Source: Kribbella rubisoli
GTDB lineage: Bacteria; Actinomycetota; Actinomycetes; Propionibacteriales; Kribbellaceae
NCBI RefSeq assembly: GCF_004217145.1
Contig: NZ_SHKR01000016.1
Location: 310,001-374,000 of the forward strand
Direction of reading: 5' to 3'
Length of the DNA stretch: 64,000 nucleotides
A program made the translations under genes and the position numbers. Of the stretch, positions 1 through 64,000 are shown one piece after another (the stretch's first letter is position 1; every line of letters begins with the position of its first letter). Under the pieces are notes generated by a model. The model made no database searches. It was not told where the DNA came from and saw only the letters and a program-made list of their open reading frames with translations.

Positions 1-642
1 CGTACCTGCTGCCGGGATGATGCGCGCGCTGACGGTCGTCAGATCGGCTTCCGGGTCGTCTGCGGCGGCGAGGAAGTCGTGCCGGATGAAGTAGTCGAAG
101 TTCGCGATCCGGTTGGCGTCCATCGGGAAGTCGGTGCGGTTCGGTTCGCCGTTCGACGGGTCGATGCCGAGGGAGCGTGCGATCTCCGGGACGGTCGCCT
201 GCAGTCCGTTGGCGAGGTAGTGATCGCGCAGTTCGGCGAGCTCGTCGCGGTGCCGCTTCGGCTCGGGGTCCGCGAGCAGCCACGGCGCGATCGGCTCGTG
301 CGCGATCAAGGTGTGGAGCTGGCCCGGATGGTCGGCAACGACATGCAGACCGATCACGGCGCCGAGGCTGCAGCCGAGCATCGCCACGGGCTCGTCGGTG
401 AGGTGGGCGAGCAGACGGTGTACGTCGTCCGTGTGGTCGGCCATCGTCGCTGGGCGGTCGAGCCGGCTCCGGGAGAGCCCGCGGCGGTCGTATGTGAGCA
501 CTGTGTACTCGTCCTTGAGATGTCCGACCAGGTCGACGGTGCGGTCGGCGTCGCCTTCACCGCTCTGCGAGATCAGCAGCAGCGGGCCGTTGCCTTCGAG
601 TTGGTAGTGGAGGACGGCGCCGGGAACTTCGAGGATCGTCAT
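1..642 (-). CDS. Alpha/beta hydrolase (partial, 3' end outside window)
   Basis: The minus-strand frame starts at ATG 642 and stays open to base 1, giving 214 residues without a stop, so the C-terminus lies beyond the window. The product begins MTILEVPGAVLHYQLEG, has the early YDRRG segment typical of the fold, and a nucleophile elbow GCSLG near residue 92. The acid and the catalytic histidine would be in the missing part. It is a soluble serine hydrolase of unknown substrate. It diverges from a MarR-type regulator at 711, and the shared 68-bp gap carries palindromic sites, so the regulator probably controls it. Confidence 0.85.
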   Translation of the reverse strand, partial: MTILEVPGAVLHYQLEGNGPLLLISQSGEGDADRTVDLVGHLKDEYTVLTYDRRGLSRSRLDRPATMADHTDDVHRLLAHLTDEPVAMLGCSLGAVIGLHVVADHPGQLHTLIAHEPIAPWLLADPEPKRHRDELAELRDHYLANGLQATVPEIARSLGIDPSNGEPNRTDFPMDANRIANFDYFIRHDFLAAADDPEADLTTVSARIIPAAGT

Positions 643-664
643 GGCTCGGAGATTACATCTAAAT

Positions 665-699
665 AGATACATCAATCAAGATGTATCTGAGTTGATGTA
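665..699. promoter_or_regulatory. Palindromic operator between hydrolase and MarR gene
   Basis: AGATACATC (665-673) and GATGTATCT (680-688) are perfect inverted 9-mers separated by 6 bp. A third overlapping half pair is TACATCAA (668-675) with TTGATGTA (692-699). The AT-rich sequence stands out in GC-rich DNA and lies between divergent starts at 642 and 711. Binding by the adjacent MarR-type protein is inferred. Confidence 0.6.
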
Positions 700-710
700 G
701 ATTCCGGGCT

Positions 711-1154
711 GTGAACGGTGTGGAGCTCTTCCTGCTCGGACGGGCGCTGATGAAGATCGGCGAGGACGCGTTACCGGAGCCTCCCGGTGGAGCGGGGAAG
801 TACGCCGGCAGCGCGCGGATGGTGCTGATCGTCGCGAGCGATATCGCCGGTCACCCGGAGAGCGCGGTGGGGGAGATCGCCGCGCGAACCGGTCTGCCGC
901 AGAGCCAGGTGTCGACCGCGATCGCCCGGCTGAAGGAGGCCGGCTCGGTGATCACCACCACCGACCCCGCCGACCGGCGGCGTGCTCTGGTCAGCCAGGC
1001 GCCCGGCGTCTCGGACCGGCTGGCCCAGGTTCGCGCCACCACGATCGAGCCAGCGCTCGCCGAGGCCCTCGGCACCGACGACCCGGCCCGCATCGCCGAG
1101 GTCTCGCACGCCCTCGAGCAACTCGCCCGCGACCTGCTACCGAACCGGTTCTGA
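711..1154 (+). CDS. MarR-type winged-helix regulator
   Basis: 147 aa from a GTG start. The centre reads as a winged helix: GEIAARTGLPQSQVSTAIAR is the recognition-helix region (about 60-80), followed by the wing with TTTDPADRRRALV (about 83-95), where the DRR signature of MarR proteins is visible. It has no other domain. It probably represses itself and the divergent hydrolase through the palindromes at 665-699. The gene ends directly at a large hairpin (1155-1245). Confidence 0.8.
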   Translation: MNGVELFLLGRALMKIGEDALPEPPGGAGKYAGSARMVLIVASDIAGHPESAVGEIAARTGLPQSQVSTAIARLKEAGSVITTTDPADRRRALVSQAPGVSDRLAQVRATTIEPALAEALGTDDPARIAEVSHALEQLARDLLPNRF

Positions 1155-1245
1155 CCGTCTGAGGGGTCAACCCCTGAGGTGGTCGGTTGTCCCCCCGGCA
1201 TGCGAGGGGTCAACCGACCACCTGAGGGGTCAACCCCTCAGACGG
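1155..1245. terminator. Large compound hairpin between convergent genes
   Basis: Two 35-nt arms (1155-1189 and 1211-1245) are reverse complements with three mismatches, around a 21-nt loop. Each arm itself contains the mini-palindrome GGGGTCAACCCC, and GAGGGGTCAACC occurs three times (1161, 1204, 1224). It sits between the stop of the MarR gene and the stop of the convergent reductase gene. A bidirectional terminator or REP-like element is the likely role. No T-tract is seen. Confidence 0.6.
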
Positions 1246-1269
1246 GTACGGATCTGCGGCGGAGTGTGG

Positions 1270-2055
1270 TCAGGCGGCTAGGAACTCGCTGGCTGCGCGG
1301 AGGCGGGTCCGCAGCACCGCCTGGGTCCGCCGGCTGTCGAGCTGGATCTCCGACGGTTCGCCCCGGACGGACGGAAGCGCCTCCGGGTTGAGGCCGTCGC
1401 GGATCGCGATGAGCCGGCCGAGCTCGAGCCGGCTCAGCGCCTCGGGACCGGCGACGTGCATGATGCCGTTGAGGTCGGACATCAGCAGTTCGAGCAGCGC
1501 CGACGCCAGGTCTGTGACGTGGATCGGGCAGCGGATGTTGCTCGTGTAGAACGCTCCGGGCTCGCCGGCGGCCAACCGTCGTACGCGCTGCTCCTCTTCC
1601 GAGTGGCCGTCCGACCCGATGATGAGCGATGTACGCGCGATGACCGCATCCGGGGCTATCGCGTGGATCGCTGTCTCCGCGGCTGCCTTCGCGGCGCCGT
1701 ACGGCGTGACCGGGCACGGCGCCTCGTGCTCGCGGTACGCCGTCTTGCGCGGACCGAACACCGCATCGGTCGACACGAACACGAGCCGCGCACCGTCCGC
1801 AGCCAGCGCGACATTGACCGCGCCATGCGCAGTCGTCGCCCAGTCGTCCTGCCGGTAAGCGGTGTGGATGATGCCGTCCGGACGCACGCTGCGGATCACG
1901 TCGCGCACCTGGTCCCGCCGCCGTACGTCGAGCTGCACTCCGCCCGGCAGAGCCTTCGAGTGGTACGCCGGTACGACGTCAATCGCTTGTTTTCCGGCGC
2001 AGAGCAGGAGTTCACGCCCCAGGAGACCGGTGGCCCCAGTGACGAGCAACCTCAC
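1270..2055 (-). CDS. RmlD-like NAD(P)-dependent sugar-nucleotide reductase/epimerase
   Basis: 261 aa, GTG start at 2055. The N-terminus MRLLVTGATGLLGREL is the Rossmann GxxGxxG motif of extended SDRs, VSTDAVFG and the YGAAKAA (YxxxK) segment follow, matching the RmlD/dTDP-4-dehydrorhamnose reductase fold. No other dTDP-rhamnose genes are nearby, so the substrate is open. The GTG start overlaps the TGA of the upstream gene (GTGA), so the two are translationally coupled. Confidence 0.75.
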   Translation of the reverse strand: MRLLVTGATGLLGRELLLCAGKQAIDVVPAYHSKALPGGVQLDVRRRDQVRDVIRSVRPDGIIHTAYRQDDWATTAHGAVNVALAADGARLVFVSTDAVFGPRKTAYREHEAPCPVTPYGAAKAAAETAIHAIAPDAVIARTSLIIGSDGHSEEEQRVRRLAAGEPGAFYTSNIRCPIHVTDLASALLELLMSDLNGIMHVAGPEALSRLELGRLIAIRDGLNPEALPSVRGEPSEIQLDSRRTQAVLRTRLRAASEFLAA

Positions 2056-2891
2056 CCCACAACTCTATGACGTTCCAGCCGCCATCCGGCAGTCCGCGTT
2101 GCGCGTTTGACTTCGCTGACCGATCGGACCTTCCGCGGCGTCATCCAGGACTGCGACGGCTTGTGCAACATCCACCCGTCGCCGATGGTCACCGCCGCGT
2201 GCTGGACCCGCGACCCCGTGTCGCGCCAGACGAACACAGTGCCCGGTACGTCGTCCCGTCCGCCGCGCTCGGTGTGGTTCGCGAGCCACTCCTCGAACGG
2301 TTCCCGCAGCATCCACACGCTCTCCGCGCCCTCGACTCCGCAGGCCGCCATCACGGTCCCGAAGCAGTTCGGCCCACTCCCGTCCGGAAACGTGCCTGCC
2401 AACTCCCGCACCCGCTCGAGCTGTTTGGGCCACGTGCGAACCTCCGCGTGCCTGCTCGGCCCAAGGTCCTCACTGACGATCTCCGGCAGCACCTTGTCGG
2501 GCTCGGTCAACAGCGACTTCCACCAGACGAAGCGGTGCCCGTCCGCCTGCTGCCGTCCGGCTGCCCCGACAACATCCGCCCACTTCCGGTTTGTCGGCAC
2601 CGCCCCACGCCCGTGGTTCACCTGCGCGCGCACGAGCGCGGCTCGGGTCGCCTTCGGCAGCTCGTCGTACGCCGCTTCGCTCAGCCAAACGGTCCGCGCG
2701 GCCCGGCGGTCGATGTTGTAGGTCCGGTAGGTGTCACGCTCCTCCGGCGATGGCTCGCGGTCGTCGGGGTCAAGCTTCCAGGCGGTCGCCTGCTTCTTCG
2801 TGACGAAGAACGGCTGCTGGTCCGGCGCGAGCCAGTCCACCCATCGGTCCAGCAGGTCAGGCGAGACGTTGATCCCCAGGACGGTCAGCAC
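2052..2891 (-). CDS. Uncharacterised protein with a Cys/His hydrolase-like C-terminal half
   Basis: 279 aa, not assigned to a family. The N-terminal half is charged and Trp-rich. The C-terminal half has GPNCFGTVMAACG (about 175-187) and later VQHAAVTIGDGWMLHKPS (about 231-248), an order of Cys helix then His strand reminiscent of NlpC/P60-type papain-fold hydrolases. This comparison is an inference. There is no signal peptide. It is the first gene of a two-gene unit with the RmlD-like gene. Confidence 0.6.
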   Translation of the reverse strand: MLTVLGINVSPDLLDRWVDWLAPDQQPFFVTKKQATAWKLDPDDREPSPEERDTYRTYNIDRRAARTVWLSEAAYDELPKATRAALVRAQVNHGRGAVPTNRKWADVVGAAGRQQADGHRFVWWKSLLTEPDKVLPEIVSEDLGPSRHAEVRTWPKQLERVRELAGTFPDGSGPNCFGTVMAACGVEGAESVWMLREPFEEWLANHTERGGRDDVPGTVFVWRDTGSRVQHAAVTIGDGWMLHKPSQSWMTPRKVRSVSEVKRATRTAGWRLERHRVVG

Positions 2892-2903
2892 CCGGCAACG
2901 CTC

Positions 2904-3371
2904 TCATTCCCGGATGGGCTCGGTCATCGGCTTTTCCGGTCCGCGGTACCGCTGCGTCTGCGAGTAGACCAGGTTGGTCGTCGTACTCCCGAAGTCGGTC
3001 AGCTCGTTGACGAGCTCCTCCAGATGCGGCATCGACGCCGCGGCGACCTTCAGCGTGTAGCAGTCGTCGCCGGTGGTCCGCAGGCACTCGAGGATCTCGC
3101 GCCGTTCGGCCAGCAGCCGGTGCAGCGGCTCGTGCTTGTTGCCCGGGTACTTCAGCCGTACGACGGCCAGCACCGGGTAGCCGACCTTGGTCAGGTCGAC
3201 CTCGGCGCGATAACCGGTGATGACACCTATCGACTCCAGGCGGCGGACCCGCTCGGTCGTCGCCGACGCGCTCAGGCTGACCCGCCGGCCGAGTTCGGTC
3301 AGCGAGATCCGGGCGTCCTCCTGCAGTTCGCTGAGGATCGCCCAGTCGGTCGAATCGAGAGTCTCGGTCAC
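2904..3371 (-). CDS. Lrp/AsnC family transcriptional regulator
   Basis: 155 aa. Residues 1-60 form the AsnC helix-turn-helix (LDSTDWAILSELQEDARIS, then LTELGRRVSLSASATTERV), followed by the RAM effector domain with GYRAEVDLTKVGYPVLAVV and GDDCYTLKV. Such proteins sense amino acids or related small molecules as oligomers. It diverges from the LLM oxidoreductase at 3464, the likely target together with itself. Confidence 0.9.
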   Translation of the reverse strand: MTETLDSTDWAILSELQEDARISLTELGRRVSLSASATTERVRRLESIGVITGYRAEVDLTKVGYPVLAVVRLKYPGNKHEPLHRLLAERREILECLRTTGDDCYTLKVAAASMPHLEELVNELTDFGSTTTNLVYSQTQRYRGPEKPMTEPIRE

Positions 3372-3463
3372 ATGCCAAATCTACCGGCGATTCCCCGGCG
3401 CTCGGGGTGTACGCCGGGAAGAATCTCTTCAGAACGCGGTCACTGCCTGGATAGCCTGAGGGT

Positions 3464-4312
3464 GTGGAACTTGGGGTGAACGTGCCGAACTTCGGCCCGG
3501 GGACGAATCCTGCGCGGCTGCGGGATTGGGCTCGCGTGGTCGAAGGACTCGGGTACGACCTGCTGATGGTGTCCGACCACGTCGTGATCACGCCGGATGT
3601 GGCCGAGCAGTACCCGGCGCCGTTCTACGAGCCGTTCACGACGCTGAGCTGGCTGGCCGGCATCACGGAGCGGGTCCGGCTCGGGACGACGGTGCTGATC
3701 GCGCCGTACAGGCATCCGTTGCTCGTGGCAAGGATGGCCGCGAACCTCGACCAGCTCAGCGGCGGCCGGCTCGTGCTCGGCGTCGGTGTCGGCTGGGCGC
3801 GGCAGGAGTTCGAAGCACTCGGCGCTGAGCATGCCCGGCGCGGACGCGACACCGACGAACTGCTGGCCGAACTACGGCGCGCGTGGGCCGACACAGCGGA
3901 CTACGGCGGCGGCACGATCCCGATCTGGGTCGGCGGCACGAGTGCGCCGGCTCTCCGCCGTACCATACGGTTTGGTACGGCGTGGCATCCGCTGCGTCTG
4001 CGTCTCGACCAGATGCGCTCGGGTCTGGATCAGCTGCGGACCGTCGCGGCATCGCTCGATCGGCCAGTTCCCGGGTTCGCGCCGCGCATCCTTCTGCGGC
4101 TGACGGACCAGCCGCTACCCGACGACAATCGCGTCGCCGGCGAAGGCACGGTAGAGCAGGTGATCGGGGACCTCGACGTACTGCGGGAGCTCGGCGCGCA
4201 GAGCGTCGTACTCGATCCCTATCAGGGCGACCCCGCGGAGACGGAACGACCCGAGACGGCCTGGCAGGCGCTCGCGACAACTAGAGACTCTTGGAGACGA
4301 CGTGACACCTGA
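3464..4312 (+). CDS. LLM class (luciferase-like, probably F420-dependent) oxidoreductase
   Basis: 282 aa from GTG 3464. MELGVNVPNFGPGTNP, then YDLLMVSDHVV, RLGTTVLIAPYRHPLLVA and LVLGVGVGWARQEFEALG are hallmarks of the bacterial luciferase TIM barrel as found in actinobacterial F420 enzymes. A -10-like TAGCCT at 3452-3457 close to the GTG suggests a leaderless transcript. It overlaps the deaminase gene by 11 bp. The substrate is unknown. Confidence 0.85.
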   Translation: MELGVNVPNFGPGTNPARLRDWARVVEGLGYDLLMVSDHVVITPDVAEQYPAPFYEPFTTLSWLAGITERVRLGTTVLIAPYRHPLLVARMAANLDQLSGGRLVLGVGVGWARQEFEALGAEHARRGRDTDELLAELRRAWADTADYGGGTIPIWVGGTSAPALRRTIRFGTAWHPLRLRLDQMRSGLDQLRTVAASLDRPVPGFAPRILLRLTDQPLPDDNRVAGEGTVEQVIGDLDVLRELGAQSVVLDPYQGDPAETERPETAWQALATTRDSWRRRDT

Positions 4313-4727
4313 AGCAGAAGGATTCCTGCGCCGCGCGATCGCACTGGCCGCGACCGCGCGTGAAGCGGGCGACCCACCGTTCGGCTCGCTGCTGGTCGGC
4401 CCGGACGGGACCGTGCTGGCCGAGGACCACAACACCACGATCAGCGAAGGCAACATCAGCTTCCACCCGGAGCTGAAGCTCGCCGTCTGGGCCGCACAAC
4501 ACCTGTCGCCCGACGACGCGTCCGGCACGACCATGTACACCAGCTGCCAGCCGTGCGGGATGTGCACCGGCGCGCTCGCACGTTCCGGGCTCGGCCGGGT
4601 GGTCTATGCGTTGTCCGGCGAGCAGCTCGACGGGTTGAAATCCACCGGCAGCTTCCCCGCCGTACCGCAGGAAGGACCTGCGCTGTACGACGAGGCGCGC
4701 GTGCCGGTGGACGGGTACTACGTCTGA
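4302..4727 (+). CDS. Nucleoside/cytidine deaminase-family enzyme
   Basis: 141 aa, GTG start inside the preceding gene. Zinc-site motifs are FHPELKLAV (His and catalytic Glu, about 51-59) and SCQPCGMC (PCxxC, about 78-85), as in the CMP/dCMP deaminase superfamily. HPE replaces the more usual HAE. Length fits the small nucleobase/nucleoside deaminases. It is coupled to the LLM oxidoreductase, so the two may serve one heterocycle pathway; this is inferred. Confidence 0.85.
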   Translation: MTPEAEGFLRRAIALAATAREAGDPPFGSLLVGPDGTVLAEDHNTTISEGNISFHPELKLAVWAAQHLSPDDASGTTMYTSCQPCGMCTGALARSGLGRVVYALSGEQLDGLKSTGSFPAVPQEGPALYDEARVPVDGYYV

Positions 4728-4731
4728 GCTG

Positions 4732-5673
4732 CTACTTCACCGGGGTGAGGCACAGCGTGTACTTCGTCGAGCCCTGCTCGTAGACGTACGACGCCTCGGC
4801 GCCCTCGAACTGGTCGCACTGGCTGTCGTCGGTCGAGTCGTCGATCTTGCCGACGATCTTGTACTCGGCCTCGGACGACGTGCAGTCGACGACCTTCACG
4901 TCCGGGCTGCTCGAGGTGCCGTTGTTCACCACGCACGCACCGACGTTGGCCTTCGCCTCGGTCGAGTTCAGGTTGGCGAAGACGATCAGCGCGATCACCG
5001 CGACCGGCACCAGCAGCATCAGGATCGCCGGACGCTGGAACAGCGGCTTGCCCGGGTTCATCGGCCGGCCCGGGCCCGGCTGCGGCTCCGGCAGACTCTT
5101 GAACTTCTGCATCGGGCCGATGTTCATCAGCATCGTGATCGGGTTGATGATCGACGAGCCGACACCCCACCAGCCCTGCCACAGGCTCTTCGAGGTCATG
5201 TCGCGGACCGACGCGATCCCGCAGGTCCGGCAGAACGGACCCTGCAGCTTCAGGAACCGCATCAGGATGATCAGGCCCTGGTGGCCGCGCACGGTCGCCT
5301 CGACCGCCGGGTACCCACCGCAGAACCGGCACGCCATCTGACCCTGCGGCGCGAAGGACTGCTGAGCGCCCTGCTGCGGGAACGACTGGCCGAACTGCGG
5401 CTGGCTCGGGTACTGCCCGGGCGCGAACTGCCCCTGCTGCTCGGGGGCCTGCTGGTACGGCTGACCGTGGTACTGCTGCTGGCCCGGCTGCTGAGCCTGC
5501 TGACCCGGGTACTGGCCCGGCTGCTGCTGGTCAGGCTGGGTGTACTGCGGGAACTGCTGCTGCGGCGGCGGACCGTAGCCGGCCGGCTGACCTGAGTACG
5601 GGTTCTGCGGCGGCTGGGGAGGGGATGTGGTCACGAATGGTTCCTGAGGCTCGGTCGGGAGACGCTGAACCAT
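4732..5673 (-). CDS. Membrane protein with Pro/Gln-rich N-terminus and zinc-ribbon
   Basis: 313 aa. Residues 1-110 are a low-complexity Pro/Gln/Tyr/Gly tail facing the cytoplasm. Two CxxC pairs (CRFCGG about 115, CRTCG about 147) look like a split zinc ribbon. One clear transmembrane helix (AILMLLVPVAVIALIVFANL, about 222-241) precedes a cysteine-containing extracellular domain ending YTLCLTPVK, which resembles the LppU-type domain of actinobacterial envelope proteins. Function unknown; the tail suggests protein-protein contact. Confidence 0.75.
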   Translation of the reverse strand: MVQRLPTEPQEPFVTTSPPQPPQNPYSGQPAGYGPPPQQQFPQYTQPDQQQPGQYPGQQAQQPGQQQYHGQPYQQAPEQQGQFAPGQYPSQPQFGQSFPQQGAQQSFAPQGQMACRFCGGYPAVEATVRGHQGLIILMRFLKLQGPFCRTCGIASVRDMTSKSLWQGWWGVGSSIINPITMLMNIGPMQKFKSLPEPQPGPGRPMNPGKPLFQRPAILMLLVPVAVIALIVFANLNSTEAKANVGACVVNNGTSSSPDVKVVDCTSSEAEYKIVGKIDDSTDDSQCDQFEGAEASYVYEQGSTKYTLCLTPVK

Positions 5674-5729
5674 GGCACCTTACTCACACCAATGGTCCAC
5701 TCGGCCGTTCATATGCCACAGTGCCCGGC

Positions 5730-6164
5730 ATGCTCACCATCGGCCCCTTGACCTCTACCGACCGTGACGCCTGGCAGGAACTGTTCGCCGGCTACAACGA
5801 GTTCTACGGCCGCACGATGCCGGACGAGTTCTTCGATCAGGCGTGGACCAGATTCCAGCAGGACTCCGAGATCCACGCCCTCGGCGCCCGGTTGGATGGA
5901 CGGCTCGTCGGGATCACGCACTTCCTCACCCACGCGAGCACGACGGCACCCGACTCTTGCTACCTGCAGGACCTGTTCACCGCTCCCGAGGCACGCGGCC
6001 AGGGTGCGGCGCGAGCGCTGATCGCGGCGGTCACCGACTGGGCGCGCGAGCGAGGCTGCGGCCGGGTCTACTGGTCGACGCACGAGAGCAACGCGACCGC
6101 ACGCCGTCTCTACGACCAGGTCGCCGAGAACCGCGGCTTCATCCTCTACATGATCCCGCTGTAG
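5730..6164 (+). CDS. GNAT family N-acetyltransferase
   Basis: 144 aa with start ATG 5730; an in-frame GTG lies 9 bp earlier. Acetyl-CoA loop: LFTAPEARGQGAARALI (about 85-101), then YWSTHESNATARRLYDQ typical of the GNAT C-terminal beta-alpha. The substrate cannot be read. It diverges from the zinc-ribbon membrane protein and its 3' end overlaps the convergent WYL regulator by 19 bp. Confidence 0.85.
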   Translation: MLTIGPLTSTDRDAWQELFAGYNEFYGRTMPDEFFDQAWTRFQQDSEIHALGARLDGRLVGITHFLTHASTTAPDSCYLQDLFTAPEARGQGAARALIAAVTDWARERGCGRVYWSTHESNATARRLYDQVAENRGFILYMIPL

Positions 6165-7093
6165 CGATCCGTGAGCTCCCGGCCGAGACGTGCCAGCTCG
6201 GCCCGGACCTCAGGCGGGTCGAGCACCTCGATCGACCCGCCCCAGCCGGCCAGTTCCTGGGCGATCATCAGGGGAGTGGGTGCGGTGATCCTCAGTCGGA
6301 CGCGGTCGCCGTCCGTCCCGTCGACCTCGCAGTTGCGGCCGAGGCGGTCCTGCATCACCCAGACGTGCCGTTGGTCCATCAGGACCGTTGCCGTCAGCCC
6401 CGATCGCCGTTCCTCCATCCGCTCGACGATCTCGCCCCAGGCCGTCGAGAGGTCGAATCCGGCCGGTCGCTCGAACGTCTCGTCCGTCGCCTGAGCCGCC
6501 ACCACGCGATCGATCCGGAACGTGCGCTGGCCCCGGTCGGTCCAGGCGATCAGATACCAGCTGTCGTCCTTGTCCACGAGCCCGAGCGGATCGACCATCC
6601 GCTCCGAGGTCTGATGCCCGCGGCCCGAGTAGACCAATCGCACCCGGTTCCGCCGTACGACGGCATCTTGCAGGCTGCGGACCAACTCCGGGCGCTCCTT
6701 CGCGTGGGCGCCCCAGCGGGCCGGATCGATAACGACCGCCTCGGCCGCGGCCTGCGCGTGCTCGCGGAAGGTGCCGGGCAGCGCGCGTACCAGCTTGCGG
6801 AGCGCCGTCTTCGCCTCCGGTGCGATCGACGCCGCGGGACCGACGAGGAGGAACAGCGCCTGCGCCTCCGTTGCCGTCAGCCCGCTCAGGTCTGTGCGAG
6901 CGCCGCCGACCAGTTGCCAGCCGCCGTTGCGGCCGGGCTGTGGATAAACCGGGATACCGGCCGTAGACAAAGCCTCGAGATCGCGGCGCGCGGTCGCGAC
7001 CGAGATCTCCAGCTCCTGCGCGACGTCAGCCGCAGTCACGCGGCCGCGAGCCTGCATCAGCAGCAACACCGCTACCAATCGATCTGCGCGCAC
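6146..7093 (-). CDS. WYL-domain transcriptional regulator (first of a divergent pair)
   Basis: 315 aa, GTG start. The N-terminal DeoR-type helix-turn-helix (MRADRLVAVLLLMQARGRVT, then VAQELEISVATARRDLEAL, about 1-45) is followed by the WYL ligand-binding domain with VDPLGLVDKDDSWYLIAWTD (about 165-185) and FRIDRV. WYL proteins sense nucleic-acid or nucleotide ligands in several characterised cases. Its start faces another WYL regulator of identical length 108 bp away. Confidence 0.9.
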   Translation of the reverse strand: MRADRLVAVLLLMQARGRVTAADVAQELEISVATARRDLEALSTAGIPVYPQPGRNGGWQLVGGARTDLSGLTATEAQALFLLVGPAASIAPEAKTALRKLVRALPGTFREHAQAAAEAVVIDPARWGAHAKERPELVRSLQDAVVRRNRVRLVYSGRGHQTSERMVDPLGLVDKDDSWYLIAWTDRGQRTFRIDRVVAAQATDETFERPAGFDLSTAWGEIVERMEERRSGLTATVLMDQRHVWVMQDRLGRNCEVDGTDGDRVRLRITAPTPLMIAQELAGWGGSIEVLDPPEVRAELARLGRELTDRYSGIM

Positions 7094-7201
7094 ACTCCGA
7101 TCGTCGCAGACAAACTGCTCAGGTCGTGAGCCCTACTGTCTTTCTGTCGGACGTGCACGCTAGCCTCAGTTCCGGACGGACACCTTCCGGAATGGTGAGC
7201 G

Positions 7202-8149
7202 ATGGCGTACGACGTGAGCCCGACAGCCCGGACCTTGATGGTCCTCGAGCTGATCCAGAACAGCCCCGGCATCACGGCCGACCAGTTGGGGGACAAGCTC
7301 GGCGTCTCCGAACGGGCGGCCCGCCGGTACGTCGCGATCCTGCGCGAGGCCGACATCCCGATCGAGTCCGTCCGCGGCCCGTACGGCGGCTACCGCGTCG
7401 GCCGCGGACTGCGCCTGCCACCGCTGATGTTCAGCACGACCGAGGCGCTCGGCCTGGTGATGGCGGTGCTGGAAGGACCGCGCGGCGCCGCGGACCCGGT
7501 CGAGAACGCGCTCGGCAAGATCATCCGCGTGCTGCCCGAGCAGATCGCCCGCTCCACCGACGCGATCCGCCGGGTCAGCGCCCGCGGCCCCGACCCCGGC
7601 GTCCGTACGCCGGAGCCCGAGATCACGGCCGCGCTCGTGTCGTACAGCACCGAGTGCCGGCAGGTCCGCATCCACTACCGCCGCCACCACGACGAGTGGC
7701 CGATGGAGGTCGACCCGTGGGCAGTCGTCGTACGCCGAGGCCGCTGGTATCTCCTGTGCTGGTCCCACGCCAAGGACTCCCAACGCGTCCTCCGCGTCGA
7801 CAAGGTCACCAAGGTCGAGCCCCTCACCCAGGACTTCACCCCACCACCCGACCTGGATCCACTGGCAGCCGTCGAGGAACACCTCGCCCTCGGCTGGAAA
7901 TACCCCATCGAAGTCCTGATCGACGCTCCCCGAGACGACGCCGCCTGCTGGATCCCACGCTCCATGGGCCGCCTCGAGCCCATCGACGAGACCCACACCC
8001 GCCTCCTCGCCAGCACCGACGAGCCCGACTGGTACGCCGCCCACCTCACCGCGATCCGAGCCCCCTACCGAATCCTCGGCAGCCCCGAAATCCAAGCCGC
8101 CTCCCAAGCCCTGGGCCAACGCCTAATCACAGCGAGCACCCTCGACTGA
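7202..8149 (+). CDS. WYL-domain transcriptional regulator (second of a divergent pair)
   Basis: 315 aa. Helix-turn-helix at 15-60 (LGDKLGVSERAARRYVAILR), WYL core at about 155-190 (VDPWAVVVRRGRWYLLCWSH, then LRVDKV). It is a paralogue, not a copy, of the divergent gene. The stop overlaps the start of the downstream hydrolase by one base (TGATG), so this regulator heads a three-gene unit: WYL, hydrolase, DUF1905. Confidence 0.9.
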   Translation: MAYDVSPTARTLMVLELIQNSPGITADQLGDKLGVSERAARRYVAILREADIPIESVRGPYGGYRVGRGLRLPPLMFSTTEALGLVMAVLEGPRGAADPVENALGKIIRVLPEQIARSTDAIRRVSARGPDPGVRTPEPEITAALVSYSTECRQVRIHYRRHHDEWPMEVDPWAVVVRRGRWYLLCWSHAKDSQRVLRVDKVTKVEPLTQDFTPPPDLDPLAAVEEHLALGWKYPIEVLIDAPRDDAACWIPRSMGRLEPIDETHTRLLASTDEPDWYAAHLTAIRAPYRILGSPEIQAASQALGQRLITASTLD

Positions 8150-8859
8150 TGCGGCTGAACACCATGGCGTGGGGCTCCGGCGATCGCGTCGCCCTCCTCG
8201 TCCACGGCATGCTCGGCGGCGCCGCGCAGTACCACCAGGTCGGTCCTGCACTCGCGGAGCGCGGCTATCGGGCGATCGCGGTGGACCTGCCCGGTCACGG
8301 AAACTCTCCAGCAGCGCCCGAGGCCACTATGGACCTCTTCGTGGACGCCGTACTCGAGTCCGTCGACCACAGACCGTCGCTCGCGATCGGCCACTCGCTC
8401 GGCGCAGTCGTTCTCTCCCATGCACTACCTCGGCTGCGTCCGGCTCGAGTCGTCTACGTCGACGTACCGTTCGACAACCCGTCGGAAGATCCGCCGGCCA
8501 TGGGCCTTCGGGAACGATTCACTGCAGCCCGGGCCGCCCGTACCGAGCATCGTCTGCGCACCACGCGTCCTGGCTGGTCGGCGGAGGACTGCCGGCTGGA
8601 GGCTGAGGCGGCAGCGAACTTCGACGTGGACACGGCGGTCGCGCTCGAGCGTTCTTATGCCGGGCAGGTAGTCGGTCGGCCGACGGTTCCGTCGCTGGTG
8701 ATCAGGGCAGCGCCGAGCCGGTACGTGTCGGCGGATCGCGCTAGGGAACTGGAGGAGTTGGGATTCTCGGTCCGTTCTGTCCATGGCGCGGGGCATTGTG
8801 TCTGGTACGGGTTTCTCGATGACTTCATGGCGGCGCTGGACGGGTGGCGGGAGGCGTGA
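8149..8859 (+). CDS. Alpha/beta hydrolase
   Basis: 236 aa. LLVHGMLGGAAQY is the oxyanion strand-loop, VDLPGHGNS follows, the nucleophile elbow is GHSLG (about 83-87) and the catalytic His is in GAGHCVWYG near the end. Start ATG 8149 was chosen because it overlaps the preceding TGA; a much longer frame upstream is a shadow of the WYL gene. Substrate unknown. Confidence 0.87.
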   Translation: MRLNTMAWGSGDRVALLVHGMLGGAAQYHQVGPALAERGYRAIAVDLPGHGNSPAAPEATMDLFVDAVLESVDHRPSLAIGHSLGAVVLSHALPRLRPARVVYVDVPFDNPSEDPPAMGLRERFTAARAARTEHRLRTTRPGWSAEDCRLEAEAAANFDVDTAVALERSYAGQVVGRPTVPSLVIRAAPSRYVSADRARELEELGFSVRSVHGAGHCVWYGFLDDFMAALDGWREA

Positions 8860-9149
8860 TGGATGAGGTCGAGTTTGCTGGGGAGATTTGGTATTGGCGG
8901 GGGCCGGCGCCTTGGTACTTCATTACGGTGCCGGATGAGGAGTGTGCGTACTTCGAGGCTGAGTCGAGCTTTGTCAGTTACGGGTGGGGGATGATCCCGG
9001 TCGTCGCGGAGATCGGCGAGACGGCGTGGGACACGTCGATGTTTCCCAAGGACGGGCGGTACCTGCTGCCGGTGAAGGCGTCGGTGCGGCGGGCCGAGGA
9101 TCTCGATGACGGCGACGTGCCGACCGTGCGGTTGCGGCTGCGGACCTGA
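8859..9149 (+). CDS. DUF1905 domain protein
   Basis: 96 aa. Start ATG 8859 overlaps the TGA of the hydrolase (TGATG). The sequence shows the DUF1905 signature: FAGEIWYWRGPAPWYFITVP, then YGWGMIPVVAEIGETAWDTS and YLLPVKASVRRAEDL. It is a small beta-barrel protein of unknown function, and its coupling suggests that it works with the hydrolase or WYL regulator. Confidence 0.8.
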   Translation: MDEVEFAGEIWYWRGPAPWYFITVPDEECAYFEAESSFVSYGWGMIPVVAEIGETAWDTSMFPKDGRYLLPVKASVRRAEDLDDGDVPTVRLRLRT

Positions 9150-9222
9150 AACTGTCGGCGGTCGGGTCTAGCGTTCGGCGTACGTCAAAGCTGTACATAT
9201 TCAGAGCGTGGAGGTAGCGGGC

Positions 9223-9771
9223 ATGTCAACGCTGGCTGATCGGCCGAACACGGCCTTGTTGGTGGTCGACGTACAGAACGGTGTCGTGGCCGAGGCGCAC
9301 GAGCGTGACCAAGTCGTGGCGAACATCAGCACCCTGGTCGGCAAGGCCCGCGCCGGCGGCGTGCCCGTCGTGTGGGTCCAGCACTCGAGCGAGAACCTCG
9401 TCAAGGACAGCGACCAGTGGCAGTTCGTCCCGGAGTTGTCCCGCGACGGCTCGGAGGCGCTCGTCCACAAGACGTTCCCCGACTCCTTCGAAGCCACCGA
9501 CCTCGAGGACGTCCTCGCCCGCGCCGGAATCGGCCACCTGATCGTGAGCGGCGCCCAGACCGACGAGTGCATCCGCTCGACGATCCACGGCGCCTTCGTC
9601 CGCGGATACGACGTCACGCTGGTCGGCGACGCGCACACGACCGAGAACCTCTCGGAGTACGGCGCTCCGACGCCCGACAAGGTGATCGCCCACACCAACC
9701 TGTACTGGCAATACCACCGGGCGCCGGGCCGCACCGCCGCCGTGCAGAGCACCGACGAGGTCACCTTCTAG
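9223..9771 (+). CDS. Isochorismatase-family cysteine hydrolase
   Basis: 182 aa from ATG 9223, chosen because GGAGGT (9210-9215) lies 7 nt upstream. The catalytic triad is complete: Asp in LLVVDVQNG, Lys in VHKTFPDSF, Cys in SGAQTDECIRST. The family cleaves isochorismate, amides or related bonds in the cytoplasm; the substrate is not predictable. A hairpin follows the stop. Confidence 0.9.
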   Translation: MSTLADRPNTALLVVDVQNGVVAEAHERDQVVANISTLVGKARAGGVPVVWVQHSSENLVKDSDQWQFVPELSRDGSEALVHKTFPDSFEATDLEDVLARAGIGHLIVSGAQTDECIRSTIHGAFVRGYDVTLVGDAHTTENLSEYGAPTPDKVIAHTNLYWQYHRAPGRTAAVQSTDEVTF

Positions 9772-9776
9772 GCGAT

Positions 9777-9805
9777 GCCGGGGCGACGCTTGCCGCCGCC
9801 CCGGC
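9777..9805. terminator. Hairpin between convergent genes
   Basis: GCCGGGGCG (9777-9785) pairs with CGCCCCGGC (9797-9805) around an 11-nt loop. It lies between the stop of the isochorismatase gene and the stop of the convergent aldo/keto reductase, so it can serve both strands. Confidence 0.55.
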
Positions 9806-9813
9806 GCACTGAC

Positions 9814-10746
9814 TCAGCCCGAGACGGCGTCGAGGACGGCGAGGTCGCCGGGGGAGAGGGTGATGCCGGCTGCCATCAGGTTCTCCTCCAGGTGCTGCCG
9901 GCTCGACGTGCCCGGAATCGCGAGGACGTGCGCGCCCCGGCTCAGCGTCCACGCCAAGCGGATCTGCGCGGGCGTCGCGCCGTGGCGATCCGCGACCTCC
10001 TGCACGGCTGCGGACTCCGGCACCCCGCCGGCCTCCCGCGACTCCGCGGTCAGCGTGAAGAACGGCACGAACGCGATCCCCAGCTCACCGCACAAACCCA
10101 GGATCTCGTCGTTCACCCGCCCGAATCCCACGCTGTACCGGTTCTGCACCGCAACCACCGGCGCAATCTCCCGCGCTTGCTGAAGATGCTCCACCCGCAC
10201 ATTCGACACACCGAGGTGCCGGATCATGCCCTTCGCCTGCAGCTCGGCAAGGACGCCGAAATGTTCCGCGATCGACTTCATCCCGTGCAGCCGCAGATTG
10301 ACCAGATCCAGCACGTCCACTCCGAGCGCCCGCAGATCACGCTCCACCAGCGCCGGCAACTCGTCCGGACGCGCCAGCCCGTCCTTCGTCGGCCCCACCT
10401 TCGTCGCGAGCACAAACTCCTCCGGGTACGGCGCGAGCGCGCGGCGGATCACGTCGTTCGCCCAGTCGAGGCTCTCGAACGACGTCTGCCCCGCGCCGCC
10501 GCGACTCGGATAGAACGCCGCGGTGTCGATGTGGTTCACGCCCAGCTCGACCGCGTGCCGCAGCAGCGCGACCGCTCGCTCCTGCAGATCCGCCCCATCA
10601 CCGCCGGGTCCCGCGAGCCGCTTCGTGCCGAACCCGATCCGCCGTACCGCAACGTCCCCGAGCTGCCAGAATTCGCCCGACTTGCTTTCCGCAATTCCCG
10701 ATGATAGGTTTAATGGTAGAGACGTATTTATCTGTGAATTCTGCAT
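9814..10746 (-). CDS. Aldo/keto reductase
   Basis: 310 aa from ATG 10746. The AKR tetrad is visible as Asp and Tyr in HIDTAAFYPS, Lys in LATKVGPT and His in NLRLHG; LGVSNVRVEHL and LAIPGTSS are standard NADPH-binding segments. The first ~25 residues (MQNSQINTSLPLNLSS) are encoded by AT-rich DNA that looks more like a promoter, so the true start may be further in, although no good alternative codon is present. Divergent from a phosphotransferase. Confidence 0.85.
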   Translation of the reverse strand: MQNSQINTSLPLNLSSGIAESKSGEFWQLGDVAVRRIGFGTKRLAGPGGDGADLQERAVALLRHAVELGVNHIDTAAFYPSRGGAGQTSFESLDWANDVIRRALAPYPEEFVLATKVGPTKDGLARPDELPALVERDLRALGVDVLDLVNLRLHGMKSIAEHFGVLAELQAKGMIRHLGVSNVRVEHLQQAREIAPVVAVQNRYSVGFGRVNDEILGLCGELGIAFVPFFTLTAESREAGGVPESAAVQEVADRHGATPAQIRLAWTLSRGAHVLAIPGTSSRQHLEENLMAAGITLSPGDLAVLDAVSG

Positions 10747-10816
10747 TCGGCCAGGATAAATCCTCGAAGGACGTTCGTCCACCTTTCCCGCACTTTTTCT
10801 GCGTTATTCTGCGCGC

Positions 10817-11644
10817 GTGGGACTCACTGATAGACAACAAGTTCTCCTCGACACCTGGCTGCCGTCGGCCGAGCTCGTCAAGGACCACAGCTGGGGTCTC
10901 ATCGGCACCCTCGTGCTCGAGCTCATGCACGACGGCGAGCGCTATATCGCGAAGGCCGGCGATGCGGCCGATCACCACCTCGCGCGCGAGATACGGGCCC
11001 ACCGCAACTGGCTGACCCCGTGGACCTCACGGGGGAGGGCGCCCGAGTTCGTCCACGTGGACGACGAGGCCAAGCTCCTCCTGACACGGTTCCTGCCGGG
11101 CGAGCTGGTCCAGGGCACGCCTGCCGAATGGGCGCCGGCGACGTACGACGAGGCCGGCGGGCTGCTGGCGCAGTTCCACCAGCAATCCGCCGTACCCGAC
11201 GACGCCTATGAATCCCGTGAGAATCAGAGGACGCTCGCCAACCTCGGCAAGCAGCACCGAATCGCGCCGGAGCTGGCCGAGCGTCTGCGAGCAGAGATCG
11301 CCGGCTGGCCGACGCCGCCGGCGATTCTCGTGCCGACCCATGGCGATTGGCAGCCGCGTAACTGGCTGACCGACAACGGCACCATCCGCGTCATCGACTT
11401 CGGCCGAGCCGACCTCCGCCCGGCGTACACCGACCTCGCCCGGCTCGCCGCCCAGCAGTTCCGCTCGAACCCCGAGCTGGAGACAGCCTTCCTGAGCGGC
11501 TATGGCTCAGACCCGCGCGAGCCGGACGCCTGGTACCGGGCCCAACTCCGCGAGGCCATCAACACCTGCATCTGGGCTTACGAGGTCGGCGACGAGCCCT
11601 TCGAGCAACAGGGCCACCGCATGATCGCGGAGGCCATCAGCTAG
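10817..11644 (+). CDS. Aminoglycoside phosphotransferase (APH) family kinase
   Basis: 275 aa from GTG 10817. Catalytic loop HGDWQPRNW (about 176) and metal site VIDFGRADLRP (about 193) are intact, so this is an active small-molecule kinase fold. A TATTCT at 10805-10810 just upstream suggests a leaderless transcript. Substrate unknown; it need not be an antibiotic. The stop overlaps the convergent gene by 4 bp (CTAG). Confidence 0.87.
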   Translation: MGLTDRQQVLLDTWLPSAELVKDHSWGLIGTLVLELMHDGERYIAKAGDAADHHLAREIRAHRNWLTPWTSRGRAPEFVHVDDEAKLLLTRFLPGELVQGTPAEWAPATYDEAGGLLAQFHQQSAVPDDAYESRENQRTLANLGKQHRIAPELAERLRAEIAGWPTPPAILVPTHGDWQPRNWLTDNGTIRVIDFGRADLRPAYTDLARLAAQQFRSNPELETAFLSGYGSDPREPDAWYRAQLREAINTCIWAYEVGDEPFEQQGHRMIAEAIS

Positions 11645-12198
11645 CTGACTTTGGCGACCCACTCGTCGATCGACACGACATCGGCCTGCCGCGGGAACAC
11701 CTTCTCGGTGAGCACGCGGTGGACCTCGGGATCGGAGTCGCGACAGCCGTCGTCCAGCACCGTCAGCCGGAAGTCCAGGTCGGCCGCCTGGCGCAGCGTC
11801 GACAATACGACGCCGCTCGTGGCCAACCCGGTGAGGACGAGACTGTCGATGTCGCCCGACCTGAGCACCACCTCGAGGTCGCTGCCCGTGAAGGCACTGA
11901 CCCGCCTCTTCGTGACCACGATGTCGCCGGGCAGCGGGGCGACGTCCGGGTGGATCGCGATGTTCGGATCGTCCCCGGCCATGCCCTGGCCGCTCGAGAT
12001 CGCGCTGAACGACTTGTTGCGGGAGCTGATCTCCGGATGGCCGGCGCGGAAGCCGACGACCACGTAGATCACCGGGATCTGCGCTGCGCGAGCGGCGTCG
12101 ATCGCGCGACGCAGGCCGACCAGATAGTCGGTCTCACCGGCGATACGCGCCACGATCACTTGCTGTACGTCCATCACGAGCAGAGCTCTGTTCGCCAT
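11641..12198 (-). CDS. Isochorismatase-fold protein lacking the usual catalytic Cys
   Basis: 185 aa. LLVMDVQQVIV carries the Asp and VVTKRRVSAF the Lys, but the nucleophile segment reads GLATSGVVLSTLRQA, with Gly where catalytic members have Cys. A TSGVVLST form recurs in a subset of the family. It may be a non-hydrolytic binding protein or use another residue. It lies downstream of the MarR regulator on the same strand, 104 bp apart. Confidence 0.85.
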   Translation of the reverse strand: MANRALLVMDVQQVIVARIAGETDYLVGLRRAIDAARAAQIPVIYVVVGFRAGHPEISSRNKSFSAISSGQGMAGDDPNIAIHPDVAPLPGDIVVTKRRVSAFTGSDLEVVLRSGDIDSLVLTGLATSGVVLSTLRQAADLDFRLTVLDDGCRDSDPEVHRVLTEKVFPRQADVVSIDEWVAKVS

Positions 12199-12302
12199 AT
12201 TGATGGTCCTTTCAGGCCTTGTGGTGGCGGCCGCGCAACACCGAGGCGGTTGCGGCGACCAGGGTCATCGCCTAGCGGTCGGTCCTGCTGTGCTGCTAGG
12301 GG

Positions 12303-12734
12303 TCACAGCCGCTCCGACAGCCGGTCGAGCAGCGTCATCAATTGCTGCAACTCGCGACGCTCCGCTTGGCTGAACTCTTCCTCGATGGCCGTCGCGAGGC
12401 GCTGGCCGGAGACGGAACGCCGATCAGCAGCCATCTTGCGGCCGGCGGCTGTCATTGCGATCACCGCGCGGCGGCGGTCGGCGGCGTGCGGCTCCCTGCT
12501 CACCAACCCGCGTTCCTCGAGGGCGGCCAGCGTGACTGCCATGGCTTGAGGGCGCACCCCCTCTTGCTCGGCCAGTGCGCTGGGGGAGGCCGGGCCGTCG
12601 CTCTCCAGCCGGGCCAGCACGGAGGACTCGGACAGCGCCAGGCCGCCCACGACGTTCTTCGCGGCGCGGAGTTTGCGGGCGATGCGGCCCACGATCAGCC
12701 GGAGCGCGGCCGCATCCTCAGCAGGTGTCGTCAC
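12303..12734 (-). CDS. MarR family transcriptional regulator
   Basis: 143 aa from GTG 12734. Winged helix: SSVLARLESDGPASPSALAE, VRPQAMAVTLAALEERGLV, then EPHAADRRRAVIAMT with the DRR wing. An in-frame GTG at 12821 would add 29 residues, but that stretch contains the AT-rich block TTAATTAATT and a TTAGTTA motif, better read as operator/promoter DNA. It is divergent from a methyltransferase and upstream of the isochorismatase-like gene, both plausible targets. Confidence 0.85.
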   Translation of the reverse strand: MTTPAEDAAALRLIVGRIARKLRAAKNVVGGLALSESSVLARLESDGPASPSALAEQEGVRPQAMAVTLAALEERGLVSREPHAADRRRAVIAMTAAGRKMAADRRSVSGQRLATAIEEEFSQAERRELQQLMTLLDRLSERL

Positions 12735-12824
12735 AGATGCTAACGGTACATTAATTAATTCGTCGTAACTAACTGGCTCCGAAACTCCGTTGTCGGCGCT
12801 CCGGGACGCTGGCATCGTCACCCC
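12735..12824. promoter_or_regulatory. AT-rich divergent control region with MarR-type site
   Basis: The block around 12750-12772 (ATTAATTAATT, then GTAACTAACT) is strikingly AT-rich and partly palindromic in GC-rich surroundings. It separates the preferred MarR start from the methyltransferase start at 12825. Operator function is inferred. Confidence 0.45.
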
Positions 12825-13580
12825 ATGTCCTCAGCACTCGATGCGCTCACCCTCGACCGGTATCCACGGTCGAACACCTATGACCGGCAGTGGATCGTCG
12901 ACAACCTCATGGGCCCGCATCCGCTATGGAGCGCGGAGGGTCTAATGGGGGCAATGACGCTCGAGCCCGGCATGCGGGTCCTCGACCTCGGCTGCGGTAC
13001 CGCGCTGACGTCGATCTTCTTCGCCCGCGAGTACGACGTGGAGGTCTGGGCGACCGACCTCTGGGTCGACCCGACCGAGAACTGGCAACGAATCCAGGAC
13101 TCCGGCGCCGCGGACCGCGTCCACCCGATCCAGTCCGACGCACATAAGCTCCCGTTCGCCCACGACTTCTTCGACGCGATCGTCAGCATCGGCGCCTTCA
13201 ACTACTTCGGCACGGGCGCCGACTACCTCGCCTACGTCACCCAGTTCCTCCGCCCCGGCGGCACGCTCGGCGTCGTTGCCCCTGGCATCCGTACGGCACC
13301 GGTCCTCACGCTCCCGTCGTACCTGGAGTCCCGCTGGGGCCCCGACCTCTGCACCTGGCTCCCACCCGACTGGTGGCACCAACTCTGGCAACGCACCAAC
13401 CTGGTCGCCGTCCAAACCGCCGACTTCCTCCCCAACAGCTGGTCCGACTGGCTCCTCTGGCTGAAAACCTGCGCCGAAGTAGACCGCGGCTACAAACCCG
13501 ACGAACAAATGCTGGAAGCCGACCAAGGGGACCTGCTCGGGTTAACCCGGCTGGTCGCCCATCTCAATGAACGCGGCTAG
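12825..13580 (+). CDS. Class I SAM-dependent methyltransferase
   Basis: 251 aa. Motif I VLDLGCGTALTS (about 52), motif II acid in EVWATDLW, and motif IV region FDAIVSIGAFNYFG with FLRPGGTLGVV give the Rossmann methyltransferase fold. The 3' half has Trp-rich LPPDWWHQLW. Substrate unknown. Adjacent to a MarR regulator as often seen for small detoxification enzymes. Confidence 0.87.
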   Translation: MSSALDALTLDRYPRSNTYDRQWIVDNLMGPHPLWSAEGLMGAMTLEPGMRVLDLGCGTALTSIFFAREYDVEVWATDLWVDPTENWQRIQDSGAADRVHPIQSDAHKLPFAHDFFDAIVSIGAFNYFGTGADYLAYVTQFLRPGGTLGVVAPGIRTAPVLTLPSYLESRWGPDLCTWLPPDWWHQLWQRTNLVAVQTADFLPNSWSDWLLWLKTCAEVDRGYKPDEQMLEADQGDLLGLTRLVAHLNERG

Positions 13581-13661
13581 ACGGCCGAGCCGCAGGTAGC
13601 GCTTCACGACCAGGACCTTGCCGGCCTCGACGACGACCGCGGCACCTCGTGGGATCTTCAT
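13542..13661 (-). pseudogene. Possible NUDIX N-terminal remnant
   Basis: A 39-codon frame from ATG 13661 begins MKIPRGAAVVVEAGKVLVVKR, which resembles the first strands of NUDIX hydrolases, then runs without a NUDIX box into the 3' end of the methyltransferase gene. It could be a chance frame. An intact NUDIX gene lies 460 bp away on the other strand. Confidence 0.25.
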
Positions 13662-13719
13662 GGGCTAGCAGTGTGGTCGCAGCCACCGACATATTCGCGC
13701 TAGTGAAAGGATTTGTTGT

Positions 13720-14115
13720 ATGCCAAGCACGATGATTGAAGTGCGGCGGGAGTATTCCGAGGCGGAGGAGGTTGCGCTGATCGACGCTGTGCATGATGCG
13801 GTGGTCACCGGATTTCAGATTCCGCCGCAGGACAAGGATGTGCGGCTGATCGTCCACGCGCCGCACCGGTTTGCGTGCTCGCCGCGGTTGACTCAGCCCG
13901 AGTACTTCACGCTGGTCACCATCGACTGTTTCGCCGGCCGCTCAATCGACGCCAAGCGCACGCTCTACGCCGCAATGATCGCCAATCTGAAGCCCTTCAA
14001 CATCCCCGCGGACCACGTCACGATCCTCATCCGAGACCACCCCACCCACAACTGGGGCCTCCGAGGCGGCCACCCAGCCTCCGACCTGGACCTGGGCTTC
14101 ACCATCAACGTCTGA
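13720..14115 (+). CDS. Tautomerase-family protein
   Basis: 131 aa, preceded by GAAAGGA. The protein starts MPSTMIEV, so Pro2 becomes the amino-terminal catalytic proline after Met removal, as in 4-oxalocrotonate tautomerase relatives. FTLVTIDCFAGRS and KPFNIPADHVTILIRD fit the second beta-alpha-beta unit. It is followed at 5 bp by a NUDIX gene, in one operon. Confidence 0.75.
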   Translation: MPSTMIEVRREYSEAEEVALIDAVHDAVVTGFQIPPQDKDVRLIVHAPHRFACSPRLTQPEYFTLVTIDCFAGRSIDAKRTLYAAMIANLKPFNIPADHVTILIRDHPTHNWGLRGGHPASDLDLGFTINV

Positions 14116-14120
14116 CCCAG

Positions 14121-14606
14121 ATGACACTACGTGCGACCCGCCACGTGACGTCGGTCTTCCTGGTTCGTCAGGGGACTGTGCTTCTGCTGTATCGCCGTGG
14201 ATCCCGCGCGATCGCGGACTCCTGGGTCGGCATCGGCGGCCACGTCGAACCAGGCGAACTCGACGACCCGACAGCGGCCGCGCTGCGGGAGCTCCACGAG
14301 GAGGTCAGGATCGCCGCCGATCACCTCGACAACTTCAGCCTCCGGTACGTCGCGATGCGGGACACCAGCACCGAGCTGCGCACGACGTACTACTTCACCG
14401 CCGACCTGCGCCCCGACTCACCCATCCCCACCGAATGCACCGAGGGCGATCTCCGCTGGTTCGAGCTGACGATGGACCCGACGACCCTCGACATGCCACC
14501 GACAGCCGCAGTCGCCTTCAGCCACTGGCTGGCGGCCGGTCGGCATGATCAACAACTGCGGTTCATCACGATCGACGCCGCCGGCCATGTCACAGGACCA
14601 CTCTGA
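14121..14606 (+). CDS. NUDIX hydrolase
   Basis: 161 aa. The NUDIX box spans GHVEPGELDDPTAA followed by ALRELHEEVRI (about 47-71), with the REUxEE core intact and Arg in place of the usual Gly near its end. Probable 8-oxo-dGTP or nucleoside-diphosphate-X hydrolysis, Mg2+-dependent. The start ATG 14121 follows the tautomerase stop; the TGA overlaps the next ATG (TGATG). Confidence 0.88.
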   Translation: MTLRATRHVTSVFLVRQGTVLLLYRRGSRAIADSWVGIGGHVEPGELDDPTAAALRELHEEVRIAADHLDNFSLRYVAMRDTSTELRTTYYFTADLRPDSPIPTECTEGDLRWFELTMDPTTLDMPPTAAVAFSHWLAAGRHDQQLRFITIDAAGHVTGPL

Positions 14607-15334
14607 TGATCACCCTGCATTTCCACCCCAATTGGCCGCATGGTGATCGGATGGTGATCGAGTCGATGGTGAGCGACGGGTTTTATCGGTCGCAGTTTGT
14701 TACTGGGATTTCTAATGGCGGATTAACAGCCTACGAAGGCGGCGACCGGTGGCGGTGGGAGAGTCGGTTGTTCGCACGCGAGTACGACGAGCAGGATCCG
14801 GTCACGCGGCCCGTTTATGGCGTGTGGAATCGACGGGACGATGTTTACGGCGACGGGATCCGGTTCGGGTCGTCGTACCTTCGACTGAAGCCTGAGGCGA
14901 TAGACCGGTCGACGTTCTGCTTCCCGGATTCTGCGCGGGATCCCGAGCACTTCGGGGACAAGGGTCTGCTGGAGCGCTTGTGCCGGTTGGCAGACGTTTC
15001 CGGCAGCGACGATCTTGATGACTACGTCGAAGCGCACGTCCACGGCGACGTACGCTTCGACACTGACGTGGACGCAGTAGTCCTCGACCCGTCGTTCATC
15101 GGCACCCGGGTCGAGGAGGCCGCACAAAGGCTCGGTTGTGCCGTTGAGTATCACCCGGGTTTTCGGGCCACAGCCGACGACTTCGACCCGGCGTACCGCG
15201 GGCAGAACGTCGTCGACCTGGCGCGCACGCTGGGTCCGGAGTTGACGCCTGAGCTACTCGGGCGCGCCGGACACCGTGGGCAATCCATCAAGCAGGTCTG
15301 GCATTGCTTAGCTCGGTTTGGAAGGGCCGGCTAG
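14606..15334 (+). CDS. DUF3626-type protein
   Basis: 242 aa. The N-terminal block MITLHFHPNWPHGDRMVIES, followed by SDGFYRSQFVTGISNGGLTA and RFGSSYLRLKPEAIDRSTF, matches my recollection of the DUF3626 family. Histidines HFH at the start and DDYVEAHVHGDVRF could bind metal. No function is established. It is translationally coupled to the NUDIX gene and overlaps the convergent sigma factor 3' end by 27 bp. Confidence 0.7.
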   Translation: MITLHFHPNWPHGDRMVIESMVSDGFYRSQFVTGISNGGLTAYEGGDRWRWESRLFAREYDEQDPVTRPVYGVWNRRDDVYGDGIRFGSSYLRLKPEAIDRSTFCFPDSARDPEHFGDKGLLERLCRLADVSGSDDLDDYVEAHVHGDVRFDTDVDAVVLDPSFIGTRVEEAAQRLGCAVEYHPGFRATADDFDPAYRGQNVVDLARTLGPELTPELLGRAGHRGQSIKQVWHCLARFGRAG

Positions 15335-16549
15335 CTGGTCGCGGCGGCGGGTGAGGTAGGCCGTTTCGGCGGTGTTGCCGGCTAGCTCGATCGCCTTGTC
15401 GTACGCCGCGCGCGCCTGCTGGCTCTGGCCCATCCGTCGCAACAGATCCGCCCGCGTCGCGTGGAATGCGTGATACCCGTCCAACTTCTCCGACAGCCGG
15501 TCAACCGTCGCCAACGCAACCTCCGGCCCGTCCAGCTCAGCCACCGCGATCGCGCGATTGAGCTCGACGATCGGCGACGGATCCACGCGGACCAACTGGC
15601 CATAAAGAGCAACAACCTGCGACCAATCCGTGTCACGCACATCCCGTGCAGACGTGTGTACGGCGTTGATCGCCGCGAGGATCTGGTACCGCCCTGGAGC
15701 AACCCCGGCCGCCAACCGCTCGCGCACCAGCCGATGCCCCTCAGCCACCATCGCGGCGTCCCAGGAGCCACGGTCCTGCTCGTCCAACGACACCAGTTCG
15801 CCGCTCGCCGACACCCGCGCAGTACGACGAGCCTCGGTCAGCAGCATCAACGCCAGCAACCCGGCCACCTCGCCGTCGTCCGGCATCAGAGCACGAATGA
15901 GCCGCGTCAACCGGATCGCCTCGGACGTCAGTTCATGCCGCACCGGATCCGTATCCGGACCAGTCGCCAGATAGCCCTCGTTGAACACGATGAACAACAC
16001 AGTGAGTACGCCGGACACGCGCCGGGGGAGATCCTCCGTATCGGGCACGCGATACGGGATCCGCGCCGCCTTGATCTTTGCCTTGGCCCGGGTGATCCGC
16101 TGGCCCATCGCCGTCTCCTGCACGAGGAACGCGCGCGCGATCTCGGGGACGGTCAGCCCGCCGACCATCCGCAACGTCAGCGCGACCCGGGTCTCCATCG
16201 AGAGCGCCGGATGGCAGCAGGTGAAGATCAATCGCAGCCGTTCGTCGTCGATCACACCGAGAGGCTCGGGCGGGTCGTCGTACGACATCTGAGCCTCCTT
16301 GTGTTTGTCGTCGCGTTTGTTCTCGCGACGGAGCCGGTCAATGGCTTTGCGGTTGGCGGTGGTGGTCAGCCAGGCGCCCGGGTTCGGGGGTACGCCGACG
16401 TCCGGCCACCGCTCGACGGCGGTCGCGAACGCTTCGGCGGCGGCCTCCTCGGCGACGTCGAGGTCGCCGAAACGCTTGGTCAGGGACGCGACCACCCGCG
16501 CCCACTCCTCGTGGTGGACCCGCGTGATCGTCTCCCGGACATCGCTCAC
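15308..16549 (-). CDS. ECF sigma factor of the ECF42 type with C-terminal TPR-like extension
   Basis: 413 aa from GTG 16549. Region sigma2 (about 10-75: VASLTKRFGDLDVAEEAAA, PGAWLTTTANRKAIDRLRR) and sigma4 (about 110-175: IFTCCHPALSMETRVALTLR, LTVPEIARAFLVQETAMGQR) are followed by about 230 residues of helical repeats. That architecture, plus DGPF/YCII genes directly upstream, defines ECF42. These lack an anti-sigma factor and the extension is thought to control activity. The GTG overlaps the preceding TGA. Confidence 0.9.
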   Translation of the reverse strand: MSDVRETITRVHHEEWARVVASLTKRFGDLDVAEEAAAEAFATAVERWPDVGVPPNPGAWLTTTANRKAIDRLRRENKRDDKHKEAQMSYDDPPEPLGVIDDERLRLIFTCCHPALSMETRVALTLRMVGGLTVPEIARAFLVQETAMGQRITRAKAKIKAARIPYRVPDTEDLPRRVSGVLTVLFIVFNEGYLATGPDTDPVRHELTSEAIRLTRLIRALMPDDGEVAGLLALMLLTEARRTARVSASGELVSLDEQDRGSWDAAMVAEGHRLVRERLAAGVAPGRYQILAAINAVHTSARDVRDTDWSQVVALYGQLVRVDPSPIVELNRAIAVAELDGPEVALATVDRLSEKLDGYHAFHATRADLLRRMGQSQQARAAYDKAIELAGNTAETAYLTRRRDQLAGPSKPS

Positions 16550-16869
16550 AGGAACGGCCGCACCTCGAGCCTGCGGTTGCACACCTTCGACGCCTCGGTC
16601 ACGAGGTCGCGGGCCGCGTCGAGGTCGTCCGCCTGCATGATCCAGAGGCCGGCGATGTACTCCTTCGACTCCAGATACGGCCCGTCGGTGAAGATCGCCT
16701 CGCCGGCGCGGTTGTCGACGACCGTCGCCGCGCTCGGCGCCGCGAGACCGCCGGCGAAGACCCAGTTGCCGTCGGCGATGATCCGTTCGTTGAACGCCGT
16801 GATGGCGGTCATCTCTTCCGGAGTGGCCGAATTGGTCTTGTCGTCGAGCACAGAAACCAGAAACTGCAT
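16546..16869 (-). CDS. DGPF/YCII-domain protein, ECF42 partner
   Basis: 107 aa from ATG 16869, with a GGGAG ribosome site; a GTG lies one codon upstream. IFTDGPYLESKEYIAGLWIM carries the DGP[FY] hallmark, and MQFLVSVLDD is the family N-terminus. The YCII ferredoxin-like fold is small and cytosolic. It is coupled by overlap to the sigma gene, and is paralogous to the next upstream gene. Confidence 0.88.
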   Translation of the reverse strand: MQFLVSVLDDKTNSATPEEMTAITAFNERIIADGNWVFAGGLAAPSAATVVDNRAGEAIFTDGPYLESKEYIAGLWIMQADDLDAARDLVTEASKVCNRRLEVRPFL

Positions 16870-16933
16870 CACACATCATCTCCCGTGGTGAATTCTCCGG
16901 AAACGGTATCCGGTCCGCGATTCATTCGTCGGC

Positions 16934-17272
16934 TCATTCGTCGACGAACGGACGTACTTCGAGCTTGCGGTTGCAGACCCGTGACGCCTCCGCGGCGAGC
17001 TTGAGCGCGACATCGAGGTCCGGCGCCTCGACGATCCAGAGTCCGCCGAGGTACTCCTTCGATTCCACGTACGGCCCGTCGGTGAAGATCGCCGCGTCGC
17101 CGCGGTTGTCCACGACGGCGGCTGTCGCGGGGGAGTCGAGGCCGGCCACGAACACCAGGTACCCGTCGGCTCTGAGCCGCTCGTTGAACGCGTCGACGTC
17201 GCCCGAACCGTCCGCCGCGTCGGCAGTACTCTCGTCGCTCTCGTCGTCGAGCACAGAAATCAGGTACTGCAT
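16934..17272 (-). CDS. DGPF/YCII-domain protein, ECF42 partner (second copy)
   Basis: 112 aa. AIFTDGPYVESKEYLGGLWI and the C-terminal VCNRKLEVRPFVDE closely match the neighbouring DGPF protein, so tandem duplication is likely. First gene of the minus-strand ECF42 operon. CCGACA at 17346-17351 (TGTCGG on the coding strand) could be a -35 element for the sigma factor itself, which in this group prefers TGTCGA-like sequences; this is tentative. Confidence 0.87.
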   Translation of the reverse strand: MQYLISVLDDESDESTADAADGSGDVDAFNERLRADGYLVFVAGLDSPATAAVVDNRGDAAIFTDGPYVESKEYLGGLWIVEAPDLDVALKLAAEASRVCNRKLEVRPFVDE

Positions 17273-17407
17273 CCCGTATCAACTCCTCCGTCGTAGCGCT
17301 CCTCGGTGGCCCGCTCACCCCTTCCACGAACGCCTGCACACCGATCCGACAATCTTCGTTGAAGAAACTTTCCGCGCCGCCGGGGGAGAGGAGGTAGGTT
17401 GCGCGCC

Positions 17408-18232
17408 ATGACCGACCCCATCAGAACCGAGCGGCTCGTACTGCGTGAACCCGAGGCCCGCGATCGTACGGCGGTCATCGAACTCTTCACGTCTCCGGAC
17501 GTCGGCACGTACATCGGCGGCCCCAGAGACCGCGACGAGCTCGAGAGCGCCGTCCCCGAGACACCGAAGAAGCGCCCCGGCTTGTTCATCGTCGACCTCG
17601 GCGGCCAGATGATCGGCATGGTCACGCTAGACCCTCGCGACCCGGACCGACCGGGTGCGGCGTCCACGGAGCTCGGTTACCTGTTCCTGCCTATCTCCTG
17701 GGGCCACGGGTACGCCGCCGAAGCCTGCGCCGCCGCGCTCAATTGGTTCGCCACCACGCGGCCCGGCGAGGCCGTCGCCCTGACAACCCAGTCCGCCAAC
17801 GCCCGGTCCATGCGGCTCGCCCAGAAACTTGGCTTCACCGAAGTAACCCGTTTCCACGAATACGACGCCGAACAATGGCTGGGGGTGTGGTCGGCCCCTC
17901 AGTACAGCGGCACGGACTTCTACTGCGATGTGGCGATCCCTGATCCGAGCCGGCTCAACGTCGTACACGAGGATGAATTGGTACTGGCGTTTCATCACAC
18001 GCGGCCTTTCTGGGCGACGCATATCGTCATTGTGCCTAAGCAGCACATTGCGTCGTTTACCACGGTGGATTCGTCCGACGAGCAGGTGATGCGCCGGTTG
18101 TTCGAGGTTGTTCAATCGATCGCGGGGGAGACCGAGAGAACGACCGGGGCGGCGGCCGTGTTGACGAATCTCGGTGAATACCAGGATTCTAAGCACCTTC
18201 ACATTCACGTCCACAGCGGAGCTCTCCGGTAA
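17408..18232 (+). CDS. GNAT acetyltransferase fused to a HIT domain
   Basis: 274 aa. Residues about 1-165 are a RimJ/RimL-like GNAT (RTERLVLREPEARDR at the N-terminus, GYLFLPISWGHGYAAEACAA as the acetyl-CoA loop, SMRLAQKLGFTEV). Residues about 170-274 are a HIT domain: VVHEDELVLAFHHTRPFWAT, then HIVIVPKQHIASF and the triad HLHIHVHSG. HIT proteins hydrolyse nucleoside-phosphoramidates or dinucleotides. AGGAGG at 17389-17394 precedes; a TTG at 17399 is an alternative start. The fusion within one frame is unusual. Confidence 0.88.
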   Translation: MTDPIRTERLVLREPEARDRTAVIELFTSPDVGTYIGGPRDRDELESAVPETPKKRPGLFIVDLGGQMIGMVTLDPRDPDRPGAASTELGYLFLPISWGHGYAAEACAAALNWFATTRPGEAVALTTQSANARSMRLAQKLGFTEVTRFHEYDAEQWLGVWSAPQYSGTDFYCDVAIPDPSRLNVVHEDELVLAFHHTRPFWATHIVIVPKQHIASFTTVDSSDEQVMRRLFEVVQSIAGETERTTGAAAVLTNLGEYQDSKHLHIHVHSGALR

Positions 18233-18280
18233 TCCGTGTGCGAGGTCGCAGGCGTGACAGCTATGGTCGGCCTCGTGGCG

Positions 18281-19039
18281 ATGGCAGACGACGCACAGAC
18301 AGACCTTCCAGCAGATCCGAGCGCTCCCTGGCTCGAACTTGCTCCTCACTACGAGCGCGCCCGAGCCAGGGAGGACTCGCTGGATCGGCTTGTCGAGTGG
18401 CCTGCGCAGCGACACCTGCTGGGTGATATCACCGGATGCTCAGTGCTCGATGTCGGTTGTGGCAACGGCGGCAAGCTCGCTGAGTTGGTCGGAGACGGTG
18501 CGACCGCCTCGGTAGGTGTTGACCTCAGTGGCAACTTCCTCAATGACCCGCTGCCCGGCTTGGAGTTCATCCGAGGAGATCTCTCTGAGCTGGATTCTCT
18601 GCCTGGGCTCGCCGGTCGCAGGTTCGACCGGATCTTGTTCCTGCAGTCTTTCGGTTACGCGAAAGATCCGGTCCGCACCCTGCAGGCAGCGCGCGCAATG
18701 CTGGCCGACGACGGATTCATCCTGTTGACCAGGACGCAGCCAATCCGATACGCCGTCGAACGGTCCGAACAGAATGGCACCTCCCTGGGCGAGGAGTATT
18801 TCTCCACCGCCCCGTTCTCCTACCTCAGCGGCTGGAACGACCAAATCACCCTCACCAAGCGTGCCTACACGATCTCTGACCTGCTCAACGAGTTCGGTGC
18901 GGCCGGGCTGTGGGTCGAGACCGCGCTCGAGCCCCAACTGCCCGAGGACGCCCGACTCCGCTACCCGCACAAGCAGGCGTGGATGAACAAGTACCTCGGC
19001 ATCCTGATCTTCAAGCTCCGGCCGCTTCCCAGCCAGTAG
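18281..19039 (+). CDS. Class I SAM-dependent methyltransferase
   Basis: 252 aa from ATG 18281; in-frame ATG 18263 and GTG 18236 are alternatives and no strong ribosome site decides. Motif I SVLDVGCGNGGKLAEL (about 54), acidic GVDLSGNFL, GDLSELDSLPG and FDRILFLQSFGYAKDP complete the fold; RAMLADDGFILLTRTQ is the usual post-motif. Substrate unknown. Confidence 0.85.
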   Translation: MADDAQTDLPADPSAPWLELAPHYERARAREDSLDRLVEWPAQRHLLGDITGCSVLDVGCGNGGKLAELVGDGATASVGVDLSGNFLNDPLPGLEFIRGDLSELDSLPGLAGRRFDRILFLQSFGYAKDPVRTLQAARAMLADDGFILLTRTQPIRYAVERSEQNGTSLGEEYFSTAPFSYLSGWNDQITLTKRAYTISDLLNEFGAAGLWVETALEPQLPEDARLRYPHKQAWMNKYLGILIFKLRPLPSQ

Positions 19040-19054
19040 CCGCGTCCGGCTGTC

Positions 19055-19912
19055 TCACCGAAACGCTGCGATGGCTCGGGCAGCTATCCGCTGGTTGCGC
19101 TCGTTGCGGTCGACGTCCCAAGTCGGCCAGCCGTCGTCGAGGGTCGGAGTGTGCCCGCTGCGGACAGACTCCCGATACTGGATGCAGGCAAGCCACAGCG
19201 GTTTCATACCGAGGATCCCAGGGAGCCTCTGGATTTCTTCGTCGGTGAGCTGCACATGCTCGGAGTAGCCACGCGCCGCCGCGTCGACAAGGGCTAGATC
19301 GCCCTCTGCCGCAGTCGTCAGCAGCCAGGCGAGCGCGGGTAGTCGCGGACCGCGGCCAGACCCCGCCCAGCCGACGATGACGAGATCTCCCGGCGTACCG
19401 ACGGCTGACCAGGCGTGATAGTTGCCATGGGTCAGAGCCGGGGGGAGTCCTTCAGCGTCATCGGCGTTCTCGACACGATCACGCAGCAACTCGAAACCTT
19501 CCCGGCCCTCGGGGGCGACCTCGTCCTCGACGCTGACCAGGAAGCTCATGGCCGCGGCAAGATCCTCTTTTGGCCGTCCAACGTGGAAGCCGCCACCGGC
19601 TTCGTCGGACCCACCGTCCCGGGCGACTGCGCCATCACCTGCGGGGAGAGCGTGCAACCGCCCGAGCAGAGTCCCGAGTTCGTGGTGTACTGCGGCTTCG
19701 GGCGCATCGGGCCGACCACCTTCGACGAACCTCGTCACGATCACGCCGCTGCCGTTGAACACCGACACCGGCTCCGCATGCGCGACGCGTTCGGCCGGGA
19801 AGTTGTGCTCAGCCAGGAATCGCAGGATTTCCGCGTCGCCCTCGACCCGGCTGACCTGGTCTGCCGGCGAGGAGAAGATACGCGCAATCCACGGCGCCGC
19901 CGTAGCGCCCAT
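19055..19912 (-). CDS. Phosphotransferase-fold protein, probably catalytically inactive
   Basis: 285 aa. PWIARIFSSPADQVSRVEGD, AEPVSVFNGSGVIVTRFVEG and GRGPRLPALAWLL match an actinobacterial APH-like family. The catalytic loop is THGNYHAWS rather than HxDxxxxN, and the metal-site segment is VIVGWAGSG rather than VIDW. Both key aspartates and the loop Asn are therefore absent. The start ATG 19912 is the only option before an in-frame stop, leaving a short N-lobe. It may be a pseudokinase or a decaying gene. Confidence 0.7.
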   Translation of the reverse strand: MGATAAPWIARIFSSPADQVSRVEGDAEILRFLAEHNFPAERVAHAEPVSVFNGSGVIVTRFVEGGRPDAPEAAVHHELGTLLGRLHALPAGDGAVARDGGSDEAGGGFHVGRPKEDLAAAMSFLVSVEDEVAPEGREGFELLRDRVENADDAEGLPPALTHGNYHAWSAVGTPGDLVIVGWAGSGRGPRLPALAWLLTTAAEGDLALVDAAARGYSEHVQLTDEEIQRLPGILGMKPLWLACIQYRESVRSGHTPTLDDGWPTWDVDRNERNQRIAARAIAAFR

Positions 19913-20010
19913 GCTGCTGGAGCCCGCACAACCATGTCAACCAGAGGGCGGGATCGGGTCCGTCGGCAAACCGCAGGCGAGACGGGGGAGCACGGCTTAA
20001 AGTGCTGTGC

Positions 20011-20922
20011 ATGTGCAGGACTCATCCCGAAGGGCTGCCGGCCGGGGTTCTGGACGACGTGGCCGGCGTGGTCGGGGCAGAGGTCACTCTTCTCGGTCGC
20101 CTACCCGGAGGCTTCGATGTGGGTGCCATGCGCGTTGAGTTGGCCGGAAGGGCAAATGCAGTGCTCAAAGCATGGCCGAGGGCACGCCCCGACCAGCTGG
20201 ACGAGTCGTTGCGAACCCAGAGAATCGTCGAGCACATGCGCACGCGCGGCTATCCCACCCCGGCCTGGCTCGGAGTGGGAGCCACAGCCACACATGTATG
20301 GCACCTGATCGACTTCGTCGACGCAGCTCCCGCGCCAGAGCTGACCCCCTCCCTCGTTGAGCAGCTGATGGAGATCAACGAGCTCCAGGCCGGCCAAGCC
20401 TCCGAGCCCTACGACCACTGGTCGTACGCCTGGCGTCTCGCCACCGGTCAGGACTTTGGGCAAGACCTAGCTCCGAGTCTGTCGAGGGCTGTCGCCGGGC
20501 TTTCGGGTTACTCCTCCGCGGTATCGGCATTGGTGGAGCGCCTGCGCCTCATGTGTGCCGACGGCTCCCCACCACCAAAGCCACCTGACATGGTCCACGC
20601 CGACTTCAAGCCCGACAACGTCATGGTCCGTGACGGCGCGGTCGTTGCAGTTGTGGATATCGGGAACGCAGGCAGCGGCACACGCGCGACCGATCTCACC
20701 ACCCTCCAGTGGCACACCTTCCAAGATCCGCTCGACGGTGCCCGACGGCGCCTATCGACGAGAATCCTCGACCTCGTCGATTGGGAGGGAGCGGCAGTCC
20801 TCGCCGCGACACAGATCCTTACGCAGCTCGAGTGGCCCATCCGTCACGGGCACCACGATGTCGTTCCAGGTGTGGTCAAGCGCGGCCATCGCGCCCTCGA
20901 CGAACTGAACGCGCTCCGCTAA
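20011..20922 (+). CDS. APH-family phosphotransferase
   Basis: 303 aa from ATG 20011 (a GTG lies 9 bp upstream). Catalytic loop VHADFKPDNVMV (about 197-208) and VVDIGNAGSGTRATDL keep the catalytic and metal-binding residues, with DIG for DFG. Small-molecule kinase of unknown substrate. It diverges from the probably inactive relative at 19912. Confidence 0.85.
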   Translation: MCRTHPEGLPAGVLDDVAGVVGAEVTLLGRLPGGFDVGAMRVELAGRANAVLKAWPRARPDQLDESLRTQRIVEHMRTRGYPTPAWLGVGATATHVWHLIDFVDAAPAPELTPSLVEQLMEINELQAGQASEPYDHWSYAWRLATGQDFGQDLAPSLSRAVAGLSGYSSAVSALVERLRLMCADGSPPPKPPDMVHADFKPDNVMVRDGAVVAVVDIGNAGSGTRATDLTTLQWHTFQDPLDGARRRLSTRILDLVDWEGAAVLAATQILTQLEWPIRHGHHDVVPGVVKRGHRALDELNALR

Positions 20923-20997
20923 CTGCAGAACGGGCCGGGCGAGGCGGTAGGTTCCATGGCTGTCCCTGCCTATCTGTCGTCGGAGAGGTGTGACCGC

Positions 20998-21732
20998 ATG
21001 TCAATGATCAGTAACTCAGAGGCGATCGCAGCGTGGTCGGCGATGCCGATTGACGCGATTGAGGCGTACGACGATCAGGGCGACTTTCCCAAGCGCCACT
21101 TGATGAATGGGAACCTGCTCCGGATGCTGGGGCCGGTCGATGGCCGGAAAGTCCTCGATGCAGGCAGTGGCGAAGGCTATTTGAGCCGACTGATGGCCGA
21201 TGGGGGAGCTGAGGTGGTTGGTGTGGAGCCGGCTGCCGCACTGCTGGCACGCGCTCAGAAGATCGAGCAGGAGCGGCGTCAGGGGATCAGGTTCGTGCAG
21301 GCTGATCTCTCGACGTTGCCGGAGGTTGGTCAGCCGTTCGATGCGGTGGTCTGCAGCATGGTGCTGCTCGCCATACCCGCTTGGCAGTCGGCGATGGCGG
21401 CGTGCGTCGGCGCGCTGAAGCCGGGCGGCCGGTTCGTCTTCTCGATCACTCATCCGGCGTTTGAGAATCTCTACCCAACGTGGCGGGATCACGGTCATTA
21501 CCAACTTGATCGGTACCTGGATGAGTACGAGATGCCAGAGGGCTGTGCACCCGATTTCCACCGGCCATTGTCGGCCTACATCAACGAGGTCGTCGGTCTC
21601 GGCTGTCGCCTGACTGAACTGTGCGAACCGAGACTTGATCCACAGGTCGCATCAGAGAGCGGAATCGACGCTATCGAGTCCTACGTCGCGCTGCCGAACT
21701 TCCTGATCATCAGCGCCGAACGCGACAGATGA
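20998..21732 (+). CDS. Class I SAM-dependent methyltransferase
   Basis: 244 aa. ATG 20998 is preferred because GGAGAGG is positioned 9 nt upstream; a longer frame opens at 20956. KVLDAGSGEGYLSRLMADGG (motif I), VVGVEPAAALLARAQ, FDAVVCSMVLLAIP and ALKPGGRFVFSITHPAFENL are all classical. The SITHPAF segment is shared with UbiE/menaquinone-like small-molecule methyltransferases. Last intact gene before the integrative-element remnant. Confidence 0.87.
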   Translation: MSMISNSEAIAAWSAMPIDAIEAYDDQGDFPKRHLMNGNLLRMLGPVDGRKVLDAGSGEGYLSRLMADGGAEVVGVEPAAALLARAQKIEQERRQGIRFVQADLSTLPEVGQPFDAVVCSMVLLAIPAWQSAMAACVGALKPGGRFVFSITHPAFENLYPTWRDHGHYQLDRYLDEYEMPEGCAPDFHRPLSAYINEVVGLGCRLTELCEPRLDPQVASESGIDAIESYVALPNFLIISAERDR

Positions 21733-21806
21733 CCAGGCAGTGACCTCCGGTTGAGGCGTACGCAGGCTACTAGTTGACATAATGTCCATTATCGGCGCTT
21801 AAGTAG

Positions 21807-21950
21807 GACGAGTTGAAACAGGCCGGCCACGCCTACGCGTCGGTCACCAGCGTCTACACATCGGTCGGTGACGACTTCAAGCAGAAAGCCATCCAGAAGA
21901 TGATCACCCGCCGCATTGCGCGTCCCGAGGAGGCGAATCCCGATGGCTGA
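21807..21950 (+). pseudogene. C-terminal remnant of a tyrosine recombinase
   Basis: Directly after an in-frame TAG (21804-21806) the frame reads DELKQAGHAYASVTSVYTSV and then GDDFKQKAIQKMITRR to TGA 21950. The GHAYASVTSVYTSV segment corresponds to the GHxxxxTTxxYxH-type end of phage integrases, including the nucleophile Tyr. About 46 codons survive and the catalytic body is missing. It keeps the 8-bp overlap with the following HTH frame, as in intact actinobacterial elements. Confidence 0.6.
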
Positions 21951-22295
21951 GCAACGCCGCATCGGCTACAAGTGGAACCTGCGCACCGTGATGGCGCAGC
22001 GGAACCTCTGGAAGAGCACCGAGCTCATGCCGCTGCTCAAGTCGCGCGGCATCAACCTGTCCGAGAGCCAGGTCTATCGACTCGCCACAGCCACCCCTGA
22101 GCGCATCCCGGCGCGCACGTTGCGGCCCTGTGCGACGTCCTCTGCTGCGAGCCCAACGACTTGTTCGAGCCGTACGTCGAGCTGCGCGCAGCGAAGACCG
22201 CGGACGCGCCGAAGCGGCCCGAGGACGTCGGAGTGAAACCGGGGAACCCGATCGCGCGCCGCGTGCGGCTCGTCCTGGACGACGAAGATGGCTAG
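21943..22295 (+). pseudogene. XRE-type HTH regulator of the element, frameshifted
   Basis: From ATG 21943 the frame gives RIGYKWNLRTVMAQRNLWKS, then LMPLLKSRGINLSESQVYRL, an XRE helix-turn-helix. Around 22117-22125 a single missing base (TTGCGG instead of a TTGGCGG-like sequence) moves the reading frame. The continuation ALCDVLCCEPNDLFEPYVEL to DDEDG and TAG 22295 is in the shifted frame. Repairing one base would restore a protein of about 117 aa. A sequencing error cannot be excluded. Confidence 0.6.
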
Positions 22296-22494
22296 ACCCC
22301 GGAAGACGAGCGATCCGACCCGGTGGCCGGTCCCCTGCGGCCGCTGCGGCGGACATCACCAGATCGTTGCCCTCGGCCCGGTGCCGATCATCGCCGACGC
22401 CCTTGGCCACCACCCGTCCACCATCGAGCGCCACGCCATCGGCTCGGACAGCGTGTACTCCCAATACATCGCAGCCAGACGCCAGATGGCCTGA
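22288..22494 (+). pseudogene. Internally deleted protein of the integrative element
   Basis: 68 codons from ATG 22288, overlapping the HTH stop. The beginning, MARPRKTSDPTRWPVPCGRC, is typical of a much longer zinc-ribbon protein encoded next to such integrases. After CGGHHQIVA the sequence jumps to PVPIIADALGHHPSTIERHA, which resembles the far C-terminal part of the same family, and ends after YSQYIAARRQMA. An internal deletion is inferred from memory of the family. Confidence 0.4.
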
Positions 22495-22653
22495 TCGCCC
22501 GCACGCGCTGTCTCCACGCAGACCGTTCGATCATGCCGATGTGCGGTCGCGTCGATAAGCCGTGGAAGGATCTCGGCCTGATCGCGACAATGGCCCAGGT
22601 GTTTGTTGGCCGAGAGGCAGGCTGCCCAAGATCCGGCAAGGAGTGTGCGTCTC

Positions 22654-23415
22654 ATGAGCGAGCAGTTCTACTCGGACGCGAGGTTGTACGACCGGTTGTT
22701 CCCCGGAGGCGAACAGGCCGTCGACTTCTATAGGACCGAGGCCGATCGGCAAGGTGGGTCGGTCTTGGAACTCGGGAGTGGCACCGGACACAAGCTAATC
22801 CCGATCGCATCCGACGGGCATCCGTGCATGGGCCTGGAGCTCTCGCCGGACATGCTTGCCGAAGCTCAGCGCAAGGCAGACGAGCGCGGCGTGGAGGTGC
22901 AGTGGGTGCAGGGCGACATGCGCGAGTTCGACCTGGGAAGAACGTTCGATCTCGTGTTCATCGCCGCCAATTCACTGCTTCATGTGCATGAAACTGAGGA
23001 CTTGGTGGACTGCTTCCGGTCGGTGCGAAAGCACCTGGCGCCCGGAGCGCGGCTCATCTTCGACGTGTTCAACCCGAGCGTGCGCATGCTTGCCCAGGCC
23101 GACGGCGTTCGACGCAGGCGCGACGCATTGTCGTTCGTGGATCCCGATCGTGGCGTAGTCCATGTCGATGTCGCGGAGACCTACGACGCGGCCGCGCAGG
23201 TGACTCGCGGCAGGTGGTACTTCTCGACCGATTCCGAGGTCGACTTCAGTGTCACGCCGCTCGAGATCAGGAGCATCTTCCCCCAGGAGTTGCCGCTGCT
23301 GCTCTCGCTTGGCGGTCTGCGGGTTGATGAACGCTTCGGCGACTGGTCCCGTGCGCAATTCACCGCAGATGCAACGCTCCAACTCTACGTCTGCGCACCG
23401 GACTGGACGCGCTAG
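22654..23415 (+). CDS. Class I SAM-dependent methyltransferase
   Basis: 253 aa from ATG 22654, with AAGGAG upstream. SVLELGSGTGHKLIPIASDG (motif I, about 38), GLELSPDMLAEAQRKA, FDLVFIAANSLLHVHETEDL and HLAPGARLIFDVFNPSV are clear. The C-terminal FSTDSEVDFSVTPLEIRSIF followed by LLLSLGGL matches methyltransferases whose substrate is bound by a beta-rich insert. Flanked by decayed sequence on both sides. Confidence 0.87.
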   Translation: MSEQFYSDARLYDRLFPGGEQAVDFYRTEADRQGGSVLELGSGTGHKLIPIASDGHPCMGLELSPDMLAEAQRKADERGVEVQWVQGDMREFDLGRTFDLVFIAANSLLHVHETEDLVDCFRSVRKHLAPGARLIFDVFNPSVRMLAQADGVRRRRDALSFVDPDRGVVHVDVAETYDAAAQVTRGRWYFSTDSEVDFSVTPLEIRSIFPQELPLLLSLGGLRVDERFGDWSRAQFTADATLQLYVCAPDWTR

Positions 23416-23567
23416 ACCTGAGCGATCTCGGCACCGCCGGAGTCCACCTGGTGTATGGGGAGGACGTGTGGCGGCCCCTGCACACGCCGCGCAGCGCGCC
23501 CCACAAGGAACTCCCCTGGCGGGCCATCCGCGACACCATTGAGTCTGCCATCATCGATGCACCCTGA
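23400..23567 (+). pseudogene. Orphan coding-like fragment
   Basis: In the frame of 23400 the DNA reads GLDALDLSDLGTAGVHLVYG, then EDVWRPLHTPRSAPHKELPW and ends with TIESAIIDAP at TGA 23567. Composition and flow are protein-like, but there is no start codon context and the 5' part lies inside the methyltransferase in another frame. It is probably the 3' end of a lost gene. No family recognised. Confidence 0.35.
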
Positions 23568-23748
23568 GCCTCGCAACCGAGTACTTCACCGCGTGCCCCC
23601 GCCTGGAGCAGCCGGTTGCAAGTGAGGCTGCTCGGGCGACCCTTCTGCTCCGTAGGGGCAGGCACCCTGATCGCGACCCTCTCTCTGCGCTCCGGACGTC
23701 GTCCACCAGGTGCTCATCGTCGCTCGCCGGTGCAGGTCGCGTCGCACA

Positions 23749-24372
23749 TCACGTCGGTTCGGCCGGCTCGCGCATCGTCCATTCGTGCGGCAGCGCCGCG
23801 AACCACATCACGTCGATGCGCTCGCCCTGCCACACGCTGTGTGCGCGCATCGTTCCCTCGTGCACGAACCCCGCTCGGCGGGCCACCGCAGCCGACGCTT
23901 CATTGTCCGCCTCGACCGTCAGGAATGCGCGAGCTGCGCCGAGCTCGAACAACCACCGTGTGAGCAGAACCACCGCCCGAGTCGCGTACCCGCGCCCTCG
24001 CGCGCCCGGCCCGATCCAGTAGCCGAACTGCGCTACGTCTCCCTTCGACCAGTCATCGACGCCGCAGCAGCCGACCAGGCCACCAGAGGCTGCGTCCGTG
24101 ATCGCGAATGCGACACCAGATGGTGGCTGCGCCGCGCCGAACGCCCGCCACCTCGACGCGAACTCGTCGATGATCGCTTCAGCATCCTCGATCGAGAGCG
24201 GCGGAGCCGGCCGGCCGAGTCGGTCGTGGGCCCCGTTGTAACGTCGGATCGCTGGATCGGCGAATGCTTCCGCCATGAACCCGGCGTCATCTCTCGACCA
24301 CGGTCGGAGAGTGACCACACCATCCGAGAGCGACACCACCGGAATATCGGCATCCGCTCCACGCACGTCCAT
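23749..24372 (-). CDS. GNAT family N-acetyltransferase (RimJ/RimL type)
   Basis: 207 aa; ATG 24372 is favoured by GAAAGG about 7 nt upstream, and a GTG lies two codons earlier. VVTLRPWSRDDAGFMAEAFA at the start, YWIGPGARGRGYATRAVVLL as the acetyl-CoA loop and EASAAVARRAGFVHEGTMRA are typical of the RimJ/RimL subfamily, which acetylates N-termini or small amines. Isolated gene flanked by apparently non-coding DNA. Confidence 0.88.
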   Translation of the reverse strand: MDVRGADADIPVVSLSDGVVTLRPWSRDDAGFMAEAFADPAIRRYNGAHDRLGRPAPPLSIEDAEAIIDEFASRWRAFGAAQPPSGVAFAITDAASGGLVGCCGVDDWSKGDVAQFGYWIGPGARGRGYATRAVVLLTRWLFELGAARAFLTVEADNEASAAVARRAGFVHEGTMRAHSVWQGERIDVMWFAALPHEWTMREPAEPT

Positions 24373-24756
24373 CGGCACCTTTCGCTCCGGTTTGACCCCT
24401 GCACGTCGACCCCGGAGTTTACGCCGAGCCTCCTCTGGGGCTCACCGCCGCCAACCTCGGGTCCGCGTCGACGACGAGGACAGCTCAGCCAGCTGGCTGA
24501 GCCGCGAGCCGGCAGGACTGGTTCAGGTCATCCTCCAGGCACCCTCACCTGCCGCGGACCGGGCGCTACTCCCGGCTCATCAACTGCCGTTCCTGCCAGT
24601 TAACCAACGAGAGTAGAAGTAGGCCACGAAGGCGTGCTACCGGCCGCATCGACGGGCAGCCTGCTTGCAGGCGACGCGCGCGGCCCGGCGCTGTCTTCAC
24701 GTGGAGCGCTCGCTCATGTCGATGAGTGACCGGCTCCGGGCCGCATGCCGGGCCGA
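24373..24756. other. Gap without a supportable gene
   Basis: 384 bp with several short open frames but no convincing start, ribosome site or family resemblance. CCTGCCAGTTA at about 24591 recurs near 25580. Probably decayed sequence within the accessory stretch. Confidence 0.4.
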
Positions 24757-25503
24757 TCAGATTTCAGGTGCGGCGGTAGGAGATGCCTCCAGGGTGAAGA
24801 AGATGAAACCGATGAAGCGGGTGGGGTCGGTGTCGCTCGGGGGCAGCAGTTCGGGCGGCGTGTCCGGTGATACTGGCGGCTCGCTGATCGCAGAAATCCT
24901 GAAGCCCGCAGCGGTGAACGACTCCGACATTGCGCTCAGCGAGCGGTACCAGATCGTGAGTGTTGCGGAGACCCCGTCGAAGTCGTACTCCTCCGAGTTC
25001 GGCACGGTCGCGAAGTAGTCGACTTCGGGGTACATCACCGGCGGGATAACCGGGTGGTTGACCACCACGACCAACCGACCGCCAGGCCTCAGCACCCGCC
25101 GCAGCTCGGTCAGCGGGCCCGACCAGTCCTCGAGGTAGTGCAGCACGAGCACAGCCAACGCGTCGTCGAACGCCTCGTTGTCGTACGGAAGCGGCAGAGT
25201 CAGGTCGGCAACCTTCAGGTCGGCGTCGTCTCCGAGCCGTGCACGGGCGAGCCGGATCATCGCAGGGCTCGCGTCGAACCCGGCCACGCTCGCTCCTCGC
25301 TCCTTCAGGTCAGCGACGAGCGGCCCTGAACCGCAGCCGGCGTCCAAGATCCGGCGCCCGGCGACGTCACCCAGCAGGTCGAGCACCGCCGGCCGGGCGT
25401 ACCACCTGTTGAACAGGCCGTTCTCGTTCGCGTGCGCATACGCTTCGGCGAAGCCGTCGTAGTGGTCCGGTTGCTGCTCGGCGGTCTGCGCCTCGGAGGT
25501 CAT
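24757..25503 (-). CDS. Class I SAM-dependent methyltransferase (UbiE-like)
   Basis: 248 aa. RRILDAGCGSGPLVADLKER (motif I, about 50), VAGFDASPAMIRLARARLGD, FDDALAVLVLHYLEDWSGPL and VLRPGGRLVVVVNHPVIPPV follow the UbiE/COQ5-like pattern. Substrate unknown. First in a minus-strand series with acetyltransferase genes to its right, but 112 bp separate it from the next. Confidence 0.88.
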   Translation of the reverse strand: MTSEAQTAEQQPDHYDGFAEAYAHANENGLFNRWYARPAVLDLLGDVAGRRILDAGCGSGPLVADLKERGASVAGFDASPAMIRLARARLGDDADLKVADLTLPLPYDNEAFDDALAVLVLHYLEDWSGPLTELRRVLRPGGRLVVVVNHPVIPPVMYPEVDYFATVPNSEEYDFDGVSATLTIWYRSLSAMSESFTAAGFRISAISEPPVSPDTPPELLPPSDTDPTRFIGFIFFTLEASPTAAPEI

Positions 25504-25615
25504 GCCGAGCTAGTGTGCCAGGTCCGATGGGCCAACTACCTCGTCCCGCAGCCGCAGACGATGCCCTGATCCACCGATCCCTGCCAGTTATCCGAAGCAT
25601 GTTCCAGGCATGGAT

Positions 25616-26131
25616 CTACGGCAGATGTACGAAGCCGGCGTAGTCCGCGCCGGCCGGCCCTGGGCGTGAAGTTCCGTCGCGGGTCCAGCCGTGCCGTTCG
25701 TAGAACCGGATGGCACGAGAGTTCCGTTCCCAGACATCGACTTCGCCGACGGCGTCAGTCTGGCGTGCGATGGAGATGAAGCGTGTCATCAGGGCGCTAC
25801 CGACGCCACTCGACCACTGGCCTGGCTCTACGAAGATCCCGACGAGCCGGACGCGGGTCTCGTGAGGCGCATTGGTCGGAAACACTCCGTTGGCATCGAG
25901 CGTGATTACACCGACGATGTCGTCACCCAAGACGGCTACCAGGACGGTGAGTCGAGCGTCCAGCACCATCTTGCGCCAGGACTCCCGGTACTTCTCGTCA
26001 GGAGTCGCAGCCACCTCGTGGCCGCCGGCACCGTAGTACACAGCACGCGACCGGGCACGCAGCTCCGCAAGCGCATCGCTGTCGCCGGGTGCTGCGTCTC
26101 GAATGCGGACTACCTGAGTTGGCTCTGCCAT
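25616..26131 (-). CDS. GNAT family N-acetyltransferase
   Basis: 171 aa. VRIRDAAPGDSDALAELRAR, LVGIFVEPGQWSSGVGSALM (acetyl-CoA loop) and VWERNSRAIRFYERHGW give a standard GNAT fold. Its ATG directly abuts the stop codon of the upstream uncharacterised gene, so the two are co-translated. Confidence 0.88.
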   Translation of the reverse strand: MAEPTQVVRIRDAAPGDSDALAELRARSRAVYYGAGGHEVAATPDEKYRESWRKMVLDARLTVLVAVLGDDIVGVITLDANGVFPTNAPHETRVRLVGIFVEPGQWSSGVGSALMTRFISIARQTDAVGEVDVWERNSRAIRFYERHGWTRDGTSRPGPAGADYAGFVHLP

Positions 26132-26575
26132 CTAGACGACGCCGGCCACGTTGATGACCACGGTGTGGCCGTGTGGCTGGAATCTTGTGTCGGGGGCTAG
26201 CTCACCGGTTCCGATCTCGAACTGGAGCCCCGTCCTCGAGCCCTTCTGGTGTTGGCGGACATACGTGACACTTTCAGCGAACGATCCGATAAGCGAGAAC
26301 ACAGCCGCTCGTGCGTGCCCCACACTTGTCGGCTCGCCATGCCACTCGAGGTCGAGGATGAAGGTGTGCTGATCGTCGGTCGAGCTGGCTCGCACAGCGA
26401 GCCGCCCATCGTCCTGACACCATCGTTCAACATGCGGCAGCAGATGATCCTCAGGTTGCTCAGTGACCCATAGCGGCTCCTGGAAAGCCGCCAGGAGATC
26501 ACTCGCGCCAGGGACCAACCGCTTGGCGTCCCCCACGCCGCGTCCGGTTCCGTCGTCCTCCCATCGGGCCCGCAT
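26132..26575 (-). CDS. Uncharacterised small protein
   Basis: 147 aa, family not recognised. Mixed alpha/beta composition with Trp and acidic residues (WVTEQPEDHLLPHVERWCQD, HTFILDLEWHGEPTSVGHAR), no signal peptide or membrane segment. It directly precedes the GNAT gene with no spacer and has consistent codon use, supporting a real gene. The start could be internal. Confidence 0.6.
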   Translation of the reverse strand: MRARWEDDGTGRGVGDAKRLVPGASDLLAAFQEPLWVTEQPEDHLLPHVERWCQDDGRLAVRASSTDDQHTFILDLEWHGEPTSVGHARAAVFSLIGSFAESVTYVRQHQKGSRTGLQFEIGTGELAPDTRFQPHGHTVVINVAGVV

Positions 26576-26596
26576 GTGAGGACGGTACCCCAGTCC

Positions 26597-27055
26597 TTAG
26601 TACCCGCGGGCCCCGTCGAGCTGGAGAAGCTGGCGGGACGACGCGAAGCCGAGTCGCTCGTACACGGGAACAGCTTTCCGCCCAGAGTGGACAGTCACGT
26701 GGCCGGCTCCGAGTTCCAGCGCGTGGTCGGCCGCGGCCTGGACGAGCGCTGATCCGACACGGTTGCCGCGGAACTCCGGTACGACGTACACGCTCTGGAT
26801 GTCAGCCGAACGCCGCGTCGTCGCGCCCGGCCTGGGCACCCGCGGAACGATCGCCAGCCAAGCCATCCCGACGAGCTCGGACTCGTCCATCCGAGCGACG
26901 AACGCGAAATGCGAGTCGTTGTCGGTCCACCAGGACGCAAGATCGGCGGCGAACTCCTCGACGGATTGCTCGGCGCGCTGCTCGGGTGCGGCGTTCAGCC
27001 AGAGCAGCCGAGCCAGCTGCGCCACGTCGGCCTGACCTGCGAGGCAAATATCCAC
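26597..27055 (-). CDS. GNAT family N-acetyltransferase
   Basis: 152 aa. QSVYVVPEFRGNRVGSALVQ is the acetyl-CoA loop and VTVHSGRKAVPVYERLGFAS the C-terminal signature. The N-terminus ICLAGQADVAQLARLLWLNA fits. Probably acetylates a small amine. Twenty-one bp upstream of the uncharacterised gene, so possibly one transcript with it and the next GNAT. Confidence 0.88.
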   Translation of the reverse strand: MDICLAGQADVAQLARLLWLNAAPEQRAEQSVEEFAADLASWWTDNDSHFAFVARMDESELVGMAWLAIVPRVPRPGATTRRSADIQSVYVVPEFRGNRVGSALVQAAADHALELGAGHVTVHSGRKAVPVYERLGFASSRQLLQLDGARGY

Positions 27056-27104
27056 CTGGCCAATACTCCCCCAGCTCCCCCGCCGCTGGAAAACCGTTTC
27101 CTGC

Positions 27105-27890
27105 TTAGCTCATGAGCTCTTGCAGCCGCTCTGCGCTGGTCGTATCGGCCGGCAGGAACGTCTCGATGGCGAGGCTGGCGGCTGTCACTTCCAGTGGAGC
27201 GCCCATGGTGGCGATCAGGGTGAAGAGACGGACCGGTCCCAGGCGAGTCTTGAGATCGAGGGTGACCATCGGCTGCTGAGCCGGGGCCGTCGGCGGGGCG
27301 TCGGGTAGGTAGGGCTCGACCTCGTCCAGCAGTTCGGCCAGCGCATCGTCGGCGGTCTCGCGGCTGCGGCGTTTCAGTTGGTGGATGAGCGGCAGACTGC
27401 AGGCAGCCGTCATCGAGGAGATGCTCGGCAGGCCGCCTGGATGCACCGAGAGACGCAGCATGTTCATCGGTGGCTTCAGAAGTTCGGGGTCCACGCCGGC
27501 CCACAGCAGCGACGCGGCGGCGTTCGCGTCGATCAGGTTCCACAGCCCGTCGACGATGAGCGCCGGGTTGGGCAGGTGGGCGTCGAGCAGCCGCCCGAGC
27601 GATTCGCGCAGCGGCTGCATGGCCTCGGAGTTGTACGGCTGGTCGAGGTAGATCGGCGCGAACCCGGCCGCGAGCAGCAACCGGTTGCGTTCGGCGATCG
27701 GCAGGTCGAGATGGTTCGAAAGATGGACCAATAGCTGACGGCTCGGTTGCGCGCGGCCCGTCTCCACGAAGCTCAGGTGCTTGGTCGACACCTCGGCGTC
27801 AAGCGCCAGTTCCAGCTGACTCAGCCGCCGGTGCACCCGCCAGAACCGCAGCAGCTCGCCGGCGGTCTGTGGCTCTTCCAGGACGGTCAT
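27105..27890 (-). CDS. XRE-family regulator with MmyB-type ligand-binding domain
   Basis: 261 aa. Helix-turn-helix at about 8-60 (LLRFWRVHRRLSQLELALDA, STKHLSFVETGRAQPSRQLL), followed by the MmyB-like PAS-fold region with ALIVDGLWNLIDANAAASLL and LRLSVHPGGLPSI. These regulators are reported to bind fatty acids or similar ligands and repress divergent oxidoreductases. Here the divergent gene is an Ohr peroxidase. Confidence 0.9.
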   Translation of the reverse strand: MTVLEEPQTAGELLRFWRVHRRLSQLELALDAEVSTKHLSFVETGRAQPSRQLLVHLSNHLDLPIAERNRLLLAAGFAPIYLDQPYNSEAMQPLRESLGRLLDAHLPNPALIVDGLWNLIDANAAASLLWAGVDPELLKPPMNMLRLSVHPGGLPSISSMTAACSLPLIHQLKRRSRETADDALAELLDEVEPYLPDAPPTAPAQQPMVTLDLKTRLGPVRLFTLIATMGAPLEVTAASLAIETFLPADTTSAERLQELMS

Positions 27891-27929
27891 AACAACTGAA
27901 GGGTACGGCGGATCGCGGCCGGCCAGCCA

Positions 27930-27970
27930 TTACCCGCGAGGTAACTGCACCAAGGAGGTAATTGAACCTC
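27930..27970. promoter_or_regulatory. Paired inverted repeats between regulator and ohr
   Basis: TTACC (27930-27934) and GGTAA (27940-27944) flank CGCGA. GAGGT (27955-27959) and ACCTC (27966-27970) flank a 6-bp core. GGTAA also recurs as GGTAAT at 27958. They lie between the divergent starts at 27890 and 27998. Binding by the XRE protein is inferred. Confidence 0.5.
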
Positions 27971-27997
27971 TCCCCCGGCGCCCGGATCGTTGACGCC

Positions 27998-28408
27998 ATG
28001 AACCCCACCTATACAGCAGTCGCAACCTCATCCGGCCGCGAGTCCCGCGCCGTCACAGCTGACGGTCAGCTCGACGTTCAGCTCGCTTTCCCCAAAGAGA
28101 TGGGCGGAACCGGCGACGGCGTCAACCCTGAACAGCTCTTCGCCGTCGGCTGGGCCGCGTGCTTCTCCACCAGCCTCGACCGCGTCGCCCAGGCCCGGGG
28201 TATCGACGCCTCGGACGTCGCCGTCACCGCCGAGGTCAGCCTCGTTCCCGCTGACGGGAGGTTCGAGCTGGCCGCCGTACTGCGCGTCGAACTCCCCGAC
28301 CACCTCCAGGGCGAGCCCGGCAAGAAGTTGCTCGAAGCAACAGAAAACGTCTGCCCGTACTCCCGCGCCGTGCGGGGCAACATCTCGGTGCAGATCGTCA
28401 CCGAATGA
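27998..28408 (+). CDS. ohr: Organic hydroperoxide resistance protein Ohr (OsmC family)
   Basis: 136 aa from ATG 27998. The two redox cysteines are in VGWAACFSTSL (about 50) and ENVCPYSRAVRGN (about 115), as in Ohr, with GVNPEQLFAVGWAACF as the signature. Ohr reduces organic and fatty-acid hydroperoxides with dihydrolipoamide- or mycothiol-type thiols in the cytosol. No OhrR-type MarR gene is adjacent; the XRE/MmyB regulator occupies that position. The 3' end overlaps a convergent gene by 11 bp. Confidence 0.9.
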   Translation: MNPTYTAVATSSGRESRAVTADGQLDVQLAFPKEMGGTGDGVNPEQLFAVGWAACFSTSLDRVAQARGIDASDVAVTAEVSLVPADGRFELAAVLRVELPDHLQGEPGKKLLEATENVCPYSRAVRGNISVQIVTE

Positions 28409-29015
28409 CGCCGTGCTCGGCGAGGATCGCCTCCAGCGTGTCGTGACCCTGGGTGAAGTCCCACAGCTCAGCGTTGAGGCCGGCGGTGCGGGCACCGGTG
28501 ATGTTGCGGGAGGTGTCGTCGATGAACAGGATCGTCGACGGGTCGGCGCCGATGCGGTCCGCGGCCCGGGTGAAGAACGCAGGATCCGGCTTGGCCACGC
28601 CGAGGTCGTACGAGTAGCAGCTCACGTCGAACAGATCGTCGTACCCGAGGACCGTCCGCATGTGCTCGCCGCGGTAGCACTCCTGGTTGGTCCCGAGATG
28701 TACGCCGTACCCGCCGCGCTTCAGGGCTCGCACGATGTCGAGCGACTCCTCGATGAGCACGATGTTCTTCCAGACCGCGTCGTACACCTCGGTCGCCGGC
28801 GTGCTGACGCCGTACCGCGTCAGGGACGCTTCGAGCACCGGCAGGTAGTCGCCTTCCCACGCAAGCATCGGCAGCTCGTCCGACCAGGTCTCATGCAGAA
28901 AGTCCCGCGCCCGCTCCCCCACATACGGCTCCATCGCCGCGTACCAACCACCCGGCAGATCCTGCAGCACCCCATCCGCGTCGAACAACACATGCCGAAC
29001 CCGCGAATCAGCCAT
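28398..29015 (-). CDS. HAD-family hydrolase
   Basis: 205 aa. Motif I VLFDADGVLQD (nucleophile and acid/base Asp), motif II Thr in VHLGTNQE, Lys in VAKPDPAFF, motif IV LFIDDTSRN. The helical cap between residues 15 and 90 marks subclass I. Phosphatase or dehalogenase of unknown substrate. Its start overlaps the preceding VOC gene by 8 bp, so it is the last member of that coupled chain. Confidence 0.88.
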   Translation of the reverse strand: MADSRVRHVLFDADGVLQDLPGGWYAAMEPYVGERARDFLHETWSDELPMLAWEGDYLPVLEASLTRYGVSTPATEVYDAVWKNIVLIEESLDIVRALKRGGYGVHLGTNQECYRGEHMRTVLGYDDLFDVSCYSYDLGVAKPDPAFFTRAADRIGADPSTILFIDDTSRNITGARTAGLNAELWDFTQGHDTLEAILAEHGVIR

Positions 29016-29403
29016 GCGAGCGATTCTGCACGAGTTTCAGCTGATGAGCCTCCGGGTCTCGAAACCACGCGAACCGGAGTCGCTTGTCCGGTGAATCAAC
29101 CGGCGGTACGACGGGAGTCGCGCCGGCGGCCAATGCGCGTTCGTAGAAGTCGTCGACGTCCTCGCACCAGAAGACCACCTCGGTGGACGGAGTGCTCGAC
29201 GCGGCGACACCCAGGCCGACGAGGTCGTTCGCGACCTGGGCGGAGGTGAGGCCGATCCGGACACCGGCGGCTTCGACCTCGACGTGCTGGATCGGGCCGG
29301 TCGCCGGTGCGCGGAACGCTTCGGTCAGGCCGAGGCGGGTGTAGAAGGCCAGGCAGGCATCCACGTCGGCGCAGAACAGGTTGACCTGGAGTTGGGCGAT
29401 CAC
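29008..29403 (-). CDS. VOC/glyoxalase-fold protein
   Basis: 131 aa, GTG start. LQVNLFCADVDACLAFYTRL at the N-terminus and RFAWFRDPEAHQLKLVQN at the end are the paired beta-alpha-beta-beta-beta modules of the vicinal oxygen chelate fold. Ligand unknown. The start overlaps the end of a 47-codon frame and the stop overlaps the HAD gene. Confidence 0.85.
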   Translation of the reverse strand: MIAQLQVNLFCADVDACLAFYTRLGLTEAFRAPATGPIQHVEVEAAGVRIGLTSAQVANDLVGLGVAASSTPSTEVVFWCEDVDDFYERALAAGATPVVPPVDSPDKRLRFAWFRDPEAHQLKLVQNRSHG

Positions 29404-29543
29404 ACGAGCGAGCTTAGGACCAGGATCGGTTCGAGGGCTTCGTCGGCCGGAGTCTCCTCAGGCACCGCCTCTGATTCGGTCGGGTCCTGTTGCTGTACGT
29501 CGCCGTAGATGGCGGCGACGTACAGCTTGGGGATCAGGCACAT
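29400..29543 (-). CDS. Putative 47-aa micro-protein
   Basis: ATG 29543 shares its A with the TGA of the upstream VOC gene, and the TGA 29400-29402 overlaps the GTG of the downstream VOC gene, so the frame exactly fills the gap. The product begins MCLIPKLYVAAIYGDVQQQD, is acidic in the middle (PTESEAVPEETPADE) and ends hydrophobic. A 13-bp inverted repeat (29493-29505/29513-29525) lies within it and could instead be an RNA hairpin. Not a recognised family. Confidence 0.5.
   Translation of the reverse strand: MCLIPKLYVAAIYGDVQQQDPTESEAVPEETPADEALEPILVLSSLV
29493..29525. repeat. Perfect 13-bp inverted repeat
   Basis: CTGTACGTCGCCG (29493-29505) is exactly reverse-complementary to 29513-29525 around the 7-nt loop TAGATGG. 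It would form a stable hairpin just after the VOC stop on the minus strand, inside the 47-codon frame. No T-tract follows, so it may be an attenuator or processing site instead of an intrinsic terminator. Confidence 0.5.
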
Positions 29544-29887
29544 CAGGACGGGTCTTGCAGGATGCCGAGGACGTTGCCGTCCGGGTCGGTCAGCGTGGCG
29601 ACCAGGCGGCCGCCGCCGACGTCCTTCGGGGCGTCCTTCAGGGTGCCGCCGGCGGCGGTGATGTCGGCGATCTTGGCCTCGATGTCGGTGACGTGCCAGT
29701 AGGCCGTCGGCGAGGTCAGGTCGCTGTTCGGCACGAGGCCGATCTGCTGCCCCTCGGCCTCGAACCCGACGTAGTACGGCGAGTCAGCCATCGGCTCGAT
29801 GCCGAGCAGCGCGGCGTACACGGGCTTGGCCTTCTCGAGGTCGGTGACCGGGTGCAGGATCGTCTTGACGCCTTGCGTGGAAGTCAT
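29543..29887 (-). CDS. VOC/glyoxalase-like protein (short)
   Basis: 114 aa. KTILHPVTDLEKAKPVYAAL begins the fold; YYVGFEAEGQQIGLVPN and LVATLTDPDGNVLGILQDPS complete it. This compact VOC form is common beside UvrA2/AraC cassettes in actinomycetes. It stands 84 bp downstream of the UvrA-like gene. Confidence 0.88.
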   Translation of the reverse strand: MTSTQGVKTILHPVTDLEKAKPVYAALLGIEPMADSPYYVGFEAEGQQIGLVPNSDLTSPTAYWHVTDIEAKIADITAAGGTLKDAPKDVGGGRLVATLTDPDGNVLGILQDPS

Positions 29888-29971
29888 TTCAGCATCTCCA
29901 AATTCGGGTTTCGCTTACTGACTGTCACGTTAGTCGCGCCGACTCGCCGGTGCTTCTTGATTCCTGACCGG

Positions 29972-32332
<2,361 letters not shown>

Positions 32333-32357
32333 GCGTGTCTCCTCTGGAAGGACGGGT

Positions 32358-32780
32358 TCAGGAGGCTTGGTTGATCCGGACGTGGTTGCCGGCCGGATCG
32401 CGGAACGCGCAGTCACGGACGCCGTACGGCTGGTCCATCGGCTCCTGGATCACCTCGGCGTCGGTGGCCTGCAGCCGCTCGAACAGACCGTCGAGGTCGT
32501 CGCTCTGCAGCACGACGGTCGCGTAGGTGCCCTTCGCCATCATCTCGGCGATGGTACGGCGCTCGTCCTCGGTGAGACCGGGGTCGACGGCCGGCGGCGT
32601 GAGCACGATCGAGGTGTCCGGCTGACCGACCGGGCCGACCGTGATCCAGCGCATGCCCTCGTACCCGACGTCCATCCGGACCTCGAAGCCGAGCAGGTCG
32701 CGGTAGAAGCGGACGGACGCTTCGGGATCGGTGTGCGGCAGGAAGCTGGCGTGAATCTTGATGTCCGCGTTGTTCGTCAT
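32358..32780 (-). CDS. VOC/glyoxalase-fold protein
   Basis: 140 aa. IHASFLPHTDPEASVRFYRD starts with the FLPHxDPxxSxxFYRD pattern typical of VOC proteins next to UvrA2. VVLQSDDLDGLFERLQATDA and VRDCAFRDPAGNHVRINQAS complete the fold. It lies 25 bp upstream of the UvrA-like gene, same transcript. Confidence 0.9.
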   Translation of the reverse strand: MTNNADIKIHASFLPHTDPEASVRFYRDLLGFEVRMDVGYEGMRWITVGPVGQPDTSIVLTPPAVDPGLTEDERRTIAEMMAKGTYATVVLQSDDLDGLFERLQATDAEVIQEPMDQPYGVRDCAFRDPAGNHVRINQAS

Positions 32781-32789
32781 GGCGTCAAA

Positions 32790-33233
32790 CTACGTGCCGG
32801 ACGACGGAGATGCTTCTCGATTCCTGATCGGTCGCGTTACCTGTTTCGCGACACACGACGGGATGCCGAGGGTCGCGTCGCCGGCGCGGTCCTTGTACGC
32901 ACTCGGCGGCATGCCGACCAGTTCGGTGAAGCGGGTGCTGAACGTGCCCAGCGACTGGCAGCCGACGGCGAAGCAGACATCGGTGACACTCATCCCGCCG
33001 CGCCGCAGCAGCATCATCGCCCGCTCGATCCGCCGCGTCATCAGATACCCGTACGGCGACTCTCCGTAAGCGCGCTTGAACTCGCGGCTGAGATGCCCCG
33101 ACGACATGTGCGCACCACGGGCGAGCGCGTCGACGTCCAGCGGCTGCGCGTACTCCCGGTCGATCCGGTCCTTCACACGCCGCAGCCGCGCCAGATCCGC
33201 CAGGCGCTGCTCGTCGGTCGTTCCGCTACTCAC
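32790..33233 (-). CDS. AraC-type helix-turn-helix regulator
   Basis: 147 aa, essentially only a DNA-binding domain: LDVDALARGAHMSSGHLSRE (HTH1) and MSVTDVCFAVGCQSLGTFST (HTH2), then FTELVGMPPSAYKD. No effector domain is present, so it probably responds to level or a partner. It is the first gene of the cassette AraC, VOC, UvrA2, VOC, micro-gene, VOC, HAD; the VOC start follows 10 bp downstream. Confidence 0.9.
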   Translation of the reverse strand: MSSGTTDEQRLADLARLRRVKDRIDREYAQPLDVDALARGAHMSSGHLSREFKRAYGESPYGYLMTRRIERAMMLLRRGGMSVTDVCFAVGCQSLGTFSTRFTELVGMPPSAYKDRAGDATLGIPSCVAKQVTRPIRNREASPSSGT

Positions 33234-33277
33234 GGTACAGATCCTGCCAGGTCAGGCAACCGAAGTCACCCGCCCGG

Positions 33278-34045
33278 CTAGCGAGTCAAAGGTGACGTGT
33301 CTTTCGCCGTACCAGCAGCCGCCCCGCCGCTCGCCGGACGTCCGGCCGCACCGTCGGCCCGCTCGCCGGGCACAGTCACGCGCGGCGCGGCCTGAGCCCC
33401 GAGGGCGCGCTGAACGCTCCGCGCAAGCTCGGGGTCGGGATGCGCGGCGATGCCCTCGTTGACCGCCTTCACACCGGCGTCGGCGGTCGCGTACCCGAGG
33501 CGGTAGGCGAAGTTCTGCTCCTCGTCCCTGACCGCGGGCGCGCTTTCGTAGCGGCCCTCGAGCAGGCGCTGGCTCATCGCGTTCCGCACCTCGGCGACCA
33601 GGTCCGGGTCCGGCGAGTGCCGTTTCGAACCGCGCTCACCCGGATCGGCGGACGTGACGATCGAGGTGGCCGCGGACTCGAGAGTCTGGTCGATGTCACC
33701 GCGCGCCATGTACGCGCGCACGTTGGGCAGGAAGTCGGTGTTGTCGATGTGGTACCCGACGTTGTCGTCGCGGTTGTACTCCTCGGCGAGCCGTTGGGCG
33801 AACCCGTCGGCCAGGTTGCCCAACGGACCCTTCGGAAGGTCGGCCCAGCGTTCGTTGTTCTGACGCCATCCCATACTCGCCGCGGCGCTCGCGTTCATCA
33901 CGGCGTCGGACCAGGTCACCTCTTGCCCGTTCTGCTCGTAGGCATGAAGCTGCATGGTGGCTCCAGTGGCATCGAGCGCCCGGCGCCACCAGGCGTCGTC
34001 GGACGGATTGCGGTACGAGCCTGACTCGACGTGCGGCTGCGACAT
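33278..34045 (-). CDS. Uncharacterised protein
   Basis: 255 aa; ATG 34045 is preferred over ATG 34051 because GAAGGA is then correctly spaced. The N-terminal region (DDAWWRRALDATGATMQLHA, MGWRQNNERWADLPKGPLGN) is mixed helical, and residues after about 200 become Ala/Gly/Pro-rich (PRVTVPGERADGAAGRPASG). No signal peptide, membrane helix or known motif seen. It stands alone between the AraC gene and a DinB gene. Confidence 0.65.
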   Translation of the reverse strand: MSQPHVESGSYRNPSDDAWWRRALDATGATMQLHAYEQNGQEVTWSDAVMNASAAASMGWRQNNERWADLPKGPLGNLADGFAQRLAEEYNRDDNVGYHIDNTDFLPNVRAYMARGDIDQTLESAATSIVTSADPGERGSKRHSPDPDLVAEVRNAMSQRLLEGRYESAPAVRDEEQNFAYRLGYATADAGVKAVNEGIAAHPDPELARSVQRALGAQAAPRVTVPGERADGAAGRPASGGAAAGTAKDTSPLTR

Positions 34046-34098
34046 CGGCATCCTTCGGTTGTCCCAGATCGGCGACGACAAGATGTCACGCCGGTGGG

Positions 34099-34545
34099 TC
34101 AGCGACCGGTGGTGCCGTCGAGTTGTTCGCGGATGATGTCGGCGTGGCCCGCGTGCCGGGAGGTCTCGCCGATGACGGCGAGGACGGCCCAGCGAAGGTT
34201 GTGGGTCTTGCCGTTGCGGGTCACCGGACATTCGGGGTCGCCGAGTTTGGCGATGATGTCGTTGGAGGCGGCGCAGGCGGCCTTGTACTCGGCGCGCAAC
34301 GTCGTGAGAGACACGTCGGGGTCGACCTGCATGGAGCGCTTGCCGCGCGAGGCCTTGCCGCCCGCCACGACCTCCTCGATCCACAGCGACTCGACGAAGG
34401 TCAGGTGCTGGATCAGTCCGGCCACATTCGTCCCGGACTCGACCGTACTGCGGCGTGCGTCCGCCTCGCTCAGGCCGGCCAGCTTCTTCAGTACGCCGGC
34501 CCGCAGCCCGTCAAGCGTCTCCACCAGCTGTTCGAGCTCGGTCAC
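34099..34545 (-). CDS. DinB-superfamily protein (DUF664)
   Basis: 148 aa, GTG start overlapping the previous TGA. Four-helix DinB fold with the metal-binding histidines in GLIQHLTFVESLW (about 44) and SRHAGHADIIREQ (about 130). Actinobacterial members are linked to mycothiol-dependent S-transfer chemistry. Coupled to the upstream phosphodiesterase-fold gene. Confidence 0.87.
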   Translation of the reverse strand: MTELEQLVETLDGLRAGVLKKLAGLSEADARRSTVESGTNVAGLIQHLTFVESLWIEEVVAGGKASRGKRSMQVDPDVSLTTLRAEYKAACAASNDIIAKLGDPECPVTRNGKTHNLRWAVLAVIGETSRHAGHADIIREQLDGTTGR

Positions 34546-35516
34546 GTCTTGCACGGTCCGATCGTTGCGACGAGGCCATGGTGGTCCGACTTCGGCACCT
34601 TGAACCAGCCGGTGTCGTCCGAGCACCAGCCGGGTTTGATGAACAGGTGGTCGATCCGGACGAACAGTGCGGCCCATCGGCCGATCTGCGACGGCCGGCC
34701 CCACCCGTTCAGCATCGCGTCCTTCAGCGGATCGGCCAGCACGCGGTAGTCGCGGCCGCGGTCCGTCGTGTTCATGTCGCCGGAAATCACGACCGGGTGG
34801 TCGTCGCGCGCCGCCCGCAGGGCAATCTGCTCGATCAGCCGGTGATGATTCGCGACGGTCGTCTCGTACGGAACCGTGTCTGCGGGCGCGTTGTACGACG
34901 ACCCGCCGGACGAGTACCAAGGCTTCGGCACGTGGACGGCGATCAGGTCGAAGTCGCCCGACGGCGCATGCACCCGGAGTACGTATCCCGGAAGATCCGG
35001 CCCGGGCTGTTCGAGCACCGTCATCGGCCAGCGGCTGAAGACGCCGACGGCCGGACCGTTCCAGTCCGCCACATGCTCCGGATACGCCTCGGACAACCGC
35101 TCCGTCAGCGGCTGCCCGATCTCGGAGATCACGAGTACGTCGGCCTTCTGCGCGATCAGGCTGTCGGCGCCTTCGAGCTCCCCGGCGCCGATGTTCGCCG
35201 CGGCGAACCGTACGGCGCGACTCGGATCGACCGTCCCCGACCCGTGCGGGATCCACGGCCCGACCGTGCCGACGATCCCGACCAGCAGCGTCGACACCGC
35301 GAACGCGACAGCCGCACGGCGACGGCGCCCGAGCACACCCACCAGCAACGCCACGATCAGCGCCAGCGGCAACAGGATCGCCAGCACATCCGTCACCACG
35401 CCGAACCGGTCCCGGAGCAAGAACCATGCCCACGGCAACAATCCGGCGATCACGATCCCGGCGTACCGCCAAGTTCGAGACGGAGCACCCCCCACCCCTA
35501 CCTCAGTCCCCTCCAC
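34542..35516 (-). CDS. Membrane-anchored endonuclease/exonuclease/phosphatase-family protein
   Basis: 324 aa. Three membrane helices occupy about 17-95 (IVIAGLLPWAWFLLR; LAILLPLALIVALLVGVLG; FAVSTLLVGIVGTVGPW). The extracytoplasmic EEP domain follows: AANIGAGE, SEIG, VISGDMNTTDRG, RIDHLFI and SDHHGLVATI, including the catalytic Asp/Asn and His residues. A phosphodiesterase acting on lipids, nucleic acid or a polymer outside the cell is possible. Confidence 0.87.
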   Translation of the reverse strand: MEGTEVGVGGAPSRTWRYAGIVIAGLLPWAWFLLRDRFGVVTDVLAILLPLALIVALLVGVLGRRRRAAVAFAVSTLLVGIVGTVGPWIPHGSGTVDPSRAVRFAAANIGAGELEGADSLIAQKADVLVISEIGQPLTERLSEAYPEHVADWNGPAVGVFSRWPMTVLEQPGPDLPGYVLRVHAPSGDFDLIAVHVPKPWYSSGGSSYNAPADTVPYETTVANHHRLIEQIALRAARDDHPVVISGDMNTTDRGRDYRVLADPLKDAMLNGWGRPSQIGRWAALFVRIDHLFIKPGWCSDDTGWFKVPKSDHHGLVATIGPCKT

Positions 35517-35542
35517 TCAACCAGGCTATGCCATGCCCGAAA

Positions 35543-37114
35543 CTAACGGGCCCAGTTGAGGTACGCGACATTGGCAAGGAGCCAGCCGAAGCCGATGGCC
35601 TGCTGGCCGTCGCGTTCCGGAGTCGGCTGGTAGCGGTTGTAGAGGGCTAGGCACTGCGCGTGGACCCGTGGGTCCCATGCGTTCGCCTGCATCCAGCGCG
35701 GCGCCTGCTGCGCGACCGAGGGCGCACCGACCGTGGTCCCGGCGACCGTGGTGTGGATGACGGGCAGGCCGTCCGCGTCGGTGGTCACGACGTTCTGGGT
35801 GAACGTACGGGCGATCCGCGCCATGTCCTGCGCCGTGAACGCGAGCCGCGCACGAAACGCCCGTACGGCGAACTCGACGTCGATCGCCCCATGGCTGACG
35901 TCCTCGAACTGGCGGGCCGGGCCGCCGGACGGGGTGAAGACCGAAACATCGGTGTCGGGGTCTCCGGTCTTCACGAACCCGTCGTAAATGCGCCCGCCCG
36001 TCGGCCAGTAGTGCCACAGATAGGCGTCGCCGGCGTCGACTGTGAACTGGCCGGCCAGCATCCGGCCCATCGCGGCGACCTTCCGCGGGTACTCGCGGTC
36101 GCGGGTCGCCAGCGCCAGCTCGACCAGGGTCTGACCTAGACCGACCGATTGATTGAGCGGCTGCTCGCATCCGTCGTACGCGAGCGGCTGGGTCTTCGGC
36201 CAGATCAGGTATCCGCCGTCGCGGTACTCCCAGTCGTGGACCGCGACCGCCTCCCGGCAGGCGACCAGGTACTCAAGCGCCTTCCGCAGGTAGCGCCGCC
36301 GCAGGGCCGGCGAGCTCAGCACGATCCGCACGAAGATCGCGATTGGATACGTGATCATGCCGGTGTGGACGGCAAAGATCACTGGCTCGCAGTGCATCGT
36401 GGACGAGCCGAGCTGGGGTACGTCGCCTGCACGTGGGACTGCCCGGCGATCAACGGCGGTCAGCTGGAGAGATCCCGGCGCGGCCGCGTAGATCCGGCTG
36501 ACCGCATAGTCGGGGCTGGCCGGGTCCAGGGACAGGTCCGTGTGTGTGACCGTGCGGTTGACGAAGGTGTTGACGAGCTGGACCGTGAACGTGTCCGGGC
36601 GCGTCCCGGCCGTGACGGTGATCGTGGTGTCCTCGGCGTACGACAGGGCCTCGCGGAGATCGAGCAGCGGCTGACCGTTGCCGTCGGCAAGGGTTGCGTA
36701 ACCCGTGGTGTACGGGTGGTCTGCACGCCAGGCCGGCAGCGACCGGCCGCGATAGTCCTTGACGCCGCGTTTGTTGTCCCGGACCGACAGCACTTGGTCG
36801 ACGTTGTCGATTAGCCGGTCGAGGTAATACGTGTCGCGGTACTTCTCGTACATCCGGACCAGCCCGAGCATCACGTACGACTGGCTCCACGCGAGCATCC
36901 CGGATCGGCCGTCACGGTTGCTGTTGTCGTTCGGCTGGTCCGGCTGACCGGGACCGCCTTGCTGGAACAGGCGATCCCAGTCGTCGAAGGTCTTACGGGC
37001 GGTGTAGTCGATCTCATCGGCGTACGCCGGGAGCGTGGTCAGGCTTGTCGCGGCGACAGCACCGGCTGCTGCCAGGCGGAGAACGGCACGACGGGACGGA
37101 CGGATGTCGGGCAT
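35543..37114 (-). CDS. Tat-exported alpha/alpha-toroid protein, probable carbohydrate-active
   Basis: 523 aa. Tat signal SRRAVLRLAAAGAVAATSL with cleavage near AYADE. The mature part has helical pairs: SYVMLGLVRMYEKYRDTYYL, RYLRKALEYLVACREAVAVH, SVGLGQTLVELALATRDREY, MLAGQFTVDAGDAYLWHYWP and FEDVSHGAIDVEFAVRAFRA, resembling the toroid of glycoside hydrolases and polysaccharide-modifying enzymes. The exact family and substrate are not identified. Confidence 0.75.
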   Translation of the reverse strand: MPDIRPSRRAVLRLAAAGAVAATSLTTLPAYADEIDYTARKTFDDWDRLFQQGGPGQPDQPNDNSNRDGRSGMLAWSQSYVMLGLVRMYEKYRDTYYLDRLIDNVDQVLSVRDNKRGVKDYRGRSLPAWRADHPYTTGYATLADGNGQPLLDLREALSYAEDTTITVTAGTRPDTFTVQLVNTFVNRTVTHTDLSLDPASPDYAVSRIYAAAPGSLQLTAVDRRAVPRAGDVPQLGSSTMHCEPVIFAVHTGMITYPIAIFVRIVLSSPALRRRYLRKALEYLVACREAVAVHDWEYRDGGYLIWPKTQPLAYDGCEQPLNQSVGLGQTLVELALATRDREYPRKVAAMGRMLAGQFTVDAGDAYLWHYWPTGGRIYDGFVKTGDPDTDVSVFTPSGGPARQFEDVSHGAIDVEFAVRAFRARLAFTAQDMARIARTFTQNVVTTDADGLPVIHTTVAGTTVGAPSVAQQAPRWMQANAWDPRVHAQCLALYNRYQPTPERDGQQAIGFGWLLANVAYLNWAR

Positions 37115-37181
37115 GGCGGGCGGCCTCCAGCTGATGATGGGCGGTCAGCAGGGGACCTACATTCTCCCGCGGGGAATCGAT

Positions 37182-38165
37182 TTACGACAGGTCGAGTGTG
37201 AGTGGTAAATCATTGAGGAAGTCGGCGGCGTCGAACATCGCACCGGCGGACGCCACCCCTTGTACGCGGCTGGAGCCGGCCAAGATCCGCCGTACGGCGC
37301 CCACCGCGAGCGGGGCCGAGATCGCGTAGATGTCCTGCCCGCTCGCCGTCGCCCGCCGCTCCTCGCCACCGGTCCGGACCCGGACGTCGACGATGAACGT
37401 CTGGTCCGATCGGCCCGCGTCGTCGACCGCGACCGGCGCCGGAGTGTCCGCGTCCATGAGATCGCCGGCGGCAGCGACCGTCATGTAGGTGCGGACCTCG
37501 GGGACGGCGAGGTGGCTCGGGATGGTGACGACATCGGCCATCGTGAATTCCGGGATCACACGACGCCGGCCGAGCGGCTCCGGGAACGTCCAGTCCTCCT
37601 GGGTCGGCTTGTCGTCGTGGTGCTGCAGGGCGCCGTCGGTGAAGCGGAGCCGGCGGCCGTTGCGGCGGTCGTGCGAGACCTGGCCGGCGGCGCGCGTACC
37701 GGATGTCGGGTGCCAACTGGTCAGTCCGTAGGCGACGTGCACCTCGTCGGCGCTGGTCCGCTCCCCCAGCGCCGCGGTCGTCAGCAGGTCGCCGAGGCCG
37801 CCGTAGAACGCCATCGCCGGCACGACCGGGGTGTCGCTGTGCCTGGCGTACGTCGACACGTTGGCCTCGATCTCCGCGGCGACGTCGACGTACGGGATCC
37901 TGGCGCGGATGGCTGCGTCGATCATCGGGTCCGCGGTCGCAGCGAACGGGCCGGCGCAGTTGATCACCGCGGCGGCGTTCTTCAGCGCCTGGTCGAGGGC
38001 GTGCGGATCGTCGACCGAGGCCGGGCGGATCTCCAGGTCCCACAGCGCTTCGAGTGCGCTCGAGTTCCGGCCGGATGCGATCACCGGCAGACCTTGGCGC
38101 AGCAGTTCCTCGACGACGAACCGGCCGGTGTGACCGGTTGCTCCATAGACCACGACAGCGTTCAT
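37182..38165 (-). CDS. Saccharopine dehydrogenase-like NAD(P)-binding oxidoreductase
   Basis: 327 aa from ATG 38165. The Rossmann segment MNAVVVYGATGHTGRFVVEE, then VINCAGPFAATADPMIDAAI and PYVDVAAEIEANV are typical of the saccharopine-dehydrogenase/trans-acting enoyl reductase group. FYGGLGDLLTTAAL is the usual second-domain start. Divergent from a GlxA-type regulator 71 bp away, its probable controller. Confidence 0.87.
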   Translation of the reverse strand: MNAVVVYGATGHTGRFVVEELLRQGLPVIASGRNSSALEALWDLEIRPASVDDPHALDQALKNAAAVINCAGPFAATADPMIDAAIRARIPYVDVAAEIEANVSTYARHSDTPVVPAMAFYGGLGDLLTTAALGERTSADEVHVAYGLTSWHPTSGTRAAGQVSHDRRNGRRLRFTDGALQHHDDKPTQEDWTFPEPLGRRRVIPEFTMADVVTIPSHLAVPEVRTYMTVAAAGDLMDADTPAPVAVDDAGRSDQTFIVDVRVRTGGEERRATASGQDIYAISAPLAVGAVRRILAGSSRVQGVASAGAMFDAADFLNDLPLTLDLS

Positions 38166-38236
38166 ACGTCGAGTCTCGCCGTACCGCATGAGACAGCGTG
38201 AGAGTCCGGAACGACACTGTTCGTACACTTTCGGAC

Positions 38237-39172
38237 ATGCACACTGTCGCGCTGGCGACCGCCGGGCACCTGCTGCACTTCGAGCTCGGCATCGCGTACG
38301 AGATCTTCGGCAACCCGCCGCTCGGGTCCGACGAGTGGTACGACGTACGCCTGTGCGGGCCAGGATCGGTCCGGGTCGGTCCGTTCACCGTGGAGCCCGA
38401 CGACAACCTGGGCTTCCTCGCGCAGGCAGACACTGTCATCGTCCCCGCCCTGGCCGACGTCGACGAACCCCTACCGCCCGAGCTCGTCGACGCCGTGCGG
38501 TCCGCCTACGAGTCGGGTGCGCGAGTCGCGTCACTCTGCACCGGCGCCTTCGTCCTCGGCGCGGCTGGATTGCTCGATGGTCGCCGCGCAACGACGCACT
38601 GGGGACACGCCGACGCCCTCAGCGCCAGGTATCCCGAGGCGACCGTCGACCCCGACGTCCTCTACACCGACAACGGCAACATCCTCACCGCGGCCGGCAA
38701 GGCAGCCGCGGTCGACCTGTGCCTCCACCTCGTCCACCTCGACCACGGCGCGACGGTCGCGAACACGGTCGCGCGGCGCCTCGTCGTACCGCCGCATCGC
38801 GCCGGCGGCCAAGCACAGTTCGTATCGACGCCGGTCCCGGTGAGCGGCGATCACACGCTCGCGGAGCTGCTCGCCTGGGTGCAGGAGCGGTTGGACCAGC
38901 CGCTGACGGTGACCGACCTGGCCCGACGTGCGAACACCAGCCCGCGCCACCTAGGCCGGCAGTTCCGTGCGGTCACCGGTCAGACACCACTGCAATGGCT
39001 TCTGACCCAACGCGTCCGGCGCGCCCAACAGTTGCTTGAGGCCACCAACCACAGCATCGAATCGGTAGCTACCGCCACCGGCCTGGGCACCGCCACCACG
39101 CTTCGGCGTCAGTTCAAACGGGTAGTAGGCGTCCCGCCCAACACCTACAGAACATCCTTCCACAGCCCGTAA
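38237..39172 (+). CDS. GlxA-type AraC regulator with DJ-1/PfpI domain
   Basis: 311 aa from ATG 38237. N-terminal DJ-1/PfpI domain: VASLCTGAFVLGAAGLLDGR followed by ATTHWGHADALSARYP, with the conserved Cys. C-terminal AraC pair: LTVTDLARRANTSPRHLGRQ (HTH1) and HSIESVATATGLGTATTLRR (HTH2). Typically senses small metabolites. It diverges from the saccharopine dehydrogenase-like gene. Confidence 0.9.
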   Translation: MHTVALATAGHLLHFELGIAYEIFGNPPLGSDEWYDVRLCGPGSVRVGPFTVEPDDNLGFLAQADTVIVPALADVDEPLPPELVDAVRSAYESGARVASLCTGAFVLGAAGLLDGRRATTHWGHADALSARYPEATVDPDVLYTDNGNILTAAGKAAAVDLCLHLVHLDHGATVANTVARRLVVPPHRAGGQAQFVSTPVPVSGDHTLAELLAWVQERLDQPLTVTDLARRANTSPRHLGRQFRAVTGQTPLQWLLTQRVRRAQQLLEATNHSIESVATATGLGTATTLRRQFKRVVGVPPNTYRTSFHSP

Positions 39173-39182
39173 GGTGACCGGC

Positions 39183-39602
39183 ATGGACAGCTATCCACGG
39201 CGGATGCACACCGCGCTGGATGCGGTGGATTCGCGAGGCTTGGCGGAGTTCTATCGGGCGCTCCTCGGGCTGCGGTACCGGCCCGGGGACGAGGCGCCGG
39301 TGGACGGATCCGAGGACGACCCCGGCTGGCTCGTGCTCGTCGACGAGGACGGGAACCGGCAGCTCGCCGTACAGCAGGTCGAGCAGCTGACGCCGTCCAC
39401 CTGGCCGTCGGCCGCGGTGCCGATGCAGCTGCACATCGACTACGCCGTACCGTCGCTCGAGGAGCTCCACCGGCATCGCGAGCGGGCCGAGCAGCTCGGC
39501 GCGCGGTTGCTGTACGACCGCGGAGCAGACGAGGACGAACCGCTCTACGTGCTCGCGGATCCGGCGGGGCATCCGTTCTGTTTACTGGTCGGACACGTCT
39601 GA
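39183..39602 (+). CDS. VOC/glyoxalase-fold protein
   Basis: 139 aa from ATG 39183. RRMHTALDAVDSRGLAEFYR and LLGLRYRPGDEAP at the N-terminus, VLADPAGHPFCLLVGHV at the C-terminus. This form is common in actinomycetes. It lies between two AraC-type regulators on the same strand, 6 bp upstream of the second. Confidence 0.88.
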   Translation: MDSYPRRMHTALDAVDSRGLAEFYRALLGLRYRPGDEAPVDGSEDDPGWLVLVDEDGNRQLAVQQVEQLTPSTWPSAAVPMQLHIDYAVPSLEELHRHRERAEQLGARLLYDRGADEDEPLYVLADPAGHPFCLLVGHV

Positions 39603-39608
39603 CTCGTC

Positions 39609-40487
39609 ATGGACCAGGCCTTGGCGGAGTTGCGGGAGCTGATCGTCGGCGCGGTCGGGCGTGAAGGCGCGATCGACGGGTTGCTGCTGTCGGTTGTCGA
39701 CGCGCCGACGCCGCCGACGGCCGGGCTCGCGTCGCCCACGTTTGCGTTGGTGGCGCAGGGGCGGAAGCGGCTGGCGCTCGGTGAGCAGGTGTTTGAGTAC
39801 GGCGCCGGCGACTACGTGATCGTGTCCGTGGACCTGCCGGTGACGGGGCACTTCGTCGAGGCATCGAAGGACGCGCCATGTCTCGGCGTCGGGCTCGAGC
39901 TGCGGCCGGAGTCGATCGCCTCGCTGCTCCTCGACGCGAGCGAGAAGCCCGGCGGCGCGGTCCGCGGCCTCACGGTCGACCACGCGTCGGCCGAACTCGT
40001 CGACGCGATGATCCGCTTGCTCCGGCTGGTCTTTGAGCCCGGTGATGCACCCGTACTCGCGCCCCTTGTGCAGCGCGAAATCCTCTGGCGGCTCCTGCGC
40101 AGTCCGCAGGGTGCCGCGGTCCGCGAGATCGGGCTCGCCGACAGCAGCCTGTCGCACGTCGCGCGCGTCATCGGCTGGATCCGCAAGCACTACACCGAAC
40201 CGTTCCGGGTCGAGGACCTGGCCGCGATGGCCGGCATGAGTACGTCGGCGTTCCACCGGCACTTCCGCACGGTCACCGAGCTCACCCCGATCCAGTTCCA
40301 GAAGAAGATCCGGCTGCACGAAGCTCGGCTCCGCGTGGTCGGTCTCGGCGAGGACGTGACGAGCGCCGGGTACGCCGTGGGCTACGACAGCCCGTCCCAG
40401 TTCAGCCGCGAGTACCGCCGCGAGTTCGGTACGCCGCCGAGCCGCGATCGAGCAGGATCAGGCAAGTTGACGCCAGAATTGATCTAA
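39609..40487 (+). CDS. AraC-family regulator with N-terminal AraC_N domain
   Basis: 292 aa. The N-terminal cupin-like AraC_N region (about 20-165: FALVAQGRKRLALGEQVFEY, YVIVSVDLPVTGHFVEAS) is as in YqhC relatives, and HTH pair FRVEDLAAMAGMSTSAFHRH and EDVTSAGYAVGYDSPSQFSR lies at about 205-275. These regulators often respond to aldehydes and activate an adjacent reductase. The SDR gene starts 70 bp downstream. Confidence 0.9.
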   Translation: MDQALAELRELIVGAVGREGAIDGLLLSVVDAPTPPTAGLASPTFALVAQGRKRLALGEQVFEYGAGDYVIVSVDLPVTGHFVEASKDAPCLGVGLELRPESIASLLLDASEKPGGAVRGLTVDHASAELVDAMIRLLRLVFEPGDAPVLAPLVQREILWRLLRSPQGAAVREIGLADSSLSHVARVIGWIRKHYTEPFRVEDLAAMAGMSTSAFHRHFRTVTELTPIQFQKKIRLHEARLRVVGLGEDVTSAGYAVGYDSPSQFSREYRREFGTPPSRDRAGSGKLTPELI

Positions 40488-40557
40488 CGCCTTCCCCGCT
40501 GCTGAACGTCTACTGGTGAGGTACCTGTTCCTGACTCAGTAGGAGTTGTGCACGATT

Positions 40558-41319
40558 ATGCAAGTAGCTGTGATCACTGGCGGAAGTTCCGGCATCGGCC
40601 AGAGCGCGGCGTTCGACCTCGCGAAGCGCGGTACGGCCGTCGTCGTCACGTACCACGGCAGCCGCGAACGCGGCCTCGACACGGTCGAGCGGATCGAGAA
40701 GGACGGCGGTACGGCGGTTGCGCTGCCGCTGGACGTGTCGCGGCCGTCGACATTCGCGGAGTTCAAGGCGGCGCTGACCGACGTACTGGCGCAGTGGGAT
40801 CGGACGACGTTCGACTTTCTCGTCAGCAACGCGGGGGTCGGGCAGCCTCCGGTGATGTTCGAGGAGACGACCGAGGAACTGTTCGATCAGATGGTGAACG
40901 TCCACCTCAAGGGTCCGTACTTCCTCACGCAGACGCTTCTCCCCCTGATCGCCGACCACGGTTCGATCGTCTACACGACCAGCACGTCGGCGCTCCAGTC
41001 GGCGCGGCCGTCGCCCGGGTACTCGGTCTACGCGAGCGTGAAGGGTGCGCAGATCGTGCTCACCCGGTACCTCGCGAAGGAGCTGAGCGTCCGCGGGATC
41101 CGGGTCAACGCCGTTGCTCCCGGCGTGACCCGGACCCGCCTCGGTGGCGACGCGTTCTCCGAGCATCCCGAATGGATTCCCCCGATCGCCGAGCGGACCG
41201 CGCTCGGCCGGATCGGTGAGTCGGACGACCTCGGCAAGGTCATCGCGTTCCTCGGCTCGCCCGACTCCGGTTGGATCACCGCTCAGACCGTGGAGGCTTC
41301 GGGCGGTTACGAGCTCTAA
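40558..41319 (+). CDS. Short-chain dehydrogenase/reductase
   Basis: 253 aa from ATG 40558. Cofactor motif VITGGSSGIGQSA, NAGV, catalytic Ser in TTSTSALQ and Tyr-Lys in YSVYASVKGAQ, then VNAVAPGVTRT. Classical SDR, probably NADP-dependent. The AGGAG at 40541-40545 lies 12 nt upstream, and TTG 40546 is an alternative start. Likely target of the preceding AraC regulator. Confidence 0.9.
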   Translation: MQVAVITGGSSGIGQSAAFDLAKRGTAVVVTYHGSRERGLDTVERIEKDGGTAVALPLDVSRPSTFAEFKAALTDVLAQWDRTTFDFLVSNAGVGQPPVMFEETTEELFDQMVNVHLKGPYFLTQTLLPLIADHGSIVYTTSTSALQSARPSPGYSVYASVKGAQIVLTRYLAKELSVRGIRVNAVAPGVTRTRLGGDAFSEHPEWIPPIAERTALGRIGESDDLGKVIAFLGSPDSGWITAQTVEASGGYEL

Positions 41320-42341
41320 GTCCAGGCGTCTCCCCAGTTCGTGCTGCGGGCGGCGCGGTAGGCGTCATCCGACTTGGGCACGATGATCTGTTGTGCGGTG
41401 CCGGCTGACGTGCAGAGCTCGAGCATGACGCGGCCCTTCGGTCTGGCCGGCCTGCGGATCACCCGCGCCGGCGCGGGCCGGACCGGAGCCCGCGTTGCGA
41501 CGACATAGCTGAACCTCTCTTCTTCGTAATTGCGGGTGCCGTCTTTCAGCACGCGGTGAAGTTCCGTGCGAGGCAGGCGCGCAGCGAAGTTGCACCAGTC
41601 GGTCGGGCACCGGCCTTCGTGCGGGCACGGCGCGGCGATCCGGAACCCGTGGTCGAGCAGCAGGTCGCGAGCGTCGAGAGTACGACGGTGCCCGTTCGGC
41701 GTGCCGGGCTCGACGAGGACGATCGTCTTCGCGGACCGCGTTGCGGCGTGGATCACGAGGCGCCGGGTGTCGGCGGACAGCTCGTTGAGCACATAGCCGA
41801 TCGTGATCAGATCCACCGACCGGGCCGACCGGGCCGACCAGGCCGACCGGGCCGACCGGATCGACTCGGCGGGCTCGCAGGGGTCCGGCGTGCTCCGGTC
41901 GGGGTCGGGGAGTTTGCTCCAGTGGTGGAGGTCTGCGGCGGTCCAGTGCCAGCGGTTGCCTGTGGCAAGTTGTTGGCCGAGGTGGATGGCGGCTGGCTGG
42001 CGTTCCAGGATTTCGGTGGTGATGTGCGGCCAGAGGGACTCGGCGGCCCAGGCGGCTGCGCCGGTGCCGCCGCCGAGGTCGAGGTGGGTGGTGAACGGTG
42101 CGTCTACGTGACGCTCGGCCGCGGAGAGTGCGGCGTACAGGGCGCGAAACGTCGCCGGCATGCGGATGACGGCGTACGCAAGGGCGTCGAGGTGGTCGCG
42201 CACAGCGGGAGCGGTGTCGTCGACCTGCTCGGTGCGGTAGCGGTGCGAGAGCGCGTCGACCCGGCGGCGTAGTTCGTGGTGCGGGACGCCGTCGAGGGCG
42301 CGTGCGAGGGCAGCATGAAGTTGGGTGTCCACGGAGGACAT
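41316..42341 (-). CDS. Rsm22-like ribosomal small-subunit methyltransferase
   Basis: 341 aa from ATG 42341. Motif I THLDLGGGTGAAAWAAESLW (about 86) gives the SAM site. The diagnostic cysteine cluster is CPHEGRCPTDWCNFAARL (about 239), as in Rsm22 proteins that associate with the small ribosomal subunit. An Ala/Arg/Ser insert (SARSAWSARSARS, about 160-172) is encoded by 9-bp tandem repeats. A 17-codon leader frame with perfect ribosome site lies 107 nt upstream, suggesting translation-dependent control. Confidence 0.85.
   Translation of the reverse strand: MSSVDTQLHAALARALDGVPHHELRRRVDALSHRYRTEQVDDTAPAVRDHLDALAYAVIRMPATFRALYAALSAAERHVDAPFTTHLDLGGGTGAAAWAAESLWPHITTEILERQPAAIHLGQQLATGNRWHWTAADLHHWSKLPDPDRSTPDPCEPAESIRSARSAWSARSARSVDLITIGYVLNELSADTRRLVIHAATRSAKTIVLVEPGTPNGHRRTLDARDLLLDHGFRIAAPCPHEGRCPTDWCNFAARLPRTELHRVLKDGTRNYEEERFSYVVATRAPVRPAPARVIRRPARPKGRVMLELCTSAGTAQQIIVPKSDDAYRAARSTNWGDAWT
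41821..41865. repeat. 9-bp tandem repeat inside the Rsm22-like gene
   Basis: Five units of CGGGCCGAC or close variants (41821, 41830, 41839, 41848, 41857) lie in frame and encode a Ser-Ala-Arg tripeptide series on the minus strand. Because each unit is 9 bp, copy-number changes would not break the frame. Confidence 0.75.
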
Positions 42342-42447
42342 GCGGAAGCTCCGGTTCGATCGGCACGGAGTACGCGCTGGTGAACTCAGCGCGCACGTGA
42401 TCCGCGGCCAGACGCCGCGACGCACCAACCGGTCCGGAGAAGAGCTG

Positions 42448-42501
42448 TCAGATGGCAGCAGAGGAGGGGATGGTGCGGAACCGGATAACCTTGCAAGCCA
42501 T
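42448..42501 (-). CDS. Candidate leader peptide upstream of the Rsm22-like gene
   Basis: The 17-codon frame MACKVIRFRTIPSSAAI runs from ATG 42501 to TGA 42448. CCTAGGAGG with 6 nt before the ATG is a near-consensus ribosome site, far better than those of most genes here. Between this stop and the methyltransferase ATG at 42341 the RNA can form CGCGGC/GCCGCG and other stems. Arrangement and size match leader peptides of ribosome-drug-inducible genes; function is inferred. Confidence 0.6.
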   Translation of the reverse strand: MACKVIRFRTIPSSAAI

Positions 42502-42560
42502 CACACACCTCCTAGGATTCAACCCGACCGTAGCAGAGCCGCTCTCATCGCGCGGCCTAT

Positions 42561-43145
42561 TTATCGGCCCTCCGACGTGCACAAGCAGACCTTGTTGCCC
42601 TGCGGGTCCGCGAGCACGGTGAACGCCGGCGCCTCGTCGTCGTACACGACCGTGCCGCCCGCGGCGAGACCGGCCTTTATCCGATCCGGCACGACCTCCG
42701 GCGGCAGCCAAAGGTCCAGATGGAACCGTTGTCGTGGTGCCGAATGCGGAGAGGTGCCCTGGAACCAGAGGGTCGGGACGCGGCCCATCGGGTCGATGAT
42801 GTCGTTCCCTTTGAACGCGTCCGAGCTCCCGGTAAGCACCGCCGCCCAGAACGGCCCGACCTCGGCGAGGTCAGCCGTGTCCAGCGCGATCTCCAACTGC
42901 GCCACGGCAGCCGGATCTGCAGTGAGACCGTGGTCCGCGGCGATCGCGCTGATCTGCGCCGCCACACCTTCGTCCCGGCAGGAGACGTCGACGTACGTCG
43001 CTCCGAGCCGCAGCTCAGGCACCTGATCGGCGTCCGAGCAGGCCTCACCGACCGCCTGGACGAACCGCGCGCCTTCGGCCAACGAGGCGGTCACGAACCT
43101 CGCCTGTTGCGCCTGCACCATCTTCCGCCAGTCGGCGAGCACCAT
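42561..43145 (-). CDS. Two-domain protein: pterin carbinolamine dehydratase-like plus VOC
   Basis: 194 aa. Residues about 1-85 (VTASLAEGARFVQAVGEACS, LRLGATYVDVSCRDEGVAAQ) resemble 4a-hydroxytetrahydrobiopterin dehydratase. Residues 86-194 are a VOC domain (VAQLEIALDTADLAEVGPFW, RQRFHLDLWLPPEVVPDRIK, FTVLADPQGNKVCLCTS). Catalytic His pairs of true dehydratases are not obvious. The fusion occurs in actinomycetes; role unknown. Confidence 0.8.
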   Translation of the reverse strand: MVLADWRKMVQAQQARFVTASLAEGARFVQAVGEACSDADQVPELRLGATYVDVSCRDEGVAAQISAIAADHGLTADPAAVAQLEIALDTADLAEVGPFWAAVLTGSSDAFKGNDIIDPMGRVPTLWFQGTSPHSAPRQRFHLDLWLPPEVVPDRIKAGLAAGGTVVYDDEAPAFTVLADPQGNKVCLCTSEGR

Positions 43146-43171
43146 GTCGAACCTCCGATCCCGACCCGAGG

Positions 43172-43939
43172 CTAGAACACAGCACCGACAGTTCTACTCG
43201 CGCAGTACGGCGAGATCGCGCTCGGCGTACATCCGGTGATGCCATTCTCGCTCAGGATGCAGCCGAGGCACCGGCTCACCTCGAAGCTCTGCGACTCCGG
43301 ATACCCCGGTTCGGTCACGGGCACGGTCAGCTCGCTCAACCGCTCATCGGTCAACCCGGCGAACACCTCCCGGACGGTCCCCATCCGATCGGCCCGCAAC
43401 GCGAGCACCTCATCGAGCGACGGCCGCACGGCGCGATCGCGCGGAACACCCGGTACGTCGGACATCTCGTCGTGGGGCAGATCGAGCGGGTCCCACGGAG
43501 CCGGATCGCCCAGCACGGCACGGCGTACCCAGGCATCCGTCGCGAAGACGAGGTGGCGCTGCGTCTCGATGAATGACCACTCGCCATCGACCGACTCGTG
43601 CAGCAAGTCCTCCGGCATCGCCCGGGCACGCTCGACGGTCTCGGCCCACAACCGCTCGAGCAACTCCCACGCCTCGCGGTAACCGTCCGCGTCGGTCGGG
43701 CTCATCTTCGCTCGATCGGGATGCCGGCGGTTGAGCTCCGCATCGATCAGCGGTACGACGTCCACGCCCCACACCTGCAGGTTGTGGATATCCCCGTCGA
43801 TCGAGACGTCGACCACCCGAGCGCCACGGATCGTGACACCGGTCAGGTCGACGTTGTCGAACACCGCGTCGCGAAGCCGCACGTCCTCGAACCGCACCCC
43901 ACTCAGGTCCTGCTCCTTGAACTCCTTGGACTCGGTCAC
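43172..43939 (-). CDS. Pentapeptide-repeat/DinB protein with 3' frameshift
   Basis: 255 aa as read. Residues about 8-50 are pentapeptide-like repeats (LSGVRFEDVRLRDAVFDNVD, LTGVTIRGARVVDVSI), and residues 85-215 a DinB-type helical bundle (LHESVDGEWSFIETQRHLVF, DAWVRRAVLG). The expected family ending is not in this frame: after CLGCILSEN the alternative frame reads WHHRMYAERDLAVLRE and stops at TAG 43194-43196. An indel near 43238 is therefore likely, natural or from sequencing. Confidence 0.75.
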   Translation of the reverse strand: MTESKEFKEQDLSGVRFEDVRLRDAVFDNVDLTGVTIRGARVVDVSIDGDIHNLQVWGVDVVPLIDAELNRRHPDRAKMSPTDADGYREAWELLERLWAETVERARAMPEDLLHESVDGEWSFIETQRHLVFATDAWVRRAVLGDPAPWDPLDLPHDEMSDVPGVPRDRAVRPSLDEVLALRADRMGTVREVFAGLTDERLSELTVPVTEPGYPESQSFEVSRCLGCILSENGITGCTPSAISPYCASRTVGAVF

Positions 43940-44056
43940 CGGACCACCTTCGCGCGAGACCTCCCGGGGCTACAAGACGTCCGGTGTTCCCAGGTCCGTG
44001 ATAGACCTGCTGGCGGTTGTCGGTACGACGACACCATCTGATCGGAACGGAGCGGC

Positions 44057-44764
44057 ATGTACCGCAGGCTCGTGCTCAAGCTGTCCGGGCAGGCGATCGC
44101 CGGCCCCGACGAGTTCGGTTTCAACAGTGATCGGCTCACGCACCTCGCCAACGAGGTGATCTCGTTGCGTGCGACCGGCGTACAAGTCGCGGTGGTCGTG
44201 GGCGGCGGGAACGTGTTCCGCGGCAACCGGGCCGACGACTGGGGTATTGACCGGGTCGAGGCGGACAACATCGGCATGCTCGGCACGGTCATCAACGCGG
44301 TCCTGCTCCGCGGGCGGCTGGCCGCGCTCGGCGCACACGGCGTACGGCTGATGACCGCGCTCCCGATCGACAACCTAGCCGAGCCGTACATCCGGCTTCG
44401 TGCGCTGCGGCACCTGGAGAAGGGCTCGATCGTCCTCCTTGCTTGCGGCAACGGCCAGCCGTTCACGACGACCGACTACCCGTCGGTCCAGCGCGCCGTC
44501 GAGCTCGAGGCCGACGCCCTACTCGTCGCTAAGAACGGCACCGACGGCGTGTACGACGCCGACCCGAACAAGCACCCCGACGCCAAACGCTTCGACCACC
44601 TCACCTACACCGAGGTCATCGACCGCGGCCTCGGCGTGATGGATCAATCCGCGTTCATCCTCGCCCGCGACCACCACCTCCCCCTCCACGTCTTCGACAT
44701 CGACCGCACCGGCGCCGCCTCCTCCATAGTCAACGGCACCCAACTCGGCACCCTCATCAAGTGA
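44057..44764 (+). CDS. pyrH: UMP kinase (PyrH-type), probably a second copy
   Basis: 235 aa. RRLVLKLSGQAIAG and VVVGGGNVFRGN (UMP/ATP site), GMLGTVINAVLLRGRLAALG, AEPYIRLRALRHLEKG and DGVYDADPNKHPDAKRFDHL follow bacterial UMP kinase, an amino-acid-kinase-fold enzyme phosphorylating UMP. The usual FAGGTGNPYFTTD segment reads LACGNGQPFTTTD. It is not in a tsf-frr cluster, so a divergent paralogue near the ribosomal protection gene is likely. Confidence 0.87.
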   Translation: MYRRLVLKLSGQAIAGPDEFGFNSDRLTHLANEVISLRATGVQVAVVVGGGNVFRGNRADDWGIDRVEADNIGMLGTVINAVLLRGRLAALGAHGVRLMTALPIDNLAEPYIRLRALRHLEKGSIVLLACGNGQPFTTTDYPSVQRAVELEADALLVAKNGTDGVYDADPNKHPDAKRFDHLTYTEVIDRGLGVMDQSAFILARDHHLPLHVFDIDRTGAASSIVNGTQLGTLIK

Positions 44765-44859
44765 CGGAGGTTGTAGGGGTGCGCTAAATGGTTTGTCGTG
44801 GCTTGAGCTGAGTTGGTGTACTCGGGGCGTACGAGCAGGTGTCTAGTAAGGAGTCCGTC

Positions 44860-44961
44860 ATGCGATCTCGCTTCATGTCTGTTGCTGATCGGACTGTCAC
44901 CTGTTCAAAGGACATGAAGCTGCGTGGAAGTACTGAATCTTGGGATCCTGGCGCATGTTGA
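44860..44961 (+). CDS. Candidate leader peptide overlapping the ribosomal protection gene
   Basis: A 33-codon frame opens at ATG 44860 with AAGGAG (44848-44853) and 6-nt spacing, beginning MRSRFMSVADRTVTCSKDMK. It ends at TGA 44961 and overlaps the GTG start (44924) of the downstream gene by 38 nt in another frame. Leader peptides preceding tet(M)-type genes mediate attenuation by ribosome stalling. The analogous role here is inferred. Confidence 0.55.
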   Translation: MRSRFMSVADRTVTCSKDMKLRGSTESWDPGAC

Positions 44962-46897
44962 CGCCGGAAAGACCAGCCTGACCGAGCGGCTGCTGTACGC
45001 CGCCGGAGTCATCGACGAGGTCGGTAGCGTCGACGACGGGAGCACCCAGACCGACTCGCTCGCGCTCGAACGGCAGCGCGGGATCACGATCAAGTCCGCG
45101 GTCGTCTCGTTCGCGATCGGCGACGTGACGGTCAACCTGATCGACACCCCGGGCCACCCGGATTTCATCGCCGAGGTGGAGCGTGCGCTCAGCGTGCTGG
45201 ACGGCGCGGTCCTGGTGATCTCGGCTGTCGAGGGCGTCCAGGCGCAGACCCGCGTACTGATGCGGACCCTGCAACGCCTGCGCATCCCCACCCTCATCTT
45301 CATCAACAAGCTCGACCGACCGGGTGCGCAGTACGACGGTGTGCTCCGCCAGATCGCGGCGAAGCTGACCCCGGCGATCGTCCCGATGGGCGAGGCCACC
45401 CACCTCGGCACACCCGAGGCGACGTTCAAGCCGATCCTGCAGGAGACCGCACTCCTGGAGGTCCTGACCGAGCGCGACGACGATCTCCTCGAGCGGTACG
45501 TCGACGGCGAACCGCTCGCGCTGGACGAGTCGCTCAGCGCTCAGACCCGCCAAGCGCGGGTGCACCCGGTGTACTTCGGATCCGCGATCACCGGCGCCGG
45601 GACGCAAGCCCTGACCGACGGCATCCGTGACCTGCTCCCCCGCGCCCGCACGACCGACGGGCCGCTCGACGGCAGGGTGTTCAAGGTCGACCGCGGTCCG
45701 GCGGGCGAGAAGATCGCCTATGTACGCATGCTCGACGGGACGGCGCAGGTCCGCGACCGGATCCGGTTCGGCGACAACGAAGCGAAGATCACCGCGCTCG
45801 AGGTGTTCGGCGGCCCCGCGCAGTCGAACACGGTCCGGGCCGGCCGGATCGCGAAGGTCTGGGGTCTCGCCGAGGTCCGGATCGGCGACCGCATCGGCGA
45901 TCACCGGAACATTTCCGCCAACCGGCGACCAGAAACTTCCGAAGAAACGGCGTACTTCGCGCCGCCCACGCTGGAGACGGTGATCTCCGCGCGGAAGCCG
46001 TCCGACAAGGGCAACCTGCGCGTCGCGCTGACCCAACTCGCCGAGCAGGACCCGTTGATCAACCTGCGTCAGGACGACCTCCGCCAGGAGACCTACGTGT
46101 CGCTGTACGGCGAGGTGCAGAAGGAGGTCATCGAGACGACGCTGGCGACCGAGTTCGGGATCGAGGTCGACTTCCGTGAGACGACCACGATCTGCGTCGA
46201 GCGGATCGTCGGCACCGGCGCGGCGGTCGAGTTCAAGAAGAAGGACCTGAACCCGTTCCTCGCGACCATCGGCCTGCGGGTCGAGCCCGCACCGGTGAAC
46301 GCCGGCGTGAGTTTCGAACTCGAGGTCGAGCTCGGCTCGATGCCGTACGCGTTCATCAAGGCTGTCGAGGAGACCGTCCGTGAAACGCTGCACCAGGGCG
46401 TGCACGGCTGGCAGATCCCCGACGCGCACGTCGTGATGACGCACTCCGGCTACTCCGCACGCCAGAGCCATGCCCACGCGGTGTTCGACAAGAGTATGTC
46501 CAGCACGGCCGGCGACTTCCGCAACCTCACGCCGCTCGTCCTGATGACGGCTCTCCAGCAGGCAGGTACGACGGTGCACGAGCCGATGCACCACTTCCAG
46601 CTGGAGATCCCGACCGACACCACGCGCGCAGTACTCGCGGCTCTCGCCCGCCTCCGAGCGATCCCACAAGTGCCTGCGCTCGCCGCCGAAACCTCAACCT
46701 TGGAAGGGGAGATCCCCGCGGCCGCCGTGTACGAACTCGAGCAACAACTCCCCGCCCTCACCCGCGGCGAAGGCGTCCTGGAGTCCGCATTCGAGCGCTA
46801 CCACCCGGTCACCGGCCCGATCCCGGAACGGCAACGCACCGACCACGACCCGCTCCACCGCCGCGAATACCTGCTGCACATTCAGCGGCGCGTATAG
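44924..46897 (+). CDS. Ribosomal protection protein, TetM/Otr(A)-like translation GTPase
   Basis: 657 aa from GTG 44924. GTPase motifs: AHVDAGKTSLTE (G1), RGITIKSAVV (G2), DTPGHPDF (G3), INKLDR (G4). Domain II at about 245-330; the EF-G-like III-V follow, with MPYAFIKAVEETVRETLHQG and HVVMTHSGYSARQSHAHAV, and length fits TetM/Otr(A) and not EF-G (about 700). These remove tetracycline-class drugs from the 30S A site. Its start lies inside a leader frame, and the 3' end overlaps the PrmC-like gene by 16 bp. Confidence 0.9.
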   Translation: MEVLNLGILAHVDAGKTSLTERLLYAAGVIDEVGSVDDGSTQTDSLALERQRGITIKSAVVSFAIGDVTVNLIDTPGHPDFIAEVERALSVLDGAVLVISAVEGVQAQTRVLMRTLQRLRIPTLIFINKLDRPGAQYDGVLRQIAAKLTPAIVPMGEATHLGTPEATFKPILQETALLEVLTERDDDLLERYVDGEPLALDESLSAQTRQARVHPVYFGSAITGAGTQALTDGIRDLLPRARTTDGPLDGRVFKVDRGPAGEKIAYVRMLDGTAQVRDRIRFGDNEAKITALEVFGGPAQSNTVRAGRIAKVWGLAEVRIGDRIGDHRNISANRRPETSEETAYFAPPTLETVISARKPSDKGNLRVALTQLAEQDPLINLRQDDLRQETYVSLYGEVQKEVIETTLATEFGIEVDFRETTTICVERIVGTGAAVEFKKKDLNPFLATIGLRVEPAPVNAGVSFELEVELGSMPYAFIKAVEETVRETLHQGVHGWQIPDAHVVMTHSGYSARQSHAHAVFDKSMSSTAGDFRNLTPLVLMTALQQAGTTVHEPMHHFQLEIPTDTTRAVLAALARLRAIPQVPALAAETSTLEGEIPAAAVYELEQQLPALTRGEGVLESAFERYHPVTGPIPERQRTDHDPLHRREYLLHIQRRV

Positions 46898-47646
46898 ATG
46901 CCGTGCACAACGGTCGCGCCGAGGTCGTCGTCCTCGACGATCTCGGCGGTCAGGCCGTGCTCGACCATCACCGCCCGCGCGACCGGCGCCTGGCGCTCAC
47001 TCAGCTCGACGAAGAAGTGACCGCCGGGCATCAGCCAATCCGTTGCCTCGGCAGCCACCCGCCGGAAGACAGCCAGACCGTCCGCGCCGCCGTCCAAGGT
47101 GACGTGCGGTTCGTAGAGCCGCGCCTCCGGCGGCAGCAGGCGAATCTCGTCCGTCGGCACATACGGAACGTTCGACAGCAGTACGTCGACCTGCCCGCGC
47201 AACCGATCCGGCAACGCCGAGAACAGATCGCCCTCAGACACGATCCCGCCGTACGGGAGCAGGTTGCGGCGCGCGCACTCGACCGCAGCCGGCTCGATGT
47301 CGGCGGCGTACAAGGTCACCTCGCGCTGGGCAGCGACGGCCGCGCCGAGAGCGCCCGTGCCGCAGCCGAGGTCGACCACGACCGCCCCCGCAGCGGTGAC
47401 CCGCAACGCCTCCGCCACCAAGAACTCGGTACGACGCCGTGGAATGAACACGCCGGTGTCGACGGCGATCCGCAACCCGCAGAACGACGCCCAGCCCACG
47501 ACGTACTCCAACGGCAACCCGGCCACCCGCTGGTCGACCATGGCCGCCAGCTCGGACTCGTCCCTCGCGGACTCGGCGATCAGCGCCGCCTCGTCCTCGG
47601 CGAACACCGACCCCGATGCGCGCAGCCGCTCAACAACAGTGGTCAC
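46882..47646 (-). CDS. PrmC/HemK-like N5-glutamine methyltransferase
   Basis: 254 aa from GTG 47646. Motif I VVVDLGCGTGALGAAVAAQ (about 96) and the catalytic-pocket motif LLSNVPYVPTDEIRLLPPEA (about 155). NVPY replaces NPPY, a deviation from canonical PrmC. FIPRRRTEFLV fits the release-factor methylase group. Known members methylate Gln of the GGQ motif in release factors; whether this one does is uncertain. Confidence 0.85.
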   Translation of the reverse strand: MTTVVERLRASGSVFAEDEAALIAESARDESELAAMVDQRVAGLPLEYVVGWASFCGLRIAVDTGVFIPRRRTEFLVAEALRVTAAGAVVVDLGCGTGALGAAVAAQREVTLYAADIEPAAVECARRNLLPYGGIVSEGDLFSALPDRLRGQVDVLLSNVPYVPTDEIRLLPPEARLYEPHVTLDGGADGLAVFRRVAAEATDWLMPGGHFFVELSERQAPVARAVMVEHGLTAEIVEDDDLGATVVHGIYTRR

Positions 47647-47654
47647 ACCACAGA

Positions 47655-48602
47655 TTATCCGAAAGCATTCACTCCGGTGAGCTCCGCCGACACCGTCCAC
47701 AACCGCGCTGCCGAGGCCGGGTCGATCGCATACGGCCGTACGCCGGGAGCGTCGTCGGTCGACACCTCCGCGATCTCGCAGTCCTCGCAGAACACACCGC
47801 CGAGACCGTCCAGCTGCGGCGACGTCGCGGCCCACACTTGGGTCGCCGCGCCCTGCTCCGGCGTCTTGAAACCGACGACCGGATTGCCGTCCGCGTCGAG
47901 CCAGCCGTAGCCGGCCATCTCCTCGCGGGTCAGGTGCCGCTGCAGCGGAGTCATGATGCCGCCCGGGTGCAGCGCGAACGCCCGTACGCCGGAATCCTTG
48001 CCGAGGGCATCGAGCTGGACCGCGAACAGCACGTTGGCCGTCTTCGCCTGCCCGTACGCCTGCCATTTCTCGTACCCGTTGCGGAACTCCAGGTCGTCCC
48101 ACCGGATGTCGGACCGCCGGTGCCCGGTCGACGACACCGACACGACCCGTGCACCGCCGTCGGCCACGAGCGCGGGCCACAGCCGGTTCACCAGCGCGAA
48201 GTGTCCGAGGTGGTTGGTCGCGAACTGCGCCTCCCAGCCCGGGCCGACCCGCGTCTCCGGCGAAGCCATGATCGCCGCGTTGTCGATCATGATGTCGACC
48301 GACCGCCCCGGTGCCAGGAACCGGTCCGCGAACGCCTTCACGCTCTCGAGGTCACCCAGATCCAGCTCGTCGATCTCCACACCGTCGACGCCGGCCAGCG
48401 CCTCGCGCGCCGCGTCCGGCCGCCTGGCCGGCACCACGACATGCGCGCCCGCGCGAGTGAGCGCCTTCGTGGTCGCCAGACCGAGACCGGAGTAGCCGCC
48501 GGTGACGATCGCGAGCTTGCCGGTCAGGTCGATCCCGGCAAGGACCTCGTCCGCAGTGCTGTCGTGCCCGAACCCCGAGCCGATCTTGTGCTGTTCACCC
48601 AT
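47655..48602 (-). CDS. Short-chain dehydrogenase/reductase (retinol-dehydrogenase-like)
   Basis: 315 aa. LAIVTGGYSGLGLATTKALT (cofactor), IDNAAIMASPETRV, SVSSTGHRRSDI (Ser) and YGQAKTANVLFAVQLDAL (Tyr-Lys). The longer C-terminal tail and the NNAG variant DNAAIM match the SDR group often annotated as oxidoreductase/protochlorophyllide-reductase-like. Likely soluble, NADP-dependent. It sits 8 bp upstream of the PrmC-like gene on the same strand. Confidence 0.88.
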   Translation of the reverse strand: MGEQHKIGSGFGHDSTADEVLAGIDLTGKLAIVTGGYSGLGLATTKALTRAGAHVVVPARRPDAAREALAGVDGVEIDELDLGDLESVKAFADRFLAPGRSVDIMIDNAAIMASPETRVGPGWEAQFATNHLGHFALVNRLWPALVADGGARVVSVSSTGHRRSDIRWDDLEFRNGYEKWQAYGQAKTANVLFAVQLDALGKDSGVRAFALHPGGIMTPLQRHLTREEMAGYGWLDADGNPVVGFKTPEQGAATQVWAATSPQLDGLGGVFCEDCEIAEVSTDDAPGVRPYAIDPASAARLWTVSAELTGVNAFG

Positions 48603-48636
48603 GGTCAGCAGCCTATGAATTCGAGTGCACTCAAAG

Positions 48637-49527
48637 TCAAGTCCCGAGGTGCGGATCCTGCCGCAACGACTCCGCCAACCGCTGCAGCGCCGGGTTGGGA
48701 CTGTCCGGACTCCAGCACGCGTGCAACGTCACCGAGTGCGCGTCAGCCGCATCCAGCTCGCGGTACCGCACACCCTCAACGCGCATCGCCATGATCGACC
48801 GCGGGATCAACGCGCACCCCAGGCCCGCCCGCACCAGCGCGAGCATCGTCGGCACCTGCGACGCGAGCTGGCTCACGGCGTACCGATCCATCCCGATCAT
48901 CGCCGCGCAGATGTCGTGCAGGTACTGCGAACCCTCCGGGCTGTACCCGATGTAGTCGTCGGTCGCATCGACCAGCGCGACCGGCCCGTCCCCCTCGGCC
49001 AGCGGATGGGATGCCGGTACGGCGAGCACGAGGTCCTCGGAGTGCACCAGCATCGACTCGAACTGCTCCGGAATCGGCGGCCGCACGAGCCCGATATCGA
49101 TCTCCAGGTTCGCCAGCGCCTCGAACTGCGCCGGGCTCACCAGCTCGGTCAGCTCGGCGGTCACTCCGGGGGTGCGTTTGCCGACCATGGTCAGGAAATC
49201 GGCGAGTACGGCGTACGCGCCGATCGCCGTGAACGCGAGGCGCAGCGTGCCAGTCGTTCCGTCGGCCGCACGACGGGTCGCCTCCGGGGCGACCTCGAGC
49301 AGGGCCAGGACCCGGCGGGCGTGCTCGAGAAACACCCCACCGGCCGCGGTCAGTCGGACGCCGCGGCCGGTGCGGTCGAAGAGACGGACGTCCAGAGTGC
49401 GCTCCAGGCCCTGGATCTGGCGGGTGAGCGGCGGCTGGGTCAGATTCAGGCGCTCGGCGGCGCGTCCGTAGTGAAGTTCCTCGGCGACCGCGACGAACCC
49501 GCGGAGCTGCTGCAGGGACAGATCCAT
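48637..49527 (-). CDS. LysR-type transcriptional regulator
   Basis: 296 aa; ATG 49527 gives the usual DLSLQQLRGFVAVAEELHYG start, while ATG 49548 adds seven residues. HTH: GRAAERLNLTQPPLTRQIQG, LERTLDVRLFDRTGRGVRLT. The substrate-binding domain follows (LRLAFTAIGAYAVLADFLTM, ALVRAGLGCALIPRSIMA). It diverges from the hydroxyacid dehydrogenase operon at 49599, which it probably controls. Confidence 0.9.
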   Translation of the reverse strand: MDLSLQQLRGFVAVAEELHYGRAAERLNLTQPPLTRQIQGLERTLDVRLFDRTGRGVRLTAAGGVFLEHARRVLALLEVAPEATRRAADGTTGTLRLAFTAIGAYAVLADFLTMVGKRTPGVTAELTELVSPAQFEALANLEIDIGLVRPPIPEQFESMLVHSEDLVLAVPASHPLAEGDGPVALVDATDDYIGYSPEGSQYLHDICAAMIGMDRYAVSQLASQVPTMLALVRAGLGCALIPRSIMAMRVEGVRYRELDAADAHSVTLHACWSPDSPNPALQRLAESLRQDPHLGT

Positions 49528-49598
49528 GCTCACACGGTATCGGTTCATTCAGAAATGGGCTTGGACCTGCATAACGGAACGCGCTTACCGTCGGTTCC

Positions 49599-50624
49599 AT
49601 GCCAAAACTCGCCGCCCTCTTCTCGCCCGAACGTGCCGCCGATGTCGTCGACGCCGCGACCCGACAGCTGCTCGAGGACCGATTCGAGGTGGTCTGGGCA
49701 ACGTCGGAGCACGCCGCCGGCCCAGGATCCGCGGCGAAACCGCCGGCGCTCGACCCCGCCGCCGTACCCGAGCTGGTCAAGGGCGCCGACGTCCTCCTCA
49801 CCAGCTGGGGTACGCCGCACCTCGGCAAGGAGCTGTGGTCGGACGGAAACGGCCCGAAGGTGGTCGCCCACGCGGCCGGCACGGTCAAGAATCTGATCGA
49901 CCCGGCCATCCTCGACCAGGGTGTCGCGGTCTTCTCGGCAGGCCCGCGGATCGCCTGGTCGGTCGGCGAGTACTGCCTCGCGTCGATGCTCACGCTGGCG
50001 CGCCGCCTCCCCCGCTTCGACGGCGCCGTCCGCGCCGGCGGGTGGAAGCAGACGGAGTACCGCGGTCACGAACTGGCCGGCGCGAAGGTGGGCATCATCG
50101 GCGCGAGCAGTACGGCGCGGGCGCTGATCACCCTGCTGAAGCCCTTCGGCTGCGATCTCGCCGTCTACGACCCGTACCTCAGCGACGAGCGCGCCGCCGA
50201 GCTGGGCGTCCGTCCCGCCGCGCTCGAGGATGCCGCGAGCGGGCCGTTCCTCAGCATCCACGTCCCGAACGTGCCGGAGACGAAGGGCATGATCACCCGC
50301 GCCCTGATCGAGAACCTGCCGGACGGCGCGGTGGTGGTGAACTCCTCGCGCGGTCCGGCGATCGACCAAGAGGCTCTGCTGGAACACGCGCTGGACGGGC
50401 GGATCTACGCGGCCCTCGACGTCTACGACCCCGAACCGCCGAAGTTCGACGAGAAGGTGCTGAGCGCGCAGAACCTGTTGCTGACGCCGCACATCGCCGG
50501 AGACACCGCCGAGGGTCACCTCGCGCTGGCTGGCTACGTGCTGAAGGACGCACTCCAGTGGCTCGACGACGGCACGCGCGGACCGAGCTTCGTCGATCCC
50601 GCCTCGTGGTCGATCGCCGCGTGA
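49599..50624 (+). CDS. D-isomer-specific 2-hydroxyacid dehydrogenase
   Basis: 341 aa. The NAD segment is VGIIGASSTARALITLLKPF, with the glycine-rich motif altered from GFGxIG to GASSTA. VNSSRGPAIDQEALLEHALD (Arg), LDVYDPEPPKFDEKV (Glu) and LTPHIAGDTAEG (His) give the catalytic set. First gene of the 49.6-55.7 kb operon, so likely acts on a sugar acid or keto acid. Confidence 0.88.
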   Translation: MPKLAALFSPERAADVVDAATRQLLEDRFEVVWATSEHAAGPGSAAKPPALDPAAVPELVKGADVLLTSWGTPHLGKELWSDGNGPKVVAHAAGTVKNLIDPAILDQGVAVFSAGPRIAWSVGEYCLASMLTLARRLPRFDGAVRAGGWKQTEYRGHELAGAKVGIIGASSTARALITLLKPFGCDLAVYDPYLSDERAAELGVRPAALEDAASGPFLSIHVPNVPETKGMITRALIENLPDGAVVVNSSRGPAIDQEALLEHALDGRIYAALDVYDPEPPKFDEKVLSAQNLLLTPHIAGDTAEGHLALAGYVLKDALQWLDDGTRGPSFVDPASWSIAA

Positions 50625-50635
50625 GAGGAACGGCC

Positions 50636-51778
50636 ATGTCACGCATTACCCAAGTTGAGGTCTTCCCGGTCGCCGTGCCGTTCGCGCGCCGGTTCGTGCT
50701 CGGCAGCGGCGCCGTCGGCTCCCCCGACGCGGCGCCCGACCAGGCCGGCGCGGTCATCTTCGTGAAGCTCACCACCGAGGACGGCGTCATCGGCTGGGGC
50801 GAGCAGCGCGCGCTGCCGAGTTGGAGCTACGAGACCGCCGAAACGATGGCAGTTGTGATTCGGCGGCATCTCACGCCGATCCTGCTCGAGCTCACGCCGT
50901 TCGACATCGAGCTGTTCCATCAGCGTGCGGCCAAGCGGCTGAGCCCGGCGGTGTCGAACGGCTTCCCGTTCGCCCGGGCCGCGATCGATGTCGCGATGCA
51001 CGACGCGGCCGGCAAGCTGGCCGGCGTACCCGTGCATGCGCTGCTCGGCGGCAAGATCCACGACGAGATCCCGCTCTGCTCGGCGATCGGGGTCGGCGAT
51101 CAGGACGCCGTACGCGAGCACGCGATCCAGTCGTCGGACTATGCGGCGTACAAGGTCAAGATCGGCGGGGATCTCGATGCCGACACCGCTGCGATCGAGA
51201 CCGTTGCGGAGGTTGCCGACGGCAAGCCGCTGTGGCTCGACGCGAACCAGTCCTATCGTCCGAGCGCGCTCAGGCAGCTGCGTGACCGGACCGCAGGCAT
51301 CCACACGATTCATTGCATTGAGCAACCGGTGCCGAGTACGGACACGCTGGCGATGGCCCGGTTGCGCGAGCTGATCGACCTGCCGATCGCGATCGATGAA
51401 GGCAGCTTCTCCGCCCAGGACCTGGCTCGTGCGATCCGTCTCGACGCCGCCGACCTGGTCGTGGTCAAGGTCTGCAAGTCGGGTGGACTGCGCAACGCGC
51501 TCAAGACCGCCCAGACCGCGCTCGCCGGCGGCCTCGAGATTCTCGCCAGCGGCCTGACCGACTGCGGAATCGCGTTCGCCGCCGCGCTGCACGTGTTCAG
51601 TCAGCTCGAGCTCGCACTGCCCGCCGAGCTCAACGGGCCGGAGCTGCTGACCGATCTGTACGTCGAGGGGCTGAGCATCACCAAGGCCGTCGCAACGGTC
51701 CCCACCGCCCCTGGACTGGGCGTTCAGGTCGACGAGGAGCGAATCCGCGCCGAGTCGATCGACCTGCTCTACCGGTGA
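50636..51778 (+). CDS. Enolase-superfamily enzyme (muconate-lactonising / racemase type)
   Basis: 380 aa from ATG 50636 with GAGAGGAA upstream. AAYKVKIGGDLDAD contains the KxK base, metal ligands are Asp in LWLDANQSYR, Glu in IHCIEQPVPS and Asp/Glu in IAIDEGSFSA, and the second base is in VVVKVCKSGGL, the MLE-subgroup pattern. Cycloisomerase, dipeptide epimerase or acid-sugar dehydratase are possible. The stop TGA 51776-51778 precedes the next gene by 8 bp. Confidence 0.87.
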   Translation: MSRITQVEVFPVAVPFARRFVLGSGAVGSPDAAPDQAGAVIFVKLTTEDGVIGWGEQRALPSWSYETAETMAVVIRRHLTPILLELTPFDIELFHQRAAKRLSPAVSNGFPFARAAIDVAMHDAAGKLAGVPVHALLGGKIHDEIPLCSAIGVGDQDAVREHAIQSSDYAAYKVKIGGDLDADTAAIETVAEVADGKPLWLDANQSYRPSALRQLRDRTAGIHTIHCIEQPVPSTDTLAMARLRELIDLPIAIDEGSFSAQDLARAIRLDAADLVVVKVCKSGGLRNALKTAQTALAGGLEILASGLTDCGIAFAAALHVFSQLELALPAELNGPELLTDLYVEGLSITKAVATVPTAPGLGVQVDEERIRAESIDLLYR

Positions 51779-51786
51779 GGAGAACC

Positions 51787-53109
51787 ATGTCCGTATTGAT
51801 GTCCCGCCGCGGCTTCCTCGGGATGACCGGATTCGCCGGTCTGGGGATCGCCGCGGCCGGAACCGTGGCCGGCTGCTCGTCCGGCCCGCCGCCCGGCGCC
51901 GCGACCTGGTCCATGTGGTCCAGCAGCGCCGCCGAGAAGAAGGTCTGGGACGACTTCGGCAAGTACGTCGAGCAACAGCTCAAGGTCGAGTCCGTCGCCA
52001 GCCTGACCCCGTCGACCGGCTACCCGACCAAGCTGGACCTCCAACTCGTCAGTGGTACGGCGAGCCTGGTGACCGCGCTCAACGGCACCCTGATCCCGAC
52101 GTACGCCGCCCGTGGCGCGCACCGGCCGCTCGACGACCTGATCGACGCCGACCCGGACTTCTCGCTCGACGACTTCTACGACACCAGCCGGCGGATCGGG
52201 AGCTTCAACGGCAAGACCTACGCGATCGGCTTCGACGTCGCGCCGACGGTCATGTACTACAACAAGGACCTGCTGAACAAGCAGGGCATCCCGCTGCCGT
52301 CCCGGACCGAACCGATGTCCTGGGCAACGTTCCGCGATCTGTGCAAGCAGCTCACGAAGCCTGGGCAGCAGTACGGCTTCACCTGCGCGCCGGCCATCGA
52401 CGACCTGGTGTCCTGGATCTACTGCGCCGGCGGCAACGTGATGAGCGACGACGCCAGCCGCAGCACGCTCGGTGATCCGGAAGCGATGGAGGCCTTGCAG
52501 TACGTCATCGACCTGTTCGTCAAGGACCAGGTCACCCCGCCGATCAAGAACCTGGTCACCGAGAGCTCGCTCTCGAACTTCATGCAGGGCAACGTCGCGT
52601 TCATGCAGAACGGCCCGTGGCAGGTCGTCAACGCGCGGAAGGCGAAGTTCGACTGGGACATCATCCCGTTCCCGGCCGGTGCGGCCGGAAGCAAGCCGCG
52701 CGTCTCGGGCTCCAGCTTCGCGATTCCATCGGGGGTGCGCGAAGGAGCCGAGCTCGACCTCGCGTGGAAGCTGATGAAGACCCTGACCAGCACGGGCGCA
52801 CTCGACATCTACGCCAAGGCCGGCCGCAACAACCCTGCCCGGCTCAGTGCCGGCAGCGCGTTCCAGCCGCCGCCCGACAACCTCGGCATCGTCCAGGAGA
52901 TCCTGGCCGGCAAGCTCGCCGGCGGTCACGCCTTCGACGTCACCACGAACTGGAACCAGGTCAAGCAATTGCTCGGCCAGGACCTGCCGCGCACGTTCCT
53001 CGGCCAGGTCAGCGTCCCGGACGCGATCAACGGGCTCACGCCGCGCCTCGACATCCTGATGCGCCAGCACCTCGACACCGTCCGCCAAGCCACCGCCAGG
53101 AAGGGGTGA
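51787..53109 (+). CDS. Sugar ABC transporter substrate-binding lipoprotein
   Basis: 440 aa from ATG 51787 (GAGGAG ribosome site). Tat-like RRGFLGMTG leader and lipobox TVAGCSS near residue 28-34, so exported and lipid-anchored. YNKDLLNKQGIPLPS, GYPTKLDLQLVSGTASLVTA and FMQGNVAFMQNGPW are typical of family 1 solute-binding proteins for oligosaccharides. Partner permeases follow. Confidence 0.9.
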   Translation: MSVLMSRRGFLGMTGFAGLGIAAAGTVAGCSSGPPPGAATWSMWSSSAAEKKVWDDFGKYVEQQLKVESVASLTPSTGYPTKLDLQLVSGTASLVTALNGTLIPTYAARGAHRPLDDLIDADPDFSLDDFYDTSRRIGSFNGKTYAIGFDVAPTVMYYNKDLLNKQGIPLPSRTEPMSWATFRDLCKQLTKPGQQYGFTCAPAIDDLVSWIYCAGGNVMSDDASRSTLGDPEAMEALQYVIDLFVKDQVTPPIKNLVTESSLSNFMQGNVAFMQNGPWQVVNARKAKFDWDIIPFPAGAAGSKPRVSGSSFAIPSGVREGAELDLAWKLMKTLTSTGALDIYAKAGRNNPARLSAGSAFQPPPDNLGIVQEILAGKLAGGHAFDVTTNWNQVKQLLGQDLPRTFLGQVSVPDAINGLTPRLDILMRQHLDTVRQATARKG

Positions 53110-53114
53110 ACCCG

Positions 53115-54059
53115 ATGGCCGTCGATACCGCACCTGCGGTCACCACTCCTGCACCTTCCCGACAGACCTCGAAGCCGACTCCTCGCTGGCGCGGCCGCGA
53201 GGCGCTCACCGCCTGGCTGTTCATCCTGCCCAGCCTGATCGGCTTCCTGATCTTCACCGCCGGACCGGTCGTTGCCGCAGGCGTCATCTCATTGCTGAAC
53301 TGGAACCTGTTCAGCGCACCCACCTGGGCCGGCCTGCACAACTTCGCCCGCCTCGGCCCCGACCCGACGTTCTGGTCCGCGCTCGGCAACACGGCGTACT
53401 TCACGCTGGTCAGCGTGCCGCTGACGATCATCGTCAGCCTCGCGCTGGCGCTGCTGCTCAACCAGGGCGTACGCCGGGTCGCCGTGTTCAGGTCGCTCCT
53501 GCTGTTGCCGTACGCAACCATCACGGTCGCGGTGGCGTTCGTCTGGATCTGGCTGTACATCCCGCACGACGGCCTGGTGAACGCCGTGCTCGGCTGGTTC
53601 GGCATCAGCGGACCCGCGTGGCTGATCTCCGACAACTGGGCGATGCCCGCGCTGATCCTGATGAGCGTCTGGAAGAGTTTCGGCTTCGGCATGGTCGTCT
53701 TCCTCGCCGGCCTCCAGGCGATCCCGCAACAGCTTTACGAAGCGGGCCGCGTGGACGGTACGTCGCCGTGGAACAGCTTCCGCCACATCACCCTGCCGAT
53801 GCTCTCTCCCGCCCTGTTCTTCGTCATCGTCACCTCGATGATCGGATCGTTCCAGGTCTTCGACCAGGCACTGATCATGACGAACGGCGGTCCGGGCACG
53901 CGTACCACCACACTCGTCATGTACATCTACCGGACCGGCTTCGAGAACTACGACCAGGGGTACGCCGCGGCCCAGTCGCTGGTGCTGTTCGCGTTCATCG
54001 TGGTGATCACCGCCGGTCAGTTCCTCTTCCAACGGAGGCTGGTGCACTATGACAACTGA
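53115..54059 (+). CDS. Carbohydrate ABC transporter permease 1
   Basis: 314 aa, six membrane helices (from AWLFILPSLIGFLIFTAGPV to LVLFAFIVVITAGQF). EAA loop: YEAGRVDGTSPWNSFRHITL followed by PMLSP (about 220). MalF-type subunit contacting an ATPase not encoded here; a shared MsiK-like ATPase is likely. Overlaps the second permease by 11 bp. Confidence 0.92.
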   Translation: MAVDTAPAVTTPAPSRQTSKPTPRWRGREALTAWLFILPSLIGFLIFTAGPVVAAGVISLLNWNLFSAPTWAGLHNFARLGPDPTFWSALGNTAYFTLVSVPLTIIVSLALALLLNQGVRRVAVFRSLLLLPYATITVAVAFVWIWLYIPHDGLVNAVLGWFGISGPAWLISDNWAMPALILMSVWKSFGFGMVVFLAGLQAIPQQLYEAGRVDGTSPWNSFRHITLPMLSPALFFVIVTSMIGSFQVFDQALIMTNGGPGTRTTTLVMYIYRTGFENYDQGYAAAQSLVLFAFIVVITAGQFLFQRRLVHYDN

Positions 54060-54900
54060 AGCGATGCCGCTGGCATCCAACAAGGCACTGCAGCGGAAGC
54101 TCGTCGTCTTCGCATGCTTCCTGGTCACCGCGCTGACGCTGATCCCGGTCGTGATGATGATCCTGGTCGCGTTCCAGTCCGACGCGGAGTCGATGGCGGC
54201 CAAGCCGTCGTTCTGGCCGAGCAGCTGGCACCCGGAGAACCTGACCCGCGCCTTCGAACTGGTCCCGCTCGGCAAGTACCTGCTGAACACGATCTACTTC
54301 GCCGCTGGTACGACGATCCTCGAAACAGTCACGGCTGCGCTGGCGGCGTACGCGTTCGCCCGGCTGCAGTTCCCCGGCCGGACCTGGCTGTTCGGCATCT
54401 ACCTGGCCACGCTGATGATCCCGTCGCAGGTGACGCTGATCCCGCAGTTCGTGCTGGTGGCGAAGCTGCACGGCATCGACACCTGGCCCGGGATGATTCT
54501 GCCGCACGCGTTCACCGCGATCGGGGTGTTCCTCCTGCGGCAGTTCTTCCTCGGCATCCCGCGTGACTACGAGGAGGCCGCCCGGCTGGACGGCGCGAAC
54601 CGCTGGCAGGCGTTCGTACGCGTGATCGTGCCGCTCGCGGTCCCGGCGATCGCGACGCTGGCCGTGTTCAAGTTCATCGGTCAGTGGAACAACCTGCTCT
54701 GGCCGCTCGTCATCTCCAACAGCGACGCGACCCGTACCGCGTCGGTGGGCCTGCAGGTCTTCCAGGACACCAACGGCACCCAGTGGAACCTGTTGCTGAT
54801 GGCAGCGACCGTCACCACGATCCCGTTGATCGTCCTGTTCTTCCTCACCCAACGCTGGTTCGTCCGAGGCATCACCATGAGTGGTCTAGGAGGCCGCTGA
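54049..54900 (+). CDS. Carbohydrate ABC transporter permease 2
   Basis: 283 aa, MalG-type. Six helices from LVVFACFLVTALTLIPVVMM to IPLIVLFFLTQRWFVRGI; EAA loop EEAARLDGANRWQAFVRVIV with PLAVP. MTLIPQF and FIGQWNNLLWPLV are standard. Start overlaps the first permease. Confidence 0.92.
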   Translation: MTTEAMPLASNKALQRKLVVFACFLVTALTLIPVVMMILVAFQSDAESMAAKPSFWPSSWHPENLTRAFELVPLGKYLLNTIYFAAGTTILETVTAALAAYAFARLQFPGRTWLFGIYLATLMIPSQVTLIPQFVLVAKLHGIDTWPGMILPHAFTAIGVFLLRQFFLGIPRDYEEAARLDGANRWQAFVRVIVPLAVPAIATLAVFKFIGQWNNLLWPLVISNSDATRTASVGLQVFQDTNGTQWNLLLMAATVTTIPLIVLFFLTQRWFVRGITMSGLGGR

Positions 54901-54903
54901 ACA

Positions 54904-55686
54904 ATGACCTATCTCTGGTCCGTATTCACCAAGCCCTGGGCCGGCCTTCCCGGCGACGAGCTCGGCCGGCTCGTTGCCGGGATCGGCTTCGGCGGCGCCG
55001 AGATCCCGGTCCGCGACACGGCGTACGTCACCTCGGCGAACGCCGGTGCCGAGCTGCCGAAGTTCACCGCGCAATTGCGGGCCGAGGGCATCGAACCCAT
55101 CAGCGTCGCCAGCGACGTATCCGAGCAGGTCTTCGCCGCCTGCGCCGAGGCCGGTGTGCCGATGATCCGGATCATGGCCGAACTCGGCCCCGACGGGTAC
55201 GCCGCCTCCGTGCAACGCAACCGCGCGATGCTCGAGCAGGCCGTTGTACTCACGGAGCGGTACGACGTGCAGGTCGGCGTACAGCCGCATCACGGGCGGT
55301 TCGTGTCGTCGACGCTCGGCGTACTGCAACTGCTCGAAGGACTGCCCGATCGGTACAAGCTCGTGTGGGACGCGGCGCATGATGCACTGGCCGGAGACCA
55401 TCCTGAGGTGACGCTCGAGCTCGGCGCGGACCGGCTCGGGATCGTCAACCTCAAGAACGTCCACTACCTCCGCACGGACGGCGGCTGGAAGACGAACTTC
55501 GTCGAGGCCGAGGACGGACTCGCCGACTGGCCGGCCGTCTTCGCGGCATTGCAGAAGATCAACTACACCGGTCCGATCTGCCTGACAGGTCAGTACTCCG
55601 ATCCGGCCGTACCGGTCGAGGAACGGCTCGAAAAAGATCTGCGGTTCGCTGTCACATCGGCCGCGCAGCATCCGTCAAGGCAGTGA
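54904..55686 (+). CDS. Sugar phosphate isomerase/epimerase-like TIM-barrel enzyme
   Basis: 260 aa. IGFGGAEIPVRDTAYVTSAN, VGVQPHHGRFVSSTLGVLQL, YKLVWDAAHDALAGDHPEVT and GIVNLKNVHYLRTDGGWKTN show the xylose-isomerase-like AP_endonuc_2 fold with its metal-binding His, Asp and Glu positions. Begins 3 bp after permease 2. It probably acts on the imported sugar or its keto acid. Confidence 0.85.
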   Translation: MTYLWSVFTKPWAGLPGDELGRLVAGIGFGGAEIPVRDTAYVTSANAGAELPKFTAQLRAEGIEPISVASDVSEQVFAACAEAGVPMIRIMAELGPDGYAASVQRNRAMLEQAVVLTERYDVQVGVQPHHGRFVSSTLGVLQLLEGLPDRYKLVWDAAHDALAGDHPEVTLELGADRLGIVNLKNVHYLRTDGGWKTNFVEAEDGLADWPAVFAALQKINYTGPICLTGQYSDPAVPVEERLEKDLRFAVTSAAQHPSRQ

Positions 55687-55722
55687 AATCAACACACTCA
55701 CGAACCTGATGGAGAACCTCCC

Positions 55723-56178
55723 ATGCAAGCACGGATGACCAACCCCGCAGAGATCCTGCCGGACGCCACCAAAGGGATCCAGAACATCTACAAGGCGATC
55801 GGCCAGTCCGGAACGGACGGCAAGGTCCTGGAGCTCGTGCACCTACGGGCCAGCCAGATCAACGGCTGCTCCCCGTGCGTGTTCGGCGGGATCAAGTCGG
55901 CGCTGAAGAACGGTGAGACCGACGAGCGGCTGCACCAGGTCGCCGCGTGGCGGGACTCCGACCTGTTCACCGACGCCGAGCGGGCCGCACTCGAGATGGC
56001 GGAGGCCGCGACCCGGCTGGCCGACAACCCGACCGCGGTCAGTGATGAGATCTGGGCCGAGGCGAGTGTGCACTTCGGCGAGAAGGAACTGTCCGCGATC
56101 GTGCTGATGATCGCGCTCACCAATATGTTCAACCGGATCAACACCACCGTGCGCCAGCCTGCCGGTGCCACCTGGTAG
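55723..56178 (+). CDS. AhpD-like carboxymuconolactone decarboxylase-family protein
   Basis: 151 aa. The redox motif GCSPCVFGGIKSALKNG (CxxC, about 47-53) with HLRASQINGCSPC is the AhpD/CMD signature. TDERLHQVAAWRDSDLFTDA and LMIALTNMFNRINTTV fit alkylhydroperoxidase-like proteins. GGAGAAC precedes the ATG. A strong hairpin follows the stop. Confidence 0.9.
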   Translation: MQARMTNPAEILPDATKGIQNIYKAIGQSGTDGKVLELVHLRASQINGCSPCVFGGIKSALKNGETDERLHQVAAWRDSDLFTDAERAALEMAEAATRLADNPTAVSDEIWAEASVHFGEKELSAIVLMIALTNMFNRINTTVRQPAGATW

Positions 56179-56189
56179 TCGCTAACGTG

Positions 56190-56220
56190 AGCCCCGGATG
56201 TCGAGAAGACGTCCGGGGCT
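56190..56220. terminator. Strong hairpin after the AhpD-like gene
   Basis: AGCCCCGGA (56190-56198) pairs with TCCGGGGCT (56212-56220), and GTC/GAC extends the stem around the loop GAGAA, giving a 13-bp stem with one T-G pair. It marks the end of the catabolic transcript and lies before the YCII gene. No T-tract. Confidence 0.6.
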
Positions 56221-56250
56221 CCGACGTACCCGGGTGAATGGAGGCAAGCG

Positions 56251-56604
56251 ATGAAATACATGCTGCTGATCTACGGGAACGACGAGACGTGGAACACCCT
56301 GCACGCCAACGGCATCGACGAGGTGATGGAACAGCACCGCAAGCTGACCGCGGAGCTCGAGGCGAGCGGCGAGTTCATCGACGGCCTCGGCCTCACCACC
56401 GCGAACGCGCGGGTGGTCAGGGTGGTCGACGGGGTGCCGGCGGTCACGGACGGACCGTTCACCGAGGCCAAGGAAGTGCTGGCCGGGTACTACGTCGTCG
56501 ACTGCGCAGGCCTGGAGCGGGCAGCCGAGATCGCCGCGCGGCTGCCGGAGGCGCCGTACTCACCGATCGAGATCCGGGAACTCATCGATCCCATCCCTGA
56601 GTAG
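56251..56604 (+). CDS. YCII/DGPF-family protein
   Basis: 117 aa, GGAGG ribosome site. MKYMLLIYGNDETWNTLHAN and PAVTDGPFTEAKEVLAGYYV carry the DGPF motif. Unlike the pair at 16.5-17.3 kb, no ECF42 sigma gene is adjacent, so it may be regulated by that distant sigma factor or be independent. Confidence 0.88.
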   Translation: MKYMLLIYGNDETWNTLHANGIDEVMEQHRKLTAELEASGEFIDGLGLTTANARVVRVVDGVPAVTDGPFTEAKEVLAGYYVVDCAGLERAAEIAARLPEAPYSPIEIRELIDPIPE

Positions 56605-56709
56605 ATCGCGCTGCCGGGTGCGGTCGGCAGGGCTTCGATGGTGCGGGCAGGTCGAACAACTTGCCGGCCTCAGCTGGGCGTCGACACCTGAGACCGGCGA
56701 GTCACTGAC
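56605..56709. other. Intergenic, nothing recognised
   Basis: 105 bp between the YCII stop and the 3' end of a putative minus-strand gene; no hairpin or promoter was recognised. Confidence 0.3.
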
Positions 56710-57036
56710 TCAGACCGTTGACGTCCGGACAAGCTCGCGGGACGCGAGGATGACCCCACCTGAGGCAGGCTGGTCACCCATGCCCCGGCCACCTTGGACG
56801 AAAACAGTGCTACCAGGCGCAGGCAGCGTGACACCCTCGCCGAGTCGCAGCGTGGTCGTCATTCCGTTGCTCAATCTGAGCATCGCCACGCGTCGCGGTC
56901 GCACTGGGCTGATCGACGAGGTCACCTCGTGGATGCCGGTGCAGACCGCCGGTTGGATCGCGGCTCGGCCGAGCCCTGCATTGCCGTGACTCCTCACATC
57001 ACGGCACTGCTCGGCGAGCCTTCTCATCGCTGACAC
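56710..57036 (-). CDS. Putative small uncharacterised protein
   Basis: 108 aa; family not recognised. IHEVTSSISPVRPRRVAMLR, LSNGMTTTLRLGEGVTLPAP and GGVILASRELVRTSTV look like a small beta-rich fold. Coding on this strand is uncertain: there is no obvious ribosome site, and the N-terminal 30 residues (HGNAGLGRAAIQPAVC) look less regular. It could begin further in. Confidence 0.4.
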   Translation of the reverse strand: MSAMRRLAEQCRDVRSHGNAGLGRAAIQPAVCTGIHEVTSSISPVRPRRVAMLRLSNGMTTTLRLGEGVTLPAPGSTVFVQGGRGMGDQPASGGVILASRELVRTSTV

Positions 57037-57309
57037 ACTTCCCCCTTCTCATCGTGAACTGTCCCCGAGTGGCGGTGGACGCGGTCACATGACCGCACAC
57101 TCCCCGTCCTCCCCGCACCCGGAAACGACGCGGAAGTGATCAGGCAACCCTTGCTGAGAGTGACGACGTTTTCAAGAGATCGTGATCGGAATCCCGCGTA
57201 CCGAAACTTTTGTCCACGCCTTGTGCTGCAGGCAACTACCGACCACCGAAGCCACTGGTAGCAATGCCTTGATCGCGGCGAACAACCAACGTTTGCCCCA
57301 GCTACGGTG
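57037..57309. promoter_or_regulatory. Intergenic region with palindrome GCGGTCA...TGACCGC
   Basis: GCGGTCA (57081-57087) and TGACCGC (57090-57096) form an inverted repeat around 2 bp, a form typical of regulator sites. The region is 273 bp with no convincing gene. On either side are the 5' side of a minus-strand putative gene and the 3' end of LacI, so the owner of the site is unclear. Confidence 0.35.
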
Positions 57310-58368
57310 TTAGCGTTCGGTGCTGGTTCGCTCGATGATGCGGTGGGGGATCATCACCCTGCGTGGCGGCGCGTCCTTGTCGGACATCCGTTCGGCGAGC
57401 AGGTCCAACGCGGACGCGACGAACTCGCGCCGGTCGAAGTCGATCGTGGTCAGTGGCGGGATCATGAACCGGCTCTCGAGGATGTTGTCGAACCCGGCGA
57501 CCAGCGTCTGCCGCGGTACGGCGATGCCCGCCTCCCAGAGCGCGGACAGGGCGCCCGAGGCGAGCGAGTCGGTGAAGCAGAAGAAAGCATCGGGGAGCTC
57601 ATGGTCCGCGAGGTACTTACCGACGACGGTCGCCGCGCCCTCCGGACGCCAGCGGTCGAGGCTGATTTCAAGCGCTGGATCGATCGGTACGCCGGCCTCC
57701 TCGAGCGCCTGGTGATAGCCGGTCGTCCTGAGCCGCGATGCCGCCGTACCGGGGCCTTCGGCGGAGCCCGCGAGTACGCCGGCGCCGGATGATCCGCGCG
57801 GGATTTCCGGCGTACCGACGACTGCGATCCGGCGGCAGCCGCGGGACAGCAGGTGTTTGGTCATATCGCGCGCGGCAGCGACGTTGTCGATCGCGACCTG
57901 GCTCACGACGTCCTGGTCGACGTCGCCGATCAGCACGACCGGCGGCAGCGGACCGGCCGACATCACCGCGCTGTCGTCGAGGTTGACCGGGTTGAGGATC
58001 AGGCCGTCGACCAGGTACGCACGAGCCTTCGAGATCAGCTCGAACTCGCGCTTGGGCTCGGCCGCGGTCTGCTCGATCTGCACACCCCAGCCGCGCTCGT
58101 GGGCCAGCTCGACGACCAGGTGGACGATCTCGGCGGAGTACGGCCGGAGCAGGTCGGGCAGCGCGAGGGCGATCATGCCGGAGCGGCCGTTGCGCAGGCC
58201 GCGGGCACTCATGTTCGGCACGTAGTCGAGCTCGGCCAGGGCGCTCTCCACCCGGGCGCGGGTCTCGGGTCGCACGAAGACGACGCCGTTGATCACGTTC
58301 GACACCGTCTTCGGCGACACCCCGGCCAGCTTGGCGACATCTTTGACGGTGGGACGCATGTCGCCCAT
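57310..58368 (-). CDS. LacI-family transcriptional regulator
   Basis: 352 aa from ATG 58368 with AGGTG just upstream (ATG 58359 possible). HTH TVKDVAKLAGVSPKTVSNVI followed by the hinge ALAELDYVPNMSARGLRNGR; the periplasmic-binding-protein core has LLSRGCRRIAVVGTPE and FFCFTDSLASGALSAL. A Gly/Ala/Ser-rich insert (SSGAGVLAGSAEGPGTAASR) lies at about 190-210. Probably represses a carbohydrate locus, perhaps the operon at 49.6-55.7 kb. Confidence 0.9.
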   Translation of the reverse strand: MGDMRPTVKDVAKLAGVSPKTVSNVINGVVFVRPETRARVESALAELDYVPNMSARGLRNGRSGMIALALPDLLRPYSAEIVHLVVELAHERGWGVQIEQTAAEPKREFELISKARAYLVDGLILNPVNLDDSAVMSAGPLPPVVLIGDVDQDVVSQVAIDNVAAARDMTKHLLSRGCRRIAVVGTPEIPRGSSGAGVLAGSAEGPGTAASRLRTTGYHQALEEAGVPIDPALEISLDRWRPEGAATVVGKYLADHELPDAFFCFTDSLASGALSALWEAGIAVPRQTLVAGFDNILESRFMIPPLTTIDFDRREFVASALDLLAERMSDKDAPPRRVMIPHRIIERTSTER

Positions 58369-58408
58369 TGTCACACCTGGCACACGTTGTCACGCAGCGT
58401 GGATCGCC

Positions 58409-58500
58409 ATCTCGACAGGAGGTCTCCGCCTCGGCGCGTACTCCCGACGCTCAGCCCGGGGCGCGCGACGCCAAATCTCACCGACACATCCTGTCGAGAT
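58409..58500. repeat. Two inverted 12-bp sites 80 bp apart
   Basis: ATCTCGACAGGA (58409-58420) and TCCTGTCGAGAT (58489-58500) are exact reverse complements, each near a gene border: the first is upstream of the LacI start, the second lies after the SDR stop. They could be binding sites for the LacI protein or arms of a degenerate element. Confidence 0.5.
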
Positions 58501-58507
58501 TGCACAT

Positions 58508-59215
58508 CTATCTCGTCGTCAGGGCGCCGCCGTTCACGTGCAGGACCTGTCCGGTGAGGTGCCGGGCGGCCGGTGAGGCGAGGAAGTGGATCGTGCCGGC
58601 GATGTCCTCCACCTGGCCTTCGCGTTTGGTTAATGTTGCCTGGAGCAACGTCTGGCGGCGCTGGTCGGTCAGGCGGCCCTGGAAGAACTCGGTGTCCGCG
58701 GTGAAGCCGGGGGCGACGACGTTCGAGGTGATTCCGCGCGGGCCGAGCTCGGCGGCGATGTCGGCGTTCCACATCGCCAGCGCGGCCTTGGAAGCGCCGT
58801 ACGAACCGGGTCCGCGGGCGCCGGCGATCGAGCCCAGGTGGACGACCGCGGTGGTGAGTCGCGGGGCGAGGGCGGTGGTTGTGAGGACGGCGCTGATCAG
58901 GTTCGCCTCGAGGTTGGCGAGCCAGTTGGCCTTCAGCTGCTCGAGATCCCCGTCCGGCCGGCCGAAGTCGGTGTTGCCGCCGGCGTTGTTCACGAGCACG
59001 TCGACCTGCTCGGGCAACTCACGGATCAGTCGCTCGATCTGCGCCGGGTCCGTCGCGTCGCACACCACTCCCCTGACCCCGAGGTCGGCCGCGGTCTTCT
59101 CGAGTACGTCGGCACGCCGTCCGGTGATCACCACCTCGTCGCCGTCCGCCCGGAACCGCTCCGCGGTCGCCCGCCCGATCCCGGTCGCTCCCCCGGTCAC
59201 CACGATCGTCCTCAT
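58508..59215 (-). CDS. Short-chain dehydrogenase/reductase
   Basis: 235 aa. TIVVTGGATGIGRATAERFR, NNAGGNTDFG, HLGSIAGARG (Ser) and SYGASKAALAMWNADIAAEL (Tyr-Lys), then NVVAPGFTADTEF and LTGQVLHVNGG. Typical 3-oxoacyl-ACP reductase-like SDR. Divergent from a MarR gene; the tandem sites at 59229-59256 lie at its start. Confidence 0.9.
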   Translation of the reverse strand: MRTIVVTGGATGIGRATAERFRADGDEVVITGRRADVLEKTAADLGVRGVVCDATDPAQIERLIRELPEQVDVLVNNAGGNTDFGRPDGDLEQLKANWLANLEANLISAVLTTTALAPRLTTAVVHLGSIAGARGPGSYGASKAALAMWNADIAAELGPRGITSNVVAPGFTADTEFFQGRLTDQRRQTLLQATLTKREGQVEDIAGTIHFLASPAARHLTGQVLHVNGGALTTR

Positions 59216-59228
59216 CCCGACACCTCAC

Positions 59229-59256
59229 GTTTAGGTCTAAATGTTTAGGTCTAAAC
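59229..59256. promoter_or_regulatory. Tandem 14-bp operator repeats
   Basis: GTTTAGGTCTAAA occurs twice in direct repeat (59229-59241 and 59243-59255); each holds the dyad TTTAG-GT-CTAAA. They separate the SDR start (59215) and the MarR start (59262), 6 bp before the latter. An in-frame ATG at 59241 lies within the repeats and was rejected as start. Confidence 0.7.
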
Positions 59257-59261
59257 GTAGC

Positions 59262-59801
59262 ATGGTTCTCGTGGCCGACAACTACCCGCTCGACTCCCCG
59301 AGTCCGTACCCCGCCGCGGAGATCGCCCGTGCTTGGCAGCGTGAACGCCCCGGCACGCCGACGGACTCGATCGAGATCGTCACTCCGCTGTGGAGGCTGG
59401 CCAAGCTGTTCGCGGACGATCGGCGGCGGGTGCTCGCGGATGCCGGCGTCGATCCGGCGACGCTCGATCTGCTGAGCGTGCTGCGGCGCGCGGGCTCGCC
59501 GTACGAAGTCACCACCCGCGAGCTGTCCCGCCGCACCCTCGTCACCGCCGGCGCGATCTCCCAGCGCGTCGCCCGCGCCGAAGACAGTGGACTCGTCACC
59601 CGCCGAGGTGCCGACGACGGGACCCGCGCGGTGCTGGTCGCACTCACCCCCGCCGGCCACGACCTCATCGAACGAACCGTCGACCAGGTCCTCACCCGCG
59701 AATCCGAACTCGTCGCCTCCCTCTCCCCCACCACCCGCGCCCAACTAGCCGGCCAACTCCAAACCCTCCTGGATGAAGTCACCAAAGCAACGACTGACTG
59801 A
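59262..59801 (+). CDS. MarR-family transcriptional regulator
   Basis: 179 aa from ATG 59262. VDPATLDLLSVLRRAGSPYE, then TTRELSRRTLVTAGAISQRV and the wing DGTRAVLVALTPAGHDLIE are MarR features; the N-terminus (about 1-45) is Pro-rich and variable. Divergent from the SDR gene and probably autoregulated through the tandem sites at its start. Confidence 0.88.
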   Translation: MVLVADNYPLDSPSPYPAAEIARAWQRERPGTPTDSIEIVTPLWRLAKLFADDRRRVLADAGVDPATLDLLSVLRRAGSPYEVTTRELSRRTLVTAGAISQRVARAEDSGLVTRRGADDGTRAVLVALTPAGHDLIERTVDQVLTRESELVASLSPTTRAQLAGQLQTLLDEVTKATTD

Positions 59802-59824
59802 AGACCTGTGCAGCAGCCCGTTAG

Positions 59825-60640
59825 CTAGTGGACCAGTTGAGTGGCGAGGGATTCGATCAGGTCGCGCCAGGCAGCGAGGTCTTCCGCCGTGGCGCCTGTC
59901 TGGGTCAGCACCAGCCGGGCGCCGCCGTTGCCATCGCGCAGTGCCCACGTCACAACGCCGCCGGTCGAGCCGTAGCTGAGGCGGACCGGCTCCTCGAGTT
60001 CGCCGACCGGCCCGGCATCGATGCCCTTGGCAACGAAGCCGTCCGGCGGCGGACTGCCGACGGCCGCGGGCTGCGCGCCGGCCAGCAGCTTCCACACTGC
60101 CTCCTTCGGCTGCGTCAGTTGGCGCTCGAAGCGCAGCTCACCGTCTTCGGAGACAGCGCCCTGATCGAGGCCGAAGACCTTCGCGAAGTGTTCATGGAGT
60201 TCGCGGTAGTCGCGTTCTGGGACGGTGTCGCCCAGGACCCGCTCGAGGGCGTCGAAGCAGAGGGTCCAGCCGCCGGAGAAGCTGGCCGAGCCGGCGCGGT
60301 CGTCGTAGGTGGCCGTCAACTGAAGGGTGCAGCCGGCCGGGGTGGACTGAAGTTCCCAGCGGAGGACCTCCACGCCCCACGTGTACTCGATCAGGTGAGG
60401 CGGTTCGTATGCGCGGATGACGCCCCTGCTCTGCTCGTCGACGGGAGCGCCGGGGTCTTCTTCGAACGTGAACTTGACCGGCCCGTCGAGCCTGAGGTCC
60501 AGCTCGACGGCCGCCGGGAACCATCCGGCCAGCTGGGTCGGGTCGGTGATTGCTCGCCAGACCTTCTCTGCCGGATGCCGCAGGTCTCGCCGCATCCGCA
60601 GGACGGTCCGGCCGTTCTCAGAGCTCAGCGTCTCGGTCAT
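59825..60640 (-). CDS. Tandem AHSA1/SRPBCC-domain protein
   Basis: 271 aa from ATG 60640. First SRPBCC domain about 12-140 (MRRDLRHPAEKVWRAITDPT, LAGWFPAAVELDLRL, LIEYTWGVEVLRWELQST). Second, shorter unit about 165-271 (RFERQLTQPKEAVWKLLAGA, GGVVTWALRDGNGGARLVLT). These cup-shaped domains bind hydrophobic ligands. An AT-rich TATATATA block upstream serves as promoter. No ArsR partner gene is adjacent. Confidence 0.85.
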   Translation of the reverse strand: MTETLSSENGRTVLRMRRDLRHPAEKVWRAITDPTQLAGWFPAAVELDLRLDGPVKFTFEEDPGAPVDEQSRGVIRAYEPPHLIEYTWGVEVLRWELQSTPAGCTLQLTATYDDRAGSASFSGGWTLCFDALERVLGDTVPERDYRELHEHFAKVFGLDQGAVSEDGELRFERQLTQPKEAVWKLLAGAQPAAVGSPPPDGFVAKGIDAGPVGELEEPVRLSYGSTGGVVTWALRDGNGGARLVLTQTGATAEDLAAWRDLIESLATQLVH

Positions 60641-60672
60641 GCCTCTATATATACCCGGTCCGGCATATACGA

Positions 60673-61677
60673 TCAACCGGCGAAGCGAGCCAGGTCCTTC
60701 AGTTCGGCGGAGAGGTCCGGCCGACCGTCGAACACGTCCACCGACAGGTCGGCGTGCGTCCAGGAGCCGATTGCCCGGCCGGCTTCGATGATGGCCGGGC
60801 GGAGCATGCCGCCGCCGGGGAAGATCGCGGCGGGCAGTTGCTGGAAGCGGTTCTGATAGCCGAGGAGATACGCGTCGAACTCCCCCAGCATCCGGACCTC
60901 ACGACAGCCAGGCAGATCGTCGACCGCAGCCAGCACCTCGGAATCGACTTCGAAGGACTTCGTCGCGACCGCCTCGACGGCCCGGCGGGCGGCAGGCACC
61001 GGCAGGCCGGACCAGGTCGCGAAGTCGCGGGCGGTCGCTGGGCCGTAGGCAGTCAGGTAGCGGCGGGCCAGATCCTCCACGTCGCCGGACAGCTCGAGAG
61101 GCTTTCCGAGCCAATCGCGTACGGCGACCCACGTCTCCCCCGGCCCGTAACACACCCGGCCGAGCAGCCCGGCGTACCGGATCAGCGCGTAGACAGCCTG
61201 CCCCTTCGGCTCCGTGATCAGTCCGGCCGCGACCAGTACGTCGGCGAGCTCCGCGCGGTTGGACGGACCGTTCGCCAGCAGGTGCTCTTCGAGTACGTCG
61301 GCCGCGCGAGCGCGGACGCCCGCGGGCAGGCCGAGTTCGCCGTACCGGCGTTCTGTGTCCTTGATCAGCTTCGGACCCAGCATGCCCAGCAGCGGACCCG
61401 CGTCCTCCACCGCGACGAGCTGCAGCGTGCCGCGCATGAACCAGCCGCGGACGACCGAGCGGTCGGTCTCCTGGGCGTGCGTGACGTCGGCGAGCGTGGT
61501 CGCGGTCGATCGGGCGCGTACGGCGTACGCGGCTCCGCGCCAGGTCTGCGCCTGGAGGCCCCCCGTCCGGCGTACGACGTCGGCCACCCCTCCGGGGCCG
61601 GCCTCGTTCACCGGACGCGCCAAACAGTTCGCCTGCATCCTGGCCGCCAGTAACCAGTCAACAGACCTCTGCGCCAC
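60673..61677 (-). CDS. Winged-helix DNA-binding protein of the AlkZ/YcaQ type (HTH_42)
   Basis: 334 aa from GTG 61677. RRTGGLQAQTWRGAAYAVRA, RGWFMRGTLQLVAVEDAGPL, HLLANGPSNRAELADVLVAA and RDWLGKPLELSGDVEDLARR are the three winged helices and linkers of the HTH_42 family, whose characterised members are DNA glycosylases for crosslinks or bulky adducts. The catalytic QxQ or QxD site may be LQAQTW near residue 40. Role in repair is inferred. Confidence 0.82.
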   Translation of the reverse strand: MAQRSVDWLLAARMQANCLARPVNEAGPGGVADVVRRTGGLQAQTWRGAAYAVRARSTATTLADVTHAQETDRSVVRGWFMRGTLQLVAVEDAGPLLGMLGPKLIKDTERRYGELGLPAGVRARAADVLEEHLLANGPSNRAELADVLVAAGLITEPKGQAVYALIRYAGLLGRVCYGPGETWVAVRDWLGKPLELSGDVEDLARRYLTAYGPATARDFATWSGLPVPAARRAVEAVATKSFEVDSEVLAAVDDLPGCREVRMLGEFDAYLLGYQNRFQQLPAAIFPGGGMLRPAIIEAGRAIGSWTHADLSVDVFDGRPDLSAELKDLARFAG

Positions 61678-61726
61678 CCCAGCATGACACCACGAACCGG
61701 ACGAGTCCGCACCCCGAAATACGAAA

Positions 61727-61750
61727 CCGCCCCGGTTCGCACCGGGGCGG
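61727..61750 (-). terminator. Rho-independent terminator for the SGNH hydrolase gene
   Basis: CCGCCCCGGT (61727-61736) and ACCGGGGCGG (61741-61750) make a 10-bp stem with a 4-nt loop, and on the minus strand TTTCGTATTT follows directly. It lies 18 bp after the stop of the gene at 61768. Confidence 0.8.
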
Positions 61751-61767
61751 CACCGCAAAAGCGCCGG

Positions 61768-62553
61768 TCAGAGGGCCGGCTGGACCAGATCGGCGAACGC
61801 CGCCTGGCCGGTGACGTTCGGGTGGTACGACTCGCTGATCGGGTTCGACAGGCCGTTGATCCACTCCGGGCTGCCGCACACAGAGTGACCGATGAACTTC
61901 GTCGTCGGGTTGACGAACGTGAACCCGGCCGCGCTCGCCGAGGCCGCGAGTTTGGAGTTGAGCAGGTCGGCGGTCGCGTTCAGCCGGGTCATCTCGTCGG
62001 GGCTGAAGAACGTGCCGGCGTTGCAATCGGTGCCGTTGAACAGTCGCGGGTAGCCGACGACCACGACCTGCGCCGACGCGGCGCGGCTCCTGATCGAGGA
62101 GTACAGCGTGTTCAGCCGGCCGGGCAGCGTGTTGTTGATGATCGTCTGGGCGCCGGCCACCGCGCTGGTGCAGTCGCCGAGCCACGACGGCTTCGCGCAC
62201 TCGGTGATGACCGACGAGAAGCCGGCGTCGTTGCCGCCGACCTGGACCGAGACGATGTTGGTCGAGCCGGTCACCGACGGCAGCTGGTTCGCAGTGACGT
62301 CGGCGACCTTCGCTCCGGAGCAGGCCACGAACGTCAGGTTGGCGCCGATCCGTGCCGCATCGATGTACGAGTACGCCTTGGTGGACCGCTGGCAGGACCC
62401 GCTACTCGAGATGTAGGTGCGGGTCCCGACACCGGAGGCGTACGAGTCACCGAGTGCGACGTAATTCGGAGCCGCCGCGTGCGCGACTCCCGGGCTGAGA
62501 AGCATCGCTGCGCCGAGGGCCGCAGCGGACAGCAGACTGGCGATGGACTTCAT
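61768..62553 (-). CDS. Secreted SGNH/GDSL esterase or lipase
   Basis: 261 aa. Sec signal peptide about 1-26 (ASLLSAAALGAAMLLSPGVA, cleavage near AHAA). Block I VALGDSYASGVG (catalytic Ser), VQVGGNDAGF (block III, Asn) and ISESYHPNVTGQ (His, with S-x-x-H) near the end. Cysteines in pairs suggest disulfides. Resembles the actinomycete extracellular lipase/esterase type. Own promoter and terminator. Confidence 0.92.
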   Translation of the reverse strand: MKSIASLLSAAALGAAMLLSPGVAHAAAPNYVALGDSYASGVGTRTYISSSGSCQRSTKAYSYIDAARIGANLTFVACSGAKVADVTANQLPSVTGSTNIVSVQVGGNDAGFSSVITECAKPSWLGDCTSAVAGAQTIINNTLPGRLNTLYSSIRSRAASAQVVVVGYPRLFNGTDCNAGTFFSPDEMTRLNATADLLNSKLAASASAAGFTFVNPTTKFIGHSVCGSPEWINGLSNPISESYHPNVTGQAAFADLVQPAL

Positions 62554-62678
62554 GGGCGGACCGCCTTTGTAAGCGAGGGGTGGCGACTGAAGTACTCAAC
62601 GTCACCTTCGCTGACTGGCGAGTAACACACAAGGTCCTGGTAACAAATTCACCGTAGATTCCCGGTGCCGGTGACCTT

Positions 62679-63719
62679 CTAGCCGTTCCAGGAGGACAAC
62701 CCGGGTCCGGTCGGCAACGGATAACACCCGTCTTCCAGCTGAACGCCGGAAGGCAGCAGTCCGCTCTCCACGTAGATCGTGTTCGGCAATGCCGCGAGCA
62801 CGTGGATGTGGGCTCCACCTCCGTGCGACGCGTACGGCACCCCGAACCCGGCCGCCATCAACCCGATCTCCAGACAGTCGGTCAACCCACCGGCCCGCCG
62901 CAGATCTGGCTGTACGACGCCGACGCCGCCCCGTGCGATCAAGTCCCGGAAGGCTGCCTGCCCGTACCGGTTCTCCCCCGTTGCGATCGGGATGTCGAGC
63001 TTCTCGGCCAGCCGCACATGAGCGTCGGTGTCCCCGGCCGGCAGCGGCTCCTCGAACCACCGGCAGTCGAGCTCTTCGTAGACCCGGCCGCGGCGCAGCG
63101 CCTCGGAGTACCCGAAGGCCTGGTTCGCGTCGACCATCAGCGGCGCGTCCGGCCCGATGATGTTCCGGACCGCCTTGATCCGCTGCACGTCCTCGGTGAG
63201 CGGCCCGCCGCCGACCTTCATCTTCACGCCGCGGAAACCCTGCTCCATCGCCTTCGCGGACACGCTCTCCAGCCCCGCGACGTCCAGCTCCAGCCAGCCG
63301 ACCATCGCGTACGTCGGAATCGCGGACCGCTGCGCCCCGAGCAGCTTCCACACCGGGACGTCGAGCGACTTGCCGAGCAGGTCCCACAACGCCAGGTCGA
63401 TCGCCGAGATGCCGTACGACGACAGCCCGGCGGTCCCCTGGTAATCGGTCAGTGTCTGGAGCTTCGTCCGGATCCCACGGATCATCGTGGGATCCTCGCC
63501 CACGATCACCGGCGCCAACTGGTCGGTGATCAGATGGGCCAGCACCGCGGGCGAGCTCGCGACGCGACCGAAGTACGTCGTACTGACGCCGCTCACGCCC
63601 TCGTCGGTGTCGATCTGCACGCGGGTGCGGCCGTTGCGGTCCAGCAACTGGATCGCGTCGCGGACCGCGTGTTCCTTCGGTTCGGAGGTGACTTCGACGC
63701 TGATATCGGTGATCTTCAT
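62679..63719 (-). CDS. Mandelate-racemase-subgroup enolase-superfamily enzyme (acid-sugar dehydratase-like)
   Basis: 346 aa from ATG 63719. GFRGVKMKVGGGPL (KxK), metal ligands in PLMVDANQAFG, CRWFEEPLPAG and IPIATGENRYG, and the His general base in PYASHGGGAHIHVL with PDLRRAGGL before it. This set is that of the mandelate racemase subgroup that includes glucarate and galactonate-type dehydratases. It is 4 bp downstream of a solute-binding protein gene. Confidence 0.87.
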   Translation of the reverse strand: MKITDISVEVTSEPKEHAVRDAIQLLDRNGRTRVQIDTDEGVSGVSTTYFGRVASSPAVLAHLITDQLAPVIVGEDPTMIRGIRTKLQTLTDYQGTAGLSSYGISAIDLALWDLLGKSLDVPVWKLLGAQRSAIPTYAMVGWLELDVAGLESVSAKAMEQGFRGVKMKVGGGPLTEDVQRIKAVRNIIGPDAPLMVDANQAFGYSEALRRGRVYEELDCRWFEEPLPAGDTDAHVRLAEKLDIPIATGENRYGQAAFRDLIARGGVGVVQPDLRRAGGLTDCLEIGLMAAGFGVPYASHGGGAHIHVLAALPNTIYVESGLLPSGVQLEDGCYPLPTGPGLSSWNG

Positions 63720-63723
63720 CCAG

Positions 63724-64000
63724 TCATCCCTTGCCTGCGAGAACGTCTTCGACCTTTTGCTTGACTCCGCCCAGCGCCGCTTCGGCGGTCTTCTTACCGC
63801 TCCACACGTCGTCGAGCACCGGCCGGTAGATGGTCCGGGCACGTTCGATGTAGCGGCTGAAGTTCTCGTTCACCGCGCTGCCGAGCGCCTGCGTCACCAG
63901 CGCAAGGTTCGACGGCGCCTTGTCGTCGGGCACGAACAGCGCCGACGAGCTCTTCGCCACCGGCATGAACCCGCGCGACTGCGCGAGCAGCTTCGCGGAC
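63724..64000 (-). CDS. Sugar ABC transporter substrate-binding protein (partial, C-terminal end)
   Basis: 91 codons of the C-terminus: SAKLLAQSRGFMPVAKSSSA, ALGSAVNENFSRYIERARTI and GVKQKVEDVLAGKG, as in family 1 binding proteins. The 5' part is beyond base 64000. Its stop lies 4 bp before the dehydratase ATG, suggesting uptake of that enzyme's substrate. Confidence 0.8.
   Translation of the reverse strand, partial: SAKLLAQSRGFMPVAKSSSALFVPDDKAPSNLALVTQALGSAVNENFSRYIERARTIYRPVLDDVWSGKKTAEAALGGVKQKVEDVLAGKG

Follow-up and report, generated by a model that had tools for sequence, protein, structure and literature searches.

The window analysed here, a 64,000-nt stretch of a Kribbella rubisoli contig, carries a gene for an EF-G-like ribosomal protection GTPase whose 5' end is overlapped, in another reading frame, by a short leader open reading frame (Table 1). 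The domain set places the protein in this family: GTP_EFTU, EFG_III, EFG_IV and EFG_C exceed their Pfam gathering scores, and EF-G_D2 stays under its own. The first-pass annotation had labelled the gene TetM/Otr(A)-type. The likeness holds, but the protein reaches only 734.8 bits against the NCBIfam Otr(A) model NF000120 (curated cut-off 900) and 700.9 bits against the tetracycline ribosomal protection model NF012153 (cut-off 775), and because it falls short of both cut-offs we call it Otr(A)/Tet(M)-like rather than filing it as an Otr(A) member. Its nearest named relatives among the best 80 of 569 loci are from Kribbella. Upstream, positions 44057–44764 encode a UMP kinase (pyrH; TIGR02075, 276.8 bits, over the cut-off), whose 3' end lies 95 nt before the leader start; downstream, a minus-strand frame at 46882–48180 with a PrmC-related methyltransferase (TIGR03704 at residues 182–427) converges on the GTPase gene, the two 3' ends sharing 16 nt.

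Table 1. Features at the 5' end of the GTPase gene (positions in the window).
Feature	Position	Strand	Description	Basis
WblC/WhiB7-like candidate promoter	44784..44822	+		layout match
Leader Shine-Dalgarno	44848..44853	+	AAGGAG	sequence
Basal 5' hairpin arm	44858..44864	+	holds leader ATG; partner 44921–44927 (with GTG)	fold, pairing probabilities
Leader ORF	44860..44961	+	33 codons plus TGA; out of frame, 38 nt overlap with GTPase gene	
Upper 5' hairpin arm	44870..44880	+	GCTTCATGTCT; leader codons 4–7; partner 44910–44920	
GTPase Shine-Dalgarno	44907..44912	+	AAAGGA; its GGA lies inside the 3' hairpin arm	sequence
3' hairpin arm	44910..44920	+	GGACATGAAGC; predicted to sequester the GTPase Shine-Dalgarno, holds its GGA	
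GTPase gene	44924..46897	+	GTG start, 657 aa; Otr(A)/Tet(M)-like ribosomal protection GTPase	
Dual-coded stop	44957..44962	+	Val-Asp GTT-GAC yields leader TGA 44959–44961	

The leader had already been picked out in the first-pass annotation as a 33-codon frame from ATG 44860, preceded by AAGGAG and ending 38 nt inside the GTPase gene in a different frame, and the sequence confirms each of these points. The frame opens with ATG at 44860–44862, reads MRSRFMSVADRTVTCSKDMKLRGSTESWDPGAC and closes with TGA at 44959–44961; as its start lies 64 nt before the GTPase start, the two reading frames differ. An in-frame GTG at 44839 would give a 40-aa version, but the alignment of orthologues places the conserved leader start at 44860. 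With its own Shine-Dalgarno sequence, its start, its frame and its early stop all conserved, the leader is predicted to be translated. Leaders in this group run to 33–36 codons as a rule. In translational attenuators of resistance genes the leader normally ends before the regulated gene, whereas here it ends, as a rule, 38 or 47 nt inside it.

Conservation of the overlap and the dual-coded stop

A scan of named genomes gave 569 loci, of which the best 80 were kept; one (L066) was dropped before counting because its match has no upstream sequence, and together with the window 80 genes were compared. All counts out of 80 below refer to this selection. The distance from an upstream ATG or GTG to the GTPase start is exactly 64 nt in 75 of the 80 genes, and these 75 form a gapless alignment; the other five have spacings of 61 nt (L060, L077) or 65 nt (L053, L068) or a longer one through repeat expansion (L023). 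A stop in the leader frame falls within the first 20 GTPase codons in 79/80, against 13.4 (sd 3.3) of 80 expected when the genes are synonymously recoded with their own codon usage. Judged from these sequences, the overlap of leader and GTPase gene is not a product of chance. The search for the same overlap in orthologues, which the first-pass annotation had proposed as a check, thus returned both the spacing and the early stop. That annotation had also named what would count against it, namely orthologues extended upstream in the leader's frame or lacking the leader; no such extension is seen and leaderless orthologues are few, so the proposal survives its own test. An N-terminal extension of the GTPase is ruled out: the leader is out of frame, its spacing is kept in those 75 genes, and the conserved N terminus starts at the GTG.

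The stop itself appears to be written into the GTPase gene. Among the 79 genes it falls at +47 in 70, at +38 in eight and at +53 in one. The +47 stop, 9 nt beyond the position of the window's TGA, is a TAA formed out of the P-loop Gly-Lys codons GGT-AAG, and it is this dual-coded stop that other lineages use. The P-loop Gly codon is GGT in 70/80 genes, although GGT makes up 10% of Gly codons elsewhere in the genes and encodes the nearby Gly of LNLG in 1/80; eight of the ten genes without the P-loop GGT use Val-Asp GTT-GAC (TGA), as the window does. Over three protein-selected sets (n=130), the solution is GGT in 109 genes, xxT-GA in 17, neither in four and both in none. By contrast, in an EF-G control with the same motif, taken from 30 genomes of genus g26 (probably Streptomyces), the Gly codon is GGC in 30/30, and a stop equivalent to that of the leader frame occurs in 3/30, each at +62 and none by +60. 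On these codon counts, the GTPase gene creates the early leader stop through its choice of rare synonymous codons. Across a tree of 110 genes the stop type changes at least five times; an independent-pairs test on this tree was not significant and, the genes being related, cannot reach significance.

Leaders that have shifted by a single base end elsewhere. L068, the single gene without a stop in the original frame, ends at +37 in the new one, and the shift in L053 gives a 133-codon frame in which the early stop is lost. Five further leaders with the 65-nt spacing (L145, L307, which is the same place as L161, L318, L337 and L344) have their stop, of a third type, at +58 of the shifted frame. 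Separately, the Val codon of AHVD (44957–44959 and the positions aligned with it), GTT in the window, is the rare GTA in 29/80 genes, and GTA places a TAG in the third frame as well.

More broadly, sequence comparison finds the leader-overlap arrangement in well above 100 relatives. In genus g26 (199 genomes), each of the 30 top-ranking Otr(A) matches (29 over the cut-off, L217 just under it) has an out-of-frame overlapping leader, which ends at +47 in 27 and at +38 in three; of the two scans behind this count, one demanded a leader in register and the other did not. Their hairpin arms differ in sequence from those of the 80 genes, and the GTPase Shine-Dalgarno is nevertheless predicted to be sequestered in 27/27 testable genes. 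A more distant set was drawn from 394 class genomes and comprises 20 matches of 45–55% identity without a model hit (G421, whose match lacks the N terminus, was excluded). Here the leader is found in 19/20, the exception being L186, with the Shine-Dalgarno sequestered in 15/17 testable genes and, by starts picked with a script rule, a start-to-start spacing of 67 nt in 7/19 (range 52–70). L164 (62% identity) carries the element at a greater distance upstream, its leader also lies far upstream, and the scan found no overlapping one. A diverged paralogue in the window's own genome (L002, G000:C1:694200-694545) has its own overlapping leader of 35 codons, as do, with leaders of their own, the genus paralogues L149, L150, L152 and L157; these paralogue leaders have 32 to 35 codons and different sequences. 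No leader of this type is present in L186, L273 or the diverged Kribbella paralogues L151, L154 and L155.

Outside Actinobacteria, a Paenibacillus plasmid gene (L253, 40% identity) has an out-of-frame leader ending at +38 via GTT-GAC, which hints at an older origin of the arrangement, and two Rhizobiaceae plasmid genes have overlapping leaders ending at +53 and +77. In the Rhizobium pC5.7d gene the stop is present and no leader was found. Two other candidates were rejected: for clostridial tetB(P), which its annotated tetA(P) overlaps, the scan gave only an in-frame TTG frame, and for tet(W) only a 79-codon TTG frame.

The predicted hairpin over the GTPase start and the readings it permits

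The GTPase Shine-Dalgarno is predicted to pair with the first 22 nt of the leader (p>0.5) in 74/80 genes; the GTPase start is paired in 71/80, and with the leader start region in 63/80. RNAalifold predicted no pairs on the 75-row alignment, in which the bulge is placed differently in Kribbella and Streptomyces, and because this consensus was empty the pairing was tested by arm swapping and by named pairs. Across 79 genes, own arms pair at -22.3 kcal/mol versus -20.1 for permuted arms, and 0/20,000 permutations were as good, a significance inflated by the relatedness of the genes. Own arms are better than the row mean in 65/79 genes and than the column mean in 58/79; Kribbella 3' arms, however, are bound better by non-Kribbella 5' arms (-20.9) than by Kribbella's own (-18.9). 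Standard pairs fill 83.8% of cells on the alignment versus 20–53% (at most 53.1%) with slid partners. Double-sided changes number 18 cells versus 6.3 in shuffles, and slid partners yield similar counts. Fold stability is only modestly above shuffles, with a mean z of -1.82 versus -0.67 for an internal control, z below -2 in 34/80 genes versus 5/80, and -1.09 for the window itself. A search of 44600–45100 gave no Rfam matches up to E 5. Folding and alignment together point to pairing between the GTPase Shine-Dalgarno and a leader segment, as in translational attenuators.

We consider it likely that the element works by translational attenuation, that its leader extends into the very gene under its control, and that it senses the position of the leader ribosome. 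At the heart of the switch there is probably sequestration, since leader codons 4–7 and the leader start codon are predicted to pair with the GTPase Shine-Dalgarno and start. The proposed cycle has several steps. First, in the absence of drug, the GTPase start would be hidden in the hairpin; a leader ribosome that melts the hairpin would then travel across the start and occupy it until termination, 38 or 47 nt into the gene. Second, an A-site blocker (a tetracycline, probably also another early-elongation inhibitor) would arrest a ribosome on the first leader codons; this ribosome would keep the 5' side of the hairpin open, so that a second one could use the GTPase Shine-Dalgarno and GTG. Finally, the GTPase would clear the drug and the switch would reset, with a WblC/WhiB7-type promoter adding transcriptional induction. 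The signal would be the position of the ribosome rather than the sequence of the peptide.

A footprint model of 75 genes, in which a ribosome on each leader codon in turn is assumed to shield the RNA from 14 nt upstream to 16 nt downstream of its first P-site base, yields three states. Average access without a ribosome is 0.30 for the GTPase Shine-Dalgarno and 0.15 for the start; with a ribosome at codons 1–7 it is 0.40–0.51 and 0.32–0.36, respectively, and in the window Shine-Dalgarno access goes from 0.49 to 0.68–0.69, so that the modelled gain is moderate. Under the same assumed footprint, the GTPase start would lie beneath a leader ribosome at about codons 12 to 32, and a ribosome terminating at the window's leader stop would be just clear of that start. 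On E. coli toiL, ribosomes stalled by tetracycline during initiation have their downstream edge at +16 to +18, and the topAI Shine-Dalgarno becomes exposed (PMC12121999); with an edge at +18 on the present leader, only 3 nt of the upper 5' arm would stay outside the footprint.

These results bear on two claims of the first-pass annotation. Its idea that ribosome behaviour on the leader governs use of the GTG at 44924 is borne out as far as the leader is conserved and overlaps out of frame; its reading had left out the sequestering hairpin, and the mechanism is one that we infer. Of its two suggestions for that mechanism, coupling or occlusion, occlusion fits the footprint at codons 12–32, and coupling fits the Otr(A) spacings less well. 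In MS2, the coat and lysis genes are linked by termination–reinitiation coupling, with a hairpin over the start. In an equivalent process here, ribosomes would finish the leader 38 or 47 nt past the GTPase start, backtrack and initiate afresh at that start. This would account for a leader stop kept a short distance downstream of it, and the hairpin resembles that of MS2. Nevertheless, with starts chosen by script, the distance from GTPase start to leader stop in Otr(A) genes ranges from 38 to 92 nt, yet start-to-start spacing clusters at 67 nt (19/30, range 46–70). Moreover, the stop sits where synonymous codons permit, and coupling alone yields no drug response. We regard this account as quite improbable.

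Occlusion by the leader could also be constitutive, the leader acting as an upstream ORF that lowers GTPase output while induction is purely transcriptional through WblC/WhiB7. The candidate promoter of the window consists of CTAAAT (44784–44789), 3 nt, TTGTCG (44793–44798), 18 nt and TGTACT (44817–44822); a plain sigma-70 consensus scan found no promoter here. The corresponding layout, an AT-rich hexamer, 3 nt, TTG, 17–18 nt and T[AG]NNNT, precedes the leader in 68/80 genes, whereas mononucleotide-shuffled upstream sequences give 0.44 of 80 on average. The WblC site is given as GAAAWY, 3 nt upstream of the -35 element, in PMC7157823, where S. coelicolor tetM (SCO0783) is a WblC-activated gene; the window's hexamer matches four of the six positions. 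The promoter layout, the WblC dependence of SCO0783 and the roughly 20 codons over which leader ribosomes with the assumed footprint cover the GTPase start all speak for constitutive occlusion, but it leaves unexplained why leader arm and GTPase Shine-Dalgarno pair in two groups with different arms, and we think it unlikely.

Drift along the leader was examined in the 52 closest pairs out of 110 distinct leaders. Codons 8–16 have no codon-position bias (89, 107, 81; p=0.15), 35 of 137 single-base codon differences there are synonymous versus 34.1 expected, and by this comparison these codons drift neutrally. Codons 2–3 do have a bias (20, 5, 21; p=0.005). Codon 2 begins with CG and varies at its third base, so that the peptide may be retained in part, namely at its second residue, Arg. 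Codons 4–7 and the Shine-Dalgarno arm vary little, in keeping with their place in the hairpin arms. That start, frame and stop are kept but the middle residues are not suggests that the leader functions through the passage or position of the ribosome and not through its peptide sequence. Stalling at a drug-specific arrest sequence in the leader peptide, as in ermC, could draw on the consensus MR..FMS of the Kribbella/Streptomyces group and on the bias at codons 2–3. Most of the conserved residues, however, fall on the hairpin arms, the neutral codons 8–16 bear no sign of peptide selection, and Otr(A) leaders differ in sequence, all of which makes nascent-peptide arrest highly improbable.

Transcription attenuation is established for Enterococcus tet(M) (PMC5418344), a gene whose leader peptide and attenuator the first-pass annotation had named as known. 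Its operation at the present locus would be exceedingly improbable: a search for terminator-like sites at 44600–45100 returned none, and the hairpin sits over the gene start. Our preferred reading remains translational attenuation by ribosome position.

Possible portability and relation to known systems

A covariance model built on the 75-row alignment finds one element in each of 36/38 genus genomes, some of them training relatives; the two genomes without a match hold diverged paralogues only. Elsewhere it matches in 40/394 class genomes, 53/200 genomes of family f19, 18/22 of f22 and 56/200 of f21. In f19, 52 of 57 matches were read (those in G678, G754, G729 and G650 and a second-strand match in G724 were left out): 39 come with a GTPase gene, 12 lie before an ABC exporter and one lies before an MFS protein. 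At the GTPase loci the leader is in register with a stop at 47 or 38 in 34 of 35 scored, L273 having none; L127, L129, L130 and L284 (spacing unscored) stand beyond these 35. Families f21 and f22 contribute 44 loci, including L158, L159 and L161, which had been read before; 42 are GTPase genes, 38 of them with the leader in register. Two of the 44 (L309, L346) are degenerate GTPase genes that retain the leader element.

Among the pump loci (L256, L257, L260, L265, L275, L276, L285, L286, L290, L292, L295, L303 and L296), the ABC exporters are identified by Pfam at two and, at the other exporter loci, by 64–79% identity to the L256 exporter. Eleven of the pump loci have no GTPase remnant: there, leader and pump gene are in different frames, the leader stop falls at +38 to +65 of the pump gene, start-to-start spacing is 61 or 64 nt save in L292 (62 nt, shifted leader), and the Shine-Dalgarno pairs with the leader at about 0.8 in 9/11 (L286, 0.00; L292, 0.16). 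In L260 and L276 the GTPase gene is mostly deleted, and a remnant lies between leader and exporter. These remnants point to a route, in which deletion of the intervening GTPase gene passes the leader to the next gene.

The element therefore looks, from its distribution, like a widespread and portable drug-responsive switch. A fuller proposal, which we hold with evenly balanced confidence, is that a start-to-start hairpin and an overlapping leader form a portable drug-sensing cassette, which monitors where an initiating ribosome stands. The cassette would go far back in the Otr(A)-like family, and possibly further than Actinobacteria, and unrelated drug pumps would have acquired it, partly via GTPase deletion; with the stop placed in synonymous P-loop codons, a nucleotide-binding motif would be dual-coded for its own regulation. 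There are several implications. First, actinobacterial tetracycline-type resistance genes, the Otr(A) family included, would share a common control switch. Second, the conserved rare P-loop codon would be explained. Third, the covariance model could be used to find drug-responsive genes of other kinds. Finally, the locus offers a test of start-codon stalling by tetracycline, shown for toiL in E. coli, as a general sensing principle.

In the open-access literature that we searched, no description of an overlapping leader at Otr(A)-type genes was found; the first reports of S. rimosus otrA and S. lividans tet may mention one. From the comparisons that follow, the element would be translational attenuation of a known type, new in that its leader overlaps the gene out of frame.

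The closest parallels each share part of the design. As in ermC-type attenuators, a leader ORF is combined with a hairpin over the ribosome binding site (PMC10219788, PMC5418344); ermC relies on drug-specific arrest in its leader peptide, whereas here the peptide is mostly unconserved and the leader ends inside the gene. Enterococcus tet(M) likewise has an attenuator ahead of a homologous GTPase gene, but that attenuator acts on transcription (PMC5418344), and no terminator was found here. Actinobacterial drug-sensing upstream ORFs are known from whiB7/wblC and ARE-ABCF genes (PMC7157823, PMC12421871, PMC10201436), and the WblC/WhiB7 upstream ORFs and Streptomyces ARE-ABCF leaders are similar in this respect; they serve transcription attenuation and other genes than here (PMC7157823, PMC12421871). 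The Bacteroides tetQ attenuator also uses a short leader to control translation of a tetracycline ribosomal protection gene (PMC5418344). Its leader has only a few codons (a four-codon upstream ORF in PMC12121999), in contrast to the 33–36 codons and out-of-frame overlap described here. In E. coli toiL–topAI, as predicted here, an upstream ORF pairs with the downstream Shine-Dalgarno, which a tetracycline stall at the start of the upstream ORF sets free. By contrast, toiL–topAI is a toxin–antitoxin system involving Rho-dependent termination and, as described in the accessible text, has neither an overlap with the regulated gene nor a stop coded inside it (PMC12121999).
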